A stretch of DNA of 64,000 nt from Gammaproteobacteria bacterium (lineage in GTDB: Bacteria; Pseudomonadota; Gammaproteobacteria; SZUA-229): the NCBI GenBank assembly GCA_013041745.1, contig JABDRN010000055.1, positions 1-64,000 on the forward strand, in the 5' to 3' direction. Both the position numbers and the translations under genes were made by a program. This document shows positions 1 to 64,000 of the stretch, piece by piece. The notes below the pieces were generated by a model. That model ran no database searches, was not told where the DNA came from, and was given only the letters and a program-made list of their open reading frames with translations. How positions within the stretch are numbered: position 1 is the stretch's first letter; each line of letters opens with the position of its first letter.

Positions 1-1
1 G

Positions 2-688
2 GATTACAGCTCTCGTTATCTACTCGCCTGTGAAAGTCTCGAATCGACGAAGGAAAGCTTTGCTTTTACCGTGTTTGAACGTATTTTCAGGGAATTCGGG
101 CTGCCCAAAGCTATTCGCTCAGATAACGGTGTCCCTTTTGCGTCACCCACAGCTTTGTTTGGTTTGAGTAAATTATCTGTCTGGTGGTTACAGCTTGGCA
201 TTGCTGTTGAGCGCATTAAACCAGGCAATCCGCAGCAAAATGGCCGTCATGAACGCATGCATTTGACCTTAAAAAAGGAAGCGACTCAACCGGCTTCCTT
301 TAACTTTTTACAGCAGCAAAGTCGTTTTGATGATTTTGTTGAGGCGTTCAATAATGAACGCCCTCACCAGGCCATCGGGATGAAATATCCCGGTGAGCTG
401 TATACACCTTCAGTGAGAGAATATGCATCGCCTGTACCACCTGAATATCCTTATCATGATAAGACCATACAGGTCACACGATGTGGACGGATATGCCTTG
501 AAGGAAGAAAGATTAACCTGAGTACCGTTTTTGCGGGGCAATTTGTGGGAATACGTGAAGTCAGCGACAAGATTTGGCTTGTCAGCTTCATGGATTATGA
601 TTTAGGCTTCTTTGACGAGGAGTCAAATAAAGTAGATCCTGCCGAGAACCCGTTTATGGCAAAACTGTTACCTATGTCTTCGGTATAA
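2..688 (+). CDS. IS481-type transposase, C-terminal part (5' end outside window)
   Basis: This is the DDE integrase-core transposase of an insertion sequence, cut by the left window edge. The frame is open from base 2 (DYSSRYLLACES), so the GTG start at 71 in the ORF track is not the true start. The catalytic residues appear in order: D in DYSSRY, D in IRSDNGVPF, and E in NPQQNGRHERMH. The tail (RCGRICLEGRKINLSTVFAG, then LVSFMDYDLGFFD) resembles the conserved C-terminus of IS481-family enzymes; this family call rests on recalled similarity. No frameshift is seen in the visible part. It ends just before a probable IS terminus and a tRNA fragment. Confidence 0.85.
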   Translation, partial: DYSSRYLLACESLESTKESFAFTVFERIFREFGLPKAIRSDNGVPFASPTALFGLSKLSVWWLQLGIAVERIKPGNPQQNGRHERMHLTLKKEATQPASFNFLQQQSRFDDFVEAFNNERPHQAIGMKYPGELYTPSVREYASPVPPEYPYHDKTIQVTRCGRICLEGRKINLSTVFAGQFVGIREVSDKIWLVSFMDYDLGFFDEESNKVDPAENPFMAKLLPMSSV

Positions 689-712
689 AGTGTTACCTAT
701 GTTCCCGGTCAG
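666..712 (+). repeat. Probable right end of the IS (doubled terminal motif)
   Basis: The word TGTTACCTATGT occurs twice, at 666 and 691, the first inside the transposase stop region and the second just after it. The second copy continues as TCCCGGTCAGGA and is probably the outward-facing terminal repeat. The left end lies outside the window, so the inverted partner and any target duplication cannot be checked. Confidence 0.45.
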
Positions 713-715
713 GAC

Positions 716-745
716 CTTATTTATTTGGTCGGGATAGCAGGATTT
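716..745 (-). repeat. Partial copy of tRNA-Pro 3' end
   Basis: These 30 bases repeat exactly at 899-928. They contain the last part of tRNA-Pro (T-arm and acceptor 3' strand, the CCA, and about 10 downstream bases). The fragment lacks the anticodon and 5' half, so it cannot be a tRNA. It lies 183 bp from the full gene and abuts the IS end. Confidence 0.85.
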
Positions 746-898
746 ATGAAATACATCCATGTATTTCACCCTTCGGGCCGGCTTTCTCAAAAACAGAAAC
801 CCGTTAAAAATGGCATCATGCCATTTTTCATGAACCTGTACGCTTTAACGAACAAGTCCTTCCAGACAAATAAATAAGCCACCTCGTTTTTGAGGTGG
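746..898 (-). mobile_element. Hairpin-rich insert between tRNA-Pro and its 3' fragment
   Basis: This 153-bp segment separates the complete tRNA-Pro from its duplicated 3' end. It has no convincing ORF. It contains a palindrome at 747-768 (TGAAATACATCCATGTATTT), the adjoining CCCTTCGGGCC, a second hairpin at about 806-828 (AAAATGGCATCATGCCATTT) and the tRNA terminator arm. The first palindrome with CCCGAAGGGTGAA recurs next to tRNA-Ser, and a related palindrome lies next to tRNA-Val. That it is a small mobile element is inference. Confidence 0.45.
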
Positions 899-909
899 CT
901 TATTTATTT
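868..909 (-). terminator. Terminator of tRNA-Pro
   Basis: This is a perfect 18-bp inverted repeat (AAATAAATAAGCCACCTC and its complement) around a 6-base loop, starting directly after the encoded CCA on the tRNA strand. The GC core flanked by A/T arms is typical of a factor-independent terminator. Confidence 0.8.
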
Positions 910-985
910 GGTCGGGATAGCAGGATTTGAACCTGCGACCACTACACCCCCAGTGTAGTGCGCTACCAGACTGCGCTATATCCCG
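909..985 (-). tRNA. tRNA-Pro (anticodon GGG)
   Basis: The minus strand folds as a full cloverleaf of 77 nt with encoded CCA. The acceptor stem is CGGGATA/TATCCCG, and the anticodon stem CTACA/TGTAG encloses the loop CTGGGGG, giving anticodon GGG. The T-arm reads GGTTCAAATCC. Its 3' end is duplicated at 716-745. Confidence 0.95.
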
Positions 986-1200
986 AAAGGCGCATAGGTT
1001 ACACGAAAGTATTTTAATTCGAAACTATCCCGTAGATATATTCAGTTTTAGAGCCGGACCTCAGCCAAGTATCTCCACAATATATTTAAGTGTTTATCTC
1101 TGAAAATCGCGGAACAAGATTCCGCTCCCATAAGAAATATGCAGTAAAGGAGCGGACCAGTAAAAATAACCTGGTGTTACGCGATTGCTTTAACAGGAAT

Positions 1201-1230
1201 AAAAAAGGCCGGTATCAAAACCGGCCTTTT
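1201..1230 (-). terminator. Terminator after the merR-like gene
   Basis: The stem GGCCGGT..ACCGGCC is followed on the minus strand by a run of seven T. It sits 19 bases beyond the merR-like stop and probably ends the pheST-ihfA-merR transcript. Confidence 0.8.
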
Positions 1231-1248
1231 CATAAAAATGGGCTGTTG

Positions 1249-1602
1249 TTACTTCAGTATAGCTAACAAACCTTCAAGTTCGTCACGCAACTGACGGATG
1301 ATCTGCTGGCTCTGTGAATTATCATCTGCTACGTCTTCACCTGTCAGCTTTTGTCTGGCACCGCCGATAGTGTAACCCTGATCATATAACAGACTGCGTA
1401 TCTGACGTATCAGGATGACGTCATGCCGCTGATAATACCGTCTGTTACCACGGCGCTTAACCGGTTTTAATTGGGAAAACTCCTGCTCCCAGTAGCGTAA
1501 AACATGAGATTTGACCCCACATAGATCACTAACTTCTCCGATTGTAAAATAGCGCTTGCCAGGTATTACTGGTAATTCGTTATTGTTGCTGGCTTCCAGC
1601 AT
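1249..1602 (-). CDS. MerR-family transcriptional regulator downstream of ihfA
   Basis: This is a 117-aa DNA-binding protein. The N-terminal winged helix-turn-helix (residues about 17-85) has the MerR pattern [20 protein letters not shown], followed by [20 protein letters not shown]. The rest is a short probable dimerisation helix with no metal-binding cysteine cluster, so the ligand is unknown. The start overlaps the end of ihfA by 23 bases, implying translational coupling. A MerR protein in this position after ihfA is common in gammaproteobacteria, but its regulon is not established from sequence. Confidence 0.9.
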
Positions 1603-1882
1603 AAGCTTCTACTCTTTGCTTGAGTTTCTGTCCGGGTCTAAAGGTTACGACACGACGTGCTGAAATAGGGATCTCTTCTCCGGTTTTTGGATTGCGACCA
1701 GGTCGCTCTGTCTTGTTTCTTAAAACAAAATTTCCAAAACCAGAAAGTTTCACATGATTTGCATCACCTAAAGCTGCACGTACTTCTTCAAAGAACAGTT
1801 CGACCAGTTCTTTGGCTTCGCGCTTATTTAAGCCCAATTCTTCGTATAAACTTTCTGCCATATCGGCTTTCGTCAATGCCAT
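1580..1882 (-). CDS. ihfA: Integration host factor subunit alpha
   Basis: This is the 100-aa alpha subunit of IHF, which with IhfB bends DNA at specific sites in recombination, replication and sigma-54 promoters. It shows the HU/IHF fold: helices [20 protein letters not shown], then the beta-arm with [20 protein letters not shown], which includes the DNA-intercalating proline region. The length matches the family. It follows pheT by two bases, the conserved pheST-ihfA arrangement, and overlaps the merR-like gene downstream. Confidence 0.97.
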
Positions 1883-1884
1883 AC

Positions 1885-4284
1885 CTACTCCCGAAGTGTA
1901 GCAGCAAATTGTTGATTAAGTGTAGAAACGATATTTTCAATCTCAGATTCTACTTCATTGTCAGTAAGAGTGCGCGAAAACTCCTGTAAAATCAAGCCGA
2001 AAGCGATACTTTTTGTACCTTCATCGACTCCTTTACCCTGATATACATCAAATAACTGGGTTTCTTTGACCAAATCGGAAGATGCCCCATTAATAACTGA
2101 TAAAATATCAGATACAGGTATTGCCTCATCAACCAGAATCGCCAGGTCACGCCTTACTTCAGGGAAGCGGGATAATGGCGTGAACTCAGGGATTTTGTTG
2201 CTGGAGATCGCTGACTGCTTGATTTCGAAGACATAAACACGTGGATCAATGCCCAGCACTTTCTGCACTGTGGGATGCAGTGCTCCCATCCATCCTATAA
2301 TCTCACCGTCCTGTTTAATGCAGGCGCTCTGACCTGGATGTAAGGCTGGGTGCTCAGCTGCCGCAAAAACTGAATCTGTCGCTGAATATGATAACAGGGC
2401 TTCGACATCAGCTTTAATATCAAAAAAGTCAGCTTTCTGCGTCTGTTCTGCCCACTGCTCATCATGCAGGTCACCACAGATAACACCGGCAAACATAGGC
2501 TCCTGGCTGATCGCATCGACACCAGTACCTTCATCTGCAGGCCTGAAACACAGACCTGTCTCGAACAGGCGCACCCGGTTCTGCTGACGATTGACGTTGT
2601 ATTTCAAGGCACTCAGCAGGCCCGCCCACATGGTCGTGCGCATCACCGACATCTCAGAGGACAGAGGATTTGCCAGGGCGATAGTTTTCGCCTGCGGATC
2701 CAGTATATCCTGCCACTTCGGATCAACAAAACTGTAGCTGATTGCTTCGTAATAACCGCGGTTTACCAGGCATCGCTTGAGTTCATCCAGCGAATTCATT
2801 GCTTCAGGTCGTGACTGTATAACGGCATGGTAACTGGGTTGAGTCCGTGGGATATTGTTATAGCCGAATACTCGAACGACCTCTTCTAAAAGATCAGCTT
2901 CGATCTCGATATCAAAACGGAAGCTAGGCGCTTTCACCAGCCAGCCATCTGGATATACTTTCACTTCCATACCCAGGCGCTGGAAGATATCTGTAACTTC
3001 TGACTCTGCCAGTTCAATACCGAGGACTCGTTTAATGCGGTCGGAGCGCAGGTGTATAGGTAATATTTCTTCGGGATGTGCTGCTGTTTTATGTTCGAGC
3101 ACAGGACCAACTTCACCACCGCAAATCTCGCGCACCAGCTCTGTCGCCCGCTCGATAGCGTGAACCTGCATCTGGGTATCGACGCCACGTTCAAAGCGGT
3201 GCGATGAATCTGTATGCATGCCGTAGCTTCGCGCTTTACCAGCAATGACCTCGGGTTTGAAAAATGCGCTTTCAAGGAAGATATCAGTGGTTGAGTCATC
3301 TACTGCTGAGTCTTCACCGCCCATCACACCTGCTAATGCCAGGACACTGGAATCATCAGCTATAACCAACGTATTTTCCTGGAGATCGACACTTTTACCA
3401 TCTAGAAGAGTGGCTTTTTCAGACTTTTCTGCAAAACGGACGGTTATCTTGCCATCCAGTTTCTGCAGATCAAAAGCATGCATCGGCTGGCCGAGTTCCA
3501 GCATCACGTAATTAGTGATATCAACAACCGGACTTAATCCACGGATACCACCACGGCGCAGACGCTCAAGCATCCATAACGGCGTCTCGGCTCTCGGATT
3601 AATGCCTTTGATTACCCTGCCGGTGTAATGCGTACAAGCCTCAGTCGCTTCTATCTCAACAGCAAACTCATCGGTGATCGTCTGCTTATAGGGTTCCCAT
3701 AACTGCTCGGTGACCTCACACTTGTTGAGCACACCCAGCTCACGGGCGATACCGGTAATGCTCAGACAGTCACCTCGATTCGGCGTCAGATCAAGTTCGA
3801 TGATGGTGTCATCCAGTTGCAGATATTTACGGATATCCTGACCGATCGGCGCATCGTCTGGCAGTTCCATTAAACCTTCCGCGCTGTCAGCCAGGCCGAG
3901 TTCTTTTTCAGAACACAACATGCCTGATGATTCAACACCACGCAACTTTGCCGGTTTAATTTTCCACGTTTCACCCGGGCCAGGACCCGGTAATACTGCA
4001 CCGATTTTTGCCAGAGGAATAACCAGGCCTTCTCTTACATTGGATGCACCGCACACGATCTGTCGTGTTTCTGTGCCATCGGTGACCTGGCAGACATTTA
4101 ATTTATCGGCATCAGGGTGTTTCTCCAGTGACTCAACACGAGCAACCACCACCTCGCTAAACTCAGCAGCTGCCGGCTCGACAGCATCCACTTCCAGGCC
4201 AGCCATCGTCAGCTGATCGCACATCTCCTGAGTTGAGATAGAAGGATTGACCCAGCTTCTTAACCATTGTTCGCTAAATTTCAT
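1885..4284 (-). CDS. pheT: Phenylalanyl-tRNA synthetase beta subunit
   Basis: This is the 799-aa beta chain of the alpha2-beta2 synthetase that charges tRNA-Phe, close to the usual 795 aa. Domains in order: an EMAP-like tRNA-binding domain (about 40-150, with [18 protein letters not shown]), the B3/B4 editing region (about 210-385), the B5 domain (about 405-475), a catalytic-like core, and a C-terminal anticodon-binding FDX-ACB domain starting near [16 protein letters not shown]. It begins 9 bases after pheS and is co-transcribed with it. Confidence 0.98.
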
Positions 4285-4293
4285 CGTCGTATC

Positions 4294-5355
<1,062 letters not shown>

Positions 5356-5380
5356 TTATAAATAATTATTTTTTGCAATA

Positions 5381-5407
5381 AAAAAGGGGAAGCTAGCTCC
5401 CCCTTTG
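5381..5407 (-). terminator. Terminator or attenuator hairpin between rplT and pheS
   Basis: On the minus strand, GGGGGAGCTAGCTTCCCC is followed by TTTTTTATTG, a factor-independent terminator pattern. It may end the rplT transcript or act as an attenuator before pheST. I see no phenylalanine-rich leader peptide like enterobacterial pheM. Confidence 0.7.
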
Positions 5408-5430
5408 TACTGATAAGCTTGTAGCAAACC

Positions 5431-5454
5431 AGCCGGGGTGATGACACCCCGGCT
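5431..5454 (-). promoter_or_regulatory. Strong GC hairpin after rplT
   Basis: The perfect stem AGCCGGGGTG..CACCCCGGCT has a very short loop and lies 14 bases beyond the rplT stop. It has no T-run, so it is more likely an RNA-stabilising or processing hairpin, or the upper part of a two-hairpin attenuator with 5381-5407. Confidence 0.55.
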
Positions 5455-5467
5455 AATCACAGCTTTA

Positions 5468-5827
5468 TTAGGCTGCGAGTGCTTCTTTCGCTTTATCAGC
5501 TATCTTTGAAAAGGCAGCCATGTCGTGAACAGCGAGGTCAGCCAGGACTTTACGATCGATCGCGATATCAGCTTTCGTCAGACCGTTGATTAAACGGCTG
5601 TATGATATACCGCATTCAGCTGCAGCAGCATTGATGCGTACGATCCATAATGAACGGAAAGTGCGTTTCTTCACACGACGGTCACGGTATGCGTATTGGC
5701 CGGCCTTGATAACAGCTTGATGAGCTACACGGTAGACACGACTACGCGCACCGTAATAACCTTTTGCTTTGGCTAAAACTTTCTTGTGTTTAGCTCTGGC
5801 CTGTACGCCTCTTTTTACTCTTGGCAT
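5468..5827 (-). CDS. rplT: 50S ribosomal protein L20
   Basis: This is a 119-aa basic protein that binds 23S rRNA early in large-subunit assembly. The sequence [26 protein letters not shown] and the central [14 protein letters not shown] are diagnostic, and the length matches E. coli. In E. coli, L20 also represses its own operon at the rpmI leader; I did not identify the pseudoknot here. It is third in infC-rpmI-rplT. Confidence 0.98.
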
Positions 5828-5871
5828 TGTTCTATTCTCTTAAAATGTTCTGATTTGACCGATCTAATAAA

Positions 5872-6069
5872 TTAGATGTACGGCAGCATGCGTTTAAGCA
5901 TCTTGGTATCGTTTTCATGTACCTGGGCATCATCACGCAGGTGACGTTTACGCTTGGTGCTCTTCTTGGTCAAAATATGACGACGATGTGATTGACCGCG
6001 TTTAAATCCGCCGGAACCGTTCTTACGAAAACGCTTTGCAGCTCCGCGGTTTGTTTTCATCTTAGGCAT
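5872..6069 (-). CDS. rpmI: 50S ribosomal protein L35
   Basis: This is a 65-aa basic ribosomal protein with the expected [20 protein letters not shown] start and the [15 protein letters not shown] centre. It lies between infC and rplT in the conserved order, with 44- and 62-base gaps to its neighbours. Confidence 0.98.
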
Positions 6070-6131
6070 GTGCCTTCTCCAAAACTAAAATTCATTAACT
6101 GTTAACTAAATAACAGCTAACTTAATGACTG

Positions 6132-6656
6132 TTATTTATTGGTCTTTTTAGGACCCAGTACCATAACCATCTGGCGACCTTCCATTCCAGGCATCTGTTC
6201 AACGTTAGCTATCTCTTCGAGATCAGCCACGACACGTTGCAGTAACTCCATGCCTAGTTCCTGGTGAGCGAACTCACGCCCTCTGAAACGCATGGTAACC
6301 TTGGTCTTATCACCATTTTCAAGAAACTTGGTGAGCTTGTTCAGCTTCACCTTATAGTCACCAACCTCGGTACGAGGACGGAACTTGATCTCTTTTACCT
6401 GGGTGCGACGCTGCTTCTTTTTCGCACCCTGTTTCTTCTTGCTGTTCTCGAACTTGTATTTACCGAAATCCATGATCCGGCAAACAGGCGGTTCCGCATT
6501 CGGAGAAACCTCAACTAAATCCAATGAGACGTCTTTTGCTTTTTGTAGCGCTTCTTCACTTGTCAAAATACCAAGCTGTTCTCCTTCATGGTCGATAACT
6601 CGAACTTCAGGATATGTGATCTCGCTATTTACGCGCGTCTTTTTTGGTGCAGCGAT
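6132..6656 (-). CDS. infC: Translation initiation factor IF-3, ATC start
   Basis: IF-3 binds the 30S subunit, keeps ribosomes apart and proofreads the initiation codon. The ORF track begins at an internal TTG (6566), but homology extends 30 codons further: [20 protein letters not shown] matches the IF-3 N-terminal domain. No ATG, GTG or TTG precedes this region in frame. The best start is ATC at 6656-6654, behind an AGAGGA ribosome-binding site, giving 174 aa. In E. coli, infC uses ATT and IF-3 represses its own translation through it; ATC here implies the same control. The C-terminal domain includes [19 protein letters not shown]. Confidence 0.95.
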
Positions 6657-6682
6657 AGTTTTATTCCTCTAAAACGGTGTTT

Positions 6683-8620
6683 CTATAAAACAGCGCGACC
6701 GCGGCCCGCGATCTCCAATGAGAACCTGTTGGCTACATCGTCGATCGACATAGTTCCGAGGTCCTCACCGCTTCGCGTGCGAACGGCCACTGTATTTGTT
6801 TCAAGCTCCCGATCGCCGATAACCAGCATGTAGGGAACCCGTTGTATAATGTGCTCGCGAATTTTATAGCCTACCTTCTCATTTCTCAAGTCCAATTCGA
6901 CCTTAAATCCTTGCGAAACAAGACTTTTTTGCACTTTTTCGGCAAATTCGGCCTGTTTGTCGGTAATATTGAGCACCACAGCCTGAACCGGGGCCAGCCA
7001 GAGCGGGAATTTGGCCTCGTGTTCTTCGATCAAAATACCGACAAATCGCTCGACTGAACCCAGGATGGCCCGGTGCAGCATGACCGGCGTGTGCTTGCTG
7101 TCATCAGCGGCGATATATTGCGCATCGAGACGCCCCGGCATGGAGAAATCGACCTGCATGGTACCACACTGCCATTCACGTCCCAGGCAGTCGCGCAGTA
7201 CAAATTCGATCTTCGGCCCATAAAAGGCGCCCTCACCCGGCTGCAGCTTCCAGTTCAATTTCTTGTTATCCAGCGCCACTTCCAGGGCTTTTTCGGCTTT
7301 GTCCCAGGCTTCATCGTCACCGACACGCTGCTCAGGGCGGGTCGACAGAGCCACCTGTATATCAGTGAAGCCAAAATCATTGTACACCTCGTAAACCAGG
7401 TCGATAAAGGCCGAAACCTCATCCTGCAGCTGGTCTTCGGTACAGAAGATGTGGGCATCATCCTGCACAAAATTACGCACCCGCATCAGGCCGTGCAGGG
7501 TACCGGATGGCTCGTTACGGTGACAGGAGCCAAATTCTGCCAGGCGCAGCGGTAGATCACGATAACTCTTCAGGCCCTGGTTAAAAACCTGTATGTGGCA
7601 CGGACAGTTCATCGGTTTAATCGCATAATCACGATTCTCAGAGTGTGTGGTAAACATCATGTCACCAAACTTGTCCCAGTGGCCAGACTTTTCCCACAGG
7701 CTGCGGTCGACGATCTGCGGTGTATGGATCTCCTGGTAATCGTGCTGGCGCAGCTTGTCGCGAATATAGTTCTGCACGGTGAGATAGATCGACCAGCCCT
7801 TGTCATGCCAGAACACCATGCCCGGTGCCTCTTCCTGCATATGAAAGAAATCCAGCTTCTTGCCAATCTTGCGATGATCGCGTTTTTCCGCTTCTTCGAG
7901 TTGATGCAGATACTTGTTTAACTGTTTCTTGTCCGGCCAGGCAGTACCGTAGACACGGGTCAGCATCTCGTTGTCGGAGTCGCCGCGCCAGTAGGCACCA
8001 GCCACTTTCATCAGCCTGAAGCCTTTACCCAGCTTGCCAGTACTCGGCATATGCGGGCCCCGGCAGACGTCGAACCAGTCCCCCTGACGGTAGATAGAGA
8101 CTTCCTCACCTTCAGGGATAATATCCTTGATGATCTCGACTTTATAATCTTCACCAATTTCAGAAAATACTTTGACTGCCTGATCACGATCGATCACCTC
8201 ACGCACGATCGGCAGATCGCGTTTCACGATCTCATGCATGCGTTGTTCGATAACTTTCAGGTCATCATCGGTAAAGGGCTTGTCACGTGCAAAATCATAG
8301 TAAAAACCGTTTTCGATGGCCGGACCGATGGTTACCTGGGTGCCTGGAAACAGCTCCTGCACGGCCTGCGCCATCACGTGTGCAGCATCGTGGCGCATCA
8401 GTTCCAGTGCTTCTTCATTCTTTGAAGTAACGATCGAGACTTCCGCATCATCAGCAATGACATGAGATGCATCGACCAGTTCACCGTTAACGCGGCCAGC
8501 CAGTGTCGCTTTGGCCAGACCCGGGCCGATATCAGTGGCGACATCCATTACGGTAAGCGGTGAATCGAAGGAACGTTGGGTTCCATCAGGCAGGGTTACA
8601 ACAGGACTGTTCTGAGGCAT
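6683..8620 (-). CDS. thrS: Threonyl-tRNA synthetase
   Basis: This class II synthetase charges and edits tRNA-Thr. I place the start at ATG 8620 ([15 protein letters not shown]), 5 bases after GGAG, rather than the track's 8641, giving 645 aa against 642 in E. coli. Domains in order: TGS (about 1-65), an editing domain with the HxxxH-type [11 protein letters not shown], the catalytic core with the zinc cysteine in [12 protein letters not shown], and a C-terminal anticodon-binding domain (about 545-640). It heads the thrS-infC-rpmI-rplT cluster. Confidence 0.97.
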
Positions 8621-8695
8621 GTCTTCTCCAGTGGCGATCACTACTAAAGACCGCTTGCATGTTACGTAAGCATCTGAAATAGATGCATTTAAATT

Positions 8696-8772
<77 letters not shown>

Positions 8773-8935
8773 GAAATTCAGGTATTAAATAGACTATGTT
8801 ATGGTGACGCTACAGCTTCCTCGGCAATTGCTCCTGCATTGCTCTACCTAACTACATCCATGTAGTCGTGCCTCCGCTTAAATTCAAGCTTCGTCCCGGC
8901 CAGACTCCCGTCTGGCGTTCGCAGCTCCTTGCCCG
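8773..8935 (-). mobile_element. Hairpin-rich insert between tRNA-Val and its 5' fragment
   Basis: This 163-bp segment lies immediately upstream of tRNA-Val on its strand. No ORF is convincing. It contains the palindrome ACTACATCCATGTAGT (8851-8866), close to the one at tRNA-Pro, and further hairpins such as CCAGACTCCCGTCTGG and GGCAATTGCTCCTGCATTGC. Size and composition resemble the inserts at tRNA-Pro and tRNA-Ser. The mobile-element reading is inference. Confidence 0.4.
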
Positions 8936-8962
8936 CCGCTCACCCAACTGAGCTATGCGCCT
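8936..8962 (-). repeat. Partial copy of tRNA-Val 5' end
   Basis: On the minus strand the first 19 bases, AGGCGCATAGCTCAGTTGG, match the 5' end of tRNA-Val exactly and then diverge within the D-arm (GTGAGCGG against TTAGAGCG). The copy starts 190 bp from the full gene and lacks an anticodon arm, so it is not a functional tRNA. Confidence 0.85.
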
Positions 8963-9146
8963 ATTTAAGGTCGCGAACAGTACCAAAATATAACACTTTA
9001 CTCAAGAAACTTTTTAAACAAAAGCGAAGTATATTAGAAAAATTAAACATAGATTTACAAAACAAATACCTTACAATATCAATGTGTAAATAATTAGACA
9101 CACACATTTCCATACAAGTATTTGAACAACAAAGGGACATTTAGAT

Positions 9147-10019
9147 ATGAATAACTACCTAACACTTTCCGCTTCTGCACTACTTCTTTCAGCACAACTA
9201 TTAACTACCGGCTGCAGCAGCGATGATGGCGACGGCGGCGGAACAGCAACCGTGCCTGCAACCGTGCCTGCAAATGCGACCGTGATCGACGCCAGCAATG
9301 CAGAAACACTGGTTGCAACTGTATCGACATCGTTAAGCTCTCTTGACCAGGCCCTTGCAGTAGAGGCGACTCCGGTGATCGGGATAAACACCGCGCTCGA
9401 CATAATCTTGCCACGCATCAAGAATAGCTCTAAGGATTCTGGCATCGATCTGGCCACAGGCGTTGCCTTCAATGACAGCGGCGCCTGTGCTGTTGACGGA
9501 ACATATTCTTTCACTGGCGATGAGAGCGATGACGGCGTCATCTATTCTGAAACCGTCACCGCCACCTTTGTCGCCTGTGATGATGGACTGGGTTTTGTTA
9601 TAGGCGGAACCTTGTCAGGTACATTTACCGAAAACAATAGCACTGGTGATTACACTGACAATTTCAGCGGCTCATTGGATCTAACCATCGTTTCTGGCAG
9701 TGATACCATCACGGTCAGCTTTACTGGACTTGACTTCTCGGAAACTGGAAACAATTTTGAGAGCACATATACTACGACTAAATCAACTTTTGCACTTGTG
9801 ATCACTGTCAATGGCGCCAATCAGTATGGCTTCCTTGCAGAATTGAGCGCACCTATTGTTGAAAGTAGCGGTGGTGAATCCTCATGTCCAGAAAGCGGGA
9901 CTATAAAAATCACCGGTGGTAATGGCACAACGGCAGAAGGCATTTACAATAGTGATGGCACAATGACTATTAATGCAAATGGCTCCTTTGTAACAACCGC
10001 CACTACTTGCTATTCTTAA
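9147..10019 (+). CDS. Hypothetical exported lipoprotein, threonine/serine-rich
   Basis: I do not recognise a named family in this 290-aa protein. An N-terminal signal peptide (about 1-22) ends in a lipobox-like TTGCSS, so it is probably a lipoprotein. A Gly/Asp/Ala/Pro linker with the repeat TVPATVPA follows. The mature part is rich in Thr, Ser, Gly and Asp with alternating beta-like segments (TATFVACDDGLGFVIGGTLS, YTTTKSTFALVITVNG) and several cysteines, suggesting a beta-sandwich surface protein. AAAGGGA precedes the ATG. A terminator separates it from the next gene. Confidence 0.8.
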   Translation: MNNYLTLSASALLLSAQLLTTGCSSDDGDGGGTATVPATVPANATVIDASNAETLVATVSTSLSSLDQALAVEATPVIGINTALDIILPRIKNSSKDSGIDLATGVAFNDSGACAVDGTYSFTGDESDDGVIYSETVTATFVACDDGLGFVIGGTLSGTFTENNSTGDYTDNFSGSLDLTIVSGSDTITVSFTGLDFSETGNNFESTYTTTKSTFALVITVNGANQYGFLAELSAPIVESSGGESSCPESGTIKITGGNGTTAEGIYNSDGTMTINANGSFVTTATTCYS

Positions 10020-10050
10020 ATCATAATTTTTTTATAAATTTATGTCATTA

Positions 10051-10079
10051 TAACGGGGCTATAGCCCCGTTATTTTTTT
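10051..10079 (+). terminator. Terminator after the lipoprotein gene
   Basis: The stem AACGGGGCTATAGCCCCGTT is followed by ATTTTTTT, a clear factor-independent terminator on the plus strand. The next start codon (10080) directly follows the T-run, so the barrel gene may depend on read-through or a promoter upstream of the hairpin. Confidence 0.85.
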
Positions 10080-10874
10080 ATGAATAAGTTAACACTCAGC
10101 ACAACGATATTATTGTGCCTGGCAACTGCATCATTCGCAGAAGCACGATTAACCATATCGCCAGCTATATTGCATTTTGATTACACCGAATTCAGCACCA
10201 CTGACCAGGAGCTGAATAATGAGACCGGGTGGTTACCCGGTCTGAATGCTGGCTTGAGCTACGCTATTACGCCTGACTGGTCAGTTGCTATCGATACATC
10301 CTATTATCAGGGAACCGTGGATTACGATGGCCAGACCCAACAGGGCATACCCCATACCACAGACAGCGATGCCACACTCTTTCGCATCGGGGCACGACTG
10401 GACAGATCAATCTACAAAGATATACGCCTGTTTATCGGTGCTATGTCCCATCAGTGGAAGCGAGATATCAAAGATAAAAATAATATCAGCGGCATCGACG
10501 AAACCTATGAATGGTATGAATACTCTCTGGGCCTTGACACTGATTTTGTCATCACTAAAAAAGACAGGGTAAACCTGGAAATCAGTTACTTTTTAGTAAG
10601 AGATGCAACTGTTTTTGTCGACCTGTCCAGGGTCGATCTTGGTACCACGACACTTGATCTTGGCGATGGCACTGGCGGACGTTTGAACCTCAACTGGTTC
10701 CACCAGTACAGACAGAACATCAACCTTGGGCTTGGCGTATTTTTTGAAGGATGGCAGTTTGGCCGCAGCAATACAAAGCAAACAGAGAACAGTTCAGCTA
10801 TCACCTTTGTCACGGAGCCAAGAAGCGAAACTAAAAATACAGGACTAAAATTCAATATCCAATATATGTTTTAA
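10080..10874 (+). CDS. Probable outer-membrane beta-barrel protein
   Basis: This 264-aa protein has a signal peptide (about 1-22, ending ASFAEA). The mature chain consists of alternating amphipathic strands such as WSVAIDTSYYQGTVDY and LNLNWFHQYRQNINLGLGVF and ends in aromatic Phe (NIQYMF), the usual outer-membrane barrel signature. No enzyme motif is visible. It sits 36 bases before the PP2C phosphatase gene and may be the first gene of that operon. There is almost no room for a ribosome-binding site between the preceding terminator T-run and the ATG, which suggests poor or unusual initiation. Confidence 0.8.
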   Translation: MNKLTLSTTILLCLATASFAEARLTISPAILHFDYTEFSTTDQELNNETGWLPGLNAGLSYAITPDWSVAIDTSYYQGTVDYDGQTQQGIPHTTDSDATLFRIGARLDRSIYKDIRLFIGAMSHQWKRDIKDKNNISGIDETYEWYEYSLGLDTDFVITKKDRVNLEISYFLVRDATVFVDLSRVDLGTTTLDLGDGTGGRLNLNWFHQYRQNINLGLGVFFEGWQFGRSNTKQTENSSAITFVTEPRSETKNTGLKFNIQYMF

Positions 10875-10910
10875 TTGGCTAACACTAGAAGCGGTAATGA
10901 ATGCTCAGCC

Positions 10911-12830
10911 ATGAAGATTAAGTCCAGCCAAAGCCTTGCCAGTCGCCTTAGCTTATGGATCGTGTCACTTGCCATAGTCATTTTCACTAGCGTAATCACG
11001 ACCAATAATTACCTGTCCCGTGCACTGCTCGATGATTATGTCGACAAACTTGCCAGGGCTGCGACATCATCCACCGTTGACAAGATTGAATCTGTATTTG
11101 ACCGGGCTGAATCAAGCGCTGACTCACTCGCCTCTGTTGTCGCAATAGCAGGTACCACAGAAGACGAAGTTCACAAAGCCATTAAATCCCTGCTGCCGAT
11201 CAATGCTCAAACATTCGGCATGAGCGTAGCCCTGGAACCACATTCATTGCTCGATACTGTTGCTGACTTTGCACCTTATTATTATAAAAAAGGTGAAGCA
11301 CTAATCTATGAGAACCTGGCGACGGACGATTATGATTACAGGAACCAGTTCTGGTACAGCGAAACAAAAAAAATCAATGCCCCGTTGTGGTCTGACCCTT
11401 ACTTTGATGAGGGCGGCGGCAATGTGCAGATGATCACTTATTCAAAACCGATCTATCATTCTGTCACAAAGGAATTTGCCGGTATCGCTACTGCCGATAT
11501 AAAGCTCGCATGGCTAGACAAGATCGCTGATGAAATAAAAGTCGGCAGAACAGGTTACGGTTATATCATCTCCAGGAATGATATCGTCATCGCACATCCG
11601 GACAGATCATTGAACATGAAAAACCTTGCCGATGTGGTGAGTGACGATATCAAACCCGAAGACTGGCAGAAGTATCTAGACAGCAAGAGCTCTTCAGCTT
11701 CTGTCTCGTTAAAAGTACCCTGCCCTTACCAGGAGGGAAACTGCAGGGTTGCCATAGAGTCACTGGCAAATACCGGCTGGAAAGTCATCGTGGTTTCACC
11801 CGAACAGGATTACCTCTCTGATATAAACAGGCTGACCAGGAACATCTCTTATGTTGCTGCCAGTGGCATCATAATCCTGTTCCTGGTGATAATGGTCGTC
11901 ACACACCGCTTGACCAGCCCTTTATCCAACCTTGCACTCGCCACCAAAGACATAGGCGCCGGAAACCTCGATGCTGCACTGCCTGATGCGATAAGAAGAG
12001 ACGAGATCGGTGCCTTAACAGAAGATTTCAGCAGCATGCGCTCTGCATTAAAGACTTACATAAAGGAAGTTCGAACTGCGACGGCAAAGCAACAGAAACT
12101 GGAGAGTGAGATACAGATCGCTAAAGATATCCAGATGTCGATGATACCGCAATATGGTAACGCATTTATCGATAGTGATGAATTTCAGCTATATGCTCTG
12201 CTCAGGCCTGCACGTACGGTCGGTGGTGACCTGTACTATTTTCAGCAGACTGATAAAAGCTTGCACTTTATCCTCGGCGACGTTTCAGACAAGGGTGTGC
12301 CTGCCGCCTTATTCATGGCCAAGACCGTAACCCTCTACACTCGTGCATTACGCGACAAGCTCTCTCCCGGTGAGACGTTTACCATGATGAACGACATACT
12401 TGCTGAGAACAATGATGCCTGCATGTTCGTCACCGCACTGTGTGGCTCCATCGAGCTGAAGACCGGCTCGATCGTCATGAGCAATGCCGGACACATGGAC
12501 CCTATCATCCGGGATCCTGTAGACACGAGGGCACAGGAAATCAAAGGTGCCACTGCTCTTGGTCTGATGGATGCTATAGATTACCCCGATATCGAATTTC
12601 GACTGGAACATGACACATCTCTGATCATGTACACCGATGGCATATCCGAGGCGCATGATGTCGATAACAAGCAGTACTCGGATGAGAGATTGATCGAGCT
12701 GATCAGCAGTATCGAGAGCAGTAACAGCGAAGATATCGGCCATAAGATCATCGACAGTGTCGACAACTTTGCTGGTGGTGATACCGAACAATTTGATGAC
12801 ATCACGCTACTCATTATTCGTTACCACTGA
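10911..12830 (+). CDS. Membrane sensor with HAMP and PP2C (SpoIIE-type) phosphatase
   Basis: This 639-aa (from ATG 10911) transmembrane phosphatase probably dephosphorylates the downstream STAS protein. Order: membrane segment (about 14-34), periplasmic dCache/PDC-like sensor (about 35-305, with WSDPYFDEGGGNVQMITYSK and GYGYIISRNDIVIAHPD), second membrane segment (ISYVAASGIIILFLVIMVV), HAMP, a coiled linker, then the PP2C domain with ARTVGGDLYYF, ILGDVSDKGVPAALFMA and TDGISEAHD. The acidic metal ligands are present. The track's TTG start at 10875 adds 12 unlikely residues. It ends 5 bases before the kinase gene. Confidence 0.88.
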   Translation: MKIKSSQSLASRLSLWIVSLAIVIFTSVITTNNYLSRALLDDYVDKLARAATSSTVDKIESVFDRAESSADSLASVVAIAGTTEDEVHKAIKSLLPINAQTFGMSVALEPHSLLDTVADFAPYYYKKGEALIYENLATDDYDYRNQFWYSETKKINAPLWSDPYFDEGGGNVQMITYSKPIYHSVTKEFAGIATADIKLAWLDKIADEIKVGRTGYGYIISRNDIVIAHPDRSLNMKNLADVVSDDIKPEDWQKYLDSKSSSASVSLKVPCPYQEGNCRVAIESLANTGWKVIVVSPEQDYLSDINRLTRNISYVAASGIIILFLVIMVVTHRLTSPLSNLALATKDIGAGNLDAALPDAIRRDEIGALTEDFSSMRSALKTYIKEVRTATAKQQKLESEIQIAKDIQMSMIPQYGNAFIDSDEFQLYALLRPARTVGGDLYYFQQTDKSLHFILGDVSDKGVPAALFMAKTVTLYTRALRDKLSPGETFTMMNDILAENNDACMFVTALCGSIELKTGSIVMSNAGHMDPIIRDPVDTRAQEIKGATALGLMDAIDYPDIEFRLEHDTSLIMYTDGISEAHDVDNKQYSDERLIELISSIESSNSEDIGHKIIDSVDNFAGGDTEQFDDITLLIIRYH

Positions 12831-12835
12831 TTGCT

Positions 12836-13273
12836 ATGGACAGACAAATGCAAGGCACTCGAAGCATCAGGCTGCAGAATAAGAAGGAAGACGCCATAAA
12901 GCTGGCAGACTTTTTACACAGCTGCGCCACAACATACAAAATTCCGGATAGCGCATACAACGACCTTCGGCTGGTTCTCGAGGAAGTCTTTATCAATATC
13001 GCCAGTTATGCATACGACAAGGATGATATACAGATGATTTCCGTTGATTTAAACGACATAGATGATGGTATCAATATCACATTCACCGATACCGGCGTTG
13101 CCTTTGACCCTCTCAGCTATACCTATGATGACATGGAGTCAGCTGACCATTCTGAGGGCGGCATGGGTATCCATATAATAAGATCACTCACCGATCACCA
13201 GCATTACCACAGGGCAGGGCAAAGTAATGTATTTACCGTCACAAAGCACTATACTAAGCACAATAAAGAATAA
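12836..13273 (+). CDS. RsbW/SpoIIAB-type serine kinase (HATPase)
   Basis: This is a 145-aa GHKL ATPase of the anti-sigma kinase type. The N box is in LRLVLEEVFINIASYAYDKD, the G1 box in ITFTDTGVAFDP and the G2 box in SEGGMGIHIIRSLTDH. Such kinases phosphorylate the STAS antagonist and in classic systems also bind a sigma factor. None is encoded nearby, so the final target is unknown. It is tightly linked to the phosphatase (5-base gap) and the STAS gene (18-base gap). Confidence 0.9.
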   Translation: MDRQMQGTRSIRLQNKKEDAIKLADFLHSCATTYKIPDSAYNDLRLVLEEVFINIASYAYDKDDIQMISVDLNDIDDGINITFTDTGVAFDPLSYTYDDMESADHSEGGMGIHIIRSLTDHQHYHRAGQSNVFTVTKHYTKHNKE

Positions 13274-13291
13274 AAAAACTGGAGCAAAACC

Positions 13292-13666
13292 ATGTCATTA
13301 GATATCGTCATCACACCTGAAGCTAACAATGGCAAACGCATATCCATCGCTGGCAGCCTGGACAGCAATACTGCCCCGCAATTACAGCAGTCTATCGATA
13401 ATGAGATAAGCGATTCGGTAACAGCGACGATCATAGATTTTAACGGCCTGGACTTTCTCAGCAGTGCTGGCTTGAGGGTCATTTTCAAAGCCAAAAAATT
13501 AATGGACGGCAATGGCGGCAAGTTTCTCTTGGTAAACCTGCAGCCACAGATCAAGAAAGTATTCGAGATCATCAAAGCTTTAGACGGCATGAACGTTTTC
13601 AAAGACCAGGAGGAGATGGATGAATACCTGGCTGCTATGCAGGATAAAGTTAAGGAAGGGGAATAG
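13292..13666 (+). CDS. STAS-domain anti-sigma-factor antagonist
   Basis: This is a 124-aa RsbV/SpoIIAA-like protein. The conserved phosphorylation site lies in FNGLDFLSSAGLRVIFKAKK, where the serine in the SSAG turn is the expected target of the adjacent kinase and substrate of the PP2C phosphatase. A ribosome-binding site (CTGGAG) precedes the ATG. With the two upstream genes it forms a complete partner-switching set. A heptamer repeat and a MITE-like repeat follow the stop. Confidence 0.92.
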   Translation: MSLDIVITPEANNGKRISIAGSLDSNTAPQLQQSIDNEISDSVTATIIDFNGLDFLSSAGLRVIFKAKKLMDGNGGKFLLVNLQPQIKKVFEIIKALDGMNVFKDQEEMDEYLAAMQDKVKEGE

Positions 13667-13674
13667 ATGGGTTT

Positions 13675-13702
13675 AAGTTATAAGTTATGAGTTATGAGTA
13701 GT
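13675..13702. repeat. Heptamer-period repeat (AAGTTAT type)
   Basis: Four 7-bp units follow one another: AAGTTAT, AAGTTAT, GAGTTAT, GAGTAGT. Similar 7-bp-period DNA occurs at 33591, 43473 and 44384, always between genes. Confidence 0.7.
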
Positions 13703-13722
13703 AAAGTAAGTATAAAACTTTT

Positions 13723-13805
13723 GTCATCCTGAGCGATAGCGAAGGTTCTTGAAGTTCTGGGTGGATATGCTGGCAGAAAGATCCTTCGCTATCGCTCAGC
13801 ATGAC
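13723..13805. repeat. MITE-like inverted repeat
   Basis: Two 23-bp arms, GTCATCCTGAGCGATAGCGA and its near-perfect complement (one mismatch), flank a 37-bp loop. This type of sequence (ATCCTGAGCGA..GCGAAGGATC) is, from general knowledge, a widespread dispersed bacterial repeat. It has no coding capacity. Confidence 0.8.
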
Positions 13806-13839
13806 AGAACCAGACTTGTTGAAACTTATAACAGCGCCA

Positions 13840-14298
13840 TCACTCATCTGCCTCTCTGATGTCATCAAACACCGAGTAGACATCACTTTCCCAACGCTGA
13901 AATATCACCCTGTCAGATTCATCCGTAATCATCTCTGCATAGATTATAGGATTAGCCGTTACCAGAACGGTATCCCCCTCCTCGGCAAAGATTGATATCT
14001 GTGGTGGCATATATGCAGCCAGTACCGGGTACTTCCCTATCAGATACTGTATCTCTTCGGGCTTACCGACAAACACCACCCGGTACTTGTCTGTCTCGTA
14101 ACCCATACCGGTCAAACCGATATCGATGCGCTGCACCCTGGTAATCGCATAACCATGCTCTTTAACAGAGGTCTGCAATGTCAGCATAGCCTCAGGAAAT
14201 TTCTGCTGCGTACGAACCATGAGCATGTCGCCCGCATGAAGCACTGTCGCAACACTACTCAGCACCAAAACAAGGATATTCCTGGTGATAGCCTTCAT
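13840..14298 (-). CDS. DUF302-like periplasmic protein
   Basis: This 152-aa protein has a signal peptide (about 1-22, ending VLHAGD). The body has a DUF302-like pattern: FPEAMLTLQTSVKEHGYAIT, then GYETDKYRVVFVGKPEE and PPQISIFAEEGDTVLV. Function is not known; the family is often associated with small-molecule or redox contexts. It overlaps the upstream cytochrome c-DUF302 gene by four bases (ATGA), so the two are translationally coupled and probably act together in the periplasm. Confidence 0.75.
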   Translation of the reverse strand: MKAITRNILVLVLSSVATVLHAGDMLMVRTQQKFPEAMLTLQTSVKEHGYAITRVQRIDIGLTGMGYETDKYRVVFVGKPEEIQYLIGKYPVLAAYMPPQISIFAEEGDTVLVTANPIIYAEMITDESDRVIFQRWESDVYSVFDDIREADE

Positions 14299-15338
14299 AA
14301 GGTAGCATCCTCCAGCAGGGTACTGTAAACCTCATACATCTCATCACAATACTCATCAAGTTCATGGTTATTAAACAACTTGCCGAGACGTTTTGGATTG
14401 ATGGTACTCACCTGCACCTTGCCATCATTTTCAATCACGGTGACACGACAGGGCAGAAACATTCCGACTCGCGGATCTACTGACAATGCTTTGAACAGGA
14501 AACCGAAGTTACAGAAATGTAGTGCGACCTGCTTCTTATTCTCCTTGCCCTCTTCTACCAGACCATGCTCGAGATACTCTGTCCGAATCAGGGTAAAGTT
14601 CTGGTCGGTTATCGCCTGTTTTAGATTGGCGACCGTCTCATCAAGATCATAGGGCGAATCCACCATGATCACCGGGGAGTCGCTGCCATTTCCATTCAAA
14701 GCCTGTTTCGATCTTTCTGCCGCCTCTTCCATTGAACGTATGTAACTGACGATATCATCGATATCTGTTTCAGTTAAACCGGCAACAAGCATCGATGTCA
14801 TCGGCGTTCCTTCACGCCCGTAGGTGATGGTGTCGCGCAACATGACATCAGTGGCTGATGCCAGGAAACCCGCATTATTCAGAGCGGGTGCGATTATCGG
14901 AAGATCGCGCTTGCGAGAGAATGTTACGCCAGTACCTTTACCGCCACTGCCATCCTCACCATGGCATTGCATACAGTATTTAGCAAAAAGTACTTTTCCT
15001 TTTTTTGCGTTACCTTTGATAACGCTATTATCTTCTTTTGGCGCAGGTTTATCCGACCAGCTTCTCAGGTGTTTAACGACAGCGGTCAACTGCGCATCAC
15101 TCAGAACATCAAATGCCGGCATGATCCTGCCTGGTCGTCCCTGCCGAATGGTTTTCTGCAGATACTCATCTGATACGCTGTCCAGAAACGAGGGTAATGC
15201 CAGGGGCACACCGACACCACCCTTGCCATCATTACCATGACAGGACGAACAATGCCGGGCATAAAGTTCATCGCCATGCGGCGCAGCTGATGCATTAGCA
15301 GATAAGAAAGCAATGAAAAGACAAGCTATGATTCTCAT
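14295..15338 (-). CDS. Di-haem cytochrome c fused to a C-terminal DUF302-like domain
   Basis: This is a 347-aa periplasmic protein. After a signal peptide (about 1-18) come two class I cytochrome c domains with haem sites CSSCH and CMQCH. Each has a likely distal methionine (GRIMPAFD; GTPMTSML). A serine/asparagine linker near residue 218 leads to a C-terminal DUF302-like region (about 225-347, with LHFCNFGFLFKALSVDPRVG). The fusion and the coupled DUF302 gene downstream suggest an electron-transfer role for DUF302 here; that is inference. Confidence 0.85.
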   Translation of the reverse strand: MRIIACLFIAFLSANASAAPHGDELYARHCSSCHGNDGKGGVGVPLALPSFLDSVSDEYLQKTIRQGRPGRIMPAFDVLSDAQLTAVVKHLRSWSDKPAPKEDNSVIKGNAKKGKVLFAKYCMQCHGEDGSGGKGTGVTFSRKRDLPIIAPALNNAGFLASATDVMLRDTITYGREGTPMTSMLVAGLTETDIDDIVSYIRSMEEAAERSKQALNGNGSDSPVIMVDSPYDLDETVANLKQAITDQNFTLIRTEYLEHGLVEEGKENKKQVALHFCNFGFLFKALSVDPRVGMFLPCRVTVIENDGKVQVSTINPKRLGKLFNNHELDEYCDEMYEVYSTLLEDATL

Positions 15339-15367
15339 GATGTTTAACCAGGCCCGTCAGAAGAGAC

Positions 15368-15712
15368 CTAGCCGGGAGGCCAGGTCAATGCACGATCAGC
15401 CAGCATGTGCATGTGGATATGAAACACGGTCTGACCGGCTTTTTCATTACAGTTCACCACCAGGCGATAACCATCATCACTGACCCCTTTCTGGCTCGCG
15501 ATAGTCCTGGCGGCACTGAACAACTTACCCATGATCACCTGGTCGTCGTCGACCATGTCATTAACCGTAGAAATATGTTTTTTTGGAATGATAAGGAGAT
15601 GTACGGGGGCCTGCGGGTTAACATCGTTGAAAGCGAGCACGTCATCGTTTTCAAAAATGATATCGGCAGGTATCACACCTTCTCTTATCTTGCAGAATAA
15701 ACAGTCACTCAT
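15368..15712 (-). CDS. HIT-family nucleotide-binding protein
   Basis: This is a 114-aa purine nucleotide phosphoramidase of the Hint type. The histidine triad appears as TVFHIHMHML, and the N-terminus MSDCLFCKIREGVIPADIIF is typical of bacterial HIT proteins with the Cys-x-x-Cys start. The length matches the family. It lies between the cytochrome gene and recR on the same strand, with a 59-base gap to recR. Confidence 0.95.
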   Translation of the reverse strand: MSDCLFCKIREGVIPADIIFENDDVLAFNDVNPQAPVHLLIIPKKHISTVNDMVDDDQVIMGKLFSAARTIASQKGVSDDGYRLVVNCNEKAGQTVFHIHMHMLADRALTWPPG

Positions 15713-15771
15713 AGGCGCACCTCGATGCTCACAATTAAATCACAACACTGAAAGAAAACTTTTGACTATGG

Positions 15772-16368
15772 TCAAGAATCGAAGCGCTGCCGACCGCTGA
15801 AGGCATGTGCCAGCGTACCGGAATCGATATATTCCAGTTCTCCACCCAGTGGCACACCATGCGCGATTCGCGTCGTTACCACCTGGTGCCTGGCGGCCAT
15901 ATCAGAGATGTAATGCGCCGTGGCCTCACCCTCGACCGTGGGATTGGTTGCCAGGATCAGCTCTTTGACTTCACCGCCGGCGAGACGAGCATCCAGAAGA
16001 TCCAGACCGAGTTCGGCAGGACCGATGCCGTCAAGTGGTGAAAGGTGTCCCATCAGAACAAAATACTTGCCTCTAAATTCGGCGGTATGCTCGATAGCAA
16101 ATACATCTGCTGGCGTCTCGATAACACAGAGGGTGCTGTTATCTCTGGAGGGGCTGGCACAAATCTCACAAAGCTCATTCTCACTCAAGGTCCGGCACAT
16201 CGAACAATGACCGATCTTTTCGACTGCCTCTGTCAGTGCCGCCGAAAGATTTTTTGCGCCGTCAGTATCACGCTCCAGCAGATAAAAAGCCATGCGTTGC
16301 GCAGACTTTGGTCCGACCCCCGGCAGGCATTTTAAAGCATCGATCAGCTGCTGCAATAATGGTGACAT
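15772..16368 (-). CDS. recR: Recombination mediator protein RecR
   Basis: This 198-aa protein acts with RecO and RecF to load RecA on gapped DNA. Features in order: helix-hairpin-helix ([17 protein letters not shown]), a four-cysteine zinc finger ([16 protein letters not shown]) and a Toprim domain ([16 protein letters not shown]). It lies 16 bases after ybaB in the conserved dnaX-ybaB-recR order. Confidence 0.98.
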
Positions 16369-16384
16369 AGGTTATTGAACTGGC

Positions 16385-16708
16385 CTAGAAAGGCAGCTTC
16401 ATACCACCTGGCAGATTCAGGCCTGCAGTCAGGCCAGACATTTTTGAAGATGACTCCTGCTCGATCTTTCTTACTGCATCATTGACCGCAGCTGCCAGCA
16501 GGTCTTCGATCATCTCTTTATCATCCTGCATCAGGCTGTCATCGATGTTCACCCGGCGTAGTTCATGGCGCCCGTTCATAACGACTTTGACCATACCACC
16601 ACCTGCCTGTCCTTCGACTTCCATATTGGCTATTTCCTGCTGCGCTTTCTGCATATCTTCCTGCATCTTTTGCGCCTGCTTCATCATGTTGCCCATTGCA
16701 CCTTTCAT
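16385..16708 (-). CDS. ybaB: YbaB/EbfC nucleoid-associated protein
   Basis: This 107-aa DNA-binding protein starts [20 protein letters not shown] with a long amphipathic helix, followed by the conserved [20 protein letters not shown] core. Family members are dimers that bind and compact DNA. It lies between dnaX and recR, as in most gammaproteobacteria. Confidence 0.96.
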
Positions 16709-16770
16709 AAATACCTCTTTTTCTTAAATTGCTTTAATCGAAAATCTTTACTGCTTGTTCTGATCGCTTT

Positions 16771-16792
16771 ATCGCGGTTTACAAACCGCGAT
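16771..16792. repeat. Perfect inverted repeat between dnaX and ybaB
   Basis: ATCGCGGTTT and its exact complement are separated by two bases. There is no T-run on either side, so I do not call it a terminator; it may stabilise or process the dnaX-ybaB message. Confidence 0.5.
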
Positions 16793-16801
16793 TTCCTGCT
16801 G

Positions 16802-18547
16802 CTATGTCAGTGGCTTCACCGAACCGGGAATGACCTCAGCATTAAATTGCTCTTTTAATGTCTGGGTAAAGCTGTCTTCATTGATAGACGCAACAGCCTG
16901 TTCCTGCCTTTCCACCGTCTCACGCTGCACTGTCTGCGCGGGAGATTCACTCTCTACCTGGTCGACTACCTTGATATCAAGCTGCGCATCGATATTGAAA
17001 TATTCACCCAGCGCCTGCTGTAAACGCTGCTTCGCTTTCGGGTTAATCAGGTTACTGTGCCCGCTTGCTATCTGCAGCATGATATTACAGCCGTCACGCT
17101 GCTGCATCGTACAATTGATCGCCAGCTGCTTGACCAGGCCGCCGAGACCCAGGGAATTAACGACTTCTCGCCAGTCATTCGATACCACAGCTGGGCTGAC
17201 TGGTGTTTCAGCCTGTGTCCGCTGTGCAGGCTCTGCCACAGCATTATCAGGCTGCTGTGCTGCCTGATCTGCCTCAGCAACCGGTTGCTGGCGGCTTTGA
17301 GGCACGCCCTCTGACATAGCCCGAGACGCAGCCTTGGACACAACCCGGGACACAGCTTGTTGAGGTTGATCTGTTTGTCGTGCAGAAGCCCGGTCCTGAG
17401 CAGAACCCTGGGGCGAACTTGAGACCTGCGGTGCAGCCTGGGCTACCTGTCCGGCATCGATGCTTGCCGGCCTGAAGGCCAGCATGCGTAACATTATCAT
17501 CTCAAAACCGTTGCGGGCATCGGGCGATAGTGGCAGATCCCTGCGCCCTATCAAGGCTATCTGGTAGAACAAATGTAAGTCTTCAGCTGACACGGTTTCA
17601 CTCAATTTCAGCAGTTCTTCGCGTGCACTGACAAATTCGTCCAGTGCCTGCGGAACTGTTTTTGCCAGGCTCATGTGATGCAACAGGCTCAACAGCTCGG
17701 CCAGCACATTCTCAAAATCCGGTGACATCTCGGCAAGTTCGGCGACCACGCTCATGGTCTGCTGCGCATCACGCTGCAACACAGATTTCAGCAGCCGGAT
17801 CACTTTATCGCGCGATACACTGCCAAGCATATCGCGAACCTCCTGCTCCTTGACCGAACCACCAGCAAAAGCCAGCGCCTGATCCAGCAGGCTGAGCGCA
17901 TCACGCATACTGCCATCAGCTGCTTCAGCGATGAGTTGTAGCGCAACCACATTATGCTCGACCTTTTCCTCAGCCAATATGTGCTGCAGATGGCTGATGA
18001 TAAGGCTAACCGGTAGTCGCTTGAGATTAAACTGCAGACAGCGTGACAGGATGGTGACAGGTAGTTTCTGCGGATCGGTTGTCGCCAGCAGGAATTTAAC
18101 GTGCGGCGGCGGTTCTTCCAGGGTTTTCAGCAGCGCATTGAAACTGCTCTTGGAAAACATGTGCACCTCGTCGATCAGGTACACCTTGTAACGCCCCCGT
18201 GTCGGGGCATACTGCACATTTTCCAGCAGATCACGGGTGTCATCAACACCGGTGCGTGAGGCTGCGTCGACTTCGATCAGATCGACATATCGGCCCTCGG
18301 CGATCTCGACACAGGTAGAACATTCGCCACAGGGCGTGGAAGTAATGCCGGTCTCGCAATTCAGGGATTTTGAGAATATACGTGCGATGGTGGTCTTACC
18401 GACACCCCGAGTACCGGTAAACAGGTAGGCATGGTGCAGACGGTCGTCATTTAAGGCGTTGACCAGGGCTCGCTGGACATGCTCCTGGCCGACCAGCTCC
18501 TGGAAATTTTGTGGCCGCCATTTTCGCGCCAGAACCTGATAACTCAT
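16802..18547 (-). CDS. dnaX: DNA polymerase III subunits gamma/tau
   Basis: This is the 581-aa clamp-loader ATPase. It shows the P-loop GTRGVGKTTIARIF, a zinc-binding module CGECSTCVEIAEGRYVD, Walker B LIDEVHMFS and sensor LSRCLQFNLK. A low-complexity Q/A/S-rich linker (about 365-450) leads to a C-terminal tau-like region. I did not see an A6G-type slippery site for gamma frameshifting by eye. It follows the 4.5S RNA gene and precedes ybaB-recR, the standard cluster. Confidence 0.97.
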   Translation of the reverse strand: MSYQVLARKWRPQNFQELVGQEHVQRALVNALNDDRLHHAYLFTGTRGVGKTTIARIFSKSLNCETGITSTPCGECSTCVEIAEGRYVDLIEVDAASRTGVDDTRDLLENVQYAPTRGRYKVYLIDEVHMFSKSSFNALLKTLEEPPPHVKFLLATTDPQKLPVTILSRCLQFNLKRLPVSLIISHLQHILAEEKVEHNVVALQLIAEAADGSMRDALSLLDQALAFAGGSVKEQEVRDMLGSVSRDKVIRLLKSVLQRDAQQTMSVVAELAEMSPDFENVLAELLSLLHHMSLAKTVPQALDEFVSAREELLKLSETVSAEDLHLFYQIALIGRRDLPLSPDARNGFEMIMLRMLAFRPASIDAGQVAQAAPQVSSSPQGSAQDRASARQTDQPQQAVSRVVSKAASRAMSEGVPQSRQQPVAEADQAAQQPDNAVAEPAQRTQAETPVSPAVVSNDWREVVNSLGLGGLVKQLAINCTMQQRDGCNIMLQIASGHSNLINPKAKQRLQQALGEYFNIDAQLDIKVVDQVESESPAQTVQRETVERQEQAVASINEDSFTQTLKEQFNAEVIPGSVKPLT

Positions 18548-18670
18548 GCAGCACGACCCACTAAGGTATTCTCACAAAGGTAAAACATCTGTCAGAGTCT
18601 ATCGAACAATTCGTTTGAGTTACAGCCAAGATTGCAGCAAGTTTTGAATGTTATCAGGAAAAATTGGGTG

Positions 18671-18783
18671 GTAACCTGCCCCAGCCGCACCTCGGCACCC
18701 GAGATCACTGCTACCGTTGCTTCCTTCCGGACCTGGCGGGGTTCACAGCTTATCGTCGCGAGGGAACCAGAACAGGTCACCAT
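18671..18783 (-). ncRNA. ffs: 4.5S signal recognition particle RNA
   Basis: The minus strand contains the SRP Alu-less core CAGGTCCGGAAGGAAGCA with the Ffh-binding tetraloop. The ends pair as GGTGACCTG/CAGGTTACC, which sets the approximate boundaries. Its position just upstream of dnaX is conserved. It directs Ffh to signal sequences for cotranslational membrane targeting. Confidence 0.93.
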
Positions 18784-18882
18784 AAGCCGCGCATTATACA
18801 TTTTCTCGAGCAGAAATCCCCGACATTTCAGCAATTTTTTCGCTATTTCCGGTAATCGCGAAGTCTCATTCACAGAGTCATG

Positions 18883-18888
18883 TATAAT
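18883..18888 (+). promoter_or_regulatory. Possible -10 box for hemC
   Basis: A perfect TATAAT lies 43 bases before the hemC ATG, in the gap between divergent ffs and hemC. I cannot point to a convincing -35 element at 16-18 bp. Confidence 0.4.
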
Positions 18889-18930
18889 GCGCCCTTTAAT
18901 TTCAAAACATTATTCGCTTAAAGCTCACCG

Positions 18931-19860
18931 ATGAAATCTACCTTACGTATAGCAACACGAAAAAGCCCACTCGCGCTATGGCAGGCGGAACATGTGAAGT
19001 CGCAATTAATGAAAGCGCATCAGGGCCTCGAGGTAGAGCTGGTAACATTCACCACCAAAGGTGACAAAATTCTCGATACGCCATTAGCCAAGATCGGCGG
19101 TAAAGGCCTGTTCGTCAAGGAACTTGAAGCGGCGATGCTCGACGGTCAGGCCGATATCGCGGCACATTCGATCAAAGACATACCGATGGAATTTCCAGAG
19201 GGGCTATTCCTCTCCACTATCCTGGAGCGTGAAGAACCCTGTGATGCATTCGTCTCGAACACATATGACAGCGTGCAGAACCTGCCAGAAGGTGCCGTGG
19301 TCGGTACCTGCAGTTTACGCAGGAAATGCCAGCTTTTAAGCAAGCGCCCCGATCTGAAGATCAAAGATCTGCGCGGCAACGTTAATTCGAGACTGGAAAA
19401 ACTTGATAACGCTGATTATGATGCCATCATACTGGCCTGTGCCGGACTGGTCAGACTTGAGATGGCCGACCGGATCAAACAGCGCATATCATCTTCATGG
19501 ATACTTCCTGCCGTCGGTCAGGGTGCTGTCGGGCTGGAAGCACGCAAAGGCGATGATGAGACACTCGAACTGCTGTCCGTGTTGAATCATGATGATACAG
19601 CTGACCGCGTCACCGCAGAACGTGCATTGAACAAACGCCTCGAAGGTGGCTGCCAGGTACCGATAGCAAGTTATGCCATGCTAGACGGTGATACCTTGCA
19701 CCTGCAGGCACTGGTCGGCGAACCGGACGGCAGCAAGATCATCGCAGGTGATATCAGCGGTCATCGCAGCGAGGCTGAACAACTCGGCACCAGGCTGGCA
19801 GATGACCTGCTGTCGCGTGGCGCTAAAGAAATTCTGGAAAAATTATACAGCGAGCAATAA
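18931..19860 (+). CDS. hemC: Porphobilinogen deaminase (hydroxymethylbilane synthase)
   Basis: This 309-aa enzyme joins four porphobilinogens into hydroxymethylbilane in haem synthesis. The N-terminal [20 protein letters not shown], the substrate loop [15 protein letters not shown] and the cofactor cysteine in [12 protein letters not shown] are all present. Length is normal. It is divergent from ffs, and a partial tRNA-Ser copy starts 18 bases after its stop. No hemD follows here, unlike in enterobacteria. Confidence 0.98.
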
Positions 19861-19878
19861 AATCCAGTCACAAACATT

Positions 19879-19900
19879 AGAGAGGTGGCCGAGCGGCTGA
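19879..19900 (+). repeat. Partial copy of tRNA-Ser 5' end
   Basis: AGAGAGGTGGCCGAGCGG repeats the acceptor and D-arm of the full tRNA-Ser 178 bp downstream, with one difference soon after (CTGA against TTGA). No anticodon arm follows, so it is a fragment. Confidence 0.88.
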
Positions 19901-20056
19901 CTAAAATTGCCTGGAGCAATTTTGAACATAATCGACGTTTTTTCGATTATGACCCGAAGGGTGAAGTACAGGAAGTACTGAGTGACGAGCACGCTGCGTG
20001 CGGCTTGGCTCATATAAAAAAGGAATATAGTGTAATAGCATAATTTACAAATTTAT
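19901..20056 (+). mobile_element. Hairpin-rich insert between tRNA-Ser fragment and tRNA-Ser
   Basis: This 156-bp segment is full of hairpins: AAAATTGCCTGGAGCAATTTT, CATAATCGA..TCGATTATG, AGTACAGGAAGTACT (19965-19979) and GCACGCTGCGTGC. CCCGAAGGGTGAAGTACA is nearly the same as the motif next to tRNA-Pro. It has no ORF. It looks like a member of the same short element family; this is inference. Confidence 0.45.
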
Positions 20057-20144
20057 AGAGAGGTGGCCGAGCGGTTGAAGGCGCACGCCTGGAAAGTGTG
20101 TAAACCGAAAGGTTTCGAGGGTTCGAATCCCTTCCTCTCTGCCA
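20057..20144 (+). tRNA. tRNA-Ser (anticodon GGA)
   Basis: This is an 88-nt class II tRNA with encoded CCA. The acceptor is AGAGAGG/CCTCTCT, and the anticodon stem CACGC/GTGTG around CTGGAAA gives anticodon GGA. The variable arm is ACCGAAAGGT and the T-arm GGGTTCGAATCCC. Its first 18 bases are repeated at 19879. Confidence 0.95.
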
Positions 20145-20223
20145 AATAATGATAACCAACCGTCAGCGGTATCAGCATTCATATTCATGTGTGCTCTAAC
20201 AATCACATTGAAAACAGGTCGAC

Positions 20224-22704
20224 GTGTCAACCATCATTAAAAGCCTGATAAAAGTATTCATACTTTTTGCTGCACTCGCAGCCATTCTTGAATTCCTCGA
20301 GCCGACGCTTACCCTCGATGGCGCGCGCAACACACTCAGTAAAAAACTGCAATCCTATACTGGGCGAGAGATACATATCGATGGCGATATACAGCTCACC
20401 TTATCCTATTCTCCACATCTTCTAGTAAAACGTATTCATATAAAAAATAGTGCTGATTTTGATGATGAAGATTTTATTACGATAAGTGAAGTCAGTATCG
20501 AGATACGGCTATTACCTCTTCTGCAAGGCCAGATACACCTGAGCGATATCTCCGCTGACCAGGCAAAAATCGACTTCCATCAAAAAGCCGACGGCGACAA
20601 TAACTGGTCACCGGCAGAAACTACTGAAACAGTGGAGGTTACCACCAGGGAACCTTCTGACAGCAAAGATGGCAGCTTTGATATCGAGCGCATAATTCTG
20701 GGCAAAATAGAACTGACCAATATCGACATCCTGTACAGGGATGACACGCGCCAACAGAGCCTGAAAAATAGATTTGACCAGTTACTCATCGATATAAGTG
20801 ATGAAACAAAACCTGTGGCCGAGATCAACGGCAGCATCGAAGATCATCCCTACGCTATCGTTATTCAATCTGAATCACTCGACCGCCTGTTAGCAGGAGA
20901 GCCGTTGACACTTCGTGGCACAGGACACGTTGCCAACAGACAAACAAGTATTCACGCCGACATACAGTTCAAAGAAGGTGAGTTTATCTCCAACCTGGAT
21001 TTCGATGTCAAAGATGTCGATCTTGGCCTGTTACTGAATGAACTTAAAATCATTCCTGACCTGACAGCAGTAACCGAAAACATCAACATCAAGTCAAGGC
21101 TAAAGGGTAAAGACCTCGCCGAATTATATGAACGGGCAGAGATCTCATTAGAACTGGGTAAGGGCTATTGGCACCTGCAGCAGAAAAAAACAGGGAAAGA
21201 CAAGGAGCTCATGTTCAACCGCGCTTCTTCTTTTGTCTCATGGAAGCAAGCCGTTGAATTGAGCATAGATGGAAGAATCGATGACACATCAATCACGATC
21301 GACCTCAAAAGCAATCGGCTTGAGGAGTTTTTCGATGATATCGAGAAGTTAGATATCGACCTGGTTGCCAGAGTCGCCAAGACTGAGATGACATTAAAGG
21401 GAGACCTTGCGCTACCTATAAATAGCAGATTATTTTCACTTGATATAACGATTCGTGGCGAAAATATGGAAAAACTGAACCCGATAATCAACACCGAATT
21501 CCCGCCGATCAATAACTATACACTGTCCGGGAAGCTCATCGCTAACGATACAGGTTATATCCTGAAATCTGCAGCGGCATCCATCGGAGAATCAAAACTG
21601 CAGGCTTCTGTCGTCATCGATACTAATGCGATAAAACCTTTATGGTATATCAATCTTAACAGCCAGCAGATCCAACTTGAAGACTTTGCATTTAGCGGCC
21701 TGGACCTGACTGAGAACGCATCAACTGACGACAGTATCGCAGTGTCTCAAAAGAAAACTTCTCGAGAAAGACCTTTACTCGAGTATCTTCGTCAGCTGGA
21801 AGAAGCATTAAAAACCCCAGCAATGCATTTAGATCTAAATCTCAATGTTGGTAAAGTGCTCTCAGGGAGAGACCAGCTGGGCAAAGCACAGTTGAAATTA
21901 CATCTTCGCGACGACATATTCATCATCGAAAACGCCAAACTTGAAATCCCTGGCGGAATTATCTCGTCATCGATATCACTCAAGCGTGGCAACGATGAAG
22001 CAAGCGGCCATGTTAGCCTCGACATTGATAAACTCGATTACGGGATTACTACCCGTCTTTTTCAGCCGGACTCAACGATAGATGGCAAGATCAGCACCAG
22101 GATAGCCCTGGACCTTGGCGGCAAAGATTTCACCCGGCTTCTCGAGAGAGCAAGCGGCCAGGTCGATTTTGCAGTCTGGCCAAAAAACACGAAACCAACC
22201 AAAGCGCTCAACCTGTGGACGACCAACCTCTACCTGATATTGTTACCGGAACTCAAGAAAAAAGAATCTCTCGTCAACTGCCTGGTCGGTTTACTAGATA
22301 TCGACGACGGTATGATGAAAGAGGAACTTTTTGCTATCGATACCACAAAACTGTGGATATATGGAAACCTGGATGTCGACTTCAAACAGGAACAGATCGA
22401 GTTATCCCTGTTCCCCGTATCGAAGACTGCTCGCCTGTTTTCATTAGAGACGCCGTTAAGGGCACAAGGCAGTTTTTCCAGCATCAATCTGCTGCTTAAC
22501 CCCATAGATCTCACGGGCACCTATATCAACTTCATAACCAGCCCCTTGCATGTGCCAGTACGCAGAATCTTTGCTGACAAGGTGCTCGAAGATGGCAGTA
22601 CGATATGTGAACGCCTGTTCGACCGCGATCATGTAACAAGACTAAAGGCTAAAGCAGAAACAAAGTCCCAGCAAGAAATTGAGGAATTACTGGAATCATA
22701 TTAG
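20224..22704 (+). CDS. AsmA-family inner-membrane-anchored protein
   Basis: This 826-aa protein has an N-terminal membrane anchor (about 6-24, LIKVFILFAALAAILEF). The AsmA N-terminal pattern follows (LQSYTGREIHIDGDIQLTLS), then a long beta-rich periplasmic body and the conserved C-terminal AsmA region (around GKISTRIALDLGGKDFTRLL, residues about 615-760). Family members are linked to lipid traffic between membranes and to outer-membrane assembly. The start is GTG. It stands alone between tRNA-Ser and the patatin gene. Confidence 0.85.
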   Translation: MSTIIKSLIKVFILFAALAAILEFLEPTLTLDGARNTLSKKLQSYTGREIHIDGDIQLTLSYSPHLLVKRIHIKNSADFDDEDFITISEVSIEIRLLPLLQGQIHLSDISADQAKIDFHQKADGDNNWSPAETTETVEVTTREPSDSKDGSFDIERIILGKIELTNIDILYRDDTRQQSLKNRFDQLLIDISDETKPVAEINGSIEDHPYAIVIQSESLDRLLAGEPLTLRGTGHVANRQTSIHADIQFKEGEFISNLDFDVKDVDLGLLLNELKIIPDLTAVTENINIKSRLKGKDLAELYERAEISLELGKGYWHLQQKKTGKDKELMFNRASSFVSWKQAVELSIDGRIDDTSITIDLKSNRLEEFFDDIEKLDIDLVARVAKTEMTLKGDLALPINSRLFSLDITIRGENMEKLNPIINTEFPPINNYTLSGKLIANDTGYILKSAAASIGESKLQASVVIDTNAIKPLWYINLNSQQIQLEDFAFSGLDLTENASTDDSIAVSQKKTSRERPLLEYLRQLEEALKTPAMHLDLNLNVGKVLSGRDQLGKAQLKLHLRDDIFIIENAKLEIPGGIISSSISLKRGNDEASGHVSLDIDKLDYGITTRLFQPDSTIDGKISTRIALDLGGKDFTRLLERASGQVDFAVWPKNTKPTKALNLWTTNLYLILLPELKKKESLVNCLVGLLDIDDGMMKEELFAIDTTKLWIYGNLDVDFKQEQIELSLFPVSKTARLFSLETPLRAQGSFSSINLLLNPIDLTGTYINFITSPLHVPVRRIFADKVLEDGSTICERLFDRDHVTRLKAKAETKSQQEIEELLESY

Positions 22705-22768
22705 CAGCAAACTTGTATATGAAAATAATGTTTATAGTACTTTCAGCGGTACATAAACAGTGCTGTCA

Positions 22769-23962
22769 TCACTTATCGATACCATAGCCTGGCGGAGACC
22801 TTTTCCACTGGTATCCCTCGAGTGCCATCTGGCGACCGACATTGAACAACCTGGTCATATATTCCTTATCAAAAGGCTCACTGGATTGCTCATCAAAACT
22901 TTCTGGTATATAAGCAAGATGGTACTCGATACCGTCACGCTGTGTTGCGAGATAAATCCGGTATGCATCACCAAGCACGGCACTGCCCATCAATGAATCC
23001 ATACTGCGTAATGCAATCGGGATAGTACTGCGCTCGACACTCTCCCAGTCTTTTCTCCATACGCCATTACGTAATATATACACCTTAGGCTTTCCTTTCA
23101 CTTCCAGCTTCTCAGCCAGTTTTCCCCAGTCGAGGCCGATAGGATAAAGATACACAACGGATGTCGCTCCGCCGTCGACATGCAGCTCGTCATAACGTTT
23201 AGCATTAGCCTCAACCTCAAACATCACCGGTGGAAAAGCGGCAGGAATCGAAGCAGAAGCCAGCATGACATCACGGATGAGCTGTAAGGCCTGCGGCGTA
23301 CCTACAGATGCGATACGGCCGATGTTCCAGGCAACCGGTCGAGCTGCATCGAGATTAGTAGTAACGATATCCAGCACACGGCCTTTCTTGTATTCTGCCG
23401 CTATTGCCGCCATGACATCCTCATCGACATATTTGGCAAGCTTCTCACGTAGTGGCGATGCATCGGTGGCTGCGTCACCAAACAATGCTTTCAGGCCGCT
23501 ACGTGGCTTTACGATATCTGTCGTTGAATAACTGGTATATATCTCCCTGATGACATGATCATAGTCAGGCCCGAGAAATGCAAAGGGTGCGATCAGTGCA
23601 CCGGTACTAACGCCGGTAACTACGGTAAATTCCGGCCGTGTTCCAGCTTCTGTCCAGCCACACAATAAACCTGCTCCGAAAGCACCACGCTGGCCACCGC
23701 CCGATATCGCCAGGTAATTATGCTCACGGCCATAAGTCGCCGGATAGCGTTTTTTCAGATCATCTTTCGTTAAGTTAAGCCAGTCATCTATTTCAGCTGG
23801 CGGCTCATCTGCCCAGTCGCGCGCACCCTCAATACCGGGTATCACTGCAACATCACTCAGCGACTCAGGCAACGGGTTACGTTCAGGTAAATTGGAGCAG
23901 CCTGTCGTCACAACCAGGATGCATAGAAAAAAATATACAGCTCTCAATACTGACTCACTCAT
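22769..23962 (-). CDS. Patatin-like phospholipase, lipoprotein
   Basis: This is a 397-aa hydrolase with a signal peptide and lipobox (VVTTGCSNLP). The oxyanion loop is GGGQRGAFGAG, the nucleophile elbow is GVSTG, and the catalytic aspartate is in VDGGATSVV. These make the Ser-Asp dyad of patatin phospholipases complete. It is probably anchored in a membrane facing the periplasm and acts on phospholipids or lysophospholipids. It stands 26 bases after the small coiled-coil gene. Confidence 0.9.
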   Translation of the reverse strand: MSESVLRAVYFFLCILVVTTGCSNLPERNPLPESLSDVAVIPGIEGARDWADEPPAEIDDWLNLTKDDLKKRYPATYGREHNYLAISGGGQRGAFGAGLLCGWTEAGTRPEFTVVTGVSTGALIAPFAFLGPDYDHVIREIYTSYSTTDIVKPRSGLKALFGDAATDASPLREKLAKYVDEDVMAAIAAEYKKGRVLDIVTTNLDAARPVAWNIGRIASVGTPQALQLIRDVMLASASIPAAFPPVMFEVEANAKRYDELHVDGGATSVVYLYPIGLDWGKLAEKLEVKGKPKVYILRNGVWRKDWESVERSTIPIALRSMDSLMGSAVLGDAYRIYLATQRDGIEYHLAYIPESFDEQSSEPFDKEYMTRLFNVGRQMALEGYQWKRSPPGYGIDK

Positions 23963-23988
23963 AAATAGTATTTTTTGACTTTTACATC

Positions 23989-24276
23989 CTATTCAGGCGG
24001 CTCATCTGGTGATTGATCTGAGTAATCCGGCTTTGTCTCGTCGAGAACCTTGATGCCCTTTTTTCTCTGGGTATGAACGATCTCCAGTTCTTTTTCCAGA
24101 CGATTGCGCTTGAGCTCGTCTTCTGTCGACGCCAGTTTCTCCTTGAGCTTGTTCTCCTTATGCTTCAGATCTTTCAGCAATTTTTTAAGTTTCTTACGAT
24201 AATTTTTTTTCTTGCTGGCTTCCGGTTCCAGCATATCACCGAGTTTATCTAGCAGAGTGTTCAAGCCCATCAGCAT
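23989..24276 (-). CDS. Small lysine-rich coiled-coil protein
   Basis: This 95-aa protein is unrecognised. Residues about 20-75 are a strongly charged heptad-like helix (KKLLKDLKHKENKLKEKLAS), predicted coiled coil, and the tail is acidic and proline-rich (SDQSPDEPPE). No membrane segment or cysteine is present. It overlaps the 3' end of the Na/Pi transporter gene by about 30 bases, so it is probably translationally coupled to it. Confidence 0.7.
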   Translation of the reverse strand: MLMGLNTLLDKLGDMLEPEASKKKNYRKKLKKLLKDLKHKENKLKEKLASTEDELKRNRLEKELEIVHTQRKKGIKVLDETKPDYSDQSPDEPPE

Positions 24277-26107
24277 GCTCCGTATTGAGTGTTTCGTCTT
24301 GTGGTACCGGATTTTTAGTATTTACATTATCAAGGTCATGATAGTCATCAAGTATGTCATGAACCGTCTGGGTCAGGTCGCTATCTCTCGCCACATACAA
24401 AGTTTCAGCCGCCTGGATCAAGCTTGACATGATATTTATAGCATAGCCGCTGTCATTCATCAGTGATGAGCCCATGATCGGGCTGATCGCACCTCTTCCT
24501 ATCAGATCTGATAGAGAATTGTTAAATTTCTCTCTGTCTTCATTGACTATCTGTTTCAATGCTTCCAGAGATGTCATATCGATCACACCGCCTTCAGCAT
24601 TACGCAGGTCATCTATCTCTCTGATGATGTAAGCGATCTTCATTCGGATCTGGTTATAGGCAGCTTTCATATCCTTATTACCCGGTCCAACATATCGCAC
24701 CAGGTTCTTCTGCAGATGTTTTGTGTCCTTCACCGACTCAACAATATTCATGCTGGCATCCCTTAACCAGTGAATTCTTGCAGAATGCTCATCATGGCGT
24801 GAAAACGTCGTGGTGCTGATAAATGCGATGATAGCGCTGTAGATACCCTTGATTCGCCGCTCATAGACAGCGTCGATATCCAGCTGATGTATGCGGCTCT
24901 GTGAGGATGCGACCTGTTCGATATCAGCATCTGACATAACATCTTCTTTTCTAAAACCTAATCCGTTGATTATTACGCGTAATGCTGCATCGAAGATACG
25001 TATCGTCTCATTTCTCAGCGCCTCAACGGCAGTGCCAGGATAATCTGCCGACAGATCGCTAAGATACTTCGGCTGATCAACTTCAGGGACTTTTTCTGGA
25101 ATTACCCTTTCCAGGGTTGTCACAAGTTTACCGATAAACGGCAACATCACCAGCACACCGATGAGATTGAATATAGTATGAAATACTGCAAGCTTTAGAG
25201 AATAGTCATCATCTGCGATATCGACCTGTTTAGCAAACCAGTCGATGAATTCCATCAACTGGTAGATCAGCGCAATCGCGATGATGCCTGTCACCAGGTT
25301 GAAGATGAGGTGAGCAGAAGCCAGTCGCTTTCCAGCCTCATTGGCGCTCATCGCGCCGATGATTGCGGTGATAGTGGTGCCGACATTTGAGCCGATCGCT
25401 AATGCAAGTGCATTTTCATAACTGATCTGGTTGACCGATAATGCGGTGATGATGAGCACCAGTGTGGCGTGACTGGATTGCATCACCACTGTTGCGATGA
25501 TTCCGATCAGCGCAAAAAGAAAAAGGCCGGGATATCCTGATACAGAGAACTGGGAGAGATCGATGTTACCGCTGAAAGCATCGAAACCTTCCTTCATATA
25601 GTGGATACCCAGGAACAGAAAACCAAGTCCAGACAGGATATAACCCGCGCCTTTCAGCTGCTTGGATGGCTGGAACATCATGATCACACCAAACACCAGC
25701 ATGGGCATCGCGTATGATGCAATATTGACCTTGAGACCGAAACCTGCGACCAGCCAGGCACCTGTGGTGGTACCGAGGTTTGCGCCAAAGATGATACCGA
25801 TTCCTGCAGCCAGTGTTATCAGCCCTGCGCTTAGAAACGAGATAGTAATGACCGAGACCAGGGAACTTGACTGCATGATCGTGGTGCTGATAATACCAAA
25901 GCCAAGGCTGTGATAAGTACTCGATGTAGTATGGCGTAACAGTCTTTCCAGGGCGCCACCGGTAAAGGCACGAAAGCCTTCTTCCAGTGACAGCATACCG
26001 AACAGGAAAATCGCTACGCCGGCAGATATCGTCTTGAAATCAGGACTCATCCAGAATCCAAAGCCAAGGATCAGCAATATCGTCGGCAGCAGTATTCTTC
26101 TTAACAT
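24245..26107 (-). CDS. Na+/phosphate cotransporter family protein with PhoU-like tail
   Basis: This is a 620-aa NptA/YjbB-type transporter. The two inverted repeats carry the family QSSS-type motifs (TTIMQSSSLVSVITISFLS and VVMQSSHATLVLIITALS) with matching GANLGTTTGAWL and GSNVGTTITAI. About nine membrane segments fill residues 1-340. The cytoplasmic C-terminus (about 365-600) is helical and PhoU-like. It probably moves phosphate out of or into the cell with sodium; direction cannot be read from sequence. Confidence 0.9.
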   Translation of the reverse strand: MLRRILLPTILLILGFGFWMSPDFKTISAGVAIFLFGMLSLEEGFRAFTGGALERLLRHTTSSTYHSLGFGIISTTIMQSSSLVSVITISFLSAGLITLAAGIGIIFGANLGTTTGAWLVAGFGLKVNIASYAMPMLVFGVIMMFQPSKQLKGAGYILSGLGFLFLGIHYMKEGFDAFSGNIDLSQFSVSGYPGLFLFALIGIIATVVMQSSHATLVLIITALSVNQISYENALALAIGSNVGTTITAIIGAMSANEAGKRLASAHLIFNLVTGIIAIALIYQLMEFIDWFAKQVDIADDDYSLKLAVFHTIFNLIGVLVMLPFIGKLVTTLERVIPEKVPEVDQPKYLSDLSADYPGTAVEALRNETIRIFDAALRVIINGLGFRKEDVMSDADIEQVASSQSRIHQLDIDAVYERRIKGIYSAIIAFISTTTFSRHDEHSARIHWLRDASMNIVESVKDTKHLQKNLVRYVGPGNKDMKAAYNQIRMKIAYIIREIDDLRNAEGGVIDMTSLEALKQIVNEDREKFNNSLSDLIGRGAISPIMGSSLMNDSGYAINIMSSLIQAAETLYVARDSDLTQTVHDILDDYHDLDNVNTKNPVPQDETLNTEHADGLEHSAR

Positions 26108-26223
26108 GTATTAATATCCAGGCATGTATTACTCAAGATCGATTTAGTTTAATACGGCATTATCGATAGACCACTTATACCGCTACAGTCTACAACACAA
26201 TCATAAGGTAACAACAGTTTTTG

Positions 26224-26487
26224 CTATTCGACACGGTCGAGCCAATATTCAGAAATTAAGGTATCTTCCAGCACGAACAACTGGTTGAAGCTGTCTTTTC
26301 GACCATGCGCAAGATTGAGCGTGGCAACACGTATTACCGAACCTGGAAAATCTCGTTGAGGGGCGATACTGTCGTCAGCCCTGATATCAGTGTGGTAGAT
26401 CGTGCGCTGCTTATCGGCTGTTGCGCATGCCAGGAGCAATAATAGATTCAATACCAGTATTACAGGCCGGTAGGGCACGATACACAT
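26224..26487 (-). pseudogene. Truncated endonuclease/exonuclease/phosphatase-family lipoprotein
   Basis: Only the N-terminus of an EEP-family protein remains in this 87-aa ORF: a lipoprotein-like signal (NLLLLLACATADK), then VIRVATLNLAHGRKDSFNQL, the first beta strand and the metal-binding Asn of the fold. After QLF the sequence leaves the family and stops at residue 87, where a full enzyme has about 280-300. No continuation appears in the other minus-strand frames just after the stop. The ATG lies 1 base after the cti stop, so it is still coupled. A full-length EEP gene is at 48905-49783. Confidence 0.65.
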
Positions 26488-26488
26488 G

Positions 26489-28918
26489 TCACCGATTCTG
26501 ATAGCGGTTCAGGTCAAAGATACCGGACAACCTGGGCTGTTCACGTGAGTATTGCCGGTTAAACCAGTCTGCGTGCTGCCAGAAGTCTTCACTGGTACGC
26601 CGCTGCCCATAGCGTGCAACAAACTGTTCATAGTCCTTCCGGTTCTCGATCGCATTGTAGCTATCGACAAAGTTCTCGATGTCATCAATCTCAACCACAT
26701 AGAAGAAGTCGGGATATGAACCTTCCAGCCATCTGACCACGGTCTGTGTATCATTTCTATAATCACGACGGTCATGCAGGCTCTCATGCTGAAACATGGA
26801 AGTAACGCTGTGATATGCCTTATTGCTGATCATAGTATAGGCAATATCATCTTTTGGTTTACCTCCCATCTTGACACGGACAAAAGCGACATCAGGCAAA
26901 ATCTTCACGACCAGGCCTTCCATCTCTGTCGCCCGCTGCATCGCTTTATCAGCACGTAACACTTCTTTGCTTGCCTCAGGCTGACATTCATCTTGCCTGC
27001 AGCGGTTGATGAAATCGCCATCACCTGCCAGGGGGCCGAGATGCCGCTCGAGATGCTGGTAGAGCTCACGCTGTGGATTATCGGTCCTGTATCCGCTGAC
27101 AAAATCCATATTCATCCAGCGATCGACCCCGGCGATATCTCCATCACCCTGTCGAATACCCTGGTTCCATCCGTCGCGGATTAACTGTCGTTTTTCTACA
27201 GGCAGAAAGGTTAAAAAATAGTCCTCTCCTTCGGTACGTAGAAAATCCATATACAGACGGGCATTAAGCTGATGCCCCAGATTGCCGTAGACATCATAAC
27301 CGGCAACCAGCAGGTAGTGTATGCGCTCAAGTACCGAATAATCGATCACCCAGGCAGTTTCCGGATAATCACCGATAAAACCAAAATTCACCGATGCACT
27401 ATCAAGGTGCCTGAATATGGTCAGCGCCGCGTTCGGGTTTTTTCCGCCCCCTTTCCAGATATAGTCCATCGCATCACGAATATCGACAGGGCCATTGTTT
27501 TTAACTGTCGCCACCTTCGACTGAAAGTACTCCTCTATCAGAGTCTTGTAATGTGTTTTGCTTGCCAGTAACTTAAAGTTGTCTTCCAGTTCTGCGGGGG
27601 ATGCCAGATAATCAGCCGTCTTATTCAGAAACTCGTCCTTGAGCATCATGATATCGGCATCCGGATCAAAGAATACTACCCAGAACTGGTCTTCGATCAC
27701 ACTCAGTGCAGTCTGCCCGCGACAGACTGGCCCCTTGATGAAGCCCTCGATAAAGAAACGTGCTTCATCGAGCAGGAACTTATAGCGCGAGCTGACGGGT
27801 ATGGCAGCAAAGGCTTTTATCGGATTGGAGGCGACGTCAGGCTTGTAAGAAGGCAGACTGGTGACTTCATATTCGGCATCGTAGAACAACTCTTTTAATC
27901 GCTGCATACGTTTGTCTGACAGATCGTACACCATATGCGTTTTGGCTACGATACTACCCTGATGGCGGATAATACGATAATAAACTTTTTTAGCCGGATC
28001 GTTATAGGGGCGCCTTGTCGCAATGACTTCGACAGGCTTTCCGGAAGCTGTACTTGAACGCACCAGCCGATAGAATTCGCGGTCATCCGTTCCTTCAAAG
28101 TGCAGATGGGCCTGGAAAAGATGTTCATAAAGGTAGCGGGCGACAAGCCTGGCCTTGTTGTCACTGGTGCCACTGGTACCCTGGTTGAGCAGCGCCTCCC
28201 ATTGCTCGATCTGTTTTTCAGCAATTTTTGAGGGCACATCATCATCGGGCATGGGGGCGCCCTGGGCCAGCCAGTGCACCAGTGTGGTATGTTCTTCTCT
28301 GCTCAGGTTTGGCAGCGCATAGGGCATACCCCCCTTAGGATGTTTAGCAGCATAATCGTCAAACTCGTCCACAGTCGGGCATGTCTGGGCTCGGTCGAGA
28401 GTGACATCGAAATCATCGCTGAGCATGCCGGTGCGTGCCTGCGGGTACAGCTGCTTCTGACGCAACATGCGATACAAGACAGAATCTTCCAGATTTCTGA
28501 CCTTGTTAGCTTCACCCTCATTCAGCACTGGCTCAAATCCTTTCTGCCGCCATTCTTCGGTAGTCATGGCGTCGATAAACAATCGTGTGGGTTCTGCTGC
28601 CGTCAGACGAGCCGCATCGTAGACTTTTTCTTTATTGGAACCACGGTGGATGCCTTCGGCAGATGTCAGTTTTAACTGGCAGGGTGCATCGTAGCAGCCG
28701 TGACAGACAACACAACGGTTTTCCAGGACAGGCTGAACCTCTTCCTTAAAAGATATTTTTTCTTCGGGCAATGTGTACAGCAGATCATACTCGACCGTCG
28801 CCTGCTCTGCAGTGATCGATTTCTCTGAAGATGAGCAGGCGGACAGGAAGAACGAGAGTAATATAAGACCAGTCAGCAGCCTTGTTTGTTTTATTATTGA
28901 TGCAACAAATATTTTCAT
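26489..28918 (-). CDS. cti: Fatty acid cis/trans isomerase
   Basis: This 809-aa periplasmic enzyme converts cis to trans unsaturated fatty acids in membrane phospholipids, an emergency response to solvents and heat in Pseudomonas and Vibrio. It has a lipoprotein-like signal (LLSFFLSACSSS). The cytochrome c-type haem site reads CVVCHGCYDAPCQLKL, and the whole-length Cti pattern includes GGMPYALPNLS and NPNAALTIFRHLDSASVNFG. Length fits the family. A truncated EEP gene follows by 1 base. Confidence 0.95.
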   Translation of the reverse strand: MKIFVASIIKQTRLLTGLILLSFFLSACSSSEKSITAEQATVEYDLLYTLPEEKISFKEEVQPVLENRCVVCHGCYDAPCQLKLTSAEGIHRGSNKEKVYDAARLTAAEPTRLFIDAMTTEEWRQKGFEPVLNEGEANKVRNLEDSVLYRMLRQKQLYPQARTGMLSDDFDVTLDRAQTCPTVDEFDDYAAKHPKGGMPYALPNLSREEHTTLVHWLAQGAPMPDDDVPSKIAEKQIEQWEALLNQGTSGTSDNKARLVARYLYEHLFQAHLHFEGTDDREFYRLVRSSTASGKPVEVIATRRPYNDPAKKVYYRIIRHQGSIVAKTHMVYDLSDKRMQRLKELFYDAEYEVTSLPSYKPDVASNPIKAFAAIPVSSRYKFLLDEARFFIEGFIKGPVCRGQTALSVIEDQFWVVFFDPDADIMMLKDEFLNKTADYLASPAELEDNFKLLASKTHYKTLIEEYFQSKVATVKNNGPVDIRDAMDYIWKGGGKNPNAALTIFRHLDSASVNFGFIGDYPETAWVIDYSVLERIHYLLVAGYDVYGNLGHQLNARLYMDFLRTEGEDYFLTFLPVEKRQLIRDGWNQGIRQGDGDIAGVDRWMNMDFVSGYRTDNPQRELYQHLERHLGPLAGDGDFINRCRQDECQPEASKEVLRADKAMQRATEMEGLVVKILPDVAFVRVKMGGKPKDDIAYTMISNKAYHSVTSMFQHESLHDRRDYRNDTQTVVRWLEGSYPDFFYVVEIDDIENFVDSYNAIENRKDYEQFVARYGQRRTSEDFWQHADWFNRQYSREQPRLSGIFDLNRYQNR

Positions 28919-29110
28919 TCGATTATCTCTCTGAATACAATCTGCACAGGTACACTAAACCAAGAGTCGGTATTGTTTTATTCATACCAAGCTGTATACA
29001 TGCTAATCCAGCTTTGCTGCTCTCTATCTCCATAGATTTACATATCCGCATCAACATCCTATCAAATACTTAGTTTTCTGTTAATAAATCAAACACGGTA
29101 CAATAATGCG

Positions 29111-30406
29111 ATGAGTGATAAACAGAAAGCAATGCTTGATGATGACCGGGATCATATCTGGCACCCTTACAGTTCGACAAATTCTAATGTACCTGTTTTT
29201 GCTGTCAGATCGGCCAAAGGTGTCCATCTGACCCTTGAGGATGGCAAGCAGCTGATCGACGGTATGTCGTCGTGGTGGTGCGCTATCCATGGCTATAATG
29301 TCCCCGAGTTAAACACTGCTATCGAACAGCAACTCGATGATATGGCACATGTCATGTTCGGTGGCCTGACCCATGCACCGGCGATCAAGCTGTGTAACAA
29401 ACTGATCGAGATCACTCCTGAAAAATTAGAGACCGTATTCCTGGCAGATTCGGGGTCGGTTTCCGTCGAGATCGCCATGAAGATGGCGATACAGTACTGG
29501 CAGGCCAGAAAACTGCCAAAAAAACAAAAATTTATCAGCCTGAAGAATGGCTATCATGGCGACACACTCGGTGCGATGTCAGTCTGTGACCCGGTTACCG
29601 GTATGCACACCCTGTTCTCGGAGGTGCTGGCAAAGAACTATTTTGCCCCCTCTCCCAAATGCAAGTTCGGTGACAGCTGCCAGCCACAGCATATCGAAGA
29701 GCTGAAGGAAATTTTAAGCACACATCATAAATCGATCGCAGCCTTGATCCTTGAACCCGTGGTACAGGGCGCAGGCGGTATGAAGTTTTATTCGCCTGAT
29801 TATCTGAAGCAGGCTAAAGCTCTATGTGAGCAGTATGATGTATTGCTTATCGCCGACGAGATCGCCACCGGTTTTGGACGCAGCGGTAAGCTATTTGCCT
29901 GTGAACATGCAGCCATCTCACCTGACATCATGTGTATAGGCAAATCTCTCACCGGTGGCTACATGACCATGGCTGCGACACTGTGTACGAGAGAAGTCAG
30001 TGACATGATAAGCAATAATCCGCCATACGCTTTTATGCATGGCCCGACCTTTATGGCCAACCCGCTCGCCTGTAGCGTCGCTTTAGAAAGCATCCATCTG
30101 TTACTGGCATCAGACTGGCAACAGAAGGTTCATAACATAGAGCAGCAGCTGAATGATGGACTGGCGCCGTGCAAGGCAATAGACGATGTCGCCGATGTCA
30201 GGGTACTGGGTGCGATCGGCGTGGTCGAATTAAAACAAGCTGTCAACATGTCGAAAATTCAACAGGCATTTGTCGACGCGGGGGTATGGATTCGCCCCTT
30301 CGGCAAGCTGGTGTACCTGATGCCGCCCTATATAATCGAGACCGCTGAAATAAACATATTATGTGACGCAGTCTTCTGCATACTTAACGATGGTAAACAC
30401 CTATAA
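29111..30406 (+). CDS. bioA: Adenosylmethionine-8-amino-7-oxononanoate aminotransferase
   Basis: This 431-aa PLP enzyme makes diaminopelargonate in biotin synthesis using SAM as amino donor. The signatures are HIWHPYSSTN, MSSWWCAIHGYN, the aspartate of LLIADEIATGFGRSG, and the PLP lysine in CIGKSLTGGYMTMA. Length is normal. It is not next to bioBFCD here. It is followed by mltF on the same strand. Confidence 0.96.
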   Translation: MSDKQKAMLDDDRDHIWHPYSSTNSNVPVFAVRSAKGVHLTLEDGKQLIDGMSSWWCAIHGYNVPELNTAIEQQLDDMAHVMFGGLTHAPAIKLCNKLIEITPEKLETVFLADSGSVSVEIAMKMAIQYWQARKLPKKQKFISLKNGYHGDTLGAMSVCDPVTGMHTLFSEVLAKNYFAPSPKCKFGDSCQPQHIEELKEILSTHHKSIAALILEPVVQGAGGMKFYSPDYLKQAKALCEQYDVLLIADEIATGFGRSGKLFACEHAAISPDIMCIGKSLTGGYMTMAATLCTREVSDMISNNPPYAFMHGPTFMANPLACSVALESIHLLLASDWQQKVHNIEQQLNDGLAPCKAIDDVADVRVLGAIGVVELKQAVNMSKIQQAFVDAGVWIRPFGKLVYLMPPYIIETAEINILCDAVFCILNDGKHL

Positions 30407-30456
30407 TCTGAGATAATCTTATTTAAAACTATTGCTCACTAACCAGGGTTACAACC

Positions 30457-31890
30457 ATCGAAGTTACAAGATCGCTATGCCGCCCGTTATTCCTCTCCCT
30501 TGCAGTTGTTGTTGCGTGCATAATTTTTGTCTTTAATTACCTGCCGAAACTCAGCAGTCAATCATTACTCGAACAGATCAAAAATGATGGCCAGCTGGTC
30601 GTCATCACTCGCAATAGTCCAACGACTTATTATGAAGATGCTGATGGACCAGCCGGCCTCGAATATGAGATGGCAAAGATGTTTGCAGATGAACTCGGTG
30701 TCGAACTAACACTGCTGGTGCCCGAATCACTTGGAGATCTACTTAAACAATTGTCTCAAAATGCGGTACATATCGCAGCTGCAGGACTGACCGTCACTGA
30801 AGAGCGTAAACAGTTATACCAGTTCGGTCCAACTTACCAGGAGATTACCGAACAGCTCGTGTACAATGTCAATAACAAGCGACCAAGAAAATTATCCAGA
30901 ATAGATGGCTCACTCGAAGTAGTTGCGAACTCCAGTCATGAAGAAAGACTGAAAGAGCTTAAGCAAGATGTCGAGAATCTCAACTGGAAATCTCACGATG
31001 ATCTTGAAAGTGCAGATCTGTTACAGATGGTGTCTGACAACCTCATCGAGTATACCATCGCTGATTCTAACGAGCTCTCACTAAACCAGCGTTTCCTGAT
31101 CAACCTGCGTGTTGCTTTTGATGTAAGCGAGCCCCAGAGACTGGCCTGGGCAATGCCGAAGACAGATGACAAGAGCCTGTTTCGAGAGGTTCAAAAGTTT
31201 TTCAAGAAAATTAGAGAGAATGGTGAGCTGACGCGCCTGATCGAACGTAATTATGGTCATGTCGATGATTTTGATTATGTTGGCACCAAGATATTCATGC
31301 GCCATATCGAAACAAGACTCCCCGCCTACCGGGCTTTCTTCGAAGAAGCTGCAGCCCAGTATGGACTGGACTGGCGGCTTATCGCAGCCATGGGCTACCA
31401 GGAGTCACACTGGGACCCGGATGCCGTTTCCCCGACCGGCGTACGTGGAATCATGATGCTAACCTTAAAAACAGCAAAAGACATGGGCATAAAAAACCGG
31501 CTTGACCCTGAATCAAGCATTAGCGGCGGTGCGAAATATTTCAAGCTGGCACTGGACAGGATCGATGAGGACATAACAGAGCCTGACAATGTCTGGATGG
31601 CGATGGCTGCATACAATGTCGGTTATTATCACTTACAGGATGCCAGGACTATCACACGGAAACTAAACAAGGACCCTGATCGATGGATCGATGTCAGAGA
31701 ATCACTGCCATTACTGGCAAAACCAAAATGGTATAAACAGACTCGCTATGGCTACGCCCGCGGCTGGGAGCCAGTCCGTTATGTCGAGAACATCCGCAGT
31801 TATTACGATATTCTAAAGTGGGTTGATGAGGGTGAAGTCGAGGTCACACCTGTTCCGGAAGAATTTTTAAAGATACCCAACAGCCTGTAA
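30457..31890 (+). CDS. mltF: Membrane-bound lytic murein transglycosylase F
   Basis: MltF cleaves peptidoglycan glycan strands at the outer membrane. The ORF track starts at 30670, but the frame carries clear homology further upstream: a hydrophobic signal (LFLSLAVVVACIIFVFNYLP) and LVVITRNSPTTYY of the solute-binding-like domain. Between the in-frame stop at 30424 and 30670 there is no ATG, GTG or TTG. I use ATC 30457 as a provisional start (477 aa). A frameshift near the out-of-frame ATG 30477 is the alternative. The C-terminal SLT domain has the catalytic Glu in YQESHWDPDAVSPTG. Confidence 0.85.
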   Translation: MEVTRSLCRPLFLSLAVVVACIIFVFNYLPKLSSQSLLEQIKNDGQLVVITRNSPTTYYEDADGPAGLEYEMAKMFADELGVELTLLVPESLGDLLKQLSQNAVHIAAAGLTVTEERKQLYQFGPTYQEITEQLVYNVNNKRPRKLSRIDGSLEVVANSSHEERLKELKQDVENLNWKSHDDLESADLLQMVSDNLIEYTIADSNELSLNQRFLINLRVAFDVSEPQRLAWAMPKTDDKSLFREVQKFFKKIRENGELTRLIERNYGHVDDFDYVGTKIFMRHIETRLPAYRAFFEEAAAQYGLDWRLIAAMGYQESHWDPDAVSPTGVRGIMMLTLKTAKDMGIKNRLDPESSISGGAKYFKLALDRIDEDITEPDNVWMAMAAYNVGYYHLQDARTITRKLNKDPDRWIDVRESLPLLAKPKWYKQTRYGYARGWEPVRYVENIRSYYDILKWVDEGEVEVTPVPEEFLKIPNSL

Positions 31891-31901
31891 CCAGGTTCCT
31901 A

Positions 31902-32723
31902 TCAGTTTTTCTGCCGATAAAAAACACCTGCGGGGTGATCAACACGTTCAAAACCATCACTGAATGGCAGCACGGCCTGGTTATGGCCGGTCAGGAAAAT
32001 ACCGCCTGGTTTTAACTGTTTAGAAAACTGTCTCAGTACTCCTGCTTTCACACCATTTGAAAAGTAAACCAGCACGTCTGGACAGATGATCAGGTCGAAC
32101 TTGCCTAAGGAATGAAAATCTTCCTTCAGATCACATTGGCTAAACCTGATATTTTGCCGGATCTTATCTTTGATGATGCCGCTATCCGCGTCGTCTCCAG
32201 CTGCGGTATATAGTTTCCTGTAGCCATCACCGAGACGAGACAACTGGTGACTGCTGTAGCTTGCTGATTCAGCCTGCTTGATGTCGTCATTTGAGCATTC
32301 AGTTGCAAGCAACTGGAAATTTTTGTTATCGTCTTTTCTATTTTCGTATTCTGCGATCTCCATGGCAACCGAATAAGCCTGCTGCCCCTGCCCGCATCCA
32401 ACAAACCAGATATCGGCGTTGTCAGGTAACTGATCGAAAACGTACTTTTGCAAGATATTGACAATCGAAGGATTCAATACCCAATCTGACTGGCGTTTGG
32501 AAATGGCCTCGAGTACAGATGACTTCACATTATCAGCATCCCCACCTTTCATGCTCTGTGCCAGTGCTGCTAGTGATTCCAGAGAATATCGAGCCAATAA
32601 CGGTTCAATCCTGTCTAGCAGACAGCTTCGCTGAGATTCAGGGACAACGACACCGAGTACATCCTGCAGTACTACCAGTAGGGACTCATAATCATCGATA
32701 TTGTATGGTGCAGCTGATGGCAT
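31902..32723 (-). CDS. CheR-type methyltransferase
   Basis: This 273-aa SAM-dependent methyltransferase resembles chemoreceptor methylase CheR. An N-terminal helical domain (about 1-80) precedes the SAM-binding fold with IWFVGCGQGQQAYSVAMEIA, then FDLIICPDVLVYFSNGVKAG and LKPGGIFLTGHN. The usual CheR glycine motif is altered (GCGQGQQ instead of STGEE). No chemotaxis gene is nearby, so the substrate is uncertain. It converges with mltF. Confidence 0.82.
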   Translation of the reverse strand: MPSAAPYNIDDYESLLVVLQDVLGVVVPESQRSCLLDRIEPLLARYSLESLAALAQSMKGGDADNVKSSVLEAISKRQSDWVLNPSIVNILQKYVFDQLPDNADIWFVGCGQGQQAYSVAMEIAEYENRKDDNKNFQLLATECSNDDIKQAESASYSSHQLSRLGDGYRKLYTAAGDDADSGIIKDKIRQNIRFSQCDLKEDFHSLGKFDLIICPDVLVYFSNGVKAGVLRQFSKQLKPGGIFLTGHNQAVLPFSDGFERVDHPAGVFYRQKN

Positions 32724-32818
32724 ATCTTGACCTTCAAAAAGAATATTAAAAAACTACCATTCAAGCATAGAAGGAAAATGCCGAAGTTCAACAGTCAGGC
32801 CCTTTTCACGACTAAAAT

Positions 32819-33583
32819 CTAGGAAAAACCTGTCCCAGAGAAGTCTTTATTGACCGGTCTGAACAATTCTCTACTTTTCAGTTTCTTGTTACCCAGGTGA
32901 AAGTTGATAACAAAACGCATCAAGCGCTTTATTTCCCGCAAATGCTCGGTATTGGCAGACAGTTCCCGATAGTTTTCAGCGGCTAATGCCTGAAGACAGC
33001 GACCAGACAACCGCGGCATCGAGACATTTTCAGAGCGTGTAGCCGCATCAGTACAGAGGACGGGGCCATGCTCGAGATGGTAGTAATAATACGCCTCAGC
33101 GATAATAGGCTTTCCGCTATCGGCCTCTTCCAGCAGATTCAGACCGAAGCCCAGTAACTCAAGCAGTTTGATCTCGAATTGTCGTAGCGTAATCTCCAGT
33201 TCCTTATCATTTTCGAGCGCATAAAGACAGTGATGATAATGCTCAAAAACTGTTTCATGGACATCATCACGATGCAGCAGATACATCATTAACTCGTTGA
33301 TATACATAGCTGAAAGAAGAGATTTACTCTGTAGCGAAGGTGCTTTCAGGTCTGCTCGTTCAACACTTTTCAGATAAGGCAAATCGCCTTTACCCTGCCA
33401 GCTTATCAGCAGCGGCGTAAACGGCAGTAGGTTACCCGCAATTTTTGACTTTGCCCCACGAGTGCCTCTGGCCATCAACGCCAGACGCCCGTAATCCCTG
33501 GTCAATACTTCCAGGATACTACTGGTCTCACGGTAGGCACGTTTGTGCAGGATGTACGCAATCTGCGTGTTAACGACATTCAT
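32819..33583 (-). CDS. recO: DNA repair protein RecO
   Basis: This 254-aa recombination mediator has an N-terminal OB fold (IAYILHKRAYRETSSILEVL, GRLALMARGTRGAKS) and a helical C-terminal domain. It works with RecR, encoded in this window at 15.8 kb. The zinc cysteines seen in some RecO proteins are absent. It is last in the rnc-era-recO cluster, separated from era by a heptamer repeat. Confidence 0.95.
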   Translation of the reverse strand: MNVVNTQIAYILHKRAYRETSSILEVLTRDYGRLALMARGTRGAKSKIAGNLLPFTPLLISWQGKGDLPYLKSVERADLKAPSLQSKSLLSAMYINELMMYLLHRDDVHETVFEHYHHCLYALENDKELEITLRQFEIKLLELLGFGLNLLEEADSGKPIIAEAYYYYHLEHGPVLCTDAATRSENVSMPRLSGRCLQALAAENYRELSANTEHLREIKRLMRFVINFHLGNKKLKSRELFRPVNKDFSGTGFS

Positions 33584-33590
33584 TTATGAC

Positions 33591-33690
33591 AGTGAATAGT
33601 GAATAGTGAATAGTGAATTTTAAATCTAGCAACAAATTAAATCATCGGATTATTTGCTGTGTTTTTAACTATTCACTATTAGTTATTCAC
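33591..33690. repeat. Heptamer repeat with inverted partner (AGTGAAT type)
   Basis: AGTGAAT is repeated four times in tandem at 33591-33618. An inverted counterpart (ACTATTCACTATTAGTTATT) lies at 33668-33690, so the whole can form a long hairpin. It fills the era-recO gap. Confidence 0.8.
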
Positions 33691-33693
33691 CGC

Positions 33694-34593
33694 TTATTCG
33701 CTGTAGCCGAGTCCGCGCAATGCCCGCTCATCATTCGACCAGCCTTCTCGAACTTTCACCCACAGGTTCAGATACACCTTGGTATCGACCATCTTGCTGA
33801 TATCGACACGGGCGGCAGTCCCGATACTTTTTAGTCTTGCACCTTTTTTGCCGATAATGATGGCTTTCTGACCTGCGCTCTCCACATAGATAGTGGCATG
33901 TATCCTTACCAGGTCATCTTCTTCAATATACTTGTCGATATCCACGGTCGAGGTATAGGGTAGTTCCTGTCCCAGTTCACGGATCAGTTTTTCACGGATG
34001 ATCTCGGACGCCAAAAACCGCATACTTCTGTCGGTGACCTGGTCATCGGGATAAAAATGGGCATTTTCAGGAAGCAGTGTCGATATCTTCTCTTCGAGCA
34101 CGTCTACATTCATGCCATTCATTGCCGATATCGGTATGATTTCAGTAAAGTCATAATGTGATGCAAGATCACCGATCAGTGGTAATAACTCTTCTTTACT
34201 CGCCAGCTTGTCTACTTTATTGACGGCCAGTACCACCGGACAGTTCACCGAGACTAACTTCTCGATTATCGCCTGATCTTCCTCGGTCCACTTCTTAACC
34301 TGTACGACAAAAATAATTATATCCACATCATTCAATACTGATGTCGCGGCCCGGTTCATATACTTGTTGATGGCAGTACCTCGACGCTGATGAATGCCCG
34401 GCGTATCAACATAGATCACCTGGGTTTCATCTGTGGTTTTTACACCGAGGATCTGGTGGCGTGTCGTTTGCGGCTTACGAGATGTGATGCTGAGCTTCAT
34501 GCCGAGGATATTATTGAGTAACGTTGACTTACCGACATTTGGCCGGCCGACGATCGCGACATAGCCACAGCGCTGTTTCATTTTCTCATTCAC
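33694..34593 (-). CDS. era: GTPase Era
   Basis: This is the 299-aa GTPase for 16S rRNA maturation and 30S assembly. G1 is GRPNVGKSTLLN, G3 is DTPGIH, G4 is NKVDK, and a C-terminal KH domain carries IIGKKGARLKSIGTAARVD. It overlaps the end of rnc by four bases, the usual coupling. Confidence 0.98.
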   Translation of the reverse strand: MNEKMKQRCGYVAIVGRPNVGKSTLLNNILGMKLSITSRKPQTTRHQILGVKTTDETQVIYVDTPGIHQRRGTAINKYMNRAATSVLNDVDIIIFVVQVKKWTEEDQAIIEKLVSVNCPVVLAVNKVDKLASKEELLPLIGDLASHYDFTEIIPISAMNGMNVDVLEEKISTLLPENAHFYPDDQVTDRSMRFLASEIIREKLIRELGQELPYTSTVDIDKYIEEDDLVRIHATIYVESAGQKAIIIGKKGARLKSIGTAARVDISKMVDTKVYLNLWVKVREGWSNDERALRGLGYSE

Positions 34594-35303
34594 TTTGACT
34601 TGTCCTCAAAGCGTTGCATCACTTCGATAATTGCTTTTTTTGCCGCTATCTGCTCTGCTTTACGACGGCTTTTACCCTCACCTGTCACCTCGATCTTCAT
34701 CTCATCGATATTGCATTTGACATGAAACACCTGAGCATGTGCTTGACCAGTAATGTTTGTTACCTGGTAGCCCGGTAAAGGAAAGTGGCGAGACTGCAAT
34801 AGTTCCTGTAATTGCGTCTTGGAATCTTTCAGGCTCTGCAGATCCGTCGAAGATGCCAGCCGGTCTGCATAAAGACGGATTATAAGCGCACGGCACTGTT
34901 CAAAACCACCGTCACAATATACAGCTCCGAGGATACTCTCTACCGCGTCAGCAAGTATAGAAGGTCGACGAAAGCCACCGCTCTTCAGTTCCCCCGAACC
35001 CAGTTTGATAACGTCACCGAGCTGAAGATGTCTGGCGATGTCAGCAAGTGAATCTTTATTGACCAGGTTTGCACGCAGCCTGCTCAGATCTCCTTCCTGG
35101 ACATCGGGATACAATTTGAAAAGCTCATGGGCGATAACAAAATTCAAGATACCGTCACCCAGAAATTCGAGCCGCTCATTGTTTTTAGACGCATAACTAC
35201 GATGCGTTAACGCTTCATCGAGAAGAGAAAGGTCGTTAAATGAATATTTGAGTTTTTTTAATAATGCAGCTATGGCATTTGACTGTACCATAGGGTTATT
35301 CAA
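34590..35303 (-). CDS. rnc: Ribonuclease III
   Basis: This 237-aa double-strand-specific endoribonuclease processes rRNA and mRNA. The signature ERLEFLGDGILNFVIAHELF includes the catalytic acidic residues, and a second acidic cluster is in ILADAVESILGAVY. The C-terminal dsRNA-binding domain spans about 157-230. It is coupled to era by a 4-base overlap and follows the DUF4845 gene. Confidence 0.97.
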   Translation of the reverse strand: MNNPMVQSNAIAALLKKLKYSFNDLSLLDEALTHRSYASKNNERLEFLGDGILNFVIAHELFKLYPDVQEGDLSRLRANLVNKDSLADIARHLQLGDVIKLGSGELKSGGFRRPSILADAVESILGAVYCDGGFEQCRALIIRLYADRLASSTDLQSLKDSKTQLQELLQSRHFPLPGYQVTNITGQAHAQVFHVKCNIDEMKIEVTGEGKSRRKAEQIAAKKAIIEVMQRFEDKSK

Positions 35304-35332
35304 AACTAAATGTCACGGCTAGAGCTTCGCTA

Positions 35333-35737
35333 CTATCTGGTTGGGATTCGAGCTTCGTGTTTAAAGCTGACGATATACTCAAGGTTTCCTATCAATTTCC
35401 CACGTGGCTCATATTCGATGGTCACTATATTTTCACCACGACCTTTTTTCACCTGTATGTGTTCCGGTTCTATAGAATAGATGCTGTTGATGCTCAAACG
35501 CTTTGCTACCAGTCCTTTAAGCTGTTTTGTACTGGTATCTTGTGCCGTAATATCAGTAGGCAGCCCTTCCATGATCTTTTTTACACTGGAATCGGTCATA
35601 TACACCGGGATAACGTTCATTGCTATGACGCCCTGGAATAATAAAAAGACGATAACAATCAACCAGCTGATCATGGTGAGGCCACGTTGGCCAGACACAG
35701 TCTTATCGATGGATTTTATTGTTGTTCTGTCAATCAT
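35333..35737 (-). CDS. DUF4845 single-pass membrane protein
   Basis: This 134-aa protein has one membrane segment near residues 22-44 (MISWLIVIVFLLFQGVIAMN) and a short soluble domain containing VYMTDSSVKKIMEGL. It matches the DUF4845 proteins commonly found between lepB and rnc in gammaproteobacteria. The N-terminal start (GLTMISWLIV) resembles a prepilin-like leader but lacks an obvious GFTLIE motif. Function unknown. Confidence 0.88.
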   Translation of the reverse strand: MIDRTTIKSIDKTVSGQRGLTMISWLIVIVFLLFQGVIAMNVIPVYMTDSSVKKIMEGLPTDITAQDTSTKQLKGLVAKRLSINSIYSIEPEHIQVKKGRGENIVTIEYEPRGKLIGNLEYIVSFKHEARIPTR

Positions 35738-35763
35738 GCGTTTACCCCTTTTACTCTCGAAGT

Positions 35764-36564
35764 TTACTTAATTATGGTACCAATACGGTTAAGATGCCAC
35801 TCATCACTGTAATGCATCCAGATCATGAACGCCTTGCCTAACAGGTTACTTTCCGGCACCGGACCCCAGACGCGACTGTCATTACTGTTATCTCGATTAT
35901 CTCCCATAACGAAATACATGCCTTCCGGTACGATATATTCGCCCTGGAGATTATTTGGTTTGGCTGGCAATAACAACATGGAATGCTCGGTCTCATTTAA
36001 CTTTTCAGAATACTCATTGGCAAACGTTTGCCCCGGACCTTTGTATTGGCCGACAAAGTTACGTTCCACAGGCTTACCATTAACATATAACACCTTGTTG
36101 TAATAAGCGATGTGATCACCGGGCAAGCCTATGACGCGCTTGATGTAATCCAGGTTTGGATCACGTGGATAGCGGAAGACGACGATATCTCCACGTTCAG
36201 GCGGGTCCAGGTCGATTATTTTTTTATTGATAATCGGCAGTTTTATACCATACGCAAACTTATTTACCAGGATGAAATCACCGATATAGAGAGACGGCAA
36301 CATCGAACCCGATGGGATCCTGAATGGTTCTACGATAAAGCCACGTAATAAAAAAACGACGAGTAAGACTGGGAAAAAGGATTTGGAATACTCTACGATG
36401 ACAGGCTCACTACCCTTCCTGCTGATCTCGACACCCTGGTGGATCTGTGACGAAGCCTGTATCACCTGATTACGTTTTGGCGCAAGGATCCATATATCGA
36501 TCAACCAGACAACACCGGTAAAAACGACCGCAATAAATAAATAAAAAGAAAAATCTAAAATCAT
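35764..36564 (-). CDS. lepB: Signal peptidase I
   Basis: This 266-aa inner-membrane protease removes signal peptides. Two N-terminal membrane segments are followed by box B with the catalytic serine (FRIPSGSMLPSLYIGDF), box D with the catalytic lysine (YIKRVIGLPGDHIAYY) and box E (VMGDNRDNSNDSRVWG). It is in the conserved lepA-lepB order, 60 bases after lepA. Confidence 0.97.
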   Translation of the reverse strand: MILDFSFYLFIAVVFTGVVWLIDIWILAPKRNQVIQASSQIHQGVEISRKGSEPVIVEYSKSFFPVLLVVFLLRGFIVEPFRIPSGSMLPSLYIGDFILVNKFAYGIKLPIINKKIIDLDPPERGDIVVFRYPRDPNLDYIKRVIGLPGDHIAYYNKVLYVNGKPVERNFVGQYKGPGQTFANEYSEKLNETEHSMLLLPAKPNNLQGEYIVPEGMYFVMGDNRDNSNDSRVWGPVPESNLLGKAFMIWMHYSDEWHLNRIGTIIK

Positions 36565-36624
36565 TACTCGTACACTATAAAAATTCTTGTTAGAAGTTTA
36601 GGCTGTAATTGCTAATTATCTACC

Positions 36625-38415
36625 CTAGTTGCCCACTTTCAGTACTGCCATGAATGCTTCCTGCGGAATCTCCACCTTGCCGAACTGCTTCATGCGCTTC
36701 TTACCTTTCTTCTGTTTTTCCAGCAATTTACGCTTTCGCGAAACATCACCACCATAACACTTTGCCGTAACATTCTTGCGCAGCGCTTTTACAGTACTGC
36801 GCGCGATGATATTCCTTCCGATGGCAGCCTGAATCGCTATATCGAACATCTGCCGGGGGATCAGTTCACGCATCTTCTCTACGACTTCACGACCGCGCCT
36901 GGTACTGGCATCACGATGTGCGATTATTGAAAGCGCGTCGACTCGTTCACCATTGATCAGGATATCTATCTTCACCAGGTCAGCAGCCTGAAAACGGTCA
37001 AACTCATAATCGAAAGAGGCATAACCACGGCTGACAGATTTCAAACGGTCAAAGAAATCCAGCACTACTTCGCTCAGTGGCATCTCGTAATTCAGCGACA
37101 CCTGGCTACCCATATACTGCATGTTCAATTGTACACCACGTTTTTCTATACACAGCGTGATGACATTACCGACATAGTCCTGTGGCACCAGGATATTGGT
37201 CTTGATGATGGGCTCACGCAGCTCCTCGATGAAATTCACTTCCGGCAGATCTACCGGGTTATGGATCTCGTAGACCTCACCCTTGGTATCCAGGACTTCG
37301 TAAACAACTGTTGGTGCTGTCGTTATCAGGTTCAGATCATACTCACGCTCAAGGCGTTCCTGGATGATCTCCATGTGCAGCATGCCGAGAAAGCCGATAC
37401 GGAAGCCGAGGCCCAGAGCCGTGGAATTTTCCGGCTCAAACTGCAACGAAGCGTCGTTCAAGGTCAGCTTCTCGAGTGAATCACGAAAATCATTATAGTC
37501 ATCAGAACTCACCGGGAACATGCCGGCAAAGACTCGAGGTTGCACTTCCTTGAACCCTTCTAAAGCCTCAGTCGAGGGATTATCCGTCATGGTGATGGTA
37601 TCACCCACCTTGGCAGAATCGATCTCTTTCAGACTTGCGATGATATAGCCTGCCTGGCCAGCTGACAGTACCTCACGGTCCTCCCGCTTCGGTGTGAATA
37701 CCCCGACTTTATCGACCAGGTAACTTCGTTGTGTCGACATCACGGTCATCTTTTTACGTGGCGATATCTGGCCCTGCATGACGCGCACCAGGATGATGAC
37801 TCCGACATAGGGATCAAACCAGGAATCGATGATCAGCGCCTGCAGCGATGCATCAGGATCACCTTGCGGTGGCGGTACTTCGGCGACGATCTGTTCGAGC
37901 AGCTCATGGATACCTTCACCAGTTTTTGCACTGACACGCAAGGCGTTACTGGCGTCGATACCGATAACCTCTTCGATCTCTTCACTGACGCGTTCAGGGT
38001 CAGCTGCCGGCAGGTCGATCTTGTTCAGCACCGGGATGACTTCCAGCCCCTGCTCTATCGCGGTATAACAATTAGCCACGCTCTGGGCTTCGACGCCCTG
38101 TGAGGCATCAACGATCAGCAATGCACCCTCACAGGCAGCCAGAGAACGGGAGACTTCATATGAGAAATCGACATGACCCGGCGTATCGATAAAGTTTAAC
38201 TGGTATATCTCGCCGTCATCCGCCTTGTAATTGAGGGTTACACTCTGAGCTTTGATGGTGATGCCACGTTCGCGCTCCAGGTCCATCGAGTCGAGCACCT
38301 GCGCTGACATCTCTCTATCGCTTAAACCTTCACAAGACTGGATCAGGCGATCAGCCAGTGTCGATTTACCATGATCGATATGTGCGATGATAGAAAAATT
38401 TCGAATGTTTTTCAT
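36625..38415 (-). CDS. lepA: Elongation factor 4 (LepA)
   Basis: This is the 596-aa ribosomal GTPase related to EF-G. G1 is [14 protein letters not shown], the switch is [11 protein letters not shown]3 DTPGHVDF and G4 NKIDLP. The C-terminal LepA-specific domain has [20 protein letters not shown]. The start matches the family ([18 protein letters not shown]). Length equals that of other LepA proteins. Confidence 0.98.
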
Positions 38416-38440
38416 TGCTTATATTTTTAGAATGAGCTAC

Positions 38441-38692
38441 TCAATTATTATCTTTAATGGTGTCACGCAAAGTATCCGCATCAAGAAAATAGTTGCAGAC
38501 AATCTTATCGTGTAAGGTCAGCACCGGCACTTTGTCAGCATACAACTCCTGTAATGCTGTCTGGTTATCTATATATTGACGCTGCACCGATATATTATAT
38601 TTCTCGATAAATGGCCCCAACTCTTCTTCCATCGCTTCACAGAGTGGACAGTCACTACGAGAATAAAGTATGAATTTCAACAGTAGACCCAA
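38441..38692 (-). CDS. Glutaredoxin-like (DUF836) protein
   Basis: This 83-aa thioredoxin-fold protein has an N-terminal CxxC (FILYSRSDCPLCEAMEEEL) and the cis-proline loop (DKVPVLTLHDK). It sits between rseC and lepA, where such small redox proteins are often found. The redox partner is unknown. Confidence 0.88.
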   Translation of the reverse strand: MGLLLKFILYSRSDCPLCEAMEEELGPFIEKYNISVQRQYIDNQTALQELYADKVPVLTLHDKIVCNYFLDADTLRDTIKDNN

Positions 38693-38733
38693 AAAATTGG
38701 TGTAATATCCGGCTTATCGTGTTCCTGTCAGAC

Positions 38734-38757
38734 AGAAAAAAACCGGCAAAGCCGGTG
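38734..38757 (-). terminator. Terminator after rseC
   Basis: On the minus strand ACCGGCTTTGCCGGT is followed by TTTTTTTCTG. It lies 36 bases after the rseC stop and probably ends the rpoE-rseABC transcript before the glutaredoxin gene. Confidence 0.8.
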
Positions 38758-38792
38758 TATCAAACAAACAACCTTTTTCTGCTAGACGATTA

Positions 38793-39260
38793 TCAGGGCT
38801 GGAGTTTACCATGTTCAACGATTTTTCTCAGCACTACCGGCCGAAACCTGTGCACATTATGCCGTCGTTGAAAATACCATCTGGACAGCAGTGAGCCTGA
38901 GACCAGCCCGGCGATGCCTGAAGCGGCAACCAGGAGATCCCTCTTGTCTGCCAGTATATCCAGCATATGATCTGAAACCACGGCAAAAACCAGCATTCCC
39001 ATGATTGGGATGATGTACATCATCAGCGAACCTCTGAGCAGCGCCTGTTCTGAGATACCGACGATCACTGTATCGCCCACTTCGGCCTCGACGCTATTAT
39101 CAGCCTGAAAACGGGTGAACTTTCGACCGACGACCTTTGACAGTACTGATGTACCGCAGCCCTTCCTTGCCGAGCAGCTGCCACATGAAGACTTTGTCTG
39201 CGCCTGCAGCAACAGTTGATCTCCACTGATCTCGACGACCTGTGCCTGTTCTTCTATCAT
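38793..39260 (-). CDS. rseC: RseC/MucC-family membrane protein
   Basis: This 155-aa protein has an N-terminal cytoplasmic cysteine cluster (SSCGSCSARKGCG) and two membrane segments (about 75-95 and 104-124). RseC-family proteins tune sigma-E and contribute to SoxR reduction in E. coli. It is fourth in rpoE-rseA-rseB-rseC, 17 bases after rseB. Confidence 0.93.
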   Translation of the reverse strand: MIEEQAQVVEISGDQLLLQAQTKSSCGSCSARKGCGTSVLSKVVGRKFTRFQADNSVEAEVGDTVIVGISEQALLRGSLMMYIIPIMGMLVFAVVSDHMLDILADKRDLLVAASGIAGLVSGSLLSRWYFQRRHNVHRFRPVVLRKIVEHGKLQP

Positions 39261-39277
39261 AGGGGTATTATAAGGTT

Positions 39278-40288
39278 TTATTGAGATATTTTTACTGCTG
39301 ATTGCGCCATCGAGCGTACTGTTTTTTCAGGCACTTCACCGACCACGGTGACGAAATACTCTTCCACTGAATTGCCATAGGCGTTGACTGCACCCATATT
39401 GGCAGCACCCTGCAGGTGCTTTTCACCACTCTGTTTCTTTTCGATAAACACCGACACGGATGCCAGGCCGTCAGAATATACCAGGTGTAACAGGTCCGGC
39501 TTTGCACTCATGTGACCGGATAACGCCATCGATTCGGCATTCTCGAGTAGTGATGATTGTGTATAGCGCATAGTGCTCTGAGTCAGCATGAAGCCATCTG
39601 GCAGAGTGTTTATCGCCCACTGCAGAGGAAGCTCACTGCTAGCTTCAGCTTTAGGGTCGTCCAGGAATTGCTGCTGGTAATGCTCATACTGTTTAAGATC
39701 AAATTCCGAAGGCGGTGTCTGTTGCAGATAATCCAGCGAGGTGAACATCATCTGCTCGACAACAGAATCATCTTCAGCGACCAGGTCACAGCGTAGTAAC
39801 ATGCCTGTATTCTTGTCTACCCAGTAACGATAGCCATAGCGAAGCTCATCATTCGGAACAAGATCTACAACCAATGTCTGATGATTAGCGATACGGTCAT
39901 CTGGTAACTGGTTGATAGAATAAAATTTTTCTAGTCGCTCTATATTTTCAGGAAGCTGTGGGTGCAGTGGCTTCCTGTTGGCATTATTTCGAATAGTGAT
40001 CAGTTCACGATCAGGAAACACTGAGACAACCCTGTCATTTCTCCTTATGACCTTTCTGTGCTCACCGTCCAGCGCCTCCAGGCTCTCCCAGACACCATCA
40101 CCGTCTTTGCCATGGATAACCCTGAGAGTCGAAAGATTATCTGACTTTCTTAATATGAATACACCCTGGTAACTGTGCTCCTGGTCGGCATCAGACATCC
40201 TCTGCAACATATCGAACAGGTCACCAGCGATGACGCTGGTGCTTGACATAAAGAGAAAGAATGCGACGGATACAGAGAAAACAGGCAT
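39278..40288 (-). CDS. rseB: Periplasmic sigma-E regulator RseB/MucB
   Basis: This 336-aa periplasmic protein shields RseA from DegS and senses lipoproteins or lipopolysaccharide in other species. The signal peptide (about 1-21, ending SVIAGD) precedes a lipoprotein-carrier-like N-terminal domain with YQGVFILRKSDNLSTLRVIH and a C-terminal domain ending TVRSMAQSAVKIS. It lies between rseA and rseC. Confidence 0.95.
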   Translation of the reverse strand: MPVFSVSVAFFLFMSSTSVIAGDLFDMLQRMSDADQEHSYQGVFILRKSDNLSTLRVIHGKDGDGVWESLEALDGEHRKVIRRNDRVVSVFPDRELITIRNNANRKPLHPQLPENIERLEKFYSINQLPDDRIANHQTLVVDLVPNDELRYGYRYWVDKNTGMLLRCDLVAEDDSVVEQMMFTSLDYLQQTPPSEFDLKQYEHYQQQFLDDPKAEASSELPLQWAINTLPDGFMLTQSTMRYTQSSLLENAESMALSGHMSAKPDLLHLVYSDGLASVSVFIEKKQSGEKHLQGAANMGAVNAYGNSVEEYFVTVVGEVPEKTVRSMAQSAVKISQ

Positions 40289-40358
40289 TACTTTATAGAC
40301 ATATTTACACTTGATGGCCGGTCATTTAGCTGTGAACGAATCTCAGTGAACTCAACGC

Positions 40359-40943
40359 TTACTTTTTTTGCTCAAAACTGACCGCCCTGACGTAAGGCAT
40401 ACGGCCCTGCAGGGAGTCCTGTGTGGCAAATTCCAGGTGCTGGTTGATATAAGGATTCAGATCGGTGTCTTTATTTTCGACAGTATTCTGTAGATGCGTA
40501 TTGTCTTCAACTGCCAGTTGAACTTCGGGCTGTGTCGTGATGTCTGTCGCTACCGGGGCGATTGCGGGCCCTTCCTGCTGGGTCACTGTCACCACCATGA
40601 CAACCGCTACAGAAGCCGCTACAGCCATACCCGCCAGCGGTTTGAACCAGCCAGAAAGGTCAAACAGGCCTGCTTTCCCTGTAGTTGGTTCAGCTCTTGA
40701 CGGACCTGAATCAGCAGCGACCTGGTCAGCTATATTCTCATCAGCAAGCGCTTCGCGCACAGCGGCACTAACATCGACAAACGATGAATCGCTGACCTCA
40801 CCTCTTAGACTATCGCCTATCATCTGGTAACGCTGCGCCACCTTCGCATCGTCATGTTCCGCTGACAGCGAAAAAGACATTAACTCATCGCGATGCATAT
40901 CATTATCCAGGAAGGCTGAAATTTTTTCTTTACGCTTGCTCAT
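40359..40943 (-). CDS. rseA: Anti-sigma-E factor RseA/MucA
   Basis: This is a 194-aa single-pass membrane protein. The N-terminal sigma-binding domain (KEKISAFLDNDMHRDELMSF, RYQMIGDSLRG) lies in the cytoplasm, the membrane segment is near residues 108-126 (PLAGMAVAASVAVVMVVTV), and the periplasmic tail would bind RseB. Regulated proteolysis of this protein would release sigma-E. It follows rpoE by 89 bases. Confidence 0.94.
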   Translation of the reverse strand: MSKRKEKISAFLDNDMHRDELMSFSLSAEHDDAKVAQRYQMIGDSLRGEVSDSSFVDVSAAVREALADENIADQVAADSGPSRAEPTTGKAGLFDLSGWFKPLAGMAVAASVAVVMVVTVTQQEGPAIAPVATDITTQPEVQLAVEDNTHLQNTVENKDTDLNPYINQHLEFATQDSLQGRMPYVRAVSFEQKK

Positions 40944-41032
40944 ATTGATTACTCATGTTTATTGCTCATGACCAGTTCAGGTATCTTTTCTTTAATGACC
41001 CTTTGACTGTTTATTTCTCTATAAATTCACTA

Positions 41033-41641
41033 TCAAGCTAAATTACTTTCTACGTGATGACTGTCATCATCGAGTATAGGTTCCAATTTGCCATCGATGG
41101 CCTCGCGGGCGCGAAATATGCGTGATCTCACGGTACCGATCGGGCAATCCATAACCGAAGCGATGTCCTCATAGCTCAAACCTTCAATCTCACGCAAGGT
41201 AATGGCTTCACGCAAGTCTGAGGGCAGTTCACCCATCGCCCGATGGATGGTCATCTCCAGTTCGCTTGCCAGTGCTTCACGTTCTGGCGAGGCAAACTCT
41301 TTTAGCCACTCACTGGCGCCATAATCTTCAGCATCCTGCACATCGATACTGTTCACCGGGCTCTTACGTGACTGTGCCACCAGGTGATTTTTAGCTGTAT
41401 TAATTGCAATACGGTATAGCCAGGTATAAAAAGCACTGTCGCCACGAAAATTCGGCAATGCACGGTATGCTTTAATAAATGCTTCCTGTACGACATCTGG
41501 AACATCGGACTGGTTCCTTAAAAAACGGGAGACAAGTTTGGACACTCGCAACTGATACTTTAATACCAGCATATCGAATGCTTTTTTATCACCTTGTTGC
41601 ACCCTTTTGACCAGTTCATGGTCTATCTCACGTTCGCTCAT
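41033..41641 (-). CDS. rpoE: RNA polymerase sigma-E factor (AlgU type)
   Basis: This is the 202-aa ECF sigma factor for envelope stress. Region 2 includes DMLVLKYQLRVSKLVSRFLR and VVQEAFIKAYRALPNFRGDS; region 4 includes LREAITLREIEGLSYEDIAS and DCPIGTVRSRIFRAREAI. It heads the rse operon, divergent from nadB as in E. coli. A sigma-E-type promoter lies directly upstream. Confidence 0.97.
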   Translation of the reverse strand: MSEREIDHELVKRVQQGDKKAFDMLVLKYQLRVSKLVSRFLRNQSDVPDVVQEAFIKAYRALPNFRGDSAFYTWLYRIAINTAKNHLVAQSRKSPVNSIDVQDAEDYGASEWLKEFASPEREALASELEMTIHRAMGELPSDLREAITLREIEGLSYEDIASVMDCPIGTVRSRIFRAREAIDGKLEPILDDDSHHVESNLA

Positions 41642-41681
41642 CGAAGCCCCTTGTATCTGAGCGAATCTTCACCCTTCGGAT

Positions 41682-41709
41682 TATGACCGAAAAATTCCAT
41701 TATAGTTCC
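41682..41709 (-). promoter_or_regulatory. Sigma-E-type promoter of rpoE
   Basis: On the minus strand GGAACTA (-35), a 16-bp spacer and TCATA (-10) match the sigma-E pattern GGAACTT-N16-TCNRA closely. It lies about 40 bases before the rpoE ATG, implying positive autoregulation as known for E. coli rpoE. Confidence 0.65.
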
Positions 41710-41736
41710 CGTTGTTTTTTAAGTTTTTGAATTAGG

Positions 41737-41742
41737 TATAAT
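41737..41742 (+). promoter_or_regulatory. Possible -10 box for nadB
   Basis: TATAAT lies 78 bases before the nadB ATG in the divergent rpoE-nadB gap. The nearest -35-like word (TTGTTT) has a long 19-bp spacer, so the call is weak. Confidence 0.35.
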
Positions 41743-41819
41743 TAAAGCAGATACGATGCTGTAAACTTACCTTATTTTTACAATTTCTTAAAGCCAGATT
41801 AGCCTGAGACCAGAAAAGC

Positions 41820-43463
41820 ATGCCGATGACATATGAACATGATGTACTGATTATAGGCGGTGGCGCAGCCGGTCTGGGACTAGCTCTGCGCATCGCTGAT
41901 CAATACAGTGTCGCCATCATCACCAAGAGCTCGAGTAAAGATGGCAGCACGCATTATGCCCAGGGTGGGATATCGGCTGTTCTCAGTGAGCATGATTCGT
42001 TTCAGTCACATATCGAAGACACCCTGAGTGTAGGCGGCAGCCTGAGTAAAAAAGAAACTATCCAGTTCGTCGTCGAACATGGGCCAGAAAACATACGCTG
42101 GTTGCAGGAGCTGGGCGTGCCATTCAGCAGCGATATATTCAAATCAGGTAAACGAAAACTGCACCTGACCCGGGAAGGTGGACACTCACACCGCCGTGTA
42201 GTGCATGCTTCTGATGCAACCGGCAAAGCATTGAGTGACACCCTGGAAAACCATGCCCGTCATCATGACAATATCACTTTCTATGAACATCATATCGCAG
42301 TCGACCTGATTACCACCGATAAACAGGGTATCACTGATGCTGAAAACAGATGTATCGGCGCCTATATCTTCAACAAAAAGAATAACCATGTAGAGACTTT
42401 CCAGGCCCGTTTCGTGATACTGGCCACTGGTGGCGCCAGTAAAGTTTACCTCTATACCAGTAACCCTGACGGTTCCACCGGTGACGGTATTGCCATGGCA
42501 TGGCGGGCCGGCTGTAGTGTCGGTAACATGGAGTTCAACCAGTTTCACCCGACATGCCTGTATCATCCGGAAGCAAAATCCTTTCTTATCAGTGAAGCCG
42601 TGCGTGGTGAAGGCGGGAAATTATTATTACCCAATGGTAAACGTTTCATGCACAAGTTTGATGAACGCGGCGAGCTGGCACCACGTGACATCGTCGCCCG
42701 TGCTATCGACCACGAGATGAAACGCCTGGGTGCCGCATGCGTATACCTCGATATCAGCCATCGATCCCCCGCATTCATCGCATCTCACTTCCCTACCATC
42801 CATGAGAGGTGCCTGCAATACGGTATCGATATAACCAGGGAAGCGATACCAGTAGTGCCCGCAGCACACTATACCTGTGGCGGCGTAGTGACGGACCTGA
42901 AGGGCCGCACGGATATCAGCAACCTGTATGCCATTGGTGAGACTTCACATACCGGGCTTCATGGCTCAAACCGGATGGCGAGCAATTCATTATTAGAGTG
43001 CCTGGTCTTCGCACAATCTGCGGCAAAAGATATATCCACCCTGTTCGAGAAACCATATAAGCAACATAAGATCTCTAACTGGGATGAGAGCCGAGTGACA
43101 GATTCAGATGAAGATGTAGTGATCTCACACAACTGGGATGAGCTGCGCCGTTTCATGTGGGACTACGTCGGCATCGTACGAACAAACAAACGGCTGGAGA
43201 GAGCGATGCATCGTGCCAGCCTGTTACAGCAGGAGATCGATGAGTATTACAGTAATTTCCGTATCAGCAACGACCTTATCGAACTTCGCAACCTGACACT
43301 GGTCGCCGAACTCATCATACGCAGCGCCATGTTACGCAAAGAGAGCCGGGGCCTGCATTTTTCACTCGACTACCCTGTTGCCGATGAGTCCGCTCCTGCG
43401 AAGGATACGATATTAAGACCGCAGCAAAAATCGACGACAGAAAAAATAAAGATCATAAAATAA
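41820..43463 (+). CDS. nadB: L-aspartate oxidase
   Basis: This 547-aa FAD enzyme oxidises aspartate to iminoaspartate, the first step of NAD synthesis. The FAD motif is [17 protein letters not shown], followed by [19 protein letters not shown], substrate-loop [16 protein letters not shown] and the C-terminal flavin motif [20 protein letters not shown]. Length is normal. It is divergent from rpoE. Confidence 0.97.
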
Positions 43464-43472
43464 TTTAAAAAA

Positions 43473-43546
43473 GGGTTATAAGTTTTAAGTTGCAAGTTAT
43501 AGGTTGCTGGCAAAAAACTTATAACTTACAACATACAACTTAAAAC
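43473..43546. repeat. Heptamer repeat hairpin (AAGTTNN type)
   Basis: Five 7-bp units run rightward (GGGTTAT, AAGTTTT, AAGTTGC, AAGTTAT, AGGTTGC). After 9 bases come four in inverted form (ACTTATA, ACTTACA, ACATACA, ACTTAAA). It fills the nadB-rhodanese gap, ending 11 bases before the next ATG. Confidence 0.8.
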
Positions 43547-43557
43547 AGATTTACACT

Positions 43558-44373
43558 ATGTCACAAGCAAGTTATTTCATCGAACCGGATCAACTGGAAA
43601 CATTACGTAACAATGAAAACATTGTTATCGTAGACCTGTGCAAAGCGAAACAGTATGCACAGGCGCATATTCCCGGGGCACATTTTGTCAACTATATGGA
43701 TATCGTTAAAATCGATAAACCGGTGATGGGCCTGCTGCCTGATAACGAGGTTTTTTCAGCGCTGCTGTCCGGCCTGGGTGTCAACAAAAAATCGCTAATC
43801 GTGGCCTATGATGATGAAGGCGGTGGCTGTGCGGCTCGTTTTGTCTGGACGCTGCACGTGTTTGGCCATGAGACCGCCGTGGTACTCAATGGCGGCCTGC
43901 ATAGCTGGGCGAACGAAGGCCATCAGCTCAGCAACACTGTACCGGAAAAACCTGAACCCAGTAACTACAGCCTGAAGAAGACGCACCACCATACTGCCAC
44001 TCGCGCTTTCATACAGACTCACCTGGATGACGAAAACGTGGTATTCCTCGATGCACGTACCCCGGCGGAATATAACGGTGAGAAAATCTATGCCAATAAA
44101 GCCGGCCATATACCCGGCGCCATCCATTACGAATGGACCACATCGATGAACCCGAACAACAACCTGCGCCGCCTGCCCGAAGAAGTCATCCAGCAACAGC
44201 TCGATCAATTAGGCATCAGCAAAGATAAAGAGGTGGTCTGCTACTGTCAGTCACATCATCGCTCTGCCTATTCCTGGCTGGTGCTGAAATCCTTAGGCTA
44301 CGAGAATGTGCTGGGTTACCCCGGATCATGGTCTGAATGGGGCAACCACCCTGATACCCCGGTAGAGAAATAG
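43558..44373 (+). CDS. Sulfurtransferase with two rhodanese domains
   Basis: This 271-aa enzyme moves sulfane sulfur from thiosulfate or 3-mercaptopyruvate. The N-terminal inactive rhodanese domain (about 8-125, DLCKAKQYAQAHIPGAHFVN) is followed by the active one (about 155-270). The catalytic loop is CYCQSHHRS. The catalytic Cys is followed by QSHHRS rather than the common QSGVRA or GTGVTA, so substrate preference is unclear. A heptamer repeat flanks it on both sides. Confidence 0.9.
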   Translation: MSQASYFIEPDQLETLRNNENIVIVDLCKAKQYAQAHIPGAHFVNYMDIVKIDKPVMGLLPDNEVFSALLSGLGVNKKSLIVAYDDEGGGCAARFVWTLHVFGHETAVVLNGGLHSWANEGHQLSNTVPEKPEPSNYSLKKTHHHTATRAFIQTHLDDENVVFLDARTPAEYNGEKIYANKAGHIPGAIHYEWTTSMNPNNNLRRLPEEVIQQQLDQLGISKDKEVVCYCQSHHRSAYSWLVLKSLGYENVLGYPGSWSEWGNHPDTPVEK

Positions 44374-44383
44374 AAAAAATATA

Positions 44384-44417
44384 ATAAGTTGTAAGTTACT
44401 TAAAACTTACAACTTAT
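44384..44417. repeat. Short heptamer hairpin (AAGTTGT type)
   Basis: ATAAGTTGTAAGTT (44384-44397) and its exact complement AACTTACAACTTAT (44404-44417) form a 14-bp stem with a 6-base loop. It sits between two convergent genes and touches the stop codon of the SH3-domain gene. The units repeat every 7 bp. Confidence 0.8.
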
Positions 44418-45247
44418 CACTCTCCACTCAAAACCAGCCTGTCATCCAGCAGCTTAAAATCCATGCGTGCTCTAAGAGAAGGTTTTGTAGCCATCGGCTG
44501 CGTCTCGCGCCTGTCGAAAAACTCGACAGTGATTATATCCTTTATTATTTTTAACGAAGTGATATTTATCCTTTCACCCAGGAAGCAGGATTCGATCAGG
44601 CGATCTCTGGCCGCTGCCAGCAGATAATAAAACGTACCGCTACCACCGGTATGCTGCATCACTACAGATACAGCTTCTTTACTGCCGTCACCTGTCAGAT
44701 CTGCATATACCGGGCGGCGGATAATTTCGCTGATGATGACTGCCGTAGTACCCGGTATCTTTTCTCTGACATGGCCATCACGCAGCGTTACTTTTTCTTT
44801 TTCGATGAGATAAGAGTGGTTCAGCGGATCGATATCATGAACCGAAGCAGTATCATGCTTCATGGCCTCATCGAGGCATGCCCCTTCCTGCAGATAACGC
44901 CCTGCAACCCAGCCAGTTGTCCCCCGGTAACTGATACGGCACCAGCGTGGCCGCTGCCTCAGTACCTGCTTTTTTTCTGGTCCTGATAAGGTGCTGAATT
45001 CCTGGTAGGTCAAACCACCCTTGCAGCCCATGTTTTTGATACAGTCGGCATCGGACGGGATCTCACCTGTTTTCGGTGCTGTAAAACTGGCGTTGGATCG
45101 TATGTTCAGCACATCATCTTTTGCCACATCTCGCACCCGCCAGTAATCCGGCCCGTCTGCTTCGGCCAGTGATAGATCAGAGTACAGGAGTAACAGTATC
45201 GCACCGAGGTTTGCGGCAGATTTGCTATATAGTGAGAATATTCTCAC
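44417..45247 (-). CDS. Exported SH3b-domain protein, function unknown
   Basis: This 276-aa protein has a signal peptide (about 1-28, ending SLAEAD). An SH3b-like domain follows ([20 protein letters not shown], then [20 protein letters not shown]), with conserved cysteines that may form disulfides. The C-terminal half (about 150-276, [20 protein letters not shown]) resembles proteins with FG-GAP-like repeat context but is not assignable. Its start lies within the end of orn (23-base overlap). Confidence 0.78.
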
Positions 45248-45773
45248 GGTAATGCTTGAGTTCAGAAATCGAGTCCTTTATATCGTCCATCGCCAGGTGG
45301 CTGGACTCTTTGCTATAGACCATCTTTTTCTCCGGTGCCCAACGGCTGGTCAACTCTTTGAGAGTGCTGACATCCAGGTTGCGGTAGTGAAAAAAGTCTT
45401 CCAGCCGTGGCATATAACGAGCGAGGAAACGTCTATCCTGGCAAATACTGTTGCCGCACATGGGTGACTTTTTCTCAGGCACGTATTGTTTCAAAAATGC
45501 CAGCGTCAGGTTTTCCGCGGTCTCTTCCGAGATCGAACTGTTACGAACCCGGTCGGTCAGGCCGGACTTGCCATGTTGATTGGTGCACCACTCATCCATG
45601 TTATGCATGACATCATCAGGCTGATGCACGACGATCGAGGGGCCTTCATCCACTACCTCGAGATGCTTATCTGTAACGATGGTGGCGATCTCGATTATGA
45701 CATCTGAATTCGGATCCAGCCCCGTCATCTCCAGGTCTATCCAGATAAGGTTTTCATCACTTATTTTCGCCAT
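45225..45773 (-). CDS. orn: Oligoribonuclease
   Basis: This 182-aa DEDDh 3'-5' exonuclease degrades di- to pentaribonucleotides. Exo I is [16 protein letters not shown], Exo II is [16 protein letters not shown], and Exo III has the catalytic His/Asp in [13 protein letters not shown]. The length matches E. coli Orn (181). It is divergent from the M48 protease gene. Confidence 0.97.
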
Positions 45774-45884
45774 AGCAAACTATTTTCCATAAGACATTAG
45801 TGATCGAGCAGTTTTTTTAGTGCTGCATCGATGGTATATTCAACAGATATTACAGGCAACAACCGATAACACAAAGAGTTTTTA

Positions 45885-47135
45885 ATGGACCAGCTACATA
45901 ATTTCACGATTTTATTCCTTGTCATGCTCATGGTATCGACTTCGATGCGCTTATACCTGTCTCAGCGGCAGATAAACTTCGTCGACAGAAACCGTGCCCG
46001 CGTCCCCGATTCATTTGCCGATAAGATCTCACTTGATGACCATCAAAAAGCGGCAGATTACACCACGACAAAGGTCAGGTTTGGACGTCTACCGCTATTC
46101 TACGAAGTGGCACTGATCCTCATCTGGACACTCGGTGGCGGCCTGGAGTGGCTCGACCAGTTAGTAACGTCACAGGATTTAAATCCGATTATCACCGGCA
46201 TTACAGTCATACTGGCATTCACATTGATCTCATCGCTGCTCGACCTGCCTTTCTCCATCTACAGCACGTTCGTTATCGAAGAGAAGTTCGGCTTTAACCG
46301 TACCACGGTGAAAACCTTCGTCATCGATATTTTCAAGGGTGCTGCGCTGGCGTTGGTTATCGGTGTACCGCTGTTATACGTGATCCTATGGCTCATGCAA
46401 CAGACCGGTGATCAGTGGTGGATCTACACCTGGTTGGTGATCAGCGGATTCAGCCTGTTCATGATGTGGGTCTACCCCACCTGGATCGCACCTATCTTCA
46501 ATAAATTTGAACCGCTGGAAGAAGGTGAAACACTGAACCGTATAACCAGTTTATTAAATCGCTGCGGCTTCAACAGTAATGGTATCTTCGTCATCGACGG
46601 TTCGAAACGTTCTTCACACGGCAATGCATATTTCTCAGGTTTTGGCCGTAACAAGCGCATCGTGTTTTTTGACACCTTATTGAAGATGCTGAATGACGAC
46701 GAACTGGAAGCGGTGCTCGCTCATGAGCTCGGCCACTTCAAGAAAAAGCATATCATCAAGGGCATGGCCATATCATTTACCACGACCCTGATCGCGCTGG
46801 CAATACTTGCCTGGCTGATGAAGGCTGACTGGTTCTATACAGCACTGGGAATAAGCCAGCCATCAACCTATATGGCCCTGCTGTTATTCACCCTGGTACT
46901 GCCAGTATTCACTTTTGCTTTTCAACCGCTGTTCAGCATCTTCTCACGCAAGAACGAATTCGAAGCAGATGCCTTTGCCGCCGAACAGACCGATGCCAAA
47001 TACCTGGTACAGGCACTCGTCGGCCTGTACCGGGAAAATGCAAATACGCTAACACCTGATCCTGTCTATTCCGCATTTTATGATTCTCACCCGCCGGCAC
47101 CGGTAAGAATCGCACACCTGAATGCTCAGGCCTGA
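45885..47135 (+). CDS. M48-family membrane metalloprotease (Ste24/CAAX type)
   Basis: This 416-aa protein resembles CAAX prenyl protease Ste24. It has six to seven hydrophobic segments, the zinc motif HELGHFKKKH, and the third zinc ligand in KNEFEADAFAAEQTD. The N-terminal part includes YTTTKVRFGRLPLFYEVALI, typical of bacterial Ste24-like proteins. Bacteria lack prenylated CAAX substrates, so it probably handles membrane-protein quality control. It is followed by a small cytochrome c gene. Confidence 0.9.
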   Translation: MDQLHNFTILFLVMLMVSTSMRLYLSQRQINFVDRNRARVPDSFADKISLDDHQKAADYTTTKVRFGRLPLFYEVALILIWTLGGGLEWLDQLVTSQDLNPIITGITVILAFTLISSLLDLPFSIYSTFVIEEKFGFNRTTVKTFVIDIFKGAALALVIGVPLLYVILWLMQQTGDQWWIYTWLVISGFSLFMMWVYPTWIAPIFNKFEPLEEGETLNRITSLLNRCGFNSNGIFVIDGSKRSSHGNAYFSGFGRNKRIVFFDTLLKMLNDDELEAVLAHELGHFKKKHIIKGMAISFTTTLIALAILAWLMKADWFYTALGISQPSTYMALLLFTLVLPVFTFAFQPLFSIFSRKNEFEADAFAAEQTDAKYLVQALVGLYRENANTLTPDPVYSAFYDSHPPAPVRIAHLNAQA

Positions 47136-47172
47136 CTTTTAACCGCGGCAAAAAACTATCGAGGATAAATAG

Positions 47173-47481
47173 ATGAAATTTTTTAGTAAAAGAATACTTA
47201 ACAGCATAATGTTTTTATCAACAGTAAGTTTTAGTGCTATCTGCCTCGCTGACGGGGAAGATATTGCCGATCCTATAGCCTATGGCGAACAGGCACATAA
47301 GACCCACTGTTATAAATGCCACAGTGATGACATCTATACTCGCGAAAACCGGATTGTTAAATCGATCGATGCATTAAGCAAGCAGGTCGATCGATGCAAG
47401 GATAATATCGGCATCCCATGGTTCGACGAAGATGCTGATGCAGTGGTGCAGTTCCTCAACAAAAAATACTACCGTTTCTAA
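47173..47481 (+). CDS. Small monohaem cytochrome c
   Basis: This 102-aa periplasmic protein has a signal peptide (about 1-26, ending AICLADG) and a single haem site, THCYKCHSDD. The C-terminus VVQFLNKKYYRF matches the last helix of class I cytochromes. No clear distal Met is seen, so haem ligation may be bis-His or His/other. It starts 37 bases after the M48 gene and precedes phhB. Confidence 0.88.
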   Translation: MKFFSKRILNSIMFLSTVSFSAICLADGEDIADPIAYGEQAHKTHCYKCHSDDIYTRENRIVKSIDALSKQVDRCKDNIGIPWFDEDADAVVQFLNKKYYRF

Positions 47482-47528
47482 CGGTGGTTTTACGCAATAT
47501 GTCAATAAGACCAATTGATGACTAAACT

Positions 47529-47867
47529 ATGGACAGCCTGAGCACGCAACAATGCAGAAATTTAACCGAAAAAGATTGTGCGCTCGAAGAGGAGGACATC
47601 ACACGCCTTAGCCAGGCTCTGGACCCACCCTGGCAACTGGATACCGAGAATAAAAACATCAGCCACAGCTACCAGTTTGATAACTATTACCAGACCATGG
47701 CGTTTGTCAACGTCGTCGCCCAGATCGCGCACCAGCAAGACCATCATCCTGACCTGACCGTCAGCTACAACCGCTGCACCGTCGCCTATACCACTCACAG
47801 CGTTGGCGGGTTATCGATAAAAGACTTCATCTGCGCAGCAAAGATCAATGCTGCACAGAAGTTGTAA
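47529..47867 (+). CDS. phhB: Pterin-4a-carbinolamine dehydratase
   Basis: This 112-aa enzyme dehydrates 4a-hydroxytetrahydrobiopterin and helps recycle pterin cofactor. The active-site motif is HQQDHHPDLTVSYNRC, with the paired histidines, followed by VAYTTHSVGGLSIKDF. No phenylalanine hydroxylase (phhA) is adjacent. The family is also known as DCoH. Its stop lies 10 bases before rsgA. Confidence 0.93.
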   Translation: MDSLSTQQCRNLTEKDCALEEEDITRLSQALDPPWQLDTENKNISHSYQFDNYYQTMAFVNVVAQIAHQQDHHPDLTVSYNRCTVAYTTHSVGGLSIKDFICAAKINAAQKL

Positions 47868-47877
47868 TTTTTCTAAC

Positions 47878-48921
47878 ATGGCAAAACGCAGACTATCAAA
47901 ACAGCAACAACGCCGGATAGATTCCAAACAGAAAAGTAAGATCCACAACGACCTGCTCGGTGATGGCAAACTGCAACTGGACGAAGCGAGCACACAGACC
48001 GCTCGCGTCATCAGTCATCATGGTCGCCAGCTATACGCCGAGACCGAAGAACTAAAAAAAATAAAATGCAAGATCCGGCAGAACCTGGGCGACATTGCCT
48101 GTGGCGATTATGTCGTCGTGCAGCAGGCAAAAGATCCGGACAGTCAGGACCAGCCGACAGCACCTCATTCAGATGCATCTCAATATGTCGTGGTAGCCGT
48201 CAAGGAAAGAAGCAACCTGCTGGTAAAAACCGGTTTTGCCGGCGCGATCAAACCCGTTGCCGCTAATATCGGGCAGCTGGTTATCGTTACCGCATTAAAA
48301 CCGAAACCTAATCCTTACCTGATCGACAGGTACCTTACTGCAGCGGAAAACCTGCCGGCGAAAGCACTGATCGTGATCAACAAAGCCGACCTGATGGACC
48401 ACGAGACGAAACGTACCGTCGATGATTTGACCAAGCTTTATAGCGGCATCGGTTATGACGTCATCTGCACCAGCATGAAGCAGGACCTCGGCCTCGAGGC
48501 ACTAGCTGAGGCATTGAGCAACACCACCAGCATACTGGTCGGACTGTCAGGTGTCGGTAAATCTTCTATCGTCAAGGCGATATTGCCAAAAGAGGAGATC
48601 AAGATCGGTGATACATCGCAAGCTACCGGTGAAGGTAAACACACAACCACCGTCTCAGCACTCTACCACCTGAAAGATAATGGCATTATCATCGACTCTC
48701 CCGGAGTACGCGATTTCACTCCTATCAACAACAGTATCGATGAGATCACAAACGGATTTAAAGATATAAGAAAATTCAGCGGCGCCTGTAAATTCAGCAA
48801 TTGCAGCCACACCAATGAACCCGGCTGTGCGATAAAGCAGGCGGCCAGCGATGGCCTGTTAGATGAACAGCGCTTCAAAAACTATCTGCGCCTGATCCAG
48901 GAGTTTAACGAGCAGCAATGA
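47878..48921 (+). CDS. rsgA: Ribosome small-subunit GTPase RsgA
   Basis: This is a 347-aa circularly permuted GTPase in late 30S assembly. I choose ATG 47878 (MAKRRLSKQQQRRIDSKQKS), because the track's extra 10 residues overlap phhB and are not conserved. Order: OB fold, G4 NKADLMD, G1 GLSGVGKSSIVKAI, G3 DSPGVRDF, and a zinc module CKFSNCSHTNEPGCAIK. Its 3' end overlaps the convergent EEP gene by 17 bases. It is divorced from its usual neighbour orn by 2 kb. Confidence 0.96.
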   Translation: MAKRRLSKQQQRRIDSKQKSKIHNDLLGDGKLQLDEASTQTARVISHHGRQLYAETEELKKIKCKIRQNLGDIACGDYVVVQQAKDPDSQDQPTAPHSDASQYVVVAVKERSNLLVKTGFAGAIKPVAANIGQLVIVTALKPKPNPYLIDRYLTAAENLPAKALIVINKADLMDHETKRTVDDLTKLYSGIGYDVICTSMKQDLGLEALAEALSNTTSILVGLSGVGKSSIVKAILPKEEIKIGDTSQATGEGKHTTTVSALYHLKDNGIIIDSPGVRDFTPINNSIDEITNGFKDIRKFSGACKFSNCSHTNEPGCAIKQAASDGLLDEQRFKNYLRLIQEFNEQQ

Positions 48922-49783
48922 CCTCTTCTTCCGGCGCCAGCCTGAATGTTACCGAGATCGGATTATGGTCAGAAGAAGAGACCTGCCAGACCTTCTTACT
49001 TACAGGCTGTAACTGACGGTAAAAAACATGATCGATAGCATTGCCGAAGACGTGCGTTTTATTATTCACCTCGTACTCGAGAGAAGACATCGATAACCTT
49101 TCAACTAGCTGGATGACCTCGGTCATACGTTCATCACTCCAGGTATTAAAGTCGCCGGCGACGATCATCGGTCCAGTGTGATGCCGTATCGAGTCGAACA
49201 GCTGATCCAGCTGTTCACGGTAAGCCGCAACACCAAGGGTGAAGTTGATACCATGAATATTAGCAACCAGCAACCTGGCGTCGTGACCTGCTATATTGTA
49301 ATAACTGACCAGTGTCGCTTTCGGAACACGGATGATAGGCTCATCATTCTGAAAGCCGCAGCTGCCTATGGCATGTAGATTTGCAGCTGTCATCACCCCG
49401 GCAGCCGTACCATTCAGGTGAAACGCGGTATTCATCACCCATTTGAAATTTTTCGTTTCTAACAATCCCGATAACTCATCGTCCAGGTACGCTTCCTGTA
49501 TCGTCATCACATCATGGCTTTGCGCATAGGAAGACAGGTCGCGCTGCCAGCCATCGCCATTACCCTTGTAGAGATTCCAGTTCAGTAAAGCGATACTCTC
49601 CGGGTCCAGACCCTGCTTCTGGATATCCTGGTTCTCATCTATAGCCATCGGCTGGCATGTTTCTGTGTCTTCTGCATCGCCAGCTGCGGCAGATGCGTGA
49701 TCGCTCTTGCTATCGAGACTAACGCATGAAGTAAGTAGCACAGGTAATAAAATAAGGGGGAGGTTCTTGAACCTGTTTATCAT
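48905..49783 (-). CDS. Endonuclease/exonuclease/phosphatase-family lipoprotein
   Basis: This 292-aa secreted hydrolase has a lipobox (LLTSCVSLDS). The EEP catalytic residues are visible in order: LLNWNLYKGNG (Asn), MTIQEAYLDD (Glu), VAGDFNTWSDER (Asp/Asn) and SSSDHNPISVTF (Asp/His). It could hydrolyse nucleic acid or phospholipid head groups at the cell surface. A truncated relative is at 26224-26487. It is convergent with rsgA. Confidence 0.88.
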   Translation of the reverse strand: MINRFKNLPLILLPVLLTSCVSLDSKSDHASAAAGDAEDTETCQPMAIDENQDIQKQGLDPESIALLNWNLYKGNGDGWQRDLSSYAQSHDVMTIQEAYLDDELSGLLETKNFKWVMNTAFHLNGTAAGVMTAANLHAIGSCGFQNDEPIIRVPKATLVSYYNIAGHDARLLVANIHGINFTLGVAAYREQLDQLFDSIRHHTGPMIVAGDFNTWSDERMTEVIQLVERLSMSSLEYEVNNKTHVFGNAIDHVFYRQLQPVSKKVWQVSSSDHNPISVTFRLAPEEEVIAAR

Positions 49784-50022
49784 ATAAAATCCGGTAGAGT
49801 CGATACATCATTTCAGAAATGATGATACCTTTAAAAATCATCGTGTTTCAATTGTAGGCAGAACACTGGTTGCAACTTGACCATATGCGACAAATATTTG
49901 ACAAATGTACAAAATGACCTGTGAGTTGACTAATGAGTATGCCGTTTAATAATAATAATTCAAGTCAGAGCATAAATGATGACTTAATATCAGGTACTTA
50001 CTAGCACATATGCCTAATTATT

Positions 50023-51429
50023 TTGGATACCAGTAATAAAAAATCCGGCTTTTATCTACTAAGCGACAATACCGATGCCTTCGTCGCACGCTTCGCACTG
50101 GCGACCATCGCGGAAAAAACCCTGGATATCCAGTATTACATCATACATAGCGACGCCAGTGGCCGATACCTGGCTTATGCCATCTTATCAGCAGCAGACC
50201 GTGGTGTTCGCGTGCGCATCCTGGTCGATGATATAAATATGTCTGGCCATGACGGCAACTTCAAGATGTTTAGCCAGCATGAGAACATCGAGATTCGTAT
50301 CTTCAATCCGCTGTCAAATCGCGACTGGTTCAGAAACATCGAGCTGCTGATCAATCTCAACCGTGCCGGACGCCGTATGCATAACAAGACATTCATCGCT
50401 GATAACGCATCTGCCATCATCGGCGGCAGGAACATCGGTGATGAATACTTCGATGACAGGAATAACCTCAACTTTTTAGACCTCGACCTGCTGACCGTGG
50501 GGCCGATCGTCGATGATGTCAGCAATAGCTTCGATGATTACTGGCACAGCCAGTGGGCGACACCGATCGAGCAGCTGAGTAAAACCCGGGTCATGCGAAA
50601 ACAGCTGATGACACTTCGCAGCAATCTAAAAGACCGGTGGCATCGGCTAAAGAACACAGACTACTTCCAGTCTTTGAAAAATGCCTCGTTCACACAAAAG
50701 ATAATCAATCGAAGAATCGATTTCATATGGGCGGAAGCAGATCTGTTCTACGATAGACCGGAAAAGATCAGCAGCGATGATCCGGATAAAACCGTCCACA
50801 TCGGTCCACAGATCATGCCCTATTTCGAGCATGCCGAGAAAGAACTGCTGATCGCAACGCCCTACTTCGTACCGGGAAAAAAAGGCACGCGCTGGTTAAA
50901 GGAGAAACGTGACCAGGGTATCGAGATAAGCATCTTGACCAACTCGCTGGCAGCGACCGATGTCAGCGCAGTGCATGCCGGCTACAGAAAATATCGCAAG
51001 CAGCTTCTCGCCACAGGTATCGATCTATATGAATTAAAAGCGACCGCCCGACCCGGCCAGTCTAAAACCAGGAAGCTTATCGAGGGTTCACGGCATGCCA
51101 GCCTGCATGCAAAATACATGGTCGTCGATCGACAGTATGTCCTCATAGGCTCAGCTAATATCGATCCTCGCTCACAGCTGCTCAACACCGAGATAGGCAT
51201 CATGGTAAACAGTCCGCAACTGGCAAAACAGACCATAGAATTATTCGCCAGGAGTAGCTCGTTAGAGAACAGTTATCACCTAAGACTCGATGATAGCAGC
51301 AACAGGCTCAACTGGCTGACAGAAGAAAGCAGTGGCTCGACTTTGTATACTACCGAACCCGGGGCCGGCCTGTTGAGGAAGCTAGCAGTAGAGATGATGA
51401 GCTTACTGCCGATAGAAAGCCTGCTCTAG
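50023..51429 (+). CDS. Phospholipase D-family protein, ClsC-like, TTG start
   Basis: This is a 468-aa protein with two HKD motifs: HNKTFIADNASAIIGGRNIG and HAKYMVVDRQYVLIGSANID. The N-terminal DAFVARFALATIAEKTLDIQ matches cardiolipin synthase C (YmdC) proteins, which join phosphatidylglycerol and phosphatidylethanolamine. The start is TTG, 19 bases after an in-frame stop at 50002. Family members of this type often carry an N-terminal signal or anchor, which is missing. The 239-base gap upstream holds no further ORF. Confidence 0.85.
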   Translation: MDTSNKKSGFYLLSDNTDAFVARFALATIAEKTLDIQYYIIHSDASGRYLAYAILSAADRGVRVRILVDDINMSGHDGNFKMFSQHENIEIRIFNPLSNRDWFRNIELLINLNRAGRRMHNKTFIADNASAIIGGRNIGDEYFDDRNNLNFLDLDLLTVGPIVDDVSNSFDDYWHSQWATPIEQLSKTRVMRKQLMTLRSNLKDRWHRLKNTDYFQSLKNASFTQKIINRRIDFIWAEADLFYDRPEKISSDDPDKTVHIGPQIMPYFEHAEKELLIATPYFVPGKKGTRWLKEKRDQGIEISILTNSLAATDVSAVHAGYRKYRKQLLATGIDLYELKATARPGQSKTRKLIEGSRHASLHAKYMVVDRQYVLIGSANIDPRSQLLNTEIGIMVNSPQLAKQTIELFARSSSLENSYHLRLDDSSNRLNWLTEESSGSTLYTTEPGAGLLRKLAVEMMSLLPIESLL

Positions 51430-51448
51430 GTGCTACGGCCAGCTGCAG

Positions 51449-52609
51449 CTAGCGCCATGCATGACCGAACTGCAGATAGAAAGCCGTATCTTCCGGACCT
51501 CTGGCGATATCAAAGCCGACATGCGCACCAAAACGACGGGCGATGAAATAGCGCAGACCGACACCTTTACTATATACCCTGGTGACCTTGGCATTATCGA
51601 CGATGCCTGTAGTGCGACCAGCACCACCAAATCCCAGTACACTCCACCGGCTGGTAAAGTTCCAGCCCAGCTCTGCTTCTGCGACAGCGACGCTCTCACC
51701 CTGGTAGCGCATCACCGGGATCCCGCGAAGACCGACATCCGGGTACATGTAGAAAGGTATATCATTTGGATCGCCGTTGATGGTCTCGACATCGCCGCGT
51801 AAACCCAGGACAAAAGTATCCGCCAACGGCGTGAAATAGAATAGTTTGGCCCGGTACTTTTCAAATTCCGTATCACTGCCAACCGCTTCACGGAACAGTG
51901 TTGCTTCCAGCGACGAGCTTATGCCATCGGTAGGCGTGAAGATGGTATTGCGACTATCGTATTCGAGGCTGAGTATCACCGCGGCGTCACGGCTGTTGCT
52001 CTTAAAAGTTGGATCGACAGCAGCAAAACCAAACTCGTTGCTGGTATCCAGCAGAAGGTAACTGGCACCTGCGAAAAATTTCGATCCAGCCAGTCTAAAC
52101 TTCAAGTCCTGATACAGGATGTCCGGCTCGATCGTCGAGTCTACGGCGATATCCTGGCCCAGAATATTTCGATAAAATTTTATTTTGATCGAACCGGTCG
52201 CTAAGGCACCGGTATAACGGATATTGTCATTCTTCCAGACACCCATATGGGCACCGCCAGCCATCCAGGTATCGTTCTCGGTATACATACCAAACAGTGC
52301 TGAAACACTCGGTGGGATCAGTTTGCCTTCAGCATCCTTTGATTGCGGATCAAAGGTTTCGCCATCCGGCACACGCCCCGCCAGCGGGTCATGCAAAAAC
52401 ACCAGTGCCGCGCCTGCGCCATATCCGATGGCAGGCTCGGTGATAATGATCGGTACAGGAAAAAAACCTTTTTTCTCAGCCAGCCAGTGACTGACATCGA
52501 ACATGCCGTCTTCCGGATCGGTGAATCCATCCATCATCGATGCAGCAATGACTGGAAAGGTCATAACAGAAAGGCAAAATAAAATTATATTTTTTAAGTT
52601 TCTGCTCAT
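51449..52609 (-). CDS. BamA/TamA-like outer-membrane barrel (surface antigen)
   Basis: This 386-aa protein has a signal peptide (about 1-22) and a C-terminal Omp85-type barrel without POTRA repeats. Strands such as AEAELGWNFTSRWSVLGFGG and the loop GLRGIPVMRYQGESVAVAEA resemble the RGF/Y region of Omp85 proteins. It ends in AFYLQFGHAW, an aromatic-rich barrel end. POTRA-less relatives exist in many gammaproteobacteria with unknown cargo. It converges with the PLD gene and is followed on its strand by nothing obvious. Confidence 0.8.
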   Translation of the reverse strand: MSRNLKNIILFCLSVMTFPVIAASMMDGFTDPEDGMFDVSHWLAEKKGFFPVPIIITEPAIGYGAGAALVFLHDPLAGRVPDGETFDPQSKDAEGKLIPPSVSALFGMYTENDTWMAGGAHMGVWKNDNIRYTGALATGSIKIKFYRNILGQDIAVDSTIEPDILYQDLKFRLAGSKFFAGASYLLLDTSNEFGFAAVDPTFKSNSRDAAVILSLEYDSRNTIFTPTDGISSSLEATLFREAVGSDTEFEKYRAKLFYFTPLADTFVLGLRGDVETINGDPNDIPFYMYPDVGLRGIPVMRYQGESVAVAEAELGWNFTSRWSVLGFGGAGRTTGIVDNAKVTRVYSKGVGLRYFIARRFGAHVGFDIARGPEDTAFYLQFGHAWR

Positions 52610-52617
52610 GATCTGTT

Positions 52618-53085
52618 TTAGCCTTTATTCTTTCTTCGTGATTGAAAGAAACTTTGCAGCATCTCCCTGCTCTCTTCTGCCAGCACACCCGATACTACTT
52701 CAAAATCATGATTGTGATCATTGGACTTTAGTAGGTCAAAGGCACCGCCTAATGCGCCTGTACGCGGCTCTGAGGCAGCATAGACAACTTTTGATACACG
52801 CGCATGGATCATCGCACCGACGCACATAGAACAGGGTTCCAGCGTAACGTACATGGTGGTATCGATTAACCGGTAGTTGTTGAGGGATTTACCAGCTTCA
52901 CGCATCGCCATGATCTCGGCGTGTGATGTAGCATCATGACTGCTGATGGGCTGGTTCCAGCCTTCGGCGATCAGCTGGTCATCTTTGACAAGCACGGCAC
53001 CGACAGGAACCTCACCGGCAGCTTCTGCCTTACGGGCAAGCTGCAGTGCTTTTTGCATCCACTTAATGTTGGCTTCTGTACCCAT
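52618..53085 (-). CDS. tadA: tRNA-specific adenosine deaminase
   Basis: This enzyme converts the wobble adenosine of tRNA-Arg(ACG) to inosine. The zinc ligands and proton shuttle are in SHAEIMAM and LEPCSMCVGAMIHA, and VPVGAVLVKDDQLIAEGWN is diagnostic. I start at ATG 53085 (MGTEANIKWM, 155 aa) because it aligns with TadA. The track's start at 53139 is TTG and runs through a long palindrome. It lies downstream of guaA. Confidence 0.95.
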   Translation of the reverse strand: MGTEANIKWMQKALQLARKAEAAGEVPVGAVLVKDDQLIAEGWNQPISSHDATSHAEIMAMREAGKSLNNYRLIDTTMYVTLEPCSMCVGAMIHARVSKVVYAASEPRTGALGGAFDLLKSNDHNHDFEVVSGVLAEESREMLQSFFQSRRKNKG

Positions 53086-53122
53086 AATAATTAATGAAGT
53101 ATTTTTAATTTGAGTGATGTGA

Positions 53123-53221
53123 TTTTTCATCAGCTGCAAGGCATAAATGAAAATATAAACGGAGCGTACAATTGTACGTGAGTATTATATTTTTATTTAT
53201 AACGCCGCAGATGATGAAAAA
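53123..53221. repeat. Large imperfect palindrome between guaA and tadA
   Basis: These 99 bases read almost the same on both strands. Outer arms are TTTTTCATCAGCTGC and GCAGATGATGAAAAA, middle arms ATGAAAATATAA/TTATATTTTTAT, and the centre is GTACAATTGTAC. It could fold as one long hairpin. It is non-coding. Confidence 0.75.
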
Positions 53222-53243
53222 GTGCATTAATCAAAATAAAAAT

Positions 53244-54812
53244 TCATTCCCACTCGATAGTAGCAGGCGGCTTACCAGAGATATCGTAGGTAACACGTGA
53301 GATACCATCGACTTCATTGATGATACGTGTTGATACATGACCGAGGAAGTCATATGGCAGATGCGCCCAGCGCGCGGTCATGAAATCGATAGTCTCCACT
53401 GCGCGTAACGCAACGACATAGTCATAACGACGGCCATCACCCATGACGCCGACAGACTTGACCGGGATAAAGACGGTGAAAGCCTGGCTGACCGTGTCAT
53501 ACAGATTGTTCTTGTACAGCTCTTCGATAAAGATGTTATCTGCCAGACGCAACAGGTCGGCATATTCTTTTTTGACCTCACCCAGGATGCGTACACCCAG
53601 ACCCGGGCCCGGGAACGGATGACGGTACACCATGTCGGAAGGCAGGCCGAGCTCGACGCCGATCTTGCGCACTTCATCCTTGAACAGTTCACGCAACGGC
53701 TCGACCAGTTTCAGGCGCATGTCTTCTGGCAGACCACCGACGTTATGGTGTGATTTGATCAGGTGTGAATTTTTACTGTCGGCCGATTCGATCACATCCG
53801 GGTAGATGGTGCCCTGCGCCAGCCAGTTTGCATTGGTCAGTTTGTTTGATTCTTCTTCAAATATCTCGACGAAAACCCGACCGATGATCTTACGTTTTTT
53901 CTCCGGCTCATCGACACCGCTCAACTCATCGAGAAAACGCTGCTCGGCATCGACACGGATGACCCTGACACCCATGTTCTCGGCAAAGGTCGCCATCACC
54001 TGGTCACCCTCACGATAGCGCAGCAGGCCGTTATCGACGAACACGCAGGTCAGCTGATCGCCGATGGCCTGGTGCAGCAAGGCAGCGACTACGGAAGAAT
54101 CAACGCCGCCGGAGAGGCCGAGAACCACCTCGTCACTACCCACCTGCTGGCGGATACGCTCGATATTGTCCTGGATGATATTACCTGCGGTCCAGTCAGC
54201 GGCACAGCCGCAGATATCGTGCGCGAAACGTTCGATGATGCGCTGCCCCTGCTTGGTGTGTGTCACCTCGGGATGAAACTGCAGACCATAAAAACGGCGT
54301 GACTCATCAGCCATGCCCGCGATAGGTGCATTATCAGAGCTGGCGATACAGACGAAATCGTCAGGCAACGCTTCGACCTTGTCACCATGCGACATCCACA
54401 CGTCCAGCATGCCGAAACCATCGGCAGTCACGTGGTCCTCGATGTCCTTTAATAACGCGCTATGATTGCGCGCACGCACCTGCGCATAACCGAACTCGCG
54501 GTGCGTCGATGAACCGACTTTACCGCCCAGCTGTGCTGCCATGGTCTGCATGCCGTAACAGATACCCAGTACAGGCACACCGGCTTCGAAGACATACGGT
54601 GGCGCCACCAGGGTATCGTCAGCTGTAACAGATTCGGGCCCGCCCGACAAGATGATACCGTTAGGGTTAAAAGCCTTGATCTCTTCGCCAGTCATACCCG
54701 TATGATGGACTTCACTATACACCCCAGCCTCACGGACGCGTCTTGCGATCAGCTGGGTATATTGCGATCCGAAGTCGATGATTAGGATACGATCTGAATG
54801 GATGTCATGCAT
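53244..54812 (-). CDS. guaA: GMP synthase (glutamine-hydrolysing)
   Basis: This 522-aa enzyme aminates XMP to GMP. The N-terminal class I glutamine amidotransferase has the catalytic Cys in [10 protein letters not shown] and the His in [11 protein letters not shown]. The PP-loop of the ATP domain is [15 protein letters not shown]. The C-terminal dimerisation domain ends [12 protein letters not shown], as in E. coli. It follows guaB, the second step after IMP dehydrogenase. Confidence 0.98.
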
Positions 54813-54872
54813 AGTAATATTTTCGTTCAGTCTATGGTTTTATTTTTAAACGCAAAAAGCACACTCATCCGC

Positions 54873-54941
54873 AAATGAACGCAAAAAACGCAAATATAAA
54901 AAACTTATCAAAGCTCTTCTTTGCGTTTTTTGCGTTCATTT
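54873..54941. repeat. Perfect 22-bp inverted repeat with 9-bp internal period
   Basis: AATGAACGCAAAAAACGCAA and its exact complement are separated by 25 bases, in the guaB-guaA gap. Within each arm ACGCAAAAA repeats with a 9-bp period, and a degenerate third unit precedes at 54849. The T-rich right arm lacks terminator form. Confidence 0.8.
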
Positions 54942-54978
54942 TTGGACCAATAAAAAGTTTTTTCACTGCCCTGTATTA

Positions 54979-56436
54979 TTAAGAAGAACGGTAATTCGGC
55001 GCTTCTTTGGTGATAGTCACATCGTGTACGTGCGACTCTGACATGCCGGCACCCGAGATGCGGACAAAACCCGGCTTGCTGCGCATCTCATCCATATTTT
55101 CACAGCCGACATAGCCCATGCTTGAGCGCAGGCCGCCCATCATCTGGTGCACGATGGCACCCATCGGTCCCTTGTATGCGACACGGCCTTCGATACCTTC
55201 CGGCACCAGCTTCTCGCTGCCTTCAGAGCTATCCTGAAAATAACGGTCGCTGGACCCCTGTTTCATGGCACCGATCGAGCCCATACCGCGGTAAGACTTG
55301 TAGGAACGCCCCTGGTACAGGATGACATCACCCGGTGCCTCTTCGGTACCGGCCAGCATACCACCGACCATGATGCAGTAACCGCCGGCAACGATGGCTT
55401 TTGCCATATCACCCGAATAACGGATACCACCGTCAGCGATGAGCGGGATACCGGTGCCTTGCAGCGCTTTCGCGACATTGGCTACCGCTGTTATCTGTGG
55501 CACACCGACGCCGGCAACGATCCGCGTGGTACAGATAGAACCGGGACCGATACCGACTTTGACGCCGTCAGCGCCGGCATCGGCCAGGGCTTTTGCCGCC
55601 TCGCCGGTGGCGATATTGCCACCGATAACCTGCACCTCATAATTCTTCTTCACCCAGGCGACGCGATCGAGCACCGCCTGCGAATGGCCATGCGCGGTAT
55701 CGACGACGATGACATCGACGCCGGCATTGACCAGCGCTTCAACACGTTCTTCCGTGCCGGCTCCGGTACCAACTGCTGCACCGGCACGAAGACGGCCATG
55801 ATCATCTTTCGCCGCACTCGGGAAATCGGTCGATTTCTGGATATCTTTTACCGTGATCATGCCGCGTAGCTGGAAAGCATCATTGACTACCAGTACACGT
55901 TCGATACGATGTTCGTGCAACAGCGCCAGCACATCCTCCTTCGAGGCGCCTTCTTTTACCGTTACCAGTTTTTCTTTTGGCGTCATCACGTCGGTAACAG
56001 GCTTGTCCAGACCAGACTCGAAGCGTACATCACGGCTGGTCACCAGGCCGATCAGCTCATCGCCCTTCACTACCGGCATACCCGAAATATTGTACCTCTC
56101 ACGCAATGCCATGACATCACGTATCGTCATATCAGGCGACACCGTCACCGGTTCGGTGATGACACCACTCTCATATTTCTTCACCGTCTTGACTTCGGCT
56201 GCCTGCTCACTGGGTGTCAAATTCTTATGAATAATCCCGAGGCCGCCTTCCTGCGCCAGCGCGATGGCGAGGCGAGATTCAGTCACCGTATCCATAGCGG
56301 CAGACAAGAGAGGTATATTCAGGGCAATATCACGGGTGACTTTGGTTTGCAGTGATACATCTTTAGGCATCACCACCGAGTGCGCAGGAACCAGTAAAAC
56401 ATCATCAAAGGTTAAGGCTTCTTCGATTATTCGCAT
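54979..56436 (-). CDS. guaB: Inosine-5'-monophosphate dehydrogenase
   Basis: This 485-aa enzyme oxidises IMP to XMP with NAD, the committed step to GMP. The catalytic cysteine loop is [18 protein letters not shown]. Two CBS domains (about 90-200, with [20 protein letters not shown]) interrupt the barrel. The N-terminus [20 protein letters not shown] is diagnostic. A 166-base gap with an inverted repeat separates it from guaA. Confidence 0.98.
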
Positions 56437-56591
56437 AACAATTCCCGCTTGGATTTGAAAAGCGGCTCATTATAAGCTGTAGCGGCATTTGTAACAACAT
56501 TAGAACGTGTTTATATTTGTAAAAAAATATACAAGATCAGCCTTTTGGGGTATAAATGATCGCTCTCTAAATAAAACCTTCAGGAGAAACT

Positions 56592-56891
56592 ATGAAAATA
56601 AAAAATCTCAGCCTGATCGCTGCTATCAGCGCCTGCATGCTAAGCCCTGTTCTGGCACACGCAGGAAGCTATGAACAAGCGGTGCTCGACGCGACAGCTT
56701 CGATCGATAATGCCAAAAAGCTTAACTACGAATGGCGGGACAGTCGTAAATTGCTGAAAAAAGCTGAAAAGCTAAACAAAGAAGGAAAAACAGACAAAGC
56801 CCTTAATCTGCTAGCAGAAGCAAAAAAACAGGGTGAGATGGCCGTTGTCCAGGCAAAGCTGCAATCCAGCGTAAGCGGACCTTATAACTAA
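56592..56891 (+). CDS. Small periplasmic helical protein, SoxXA-binding-like
   Basis: This 99-aa protein has a signal peptide (about 1-24, ending LAHAGS). The mature part is a helical hairpin with YEWRDSRKLLKKAEKLNKEG and NLLAEAKKQGEMAVVQAKLQ. This pattern resembles small SoxXA-binding (SoxK-like) proteins and other lipoprotein-like hairpins; the SoxXA link is tentative because no sox gene is in the window. CAGGAG precedes the ATG. A terminator follows. Confidence 0.7.
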   Translation: MKIKNLSLIAAISACMLSPVLAHAGSYEQAVLDATASIDNAKKLNYEWRDSRKLLKKAEKLNKEGKTDKALNLLAEAKKQGEMAVVQAKLQSSVSGPYN

Positions 56892-56909
56892 AAATAAGTG
56901 ATAAGCGAC

Positions 56910-56948
56910 GGCCTGCATTATCCCGCAGAGGGTATGCAGGCCTTTTTT
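56910..56948 (+). terminator. Terminator after the small periplasmic gene
   Basis: GGCCTGCAT..ATGCAGGCC is followed by TTTTTTAT. It isolates the small gene from xseA. Confidence 0.85.
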
Positions 56949-56993
56949 ATTCTCAGCCGCCAGATCCATACCAGCGATAAGATATAACCTGCC

Positions 56994-58364
56994 ATGTTCT
57001 CTACCACAGAAAACGATAATGTTTACAGCGTCAGCACGCTCAACCGCACCGTCGCCAGCCTGCTCGAGCACGAGTTCTCATGGATCTGGGTCGAGGGTGA
57101 GATATCCAACCTGGCAAAACCCGCCTCTGGCCACATCTACTTCAGCCTGAAAGACAGTTCTGCACAGGTCAGCTGCGCCATGTTCAAAGGACGCACCCGT
57201 GCGCTCAAATTCCAGCCTGAAAACGGCAACCAGGTACTGCTTCGGGCCAAAGTCAGCCTGTACCAGCCGCGGGGCAATTACCAGCTGATCGTCGACCGTA
57301 TGGAAGAAGCCGGTGACGGTGCGCTTCGCCGCCAGTTCGAAGCACTGAAGATCAAACTGGCGGATGAAGGCCTGTTCGATGAAGCTGGCAAACTGCCGGT
57401 CCCTGAACTGCCAGAATGCATCAGCATCATCACCTCAAAGTCAGGGGCCGCCATCCACGATGTCTTAAGCGTCATCGCCAGGCGGTTTCCCTCGATACCA
57501 GTGAAGATATTCCCGGTGCCGGTACAGGGCGCAGAATCAGCGCCTGCGATCTGTAACGCCATCCAGCTGATCGACCAGGCTGTCGCCAGCGGCGAGCTGT
57601 CCTGCGATGTGATCTTGCTGGTACGAGGCGGCGGTTCACTGGAAGACCTGTGGTCATTCAACGAAGAATCGGTAGCACGCGCCATCGTTGATTGCCGCGT
57701 CCCGATCGTCACTGGTGTCGGCCACGAGACCGACATAACCATCGCCGATTATGTCGCCGATGTGCGCGCTGCCACCCCTACCGCTGCAGCGGAAACAGTC
57801 ACCCCAGACCAGTCTAGCTGGCTGCAGTCATTCGACTGGTACCAGCAGAGGCTGCTGCAGCTGGTTAGCGATAAGATCGAACGGCAGCGGGAAAAAACGC
57901 ACTGGCTGCTGCGCCGGCTGCATCAGCAGCACCCGGAGATACAGCTGTTACGTGACCAGCAGCGAAGCACAGAACTGAGTAAACGCCTGCTCAGGATAAG
58001 CCGGTCGATGCTGGATTCTCGTCACAGCCAGCTGGCCACACTCGATGCAAAACTGGGCGCACACAATCCGCTGCGGCTATTGAAACAGAAGCGGCAGACA
58101 GCGAAATACCTCGGCGCACGATTACAGCAGGCGTCAGCTAATGTGCTGATACAGAAAAAGTCACAGTTGAGCAATGTGGCAAGAACGATGAACGCCATTA
58201 GCCCGTTACAGACCCTGGAGCGTGGTTATTCGATAACCTTAAATGCAGACGGCGAAGCCATCAGCTCGAGCGAACAGGTAAAACAGGACGATATGATCGA
58301 GACACGCCTGCATAGCGGGCGTATCATCAGCAAGGTCAGCTCTTGCATCGAAAACGATTCGTAG
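56994..58364 (+). CDS. xseA: Exodeoxyribonuclease VII large subunit
   Basis: This is the 456-aa nuclease chain that degrades single-stranded DNA with XseB. An N-terminal OB domain (EFSWIWVEGEISNLAKPASG, HIYFSLKDSSAQVSCAMFKG) precedes the catalytic domain with GHETDITIADYVADVRAATP and the long coiled-coil C-terminus. xseB is not in the window. Confidence 0.96.
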   Translation: MFSTTENDNVYSVSTLNRTVASLLEHEFSWIWVEGEISNLAKPASGHIYFSLKDSSAQVSCAMFKGRTRALKFQPENGNQVLLRAKVSLYQPRGNYQLIVDRMEEAGDGALRRQFEALKIKLADEGLFDEAGKLPVPELPECISIITSKSGAAIHDVLSVIARRFPSIPVKIFPVPVQGAESAPAICNAIQLIDQAVASGELSCDVILLVRGGGSLEDLWSFNEESVARAIVDCRVPIVTGVGHETDITIADYVADVRAATPTAAAETVTPDQSSWLQSFDWYQQRLLQLVSDKIERQREKTHWLLRRLHQQHPEIQLLRDQQRSTELSKRLLRISRSMLDSRHSQLATLDAKLGAHNPLRLLKQKRQTAKYLGARLQQASANVLIQKKSQLSNVARTMNAISPLQTLERGYSITLNADGEAISSSEQVKQDDMIETRLHSGRIISKVSSCIENDS

Positions 58365-58592
58365 CATGCTACAGTCGGCTGCATACAAAATATAAATAGA
58401 CAAGTACTATTTGTTATGAGTGATGTGATCTTTGTCGATGATTAAACAGGATTCGTCATTTTAGCTTTCAGGATAAAGATTTTTTTAATTTGCACTGAGC
58501 GCCAGATTTATGGTAAAAAGTCGCTCGCATTATTTTATCGAAACAACTTTATACAGCTAAGTTGTTGTTTTTAAATACATTTGGAGTTTTAG

Positions 58593-59027
58593 ATGGCAAA
58601 TACAGCGCCAGTCGAACATACCGCTTTCAAGCCGTACAAAGAAAAGAAAGGCGAAGAATATATGAGTGAAGGTCAGCTACAGCATTTCACAGATATACTT
58701 CAAGCATGGAAAGCCGAACTGATGACAGAAGTTGACCGCACTGTGGATCACATGAAGGATGAGGCAGCAAACTTTCCGGATCCTGCCGACCGTGCCACAC
58801 AGGAAGAAGAGTTCAGCCTCGAGTTACGCACACGTGACCGTGAGCGCAAACTGATCAAGAAGATTGATGACACACTGACCCTGATGAGTAATGGTGAATA
58901 CGGCTATTGTGAGACCTGTGGTGTCGAGATCGGCTTGCGCCGTATGGAAGCAAGGCCAACCGCGACACAGTGTATCGACTGCAAGAGCCTCGACGAGATC
59001 AAAGAGAAGCAGACCCGCGGTAAATAA
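58593..59027 (+). CDS. dksA: RNA polymerase-binding transcription factor DksA
   Basis: This 144-aa protein amplifies the stringent response with ppGpp on RNA polymerase. The coiled-coil tip with the essential acidic pair is in DPADRATQEEEFSLELRTRD, and the four-cysteine zinc finger is CETCGVEIGLRRMEA..CIDC. TTGGAG lies before the ATG. gluQ lies 4.6 kb downstream instead of directly after, because an accessory stretch intervenes. Confidence 0.97.
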   Translation: MANTAPVEHTAFKPYKEKKGEEYMSEGQLQHFTDILQAWKAELMTEVDRTVDHMKDEAANFPDPADRATQEEEFSLELRTRDRERKLIKKIDDTLTLMSNGEYGYCETCGVEIGLRRMEARPTATQCIDCKSLDEIKEKQTRGK

Positions 59028-59040
59028 GGCAACACTACCT

Positions 59041-59079
59041 ACATTAAAAAAGCCGGGCCAAGCCCGGCTTTTTTAATGT
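59041..59079. terminator. Bidirectional terminator after dksA
   Basis: ACATTAAAAAAGCCGGGC and its complement form a long stem with flanking A and T runs. It can end dksA on the plus strand and the GlyGly-CTERM gene on the minus strand. Confidence 0.88.
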
Positions 59080-59105
59080 TTCACCCAGACAAGCTTACAG
59101 GTCGT

Positions 59106-59624
59106 CTAACTGAACCGTCTTATAGCAGTGACTATCAGCATCAGGAGCAGCCCGTAAGCTGACAGGCTACCACCGCTGGCTTCATCAGAACCTGATTCAG
59201 CAGCGGAACCTGTATCGATAGCAGAAATCATCACTGACAATGTTTCCATCCCGCTTACACCTGGCAGAACACCGCGAGCAACATCGGTAGCGAAACCGCT
59301 AACCTCATTCAGCGTAAACAGGTCACCGACTCTATCCATCACATAGATCACGCCATCTTTGACAGCGATCGCCATGATGTTCTCGACACCTGTTTTACCC
59401 AGTAACATGAGCGCCCCTGTCTGGGTAATGACCGTACCCAGGTAACTGTAAGGGATGCCGGGAAACTGGACACAGATTTCTGATTTTTTACTGTTGTTGT
59501 AGTCATGATCTATTCCCCTGAAAAACATTGATGTTGTGTTTTTCACAGCTGTATCTATATGCGCTGTGTATGAAATAAATTCTGGCCGAGACAGGCTGTT
59601 TTCGACATGGGGTAAAGCCCCCAA
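59106..59624 (-). CDS. Hypothetical protein with GlyGly-CTERM-like sorting tail
   Basis: This 172-aa ORF starts at TTG and lacks a signal peptide. The C-terminus SGGSLSAYGLLLMLIVTAIR matches the GlyGly-CTERM pattern: a Ser/Gly motif, a hydrophobic helix and basic residues, processed by rhombosortase. The central part (NIMAIAVKDGVIYVMDRVGD, LFTLNEVSG) resembles a beta-propeller repeat. The missing export signal suggests it is the C-terminal remnant of a larger secreted protein. Confidence 0.55.
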   Translation of the reverse strand: MGALPHVENSLSRPEFISYTAHIDTAVKNTTSMFFRGIDHDYNNSKKSEICVQFPGIPYSYLGTVITQTGALMLLGKTGVENIMAIAVKDGVIYVMDRVGDLFTLNEVSGFATDVARGVLPGVSGMETLSVMISAIDTGSAAESGSDEASGGSLSAYGLLLMLIVTAIRRFS

Positions 59625-59973
59625 GCGATCAGCAAAAATGGTGAAAAAATGTGAACCCGTTCAGGTTTAGTAGATAACGAGAAAAAATCGCAATATAGCA
59701 ACGATCAGACGATATAGAAAACCAGGAACTTGATTGCCCTATTTGGTTGTCAAGCACTCATTATTTAGAATCTAAAGCTAGTCACCGAACCTTAAGAGTC
59801 ATTCGATAACTGTAAAATTATTTTAATTACTGTAAACACATCGTTACACTTGTCCTCAAGCTAAATCTAGCTGTGGCAAATAACTTATTGTTATAAAAAG
59901 CTTCGATATAAACAAGGCATGAATTATGCTTCTATATTTACAAGCCGGACTTTTATAGGTAGAGGTTCCTGTA
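59625..59973. other. Non-coding gap before the small membrane ORFs
   Basis: These 349 bases are A/T-rich and hold no supportable gene. The only clear signal is a sigma-54-like promoter near the right end (59916-59929). Confidence 0.6.
59915..59930 (+). promoter_or_regulatory. Sigma-54-type promoter
   Basis: AGGCATGAATTATGCT has the invariant GG-N10-GC spacing and agrees with TTGGCACG-N4-TTGCW at GGCA.G and TGCT. It lies 44 bases before the 50-aa ORF. Confidence 0.5.
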
Positions 59974-60126
59974 ATGGAGATAGTCATTAAATTGTTTTTG
60001 CTGATCTATTTGTTGATCATTGCGCTAGTGACAATTCTTAGTGTCATCTGGATTTTGACGTCGATATTTACATTCGACAGTGAACAAAAGAACAGTATTG
60101 ATGATAACAGCCGTAAACATGTTTAA
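59974..60126 (+). CDS. Small single-pass membrane protein (50 aa)
   Basis: This ORF is too short for the supplied track. It encodes MEIVIKLFLLIYLLIIALVT and continues with one membrane helix (about 5-33) and a polar tail ending SRKHV. AGAGG lies 8 bases before the ATG, and a sigma-54-like promoter lies upstream. The next small ORF starts 12 bases later, so they form a small operon. No family is recognised. Confidence 0.6.
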   Translation: MEIVIKLFLLIYLLIIALVTILSVIWILTSIFTFDSEQKNSIDDNSRKHV

Positions 60127-60138
60127 GAGGTAGTAAAA

Positions 60139-60306
60139 ATGATTGATTTATTGAAGAAAGGAATACAGATATTTAGTAGTAAACCAACTCAATACGACCG
60201 TTTACACATTAGCGCTGAGAATGAATACCTGGCAATGTGCTGCGGGGCTTTTAACCCGCAATTATTAGCCAAGATTAAAAGAAGTAATGCCAATGAAAAA
60301 CATTAG
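60139..60306 (+). CDS. Small soluble protein (55 aa), unknown
   Basis: This short ORF follows the 50-aa membrane ORF by 12 bases, with AGAGG 8 bases before its ATG. The product begins MIDLLKKGIQIFSSKPTQYD, has a CC pair in YLAMCCGAFN and a basic tail. No known domain. The close spacing and ribosome-binding site support translation. Confidence 0.5.
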   Translation: MIDLLKKGIQIFSSKPTQYDRLHISAENEYLAMCCGAFNPQLLAKIKRSNANEKH

Positions 60307-60413
60307 GATTTACCCGACTGGTTGATTCTAAGTGTAATAATAATTTTTCATAGCAAGTTATCGGCAGTCTTTATGGCTGCTGTTTTTTTTCTAAAAGTTA
60401 TTTATAAAGTCGA

Positions 60414-60491
60414 GTTAAAGGGGACAAAGGGATTAAAAAATGATCCATTTAAAAGTTTGGTAAAAATAACAACCCCTCCGTCTCCTTTAAC
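60414..60491. repeat. REP-like inverted repeat, copy 1
   Basis: GTTAAAGGGGACAAAGGGAT opens and AACCCCTCCGTCTCCTTTAA closes a 78-bp imperfect palindrome. A closely related copy is at 61214-61288. The word TTAAAGGGGNC resembles repeats seen beside REP-associated (RAYT) transposases, from general knowledge; no transposase is nearby. Confidence 0.75.
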
Positions 60492-60499
60492 TGCTGCGA

Positions 60500-60591
60500 G
60501 TGTATTGGCGACATACTTCATGTAGGCAGACTGAATCGGCCTCGATCAGCAGGTGTTCATCCGGCACCATGCGGGCAACAACTTCGCGCAG
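60500..60591 (-). pseudogene. Fragment of a TatD-family DNase gene
   Basis: The minus strand reads LREVVARMVPDEHLLIEADS, which matches the last conserved block of TatD metal-dependent hydrolases (LLxETDxPYL). A frameshift later, YVANTLAAVKG resembles the TatD C-terminal helix. A stop precedes the block in frame and no N-terminal part exists. It therefore appears to be a degraded relic. Confidence 0.5.
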
Positions 60592-60918
60592 AATTCAAAG
60601 CTGACGGAGTGTTTGAATATTAACCAACACCTGCGTTTACATGAGGCTAATACCTGTTGAAGTTCTGGTTAATACTGAGCGAATGCTTTTGTATATTTCT
60701 GATGCTCCCATCTGTATAAAAGAGAGTCCAGTTCTTGCCGAGACATGACACTTAGCTAGACAACATTATTAGCTTTATCCTACTGACAAAAAACAGGTCT
60801 AATAGTATTATTTACGATACTGAATATAGTTGTTAGAGAATACAAGACACGGAAAGTTACTAAGCGGCTCCTCGTGGATGGAGTACCTTAAGTGCTTTTC
60901 CATTTATAGGTAAATATT

Positions 60919-61128
60919 ATGGGTAGTTCTGGCTCAATAGAAATAAAAATATATGAAAAAATTGTAGAGCACGCAAAAGGATATAAAACTCGGGTTCAAC
61001 TGAATGCAGTTATTGACGCTTTAGATCATGCTTCATTGAACCCTAGCGTCGCAAGAGATTCAAACGAACTCCAACTCGAAATAGACAAGCTTCGAAAAAT
61101 ACTTAACAGCTTACCCCAAGACGCATAA
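60919..61128 (+). CDS. Hypothetical protein (69 aa)
   Basis: This short ORF, with TATAGG before the ATG, encodes a mainly helical, charged protein (EIKIYEKIVEHAKGYKTRVQ, QLEIDKLRKILNSLPQDA). No domain is recognised. It lies in a repeat-rich accessory stretch between two REP-like repeats. Amino-acid composition is plausible for a real protein, but only similarity or expression data would settle it. Confidence 0.45.
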   Translation: MGSSGSIEIKIYEKIVEHAKGYKTRVQLNAVIDALDHASLNPSVARDSNELQLEIDKLRKILNSLPQDA

Positions 61129-61461
61129 TTAGGCGTTAGCGTTAAATAAGAAAGAAATAGCCTAAATGCCCGCTATCGATGGTGACCTTGAATTAAAGGG
61201 GATCGAGGGATAATTAAAGGGGACGGAGGGATTAAAAAGTGATCAATTTCAAAGTGTGATTAAATAATAATCCCTCCGCCCCCTTTAACTTGGTTGCTCC
61301 AGCGTACAAAAACGCAACCACCTTTAACCGTAATAGAAAATGTTGAACGTCTTGGCTGATAGCTGATGATGGCCATATCCCTGGCCGAAAATCATACATT
61401 TCACACTTCACCATAAGCTAACGATTTAAAGCGAACAATTGGTGTTAATTATTACTTAAAT
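61129..61461. other. Non-coding gap with REP-like repeat
   Basis: This stretch before the DUF5666 terminator contains the second REP-like repeat (61191-61288). The rest has no ORF I support; the 60-aa minus ORF at 61232 runs through the repeat and is probably chance. Confidence 0.55.
61191..61288. repeat. REP-like inverted repeat, copy 2, with extra half-unit
   Basis: TTAAAGGGGACGGAGGGATT (61214) pairs with AATCCCTCCGCCCCCTTTAA (61269-61288) with one mismatch. A third unit, AATTAAAGGGGATCGAGGGA, precedes at 61191. It is related to 60414-60491. Confidence 0.8.
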
Positions 61462-61490
61462 AAAAAGCGAGCTGTAAAAACAGCTCGCTC
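61462..61490 (-). terminator. Terminator of the DUF5666 gene
   Basis: GCGAGCTGT..ACAGCTCGC is followed by five T on the minus strand, 30 bases after the DUF5666 stop. Confidence 0.85.
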
Positions 61491-61519
61491 TTCAATGTGG
61501 CATGTAACTATCAAGTTAT

Positions 61520-62941
61520 TTAATCAACTTCAACCTCATCTGCCGTACCATCGGCACCATTATCTTTAATGCTCACGCTGACTCCGGCAACTAATCCCGT
61601 TTTATCCGGATCATAGGTCGTCCCAGGGTTAACGGTAAAAGTGACACCGAGCACGGTAATATCTGAATTATCATTAAAACTATCGAGCGTACCTTCTAAC
61701 TCGTATGAGCTACATCCGGTGCCTTTATCTTCGATCTCGATCAGGCCGGCAATATAATCACCATTAGCATCTTTGCTGAATTTGATTTCAACACAGTCAC
61801 CGCTAAGAACATCGGTTAAGTCAAATGTACTGGCCGTACTATCACCAGAAAACATGGCCATGTCGGGCGTATCATTAAACTTGATGGTCAATGGGCCACC
61901 GCTAGTTCCTGTGAAGCCGCACTCTACGGAACCGACTTTAGGTTTGGTCTCATCGGGAATGATCGCATTGTTGCTGACCATACACTTGACTTCCATATCT
62001 TCGTCTTCATCCTCGCATTCCCTGACGACCAGTATGCCCGTATCCGCATCATAGTTACCCTCTGCTTCGACGAGTAAACCGGTCAGGCCACTACAGGTAG
62101 ATGCGTTGCTGATATCGACATCAGTGTTAGCGATGGAGAAGCCTGTCGGGCTATCGCTATTCGTGGACAATATGCCGGTGATCTCTGCTTCGGAATCACT
62201 ATAAAAATCATCCTCATCCTCGATCTCAGAGCTGGTCGCAATGAATACGCCGGCAATGTAACTGCCTTCGAGCTCGACAAAGTCGCCTACCGCTGGAAGC
62301 AGGCTGAGCGCACTACCGTCAACATCTATCGTACCGCCGCTCTTTAGTATTAACGGGAAACCGGTGCCATTGATGGTACCTACCGTACCTTCCACTTCAT
62401 GCTCGCTGTCATCCTGTTTTTCAACATAACTAGCCAGCAAACTACCGTCCTGCTGCCATTCACCACTGATCTCGATATTTGCACCATCGAGTTCAGCAAT
62501 GCTCGGCGGTGTAATAGTAAAGTCATCCCACTGCGTGTTACCACTGCTGGTGATAACCGTTACACCGAAGACATCAAAGCTATAGTCGCCTTTATCACCA
62601 GTGACACTACCGCTCGTCACCGCCCCTTCCAGTTCATCATCATATTTTAATGAGGTTACAGCGCCATTGGCATCCGTTTGCAGGGTGACATGCATGCCGG
62701 TATAAAGACTGTCTTCACAGACACCGGCGACTACCATGTCATCGACTTCACAGTCGGAAAGCCCATCTGTTTCGTACTCTACCCCGTTATCCATAATGAT
62801 ACTGCCGAATCCGGCGATGGTGCCAACCACGGTACTGCCGGAAGTATCAGTGGCTGAAGTGTCGCTGCCACTGCTGCATGAAACGAGCCCGGTGATCGCC
62901 AAAGTGCTAAGGATCGCACCTGTGATGATTGATAATTTCAT
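61520..62941 (-). CDS. DUF5666-domain lipoprotein
   Basis: This 473-aa protein has a lipobox (TGLVSCSSGSD) and an acidic, Thr/Ser/Gly-rich body. It is built from several beta-barrel-like repeats of the DUF5666 type: the first begins GTIAGFGSIIMDNGVEYETD, another GTVGTINGTGFPLILKSGGT, another GTLDSFNDNSDITVLGVTFT. Each repeat has the G-x-I/V-x-x-F pattern. Function is unknown; surface display is likely. It is flanked by a terminator and a long non-coding gap. Confidence 0.85.
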   Translation of the reverse strand: MKLSIITGAILSTLAITGLVSCSSGSDTSATDTSGSTVVGTIAGFGSIIMDNGVEYETDGLSDCEVDDMVVAGVCEDSLYTGMHVTLQTDANGAVTSLKYDDELEGAVTSGSVTGDKGDYSFDVFGVTVITSSGNTQWDDFTITPPSIAELDGANIEISGEWQQDGSLLASYVEKQDDSEHEVEGTVGTINGTGFPLILKSGGTIDVDGSALSLLPAVGDFVELEGSYIAGVFIATSSEIEDEDDFYSDSEAEITGILSTNSDSPTGFSIANTDVDISNASTCSGLTGLLVEAEGNYDADTGILVVRECEDEDEDMEVKCMVSNNAIIPDETKPKVGSVECGFTGTSGGPLTIKFNDTPDMAMFSGDSTASTFDLTDVLSGDCVEIKFSKDANGDYIAGLIEIEDKGTGCSSYELEGTLDSFNDNSDITVLGVTFTVNPGTTYDPDKTGLVAGVSVSIKDNGADGTADEVEVD

Positions 62942-63446
62942 AAATTTTCCTCTGCTTATTTAGTCTGTCTTAACTGTTTAACGTTTACCTGTTTAAAAAG
63001 GTTCCACTGAAAATAATTTTTTTCCTGGGCAAGTTATCTCCCAGTGATAGGTGGCCGGTTATAGCGGCCAGTCGCTTGATTTTTGCCGGGATTTAAGGTC
63101 TGGCTGCCTGGCTGCAGGCCTTATTATTTTTTCGTATATGCTGCTCAATTCGGTGTATCGCTAATAGATGACGCTTTCTTAACAGCCTGTGACAGAAAAC
63201 TGACATTTTCCATCGGCTTGCTTCACATACAGGCGCACATCCACTCCCATAATCTATGATAGCCAGTCATCAGTAATCGCGTCGAAACGCCGCTATGAAT
63301 GGCTTTTTGTGACTATTTGAGTTTGTAGACGCCTTGAAATGAAACTGGATTGAACAGCGGGGAAGATGGCGATCAATCTGGCGTGTATCTTGCAATATTA
63401 AAGTTAAAGAATTTTTAAAAATATAAAGAAGTAAAGGAGTATTACA
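62942..63446. other. Long non-coding gap
   Basis: These 505 bases carry no supportable ORF. There is a hairpin (GGCCGGTTATAGCGGCC) near 63053 and the DUF5666 promoter region at the left. At the right end is a sigma-54-type promoter. I see no riboswitch or RNA family. Confidence 0.55.
63378..63394 (+). promoter_or_regulatory. Sigma-54-type promoter
   Basis: CTGGCGTGTATCTTGCA matches the -24/-12 consensus TTGGCACG-N4-TTGCW, with GG and GC separated by exactly 10 bases. It lies 52 bases before the 37-aa ORF. Confidence 0.65.
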
Positions 63447-63560
63447 ATGATCTTAGATACAATGACATATTCGGTAATGACTGTTGTAGCAGTATGGACT
63501 TTAATCGTTATCCTATTGGCCTGGTATTCTCAAGCTCGACACGATAGCAGCGATAAATAG
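63447..63560 (+). CDS. Small single-pass membrane protein (37 aa)
   Basis: This is a short ORF with a strong AAAGGAG site 7 bases before ATG. The product is one membrane helix with a short polar tail: MILDTMTYSVMTVVAVWTLI, then VILLAWYSQARHD. It is preceded by a sigma-54-type promoter and followed by a terminator, so it looks like a complete monocistronic unit. No family recognised. Confidence 0.6.
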   Translation: MILDTMTYSVMTVVAVWTLIVILLAWYSQARHDSSDK

Positions 63561-63591
63561 ATATCTGCAATAATTGACTTTCTAAAGAGCG

Positions 63592-63637
63592 AAAGAACCA
63601 GGGACTCAGGCTAACTGGTTCTTTGTTCCCTGTTTTT
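63592..63637 (+). terminator. Terminator after the 37-aa ORF
   Basis: AAAGAACCAG..CTGGTTCTTT forms the main stem. An alternative, longer pairing uses CAGGGA with TCCCTG just before TTTTT. It separates the small ORF from gluQ. Confidence 0.65.
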
Positions 63638-63645
63638 AATACTAA

Positions 63646-64000
63646 ATGGATAAAATTATAAACGCAGATAAATACATCGGCCGCTTCGCGCCCTCACCGA
63701 CCGGCCCGGTACACTTCGGCACACTGTTAGCGGCAGTCGGCAGTTACCTGCAGGCAAAAAAAAATAATGGCGACTGGATCATCCGCATGGAAGATGTCGA
63801 TATCACGCGCAAGGTTGACGGCTCGGACCTGGAGATACTGCACACCCTGGAAGCTTTTGGTTTTGAATGGCAGGGAGAAGTCCTGTACCAGTCGAAGCAG
63901 ACTGAATGCTACCGCTACGCGCTCGAGCAGCTCATCGAACAGTCATTGGTGTTTCCCTGCATCTGCTCGCGCAAACAGCTGGTAGAGAGCGGCAGCGGGA
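63646..64000 (+). CDS. gluQ: Glutamyl-Q tRNA(Asp) synthetase, N-terminal part (runs off window)
   Basis: This enzyme attaches glutamate to queuosine in tRNA-Asp. The real frame starts at ATG 63646, which the ORF track missed because the gene is cut by the window edge. The class I signature is RFAPSPTGPVHFGTLLAAVG, followed by DWIIRMEDVDITRKV and the zinc cysteines in CICSRKQL. The absence of an anticodon domain cannot be checked here, but dksA upstream supports gluQ rather than gltX. 118 codons are visible. Confidence 0.93.
   Translation, partial: MDKIINADKYIGRFAPSPTGPVHFGTLLAAVGSYLQAKKNNGDWIIRMEDVDITRKVDGSDLEILHTLEAFGFEWQGEVLYQSKQTECYRYALEQLIEQSLVFPCICSRKQLVESGSG

What the first reader, a model, noticed from the sequence alone, without database searches (positions are those of the whole stretch)
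716..985. tRNA-Pro followed by a duplicated 3' end across a hairpin-rich 153-bp insert
An exact 30-bp repeat of the tRNA-Pro 3' end and flank lies 183 bp from the full gene. Similar structures occur at the only two other tRNA genes in the window (Val, Ser), with units of 190 and 178 bp. The inserts share a palindrome: TGAAATACATCCATGTATTT here, ACTACATCCATGTAGT at Val, AGTACAGGAAGTACT at Ser, with CCCGAAGGGTGAA adjoining at Pro and Ser. Three of three tRNA genes is unlikely by chance. It suggests a small non-autonomous element that targets tRNA gene ends and regenerates one end on insertion. At Pro the 3' end is copied, at Val and Ser the 5' end. An IS481-type element abuts this one.
Basis: partly seen in the sequence, partly recalled or inferred. 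Interest (0 to 1): 0.85.

Follow-up and report, generated by a model that had tools for sequence, protein, structure and literature searches.

The report
tRNA-linked CsrA-binding RNA repeats
The odd half-copies beside the tRNA genes are units of a known but neglected repeat family (E. coli's tRNA-linked repeats, including the RrB RNA between the rrnB terminators) whose hairpins look built to soak up the global regulator CsrA, and the family is far more widespread than described.

Summary
The inserts at tRNA-Pro and tRNA-Ser match one 77-nt covariance model (64 and 77 bits); the Val insert is a degenerate relative recognised by eye. The same model finds E. coli RrB, the sRNA between rrnB terminators T1 and T2, at 77 bits (E 2e-18), and the E. 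coli tyrT RtT repeats more weakly. These are therefore tRNA-linked repeats (TLRs), known since 1978: a four-hairpin RNA core set inside a truncated copy of the neighbouring stable RNA. Across 121 copies the stems covary (23 of 24 pairs changed on both sides), while GGA stays in the loops of hairpin 1 (112/120) and hairpin 4 (109/120). RrB binds CsrA through GGA motifs (published gel shifts), so I infer CsrA-binding RNAs made with tRNA. What looks new: tRNA-linked units carrying CsrA loops, units copying the tRNA 5' end, dispersed copies, and presence in 119 of 274 sampled gammaproteobacterial genomes. The mobile-element idea is partly supported: many independent sites, an empty Val site in relatives. 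But the elements are not confined to tRNA genes, many are inherited in place, and no mobilising enzyme was found. CsrA binding here is untested.

The parts
909..985 (-). tRNA-Pro(GGG), intact
   Evidence: ARAGORN, Rfam RF00005 68.9 bits
867..910 (-). 19-bp perfect hairpin just after the tRNA (terminator-like; the strict terminator scan does not call it)
   Evidence: inverted repeat I1; terminator form with a T run in relative L185; scan negative
829..866 (-). proximal part of the repeat unit: degenerate inverted T-arm copy followed by T-arm left half (CAGGTTCA)
   Evidence: sequence, fold
744..829 (-). repeat core at Pro: hairpins H1, H2, CCCGAAGGG, H4
   Evidence: R2 64.4 bits, E 2e-14; fold z -4.6
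748..767 (-). H4 hairpin GAAATACATGGATGTATTTC, loop AUGGAU: CsrA-type site
   Evidence: sequence; CsrA SELEX consensus in PMC7652899
716..745 (-). copy of the tRNA-Pro 3' end plus its flank, closing the unit
   Evidence: 30/30 identity
8696..8772 (-). tRNA-Val(GAC), intact
   Evidence: ARAGORN
8944..8962 (-). copy of the tRNA-Val 5' end (D-arm type unit)
   Evidence: 19/19 identity; absent in relatives L185, L186, L188, L189, L192
8773..8943 (-). degenerate unit in the tRNA-Val leader with three hairpins holding GGA in or at the loop (8899-8916, 8851-8866, 8824-8842)
   Evidence: fold; not found by the covariance model
8977..9005 (-). likely tRNA-Val promoter: TTGAGT (9000-9005), 17 nt, TACTGT (8977-8982), GC-rich start region; now upstream of the 5' fragment
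   Evidence: read by eye, conserved directly before tRNA-Val in L185, L188; not called by the simple scan
19878..19900 (+). copy of the tRNA-Ser 5' end (D-arm type unit)
   Evidence: 22/23 identity
19901..19985 (+). repeat core at Ser; H1 loop CUGGA, H4 loop AGGAA
   Evidence: R2 76.9 bits, E 1.5e-17; fold z -3.1
19991..20011 (+). inverted D-arm copy that pairs with the 5' fragment to close the unit
   Evidence: fold
20057..20144 (+). tRNA-Ser(GGA), intact
   Evidence: ARAGORN

Best explanation
The three features are tRNA-linked repeat (TLR) units of the E. coli RrB/RtT kind. A unit is a roughly 75-nt RNA core of four hairpins (H1, H2, CCCGAAGGG, H4) placed inside the T-arm or D-arm of a truncated copy of the neighbouring tRNA, with an inverted copy of that arm on the proximal side, so that the unit closes on itself. 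T-arm units lie 3' of the tRNA and end in its 3' end; D-arm units lie 5' of it and begin with its 5' end. Shown: family identity, structure by covariation, conserved GGA loops in H1 and H4, the position of the Val unit downstream of a conserved tRNA promoter motif, an empty Val site in relatives. Inferred: the unit is transcribed with the tRNA, cut out when the tRNA is processed, and its paired GGA hairpins bind CsrA, so that stable-RNA synthesis titrates CsrA. For Pro and tmRNA, where the unit follows a terminator or terminator-like hairpin, low-level read-through as published for RrB is the likely route.
For: R2, built without any E. coli sequence, scores E. coli RrB (rrnB T1-T2 interval) 77.0 bits, E 2e-18, and the four E. 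coli tyrT RtT units 28-31 bits. Rfam RtT matches the Gln and Asp inserts and inserts in distant genomes over its full length, up to 42.8 bits. Published: RrB is transcribed by read-through of T1, binds CsrA (KD about 100 nM), and GGA-to-UUU changes reduce binding (PMC8144298). Covariation: 94.6% cells paired, 23/24 pairs changed on both sides, 0/500 shuffles as high. GGA in H1 112/120 and H4 109/120, in distant genomes 43/47 and 46/47. H4 reads CA(N)GGA(N)G in 137/166, like the CsrB repeat CAGGA(U/A/C)G and SELEX RUACARGGAUGU (PMC7652899). Same-spacer units in 7 of 8 genera at Pro-TGG/Arg keep GGA while H2 and H4 stems change. csrA is present. Val: promoter motif, then 5' fragment, unit, tRNA.
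Against: No expression or binding data for this organism. Units at Phe and Leu are antisense to the tRNA, and GGA is kept in antisense copies too (10/12 both loops) and in copies without a tRNA nearby (72/84), so conservation does not depend on tRNA co-transcription. H1 in the window Pro unit has lost GGA (AUGAU), and the Gln unit lost it in H4. E. coli tRNA-linked TLRs have no GGA loops at tyrT and were predicted not to bind CsrA (PMC8144298). Element and csrA are barely associated across genomes (hand count: 106/235 csrA+ against 13/39 csrA-), and some csrA-less drafts keep GGA loops. Deleting rrA, rrB and rrF in E. coli has only modest effects (PMC8144298). RtT matches stay below Rfam's gathering score of 45.
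Confidence: 0.72

Rival explanations
1. The core is primarily a small non-autonomous mobile DNA element that inserts into A-rich steps in hairpin loops (tRNA T- and D-loops, REP and MITE hairpins). Its conserved hairpin loops are recognised as folded single-stranded DNA by an unidentified transposase or integrase, and any RNA role is secondary.
For: Dispersed copies in unrelated repeat contexts; near-identical copies in G270 and G146; empty Val site in relatives; up to 76 copies in one genome; GGA kept even in antisense and tRNA-free copies.
Against: The near-identical copies are carried inside larger repeats and may have spread with those. Same-locus units persist across genera with compensatory changes and intact GGA loops. 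No enzyme was found. The E. coli homologue is an expressed CsrA-binding RNA (PMC8144298). A test for a closing stem across all flanks was negative.
Confidence: 0.2
2. Decayed tandem tRNA duplications, with the hairpins as debris.
For: The Met locus (C111, C88) shows degenerating tRNA-like copies without the core.
Against: All other inserts share one structured core that is not tRNA-derived and also occurs away from tRNAs.
Confidence: 0.03
3. The unit acts on its own tRNA (processing or terminator element), the copied tRNA end being a decoy for processing nucleases, with no link to CsrA.
For: Each unit carries the exact tRNA end and an inverted arm that could pair with it; the 3' end of E. coli RrB maps just after the copied 5S end (PMC8144298).
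Against: The most conserved positions are the GGA loops and linkers of the core, not the tRNA part, and the core persists where there is no tRNA.
Confidence: 0.08

Closest known systems
E. coli RrA/RrB/RrF, rRNA-linked tRNA-linked repeats (PMC8144298)
   Same: Same core (R2 77 bits), same two GGA hairpins, copied 3' end of the adjacent stable RNA, location after or between terminators
   Different: Linked to 5S rRNA in Enterobacteriales; here linked to Pro, Val, Ser and other tRNAs and tmRNA, also on the 5' side
RtT RNA, Rfam RF00391, E. coli tyrT
   Same: Inverted T-arm, T-arm left half, core with CCCGAAGGG, tRNA 3' end; tandem units as at Asp here
   Different: E. coli units lack GGA loops; the matches here stay below the gathering score (best 42.8 against 45)
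CsrB, CsrC and RsmX/Y/Z sponge RNAs
   Same: GGA in hairpin loops, motif CAGGA(U/A/C)G
   Different: Separate genes with many sites; here few sites per unit, riding on tRNA transcripts; PrrB_RsmZ has no match over its cut-off in the genome
TwoAYGGAY, Rfam RF01731
   Same: Two GGA-loop hairpins, proposed CsrA binder (PMC4333381), same Rfam clan CL00106 as CsrB; present in this genome and in 7 congeners
   Different: A different fold; often a neighbour of the core (30-350 bp), not the inserts themselves
REP and MITE repeats
   Same: Dispersed, palindromic, non-coding
   Different: The core is a four-hairpin unit with covarying stems and constant loops, found inside such repeats

Membership tests
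tRNA-linked repeats (TLR) | 18-19 bp at the 3' end of the unit identical to the 3' end of the upstream tRNA or rRNA | tested here: met
   Pro 30 bp; also Gln, Asp, Pro-TGG, Phe. For Val and Ser the copy is of the 5' end, which is a variant
tRNA-linked repeats (TLR) | Homology to a known E. coli TLR | tested here: met
   R2 finds RrB at 77.0 bits, E 2e-18, and tyrT RtT units at 28-31 bits; R2 finds Pro and Ser, not Val
RtT RNA RF00391 | Score at or above the gathering threshold (45 bits) | tested here: not met
   Window units have no listed match at E up to 5; Gln 36.2, Asp 30.2 and 22.5, best relative 42.8
CsrA-sequestering RNA | Two or more GGA motifs in hairpin loops | tested here: met
   Ser H1 and H4; Val three hairpins; family 101/120 with both loops. 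The window Pro unit keeps only H4
CsrA-sequestering RNA | GGA-dependent CsrA binding | not testable with these tools
   Shown by gel shift for the E. coli homologue RrB (PMC8144298), not for these units
TwoAYGGAY RF01731 | Covariance model match over cut-off at the inserts | tested here: not met
   No match in the window or in the insert loci; matches elsewhere in the genome
Site-specific non-autonomous mobile element | Empty site in a close relative | tested here: met
   Val: five relatives empty
Site-specific non-autonomous mobile element | Defined ends and a partner enzyme | tested here: inconclusive
   Core begins with A or CT before H1 and ends in RUAA; no systematic search for an enzyme was made

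The most novel reading that the evidence does not exclude
tRNA-, tmRNA- and rRNA-linked repeats form a class-wide system in Gammaproteobacteria that couples stable-RNA transcription to CsrA activity: many tRNA transcripts release CsrA-binding RNA. CsrA loops would be the ancestral state, lost from E. coli tyrT repeats, and the cores spread as insertions into stable-RNA arms on either side of the gene.
Probability: 0.4. Interest if true: 0.75.

Novelty: new variant of a known kind. Interest (0 to 1): 0.52.

Why it matters
tRNA-linked repeats were first described in 1978 and until recently had no known function; the only members with a tested partner are three rRNA-linked ones in Enterobacteriales. 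Finding the same CsrA-type core next to many different tRNAs across the class turns an enterobacterial curiosity into a general hypothesis that can be tested directly: growth-rate-regulated stable-RNA operons carrying their own CsrA sponges. It also gives a covariance model that finds such units, and adds a 5'-linked form.

Tried and rejected
(1) First alignment A1 contained one row whose 5' half I had mistyped (contig C81 ends there); it was dropped and A2 was used for all models. (2) A closing stem formed by the flanks in every copy: duplex energies did not differ from mismatched flank pairs, so it is claimed only for units inside tRNA arms. (3) csrA presence against element presence: weak and confounded by incomplete drafts. 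(4) PrrB_RsmZ in relatives: nothing over cut-off, and weak hits also ring in control genomes. (5) Orientation as evidence for transcription: 69 sense against 12 antisense, but the loops are equally conserved in both, so not used as proof. (6) Promoter and terminator scans were uninformative. (7) The second Pro copy at the end of contig C90 (97% identity over 503 bp) may be a strain variant of the same locus; not counted. (8) Three E. coli tRNA loci fetched as further controls (argX-proM, proL, the glnX-leuW cluster) and one stretch without tRNA gave no R2 match. (9) Most literature searches missed the family; it was found only through a CsrA/tRNA-precursor query. (10) A whole-record search of E. 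coli MG1655 with R2 was not possible.

Full report
OBSERVATION. The repeats are as described: Pro 30/30 bp (716-745, 899-928), Val 19/19 bp (8754-8772, 8944-8962), Ser 22/23 bp (19878-19900, 20056-20078), spacings 183, 190 and 178, at the only three tRNAs of the window. The window is part of a 2.97-Mb draft with 138 contigs and 34 tRNA matches. Partial copies also flank Phe, Asp, Pro-TGG, Gln and Met, and the core turns up at tmRNA, Leu-UAA and a Ser 5' fragment just after csrA. Closest PheT relatives are uncultured gammaproteobacterial MAGs, about 80-87% identical.

ANATOMY. Aligning the inserts gives one core: H1 with a CNGGA loop, linker AAC, H2, the CCCGAAGGG hairpin, H4 with an A(N)GGA(N) loop, then RUAA. 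In 3' units the core splits a copy of the T-arm; an inverted T-arm copy precedes it and the tRNA 3' end follows. In 5' units (Ser, Val) it follows the copied 5' end up to the D-arm, and an inverted D-arm copy follows. Pro and Ser match the model at 64.4 and 76.9 bits; Val does not match and is a degenerate unit that keeps three GGA hairpins.

STRUCTURE AND CONSTRAINT. A model from ten copies (R1) finds 26 places in this genome, 33 of 40 relatives and every congener. On 121 aligned copies 94.6% of cells pair, 23 of 24 pairs show changes on both sides, and no shuffle or column slide comes near. That alignment was fitted to the structure, so it leans towards it, but the size of the effect is far beyond the controls. 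Against this stem turnover, GGA stays in H1 (112/120) and H4 (109/120), and in 43/47 and 46/47 of distant copies. The second model, R2, finds the core in 119 of 274 genomes drawn across the class.

KNOWN RELATIVE. Rfam's RtT model (E. coli tyrT) matches several inserts over its full length but below its threshold. A literature search led to the tRNA-linked repeats of E. coli (PMC8144298): 22 units at ten tRNA or rRNA loci, each ending in 18-19 bp of the upstream RNA's 3' end. The rrnB unit, between terminators T1 and T2, reads ACAAATCCGCCGGGAGCGGATTTGAACGTTGCGAAGCAACGGCCCGGAGGGTGGCGGGCAGGACGCCCGCCATAA and scores 77.0 bits with R2. That RNA, RrB, is transcribed by read-through of T1, processed, and binds CsrA in a GGA-dependent way. 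H4 of the present family also fits the CsrB repeat CAGGA(U/A/C)G and the CsrA SELEX consensus RUACARGGAUGU (PMC7652899).

COMPARATIVE LOCI. Val: relatives L185, L186, L188, L189 and L192 have no unit; in L185 and L188 a TTGAG(T/A)-17-TA(C/G)TGT motif with a GC-rich start region lies directly before the tRNA. In the window the same motif precedes the 5' fragment, so the unit sits in the tRNA leader (motif read by eye). Pro-GGG: L185 and L186 carry the unit after a hairpin of terminator type; H4 differs between window and L185 (GAAATACATGGATGTATTTC against GCAATGCAAGGAAGTATTGC) with the GGA kept; L187 and L192 lack it. Pro-TGG/Arg: seven of eight genera of the family keep one or two cores and the tRNA 3' copy in the same spacer. 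Tandem units at Asp and longer flank repeats in G021 and G022 indicate expansion and contraction of arrays.

MECHANISM. Shown: family identity, structure, GGA constraint, location in a tRNA leader at Val. Inferred: co-transcription, release during tRNA processing, CsrA binding, and titration of CsrA in step with stable-RNA synthesis. For Pro and tmRNA the units follow a terminator-like hairpin, as RrB follows T1, so low-level read-through is likely. Against: antisense units at Phe and Leu and copies away from tRNAs keep the loops as well, so transcription from other promoters, or selection by a mobilising protein, is not excluded.

MOBILITY. The core occurs in REP-like (GCGGAA|core|TCTTGTTCCGC), MITE-like and other repeats. 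The variety of sites implies many independent insertions. High-copy identical sets (G270, G146) lie inside larger repeats and may have travelled with them. No enzyme was identified.

VERDICT. New members, and a 5'-linked variant, of a known repeat family; probable CsrA-binding RNAs; distribution and tRNA linkage far beyond what was described in the papers I could read.

Noticed in passing
G000 contig C81 (L014:2006-2209): tRNA-Leu(UAA) is interrupted by a group I intron (Rfam RF00028, 63.2 bits), unusual for a gammaproteobacterium as far as I know.
   Followed up: partly
G000:C131:46403-46541 and C128:107593-107731: TwoAYGGAY RNAs over cut-off in this genome and in seven congeners (up to 18 matches in one), often within 30-350 bp of the repeat core; two GGA-loop RNA families seem to share composite repeats.
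   Followed up: partly
G000:C35:18327-18728: csrA is directly followed by a tandem array of the repeat units with a tRNA-Ser 5' fragment, so the putative target gene itself neighbours the units.
   Followed up: no
window 1-714: 3' part of an IS481-like transposase (rve_3 domain, ORF 71-688) whose end abuts the Pro unit; C90:51311-51813 holds a 97% copy of IS end, unit and tRNA-Pro at a contig end.
   Followed up: partly
G000:C111:9878 and C88:7742 (L022, L041): Degenerate tRNA-Met copies without the core: a decayed tRNA array unrelated to the repeat family.
   Followed up: no
L178:693-868: Sub-threshold match (40.8 bits, gathering 70) to the Xanthomonas sRNA family sX4 at a tRNA-Ser with adjacent units; sX4 may be another member.
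   Followed up: no
G000:C14:90752-90831: A unit follows tmRNA, lying between two intrinsic-terminator-like hairpins, the same layout as RrB between T1 and T2 (read by eye).
   Followed up: partly

Follow-up and report, generated by a model that had tools for sequence, protein, structure and literature searches.

An intact tRNA-Ser(GGA) gene occupies positions 20057 to 20144 (forward strand) of the window, by which we mean the whole stretch of 64,000 nts analyzed here (ARAGORN; Rfam RF00005, 54.6 bits). The upstream gene, hemC, ends at 19860, and a second copy of the tRNA start, AGAGAGGTGGCCGAGCGG, begins 18 nts further on at 19879 and equals the first 18 nts of tRNA-Ser(GGA) with no mismatch, as an earlier note on this DNA had claimed. 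Together with the preceding T, the exact copy is 19 nts long (19878 to 19896; blastn E 6e-5 within the window), and it extends to 22 nts (AGAGAGGTGGCCGAGCGGcTGA) when one mismatch is allowed. The complete piece (19878 to 19900, forward strand, 22/23 match) thus comprises tRNA positions 1 to 22 plus one upstream T, and it stops in the D-loop at CTGA^. At this point an inserted element of 84 nts with four hairpins, hereafter the core, is found (19901 to 19984, forward strand; CTAAAATTG...CTGAGTG), the next base, A, being host sequence. It was recognized by a covariance model (R1, described below) and sibling comparison, and its ends were set by comparing the uninterrupted host sequences of sibling copies. 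Past the insertion the tRNA copy resumes (19985 to 19994, forward strand), with ACGAGCACGC compared to AGGCGCACGC at tRNA positions 23 to 32; this resumption was compared in the window and in the loci L058, L059, L061, L065, L066, and L068. The core ends 72 nts upstream of the intact tRNA gene, and the spacer between the exact copy and that gene measures 160 nts instead of the 156 bp given earlier. The tRNA copy is the target that holds the element and not a component of it.

The four consecutive hairpins previously proposed for this spacer are reproduced by RNAfold, with a z-score of -2.9 to -3.4 relative to dinucleotide shuffles. On the forward strand, hairpin H1 (19902 to 19924) has 9 bp, all of which covary across the family, and the loop CTGGA, a GGA loop; H2 (19927 to 19951) has 9 bp, supported by covariation, and a variable loop; H3 (19952 to 19962) is ACCC-GAA-GGGT with a GNA triloop, a motif that the earlier note had flagged; and H4 (19965 to 19979) is AGTAC-AGGAA-GTACT, which includes CAGGAAG, a GGA loop similar to the CsrB repeat. 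All four sit inside a long closing stem predicted by RNAfold, whose 5' strand (19880 to 19898) is the tRNA-Ser copy and whose 3' strand (19988 to 20011, forward strand) includes a degenerate reverse complement of that copy. Across the family, 106 of 118 H1 loops and 104 of 117 H4 loops retain the GGA while the stems vary freely, and the GNA triloop of H3 is present in 91 of 118 members. Double changes were observed at all 22 pairs, with 95.5% of cells paired among 80 distinct rows, values that none of 500 shuffles reached; these figures are somewhat inflated, as the alignment was fitted to R1 and related rows are non-independent. Covariation at 22/22 pairs rules out a chance fold. The share of G.U among the stem pairs of the core is 1.0-1.7%, versus 5.3% for 84 tRNAs (acceptor and T stems), and this rarity suggests that the folding may matter at the level of DNA.

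R1 is a covariance model of the four hairpins trained on seven units from this genome, i.e., that of the window and six siblings. The window core scores 80.2 bits (E 1.5e-15 genome-wide), a value that is high by construction because this core is a training sequence. The strongest test against chance is that, of 369 sampled gammaproteobacterial genomes, 145 contain this structure according to the model (E up to 1e-4). The spacer proved an excellent search seed, as had been proposed. At 1e-5, matches were also obtained in 57 of 299 genomes sampled from the phylum, including other classes, the two samples overlapping partly. In the genome of the window itself, 28 matches were found with E below 0.02. 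Ten of them lie within 400 nts of an annotated tRNA gene, a zone that makes up 0.8% of the genome (p 9e-15, binomial test). Adding a pseudo-tRNA unit and the two partial tRNA-Ser units found at a contig end raises the count to 13. The p-value is descriptive, because seven of the ten tRNA-linked matches are training units. Training on tRNA-linked units also favors such units among the top matches of the model. The covariance search suggested before thus confirmed the clustering at tRNA genes, but approximately half of the matches in this genome, and most of those in some others, lie elsewhere, in REP-like palindromes, MITEs, other repeats, and protein genes. The picture of a structured spacer linked to tRNA genes holds as far as the clustering goes and is too narrow in view of these repeats and protein genes, and a tRNA-specific structured spacer was rejected since half of the R1 matches lie elsewhere.

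A scan for copies of the tRNA genes over the whole assembly (138 contigs totaling 2.97 Mb, with 34 tRNA matches above the cut-off) revealed partial copies at a shift of 128 to 347 nts. Copies of 3' ends lie downstream of the genes for tRNA-Phe (two, with an antisense insert), Pro-GGG, Pro-UGG, Asp, Gln, and Met, and copies of 5' ends lie upstream of Ser-GGA and Val-GAC. Within the window, a sibling core (745 to 829, reverse strand; R1 75.1 bits, also a training sequence) sits in the duplicated 3' end of tRNA-Pro(GGG), where a 30-nt exact copy of the tRNA end and flank, AAATCCTGCTATCCCGACCAAATAAATAAG, is found 183 nts downstream of the original (716 to 745, reverse strand). The near repetition of the spacer sequence beside tRNA-Pro noted earlier corresponds to CCCGAAGGGTGAAGTACA, which recurs with 17 of 18 nts at 760 to 777 (reverse strand). 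A 19-nt copy of the 5' end of tRNA-Val(GAC) is located 190 nts upstream of that gene (8944 to 8962, reverse strand); its spacer contains other GGA hairpins and no R1 match. A separate observation is a second GGA-hairpin module, GTAGAGCAATGCAGGAGCAATTGCCGAGG, which occurs at 8819 to 8847 of the window (reverse strand), at 10 places in this genome, and within the tRNA-Val and tRNA-Pro(UGG) units. At another locus (L039), a 36-nt copy of the tRNA-Met 3' part lies 128 nts downstream of tRNA-Met (1501 to 1577), and its spacer likewise has no R1 match. Two tandem tRNA-Ser-like 5'-end units, cut by a contig end, are located downstream of a csrA-like gene (L002, 1501 to 1751; genome G000, contig C35).

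The insertion site is precise. Over 112 distinct sites, the target reads G (74%), A (95%) ^ A (89%), T (46%), where one A common to element and target leaves the exact break uncertain by one base and the normalization of the start assumes that A. No target duplication was detected at these 112 sites, and the core has no terminal inverted repeats. Both empty and occupied forms of a target coexist in the same genome: AGAGTACCCAGA^AAAGGCCGCC is present uninterrupted as well as with a core exactly at the caret, and so is GTAGGAGCGGA^ATCTTGTTCCGC. The window contains one host repeat in its empty form, a REP-like palindrome without insertion (1106 to 1131, reverse strand; matched to the pattern with 2 mismatches). 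Where the unit copies a tRNA 3' end, the core is flanked by GGTTCGA^ATCC, which is the T-loop, while in the tRNA-Ser 5' units it lies at CTGA^A in the D-loop and the tRNA copy resumes afterwards. In the Phe and Leu units, the core is in the antisense strand of the T-arm at GGA^AT. Long copies of tRNA-Val, Arg, Ser, and Gln elsewhere are split at the same place of the T-loop, and in G011, a member of the same genus with 104-110 copies, two tandem cores interrupt the T-loop of a full-length tRNA-Arg copy. That the element entered tRNAs at the RNA level is disfavored because antisense T-arm insertions and insertions in non-tRNA DNA both exist. Protein genes are also hosts: in G148, six cores lie in frame within a nuoG-like gene, and cores are translated in frame in PglZ-domain and helicase genes of one cluster (L319, 782 to 5034). 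In two further genomes, G134 and G259, cores are carried inside larger repeats of ~324 and ~200 bp, respectively, so that movement of the core itself does not account for every copy.

Comparison of the tRNA-Ser gene downstream of hemC in relatives revealed the unit in different states. L062 and L064 are without it, L059, L066, and L068 have one unit, and L065 has two in tandem. In L065 and L068, the homologous 5' copies show no differences from their own tRNA-Ser; over eight copies, the tRNA piece tends to resemble the tRNA from its own genome (mean of 1.4 versus 3.3 mismatches), and it has decayed in L058 and L061.

Because of the tandem units, the antisense T-arm insertions, and the in-frame cores in protein genes, the feature looks like a mobile DNA element rather than a tRNA-specific RNA. 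Judged from these sequence patterns, it is quite probably a discrete mobile element of ~70-85 nts with four hairpins, which here entered a tRNA-Ser(GGA) copy at CTGA^A within the D-loop, and we infer that it moves as a unit. Such an element would use GA^A as its target in REP palindromes, MITEs, further repeats, ORFs, and T-loops of either strand (sense or antisense), and the simplest origin of tandem arrays would be that new copies insert at the end of an existing one. A needed tRNA would tolerate insertion only with an intact copy left, so that tRNA sites show a duplicated piece and dispensable palindromes a clean insertion. The neighboring intact tRNA would be retained as the cell needs it, whereas the interrupted piece would decay like a pseudogene and the folding of the insert would be preserved. 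Two routes may lead to this arrangement, namely tandem duplication with independent insertion, or a single event with a long duplication. Duplication is the likely origin of the tRNA piece itself. It is very improbable that the whole unit arose simply through tandem duplication on the spot and slippage at short repeats, with hairpins that are fortuitous; the copies do adjoin intact tRNA genes, the duplications reach into the flanks, and tandem arrays occur, but the same core with independently covarying stems is found in unrelated hosts throughout the class.

If the element is mobile, its hairpins probably act as DNA during mobilization. A Y1 HUH transposase (IS200/IS605 or RAYT type) working on single-stranded DNA is a possible but rather doubtful mobilizer. 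Hairpins, the absence of terminal inverted repeats and target duplications, and the invasion of palindrome loops all agree with it, the low G.U share and the GNA triloop of H3 would suit single-strand DNA folding, and Y1_Tnp is present in 73% of the positive genomes versus 53% (odds ratio 2.4, p 1e-4, uncorrected for genome size and phylogeny). On the other hand, Y1_Tnp went undetected in 39 of the 145 positive genomes, the left flank does not consist of one constant tetranucleotide, and no obvious replication-strand bias was seen in the complete genome G148, as judged by eye from positions and GC skew in a genome where many copies ride in other repeats. The search for a mobilizing gene found none, the presence of Y1_Tnp being weakly associated.

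Several known systems resemble the putative mobile element in part. IS200/IS605-derived elements share with the core the lack of terminal inverted repeats and of target duplication, and the position of hairpins inside the ends. RAYT-associated REP sequences consist of a GTAG tetranucleotide and, after it, a single imperfect palindrome that forms a hairpin. The core is, like REP/BIME sequences, short, dispersed, palindromic, and mostly intergenic, but it has four hairpins and no GTAG at its base and hence falls outside the REP definition; REP-like palindromes are here the hosts that the core interrupts. Rickettsia palindromic elements are tiny folding elements inserted even in genes. They and the mitochondrial double-hairpin elements are comparable to the core in being tiny, folded, non-coding on their own, and found within genes, but they belong to other lineages and the likeness is one of form, the core having four hairpins with loops of the GGA and GNA kinds and GA^A as its target. 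Among mitochondrial repetitive or double-hairpin elements, none with flanking duplications has been reported for Allomyces (PMC2800124).

A link that the earlier note had missed is that to the rtT or tRNA-linked repeats (TLRs) of E. coli. These, which include rtT/RttR (Rfam RF00391) and rrA, rrB, and rrF, were recognized as early as 1978, and there is still no agreement on their origin or function (Egan and Landy 1978 and Rudd 1999, as summarised in PMC8144298). There are 22 of them at ten loci, ending in 18-19 bp identical to the end of the upstream tRNA or rRNA gene (PMC8144298), and rtT-like sequences also occur in enterobacterial BIMEs (PMC2965389). Although R1 was built without any E. coli sequence, it matches all four tyrT repeats (20-30 bits) and rrB (63.6 bits), so that rtT and rrB have the same core. 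The rrB core is located between T1 and T2 of E. coli rrnB (L334, 240 to 313) and sits in a copy of the 3' end of 5S. The rrnB T1-T2 stretch serves as a terminator in many expression vectors. The window unit adjoins an intact tRNA gene, as TLRs adjoin genes of a tRNA or rRNA operon, and its four-hairpin core is homologous to theirs; in both TLRs and this family, the core occupies a GA^A site within the duplicated end of a stable-RNA gene, beside the intact gene. The window unit is not a strict TLR, because its copy is the 5' end of the downstream gene: it lies upstream with the core in the D-loop, a mirror-image, 5'-linked variant, whereas the Gln, Asp, and Pro siblings do end in 18-19 bp of the 3' end of the upstream gene. 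Unlike TLRs, the family in this genome is also found outside stable-RNA genes. The Rfam model RtT (RF00391) has no match on the window unit, and its matches in this genome, at Gln (36.2 bits) and Asp (30.2 and 22.5 bits), are all under the 45-bit gathering cut-off; RtT was the sole relevant family in a loose-threshold general Rfam scan. The E. coli tRNA-linked repeats thus look like one manifestation of the four-hairpin element, and TLRs can be resolved into a target (the duplicated tRNA or 5S piece) and an insert (the four-hairpin core with its own precise target), a split that makes the questions of mobility and of CsrA directly testable.

Such repeats might instead act as RNA. The CsrB repeat motif is CAGGA(U/C/A)G in a hairpin loop. 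H4 resembles it, with GGA in the loop, and the core differs from CsrB/RsmZ-type sRNAs in having two GGA loops per core and in being embedded in repeats. A functional leader or processing RNA in the pre-tRNA-Ser transcript, for sRNA release, CsrA titration, or control of processing, is a role of the kind considered earlier for the E. coli repeats; it is compatible with mobility, and we regard it as tentative and somewhat unlikely. The retention of the GGA loops despite varying stems argues for it, as do the Northern bands obtained from RtT candidates at Actinobacillus tRNA genes (PMC4986893) and the finding that E. coli rrB is transcribed and binds Hfq and CsrA, the binding of CsrA in vitro being lost when three GGA motifs (1, 2, and 5) were mutated (PMC8144298). 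From the sequence, motifs 2 and 5 probably correspond to the H1 and H4 loops, and by analogy with rrB a transcript of the window unit would present a pair of GGA loops to which CsrA could bind. Against an RNA role, the unit is missing or decayed in close relatives, half of the cores lie away from stable-RNA genes, and the low G.U share better fits folding at the DNA level. In addition, the claim that a tyrT repeat has a role in starvation was later retracted, and of the E. coli tRNA-linked members, all 19 besides rrA, rrB, and rrF score below 0.01 as CsrA-binding RNAs (PMC8144298).

Returning to the mobile-element reading, a more speculative extension, to which we give a rather low probability, is that TLRs could be the visible corner of a minimal folded-DNA mobile family of Gammaproteobacteria and beyond, which would invade hairpin loops at GA^A, probably by single-strand-type recombination, form cassette-like tandem arrays, and act as CsrA decoys when transcribed together with stable RNAs.

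Other observations were made in the same genome. Several contigs terminate at tRNA genes or close to them. In an apparent tRNA-Leu(UAA) gene near tRNA-Cys (L031, 2006 to 2209), a group I intron was detected (RF00028, 63.2 bits), and the window carries a gene for the bacterial small SRP RNA at 18676 to 18772 on the reverse strand (RF00169, 68 bits).

Follow-up and report, generated by a model that had tools for sequence, protein, structure and literature searches.

Does the short stretch at 63378-63637 of the 64,000-nt window (the whole stretch of DNA analysed here) hold a genuine gene with its own switch and, if so, what could its product do? The initial annotation read this stretch as a compact unit running from a sigma-54-type element through a Shine-Dalgarno sequence and a 37-codon ORF to a hairpin followed by a T-run, and the coordinates agree with that order (Table 1); exactly 505 bp (62942-63446) separate the upstream neighbouring ORF from the 37-codon ORF. 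Among congeners for which enough sequence is available, most have gluQ-RS within a few hundred bases 3' of dksA. In the window, about 4.6 kb (59028-63645) separate the two genes, and small ORFs, the exported DUF5666 protein and the peptide gene all lie inside. Because these 4.6 kb lie between dksA and gluQ-RS, unlike in most congeners, the window copy sits in a lineage-specific stretch.

Table 1. Coordinates of the unit, its neighbours and related elements; window positions unless a locus is named.
Feature	Position	Strand	Remarks
Predicted sigma-54-type -24/-12 promoter element CTGGCGTGTATCTTGCA	63378..63394	+	GG and GC 10 nt apart, in a TGGCAC-N5-TTGCW-like context
Predicted transcription start, from CTGGCGTGTATCTTGCA	~63405	+	
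Shine-Dalgarno AAAGGAG	63433..63439	+	7 nt 5' of ATG
37-codon ORF MILDTMTYSVMTVVAVWTLIVILLAWYSQARHDSSDK	63447..63560	+	range runs from ATG to stop codon; one transmembrane helix; N-terminus MILDxxTYS
Terminator-like hairpin AAAGAACCAG/CTGGTTCTTT with T-run	63592..63637	+	overlapping alternative AGGGAC/GTTCCCT
Start of gluQ-RS (tRNA-Glu/Gln synthetase-like)	63646..64000	+	next gene, outside the unit
473-aa exported protein with DUF5666	61520..62941	-	divergent upstream neighbour, outside the unit
R1 RNA	L064:6724-6842, L066:2247-2363, L068:433-550, L059:6082-6197, L060:8517-8629, others		3' end of peptide units
Second conserved element	L058:6478-6573, L099:8256-8353, L100:6856-6951, L109:1501-1595, L110:1501-1586, L111:673-751		
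Palindrome of the ancestral promoter beside other genes	L175, L178, L176, L179, L180, L168		site near base 1501 or 927

The ORF is almost certainly a genuine gene and one member of a peptide family. A six-frame search of 40 genomes, which follows up the homologue search proposed in the initial annotation, recovers three confident paralogues in the window's own genome (G000; contigs C101, C129 and C100) and relatives in most congeners, with single-sequence E-values down to 1e-8. The family has four copies in G000, five in G011 and at least 24 intact members overall, and all members share an MI[LF]DxxTY start followed by a single hydrophobic helix. In an alignment of 24 members M1 (the start), I2, D4, T7, Y8 and L24 are invariant, the strictest conservation falling in the polar N-terminal motif. 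Equal synonymous and non-synonymous change, which would speak against coding, is not what the homologues (mostly paralogues) display: the pN/pS ratio (Nei-Gojobori, codons 2-25) comes to 0.45 when all pairs are taken and to roughly 0.14-0.4 when the window copy is paired with its closer homologues, values that are approximate because synonymous differences are near saturation, but clear in their direction. Third codon positions diverge most (0.56 vs 0.40 and 0.18 at the others), and the signal of purifying selection is lost in both shifted frames. A chance ORF is refuted by this selection and by the homologues at independent loci; the intact members and the selection together uphold the claim of a real coding gene.

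Judged by comparison with existing records, this family of predicted 27-42-aa single-pass inner-membrane peptides is undescribed. Pfam and NCBIfam return 0 and 0 matches to the peptide, the PDB holds no relative of the family profile (best E 0.47 over 12 residues), and no small membrane protein of comparable size under a sigma-54 promoter turned up in the literature searched. Profile searches place the family in 16 of the 18 genomes of the genus (the weakest match, in G003 at E 0.09, is doubtful) and across several genera of one bacterial family, with matches, some of them weak, in 24 of the 54 genomes of the order. Of 369 genomes sampled from the class, the only ones to match are that of the window itself and that of one other member of its family. 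As searched, the peptides thus appear confined to one family of Gammaproteobacteria, and their close relatives in public records are MAGs of uncultured Gammaproteobacteria. A scan of IMG/VR gave eight pattern matches and no relative, hence no sign that the peptide is phage-borne. Proteins of 92-103 aa whose N-terminal anchor looks similar (MSYDNLTVAAIAVVVVIIVVVILLARS; L103:4019-4303, L102 at about 4930-5210, and L101) were set aside as likely a separate family; they carry a conserved CVGLDFTLK...IDEWN domain, and their only Pfam match, to XkdW, is sub-threshold.

What could switch the gene on? Stand-alone copies of the peptide gene are scattered at unrelated loci, and three of them carry predicted sigma-54 sites: the window copy at -69 from the ATG (score 16.4; shuffle p 0.0004 per 200 nt) and two G011 paralogues, both at -62, on C143 (CTGGCATATGTTTTGCT; score 16.8; p <0.0004 per 200 nt) and C142 (ATGGCATATGTATTGCA; score 14.4; p 0.003 per 200 nt). 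The scores come from a home-made matrix with hand-set weights, for which the 99% shuffle level is 13.2; with this matrix the window site is the best-scoring one in the 64 kb. A strict pattern, YTGGCRN5YTTGCW, has one match in 64 kb against 0.18 expected. Shuffling nevertheless yields the sigma-54 pattern in 17 windows out of 100, and this frequency, together with a hairpin that is not unusually stable, is what a chance promoter match beside a chance ORF would have in its favour; given homologues at independent loci, purifying selection and conserved promoter spacing, the probability of such a coincidence is very small. The recurrence of the element at -62 in the two G011 paralogues makes the window site more convincing, and strengthens the earlier reading of a near-consensus sigma-54 promoter. 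In the alignment of the three copies the GG/GC blocks are kept and the remaining upstream sequence has diverged; AAAGGAG/AGAGGAG is kept in the paralogues carrying these sites.

The window's own genome encodes rpoN (PF04552, E 1.9e-66), together with enhancer-binding proteins (six full-length PF00158 matches and two weak ones). The initial annotation proposed looking for an enhancer-binding site in the 505-bp gap, and such sites are expected some 70-200 bp upstream; none was identified in the gap, no convincing inverted repeat lies just 5' of the promoter, and the alignment of the three sigma-54 copies has no conserved block upstream of -24. Two PAS-containing proteins of the enhancer-binding type (at L150 and L151) have altered GAFTGA loops (GAFTGC, GAYTGS) and may not contact sigma-54 in the normal way. 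The idea of a regulated small membrane peptide under a sigma-54 promoter draws support from the family, the selection, rpoN and the recurring element, and sigma-54 control of the window copy is a likely prediction.

Most congeners carry one peptide copy between an AmpG-like MFS gene and hemW, and the ancestral order of this locus is ampG-peptide-rhodanese-ETHE1-hemW; other genera have a divergent peptide copy at the equivalent position. A 96-aa rhodanese lies 3' of the peptide, followed in most congeners by a 230-aa MBL protein (Pfam Rhodanese and Lactamase_B), the latter matching persulfide dioxygenases in the PDB, ETHE1 4chl included, at E 7.5e-63. In this operon only a few bases separate the peptide ORF from the rhodanese, as might be expected of a leader peptide whose translation controls the downstream genes. 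Such a role is highly improbable, since stand-alone copies have terminator-like hairpins 3' of them, selection acts on the amino acids, those of the hydrophobic helix included, and the ORF lacks any run of regulatory codons. Against the sulfide/low-oxygen role proposed below, the peptide and the sulfur enzymes are separable: G013 and G015 have the rhodanese/ETHE1 operon without the peptide, and G000 keeps peptide and palindromic operator at the ampG-hemW locus with the enzymes absent.

That palindrome, ATATTAG-N6-CTAATAT, stands at about -48 with 0-2 mismatches in 14 of 24 copies and with 0-1 in 11 of 24; at 0-1 mismatches it occurs 0 times in 1200 shuffles. Several copies add an FNR-like box, TTGAY-N4-ATCAT, about 38 bp 5' of the palindrome, and both elements are found again in other genera, as well as at one more G011 copy (MIIIDTLTYVLLAYAAF). 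All three sigma-54 copies are without the palindrome. It also occurs away from the peptide genes (Table 1), adjoining efflux-pump-like and molybdopterin-oxidoreductase-like ORFs (genes named by eye). Because it lies beside other genes too, such as the efflux-pump-like ORFs, the palindrome is probably the operator of a regulon under a candidate repressor. It resembles ArsR-type sites, for example the HlyU site TAATTCAGACTAAATTA (PMC4330345); among the neighbours of the ancestral operon, inspected by eye, no ArsR-like gene was recognised. A comparable arrangement is the bigR operon of Xylella and Agrobacterium, where Blh combines a DUF442 sulfur transferase with an ETHE1 dioxygenase (PMC5823870). 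Like that operon, the ancestral locus joins a sulfur transferase to an ETHE1-type dioxygenase, and its promoter has what is likely a repressor site; unlike it, the locus has separate rhodanese and ETHE1 genes, begins with a small membrane peptide and has no bigR gene seen alongside. The window copy departs further from the bigR operon, having neither rhodanese nor ETHE1-type dioxygenase, and it also has no palindrome and no R1, the RNA that ends many of the other units.

The 3' end of the window unit is its weakest part. The terminator of the initial annotation stands in so far as a perfect 10-bp inverted repeat (63592-63601/63615-63624) and a TTTTT (63633-63637) are present, but shuffled versions of the region fold about as stably (z -1.2) and the automatic terminator scan misses the hairpin because its loop is longer than 8 nt; as a terminator it is plausible. 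The hairpin occupies the position that R1 takes at other copies. R1 is about 118 nt long and consists of a long hairpin, whose bulge contains AUAAACCCUCAUC, and then a terminator; it lies behind many peptide copies, in the peptide's own transcript and on the same strand. Across 17 sequences, 28 of 40 pairs are changed on both sides versus 13.9 in shuffles, counts that are flattered by an alignment fitted to the model, and slid controls collapse. All 16 matches in the genus with E < 1e-4 are at peptide units, either directly behind the peptide or behind the operon enzymes, and an Rfam search with the loci of R1 and of the second element gave no family; on this comparative evidence R1 is a new structured RNA. 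No remnant of it follows the window copy, even with filters off, and at the other two sigma-54 copies it is absent at one and weak at the other. The second element, conserved and non-coding-looking, is about 98 nt long (CCGGACGTGTCCGCAAATAATCCGGTAGATAC...GGTTGCGCCG..GCAACC) with apparent paired changes; three loci have it behind the peptide, and others have it with no peptide.

Does R1, then, come first? The strong covariation and the restriction of all 16 genus matches to peptide units could mean that the small RNA is the main product of the transcript, the ORF being secondary or dual-function. We consider this quite unlikely: the ORF is still under selection where R1 is missing or weak, as at the sigma-54 copies, and R1, which ends in a terminator, may be nothing but an elaborate terminator. 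A structured RNA adjoining many copies also recalls the type I toxins of the TisB/DinQ kind, known for small size, a hydrophobic helix, several paralogues and an RNA nearby. The peptide family is like them in all four respects and has a narrow taxonomic range besides, and its members could be hydrophobic peptides whose induction depolarises the membrane and which R1 or an antisense RNA would control. This is the main rival to the reading preferred below, and we hold it to be unlikely. The ancestral copy lies in kept synteny with sulfur enzymes under a conserved operator, and the tightest conservation is in a polar N-terminal motif, features that set the family apart from these toxins. R1 shares strand and transcript with the peptide, and its bulge pairs with the peptide's ribosome-binding region no better than shuffled bulges do (mean -10.4 versus -9.4 kcal/mol, sd 3.0); the window copy has no R1 at all, and this sequence-level analysis turned up no antisense RNA.

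In proposing a role, we build on what the sequences show, namely coding, family, membrane helix, synteny and promoter motifs, and from there infer the activity of the promoters, the peptide's topology, its partner and its role in the physiology of the cell. AlphaFold2 models the peptide as one helix (residues 2-36, pLDDT 89). All copies have an N-terminal head of net charge -1, and 17 of 24 have a tail with net positive charge, which favours an N-out/C-in orientation for most members; for the window copy, whose tail carries no net charge, the orientation is less certain. Respiratory complexes have small accessory membrane peptides of the CydX and CcoM type that are likewise 30-40 aa long with one transmembrane helix, but the present family has no sequence relation to them in Pfam, NCBIfam or the PDB and is not beside oxidase subunit genes. 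We propose that the ancestral peptide is induced together with the rhodanese and the ETHE1-type persulfide dioxygenase through the palindromic operator, often with an FNR-like box, and that its most likely action is to bind to, and tune, a membrane protein working under sulfide or low-oxygen stress, with the conserved D4-T7-Y8-S9 at the outer end of the helix as the contact face. The window copy would be a stand-alone duplicate placed under sigma-54 control, at which an enhancer-binding protein would call up the same peptide activity in response to another signal. Normally, then, control would be by an oxygen- and sulfur-type switch, and in the window copy it would have shifted to a sigma-54 switch. 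To this account as a whole, a stress-induced single-pass inner-membrane peptide that probably serves a membrane protein as accessory or regulator under sulfide/low-oxygen stress and whose paralogues have been rewired so as to answer different signals, we give a probability of about 45%. A more speculative extension, which we doubt, treats peptide, operator and R1 as a dual-function module that duplicates: each transcript would supply both a regulatory membrane peptide and a structured RNA with a regulatory role, and the copies, rewired to stress signals of their own (FNR-like/palindrome or sigma-54), would make up a network that integrates signals.

The analysis adds an unannotated small membrane protein family with strong comparative evidence, a conserved tie of that family to persulfide detoxification and, in R1, a new class of structured RNA. 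It also provides a clear example from nature of micro-genes that are paralogues yet have different promoter systems. If the peptide does tune a membrane enzyme of sulfide or oxygen stress, uncultured sediment Gammaproteobacteria would possess a regulatory layer that current gene calling has missed.
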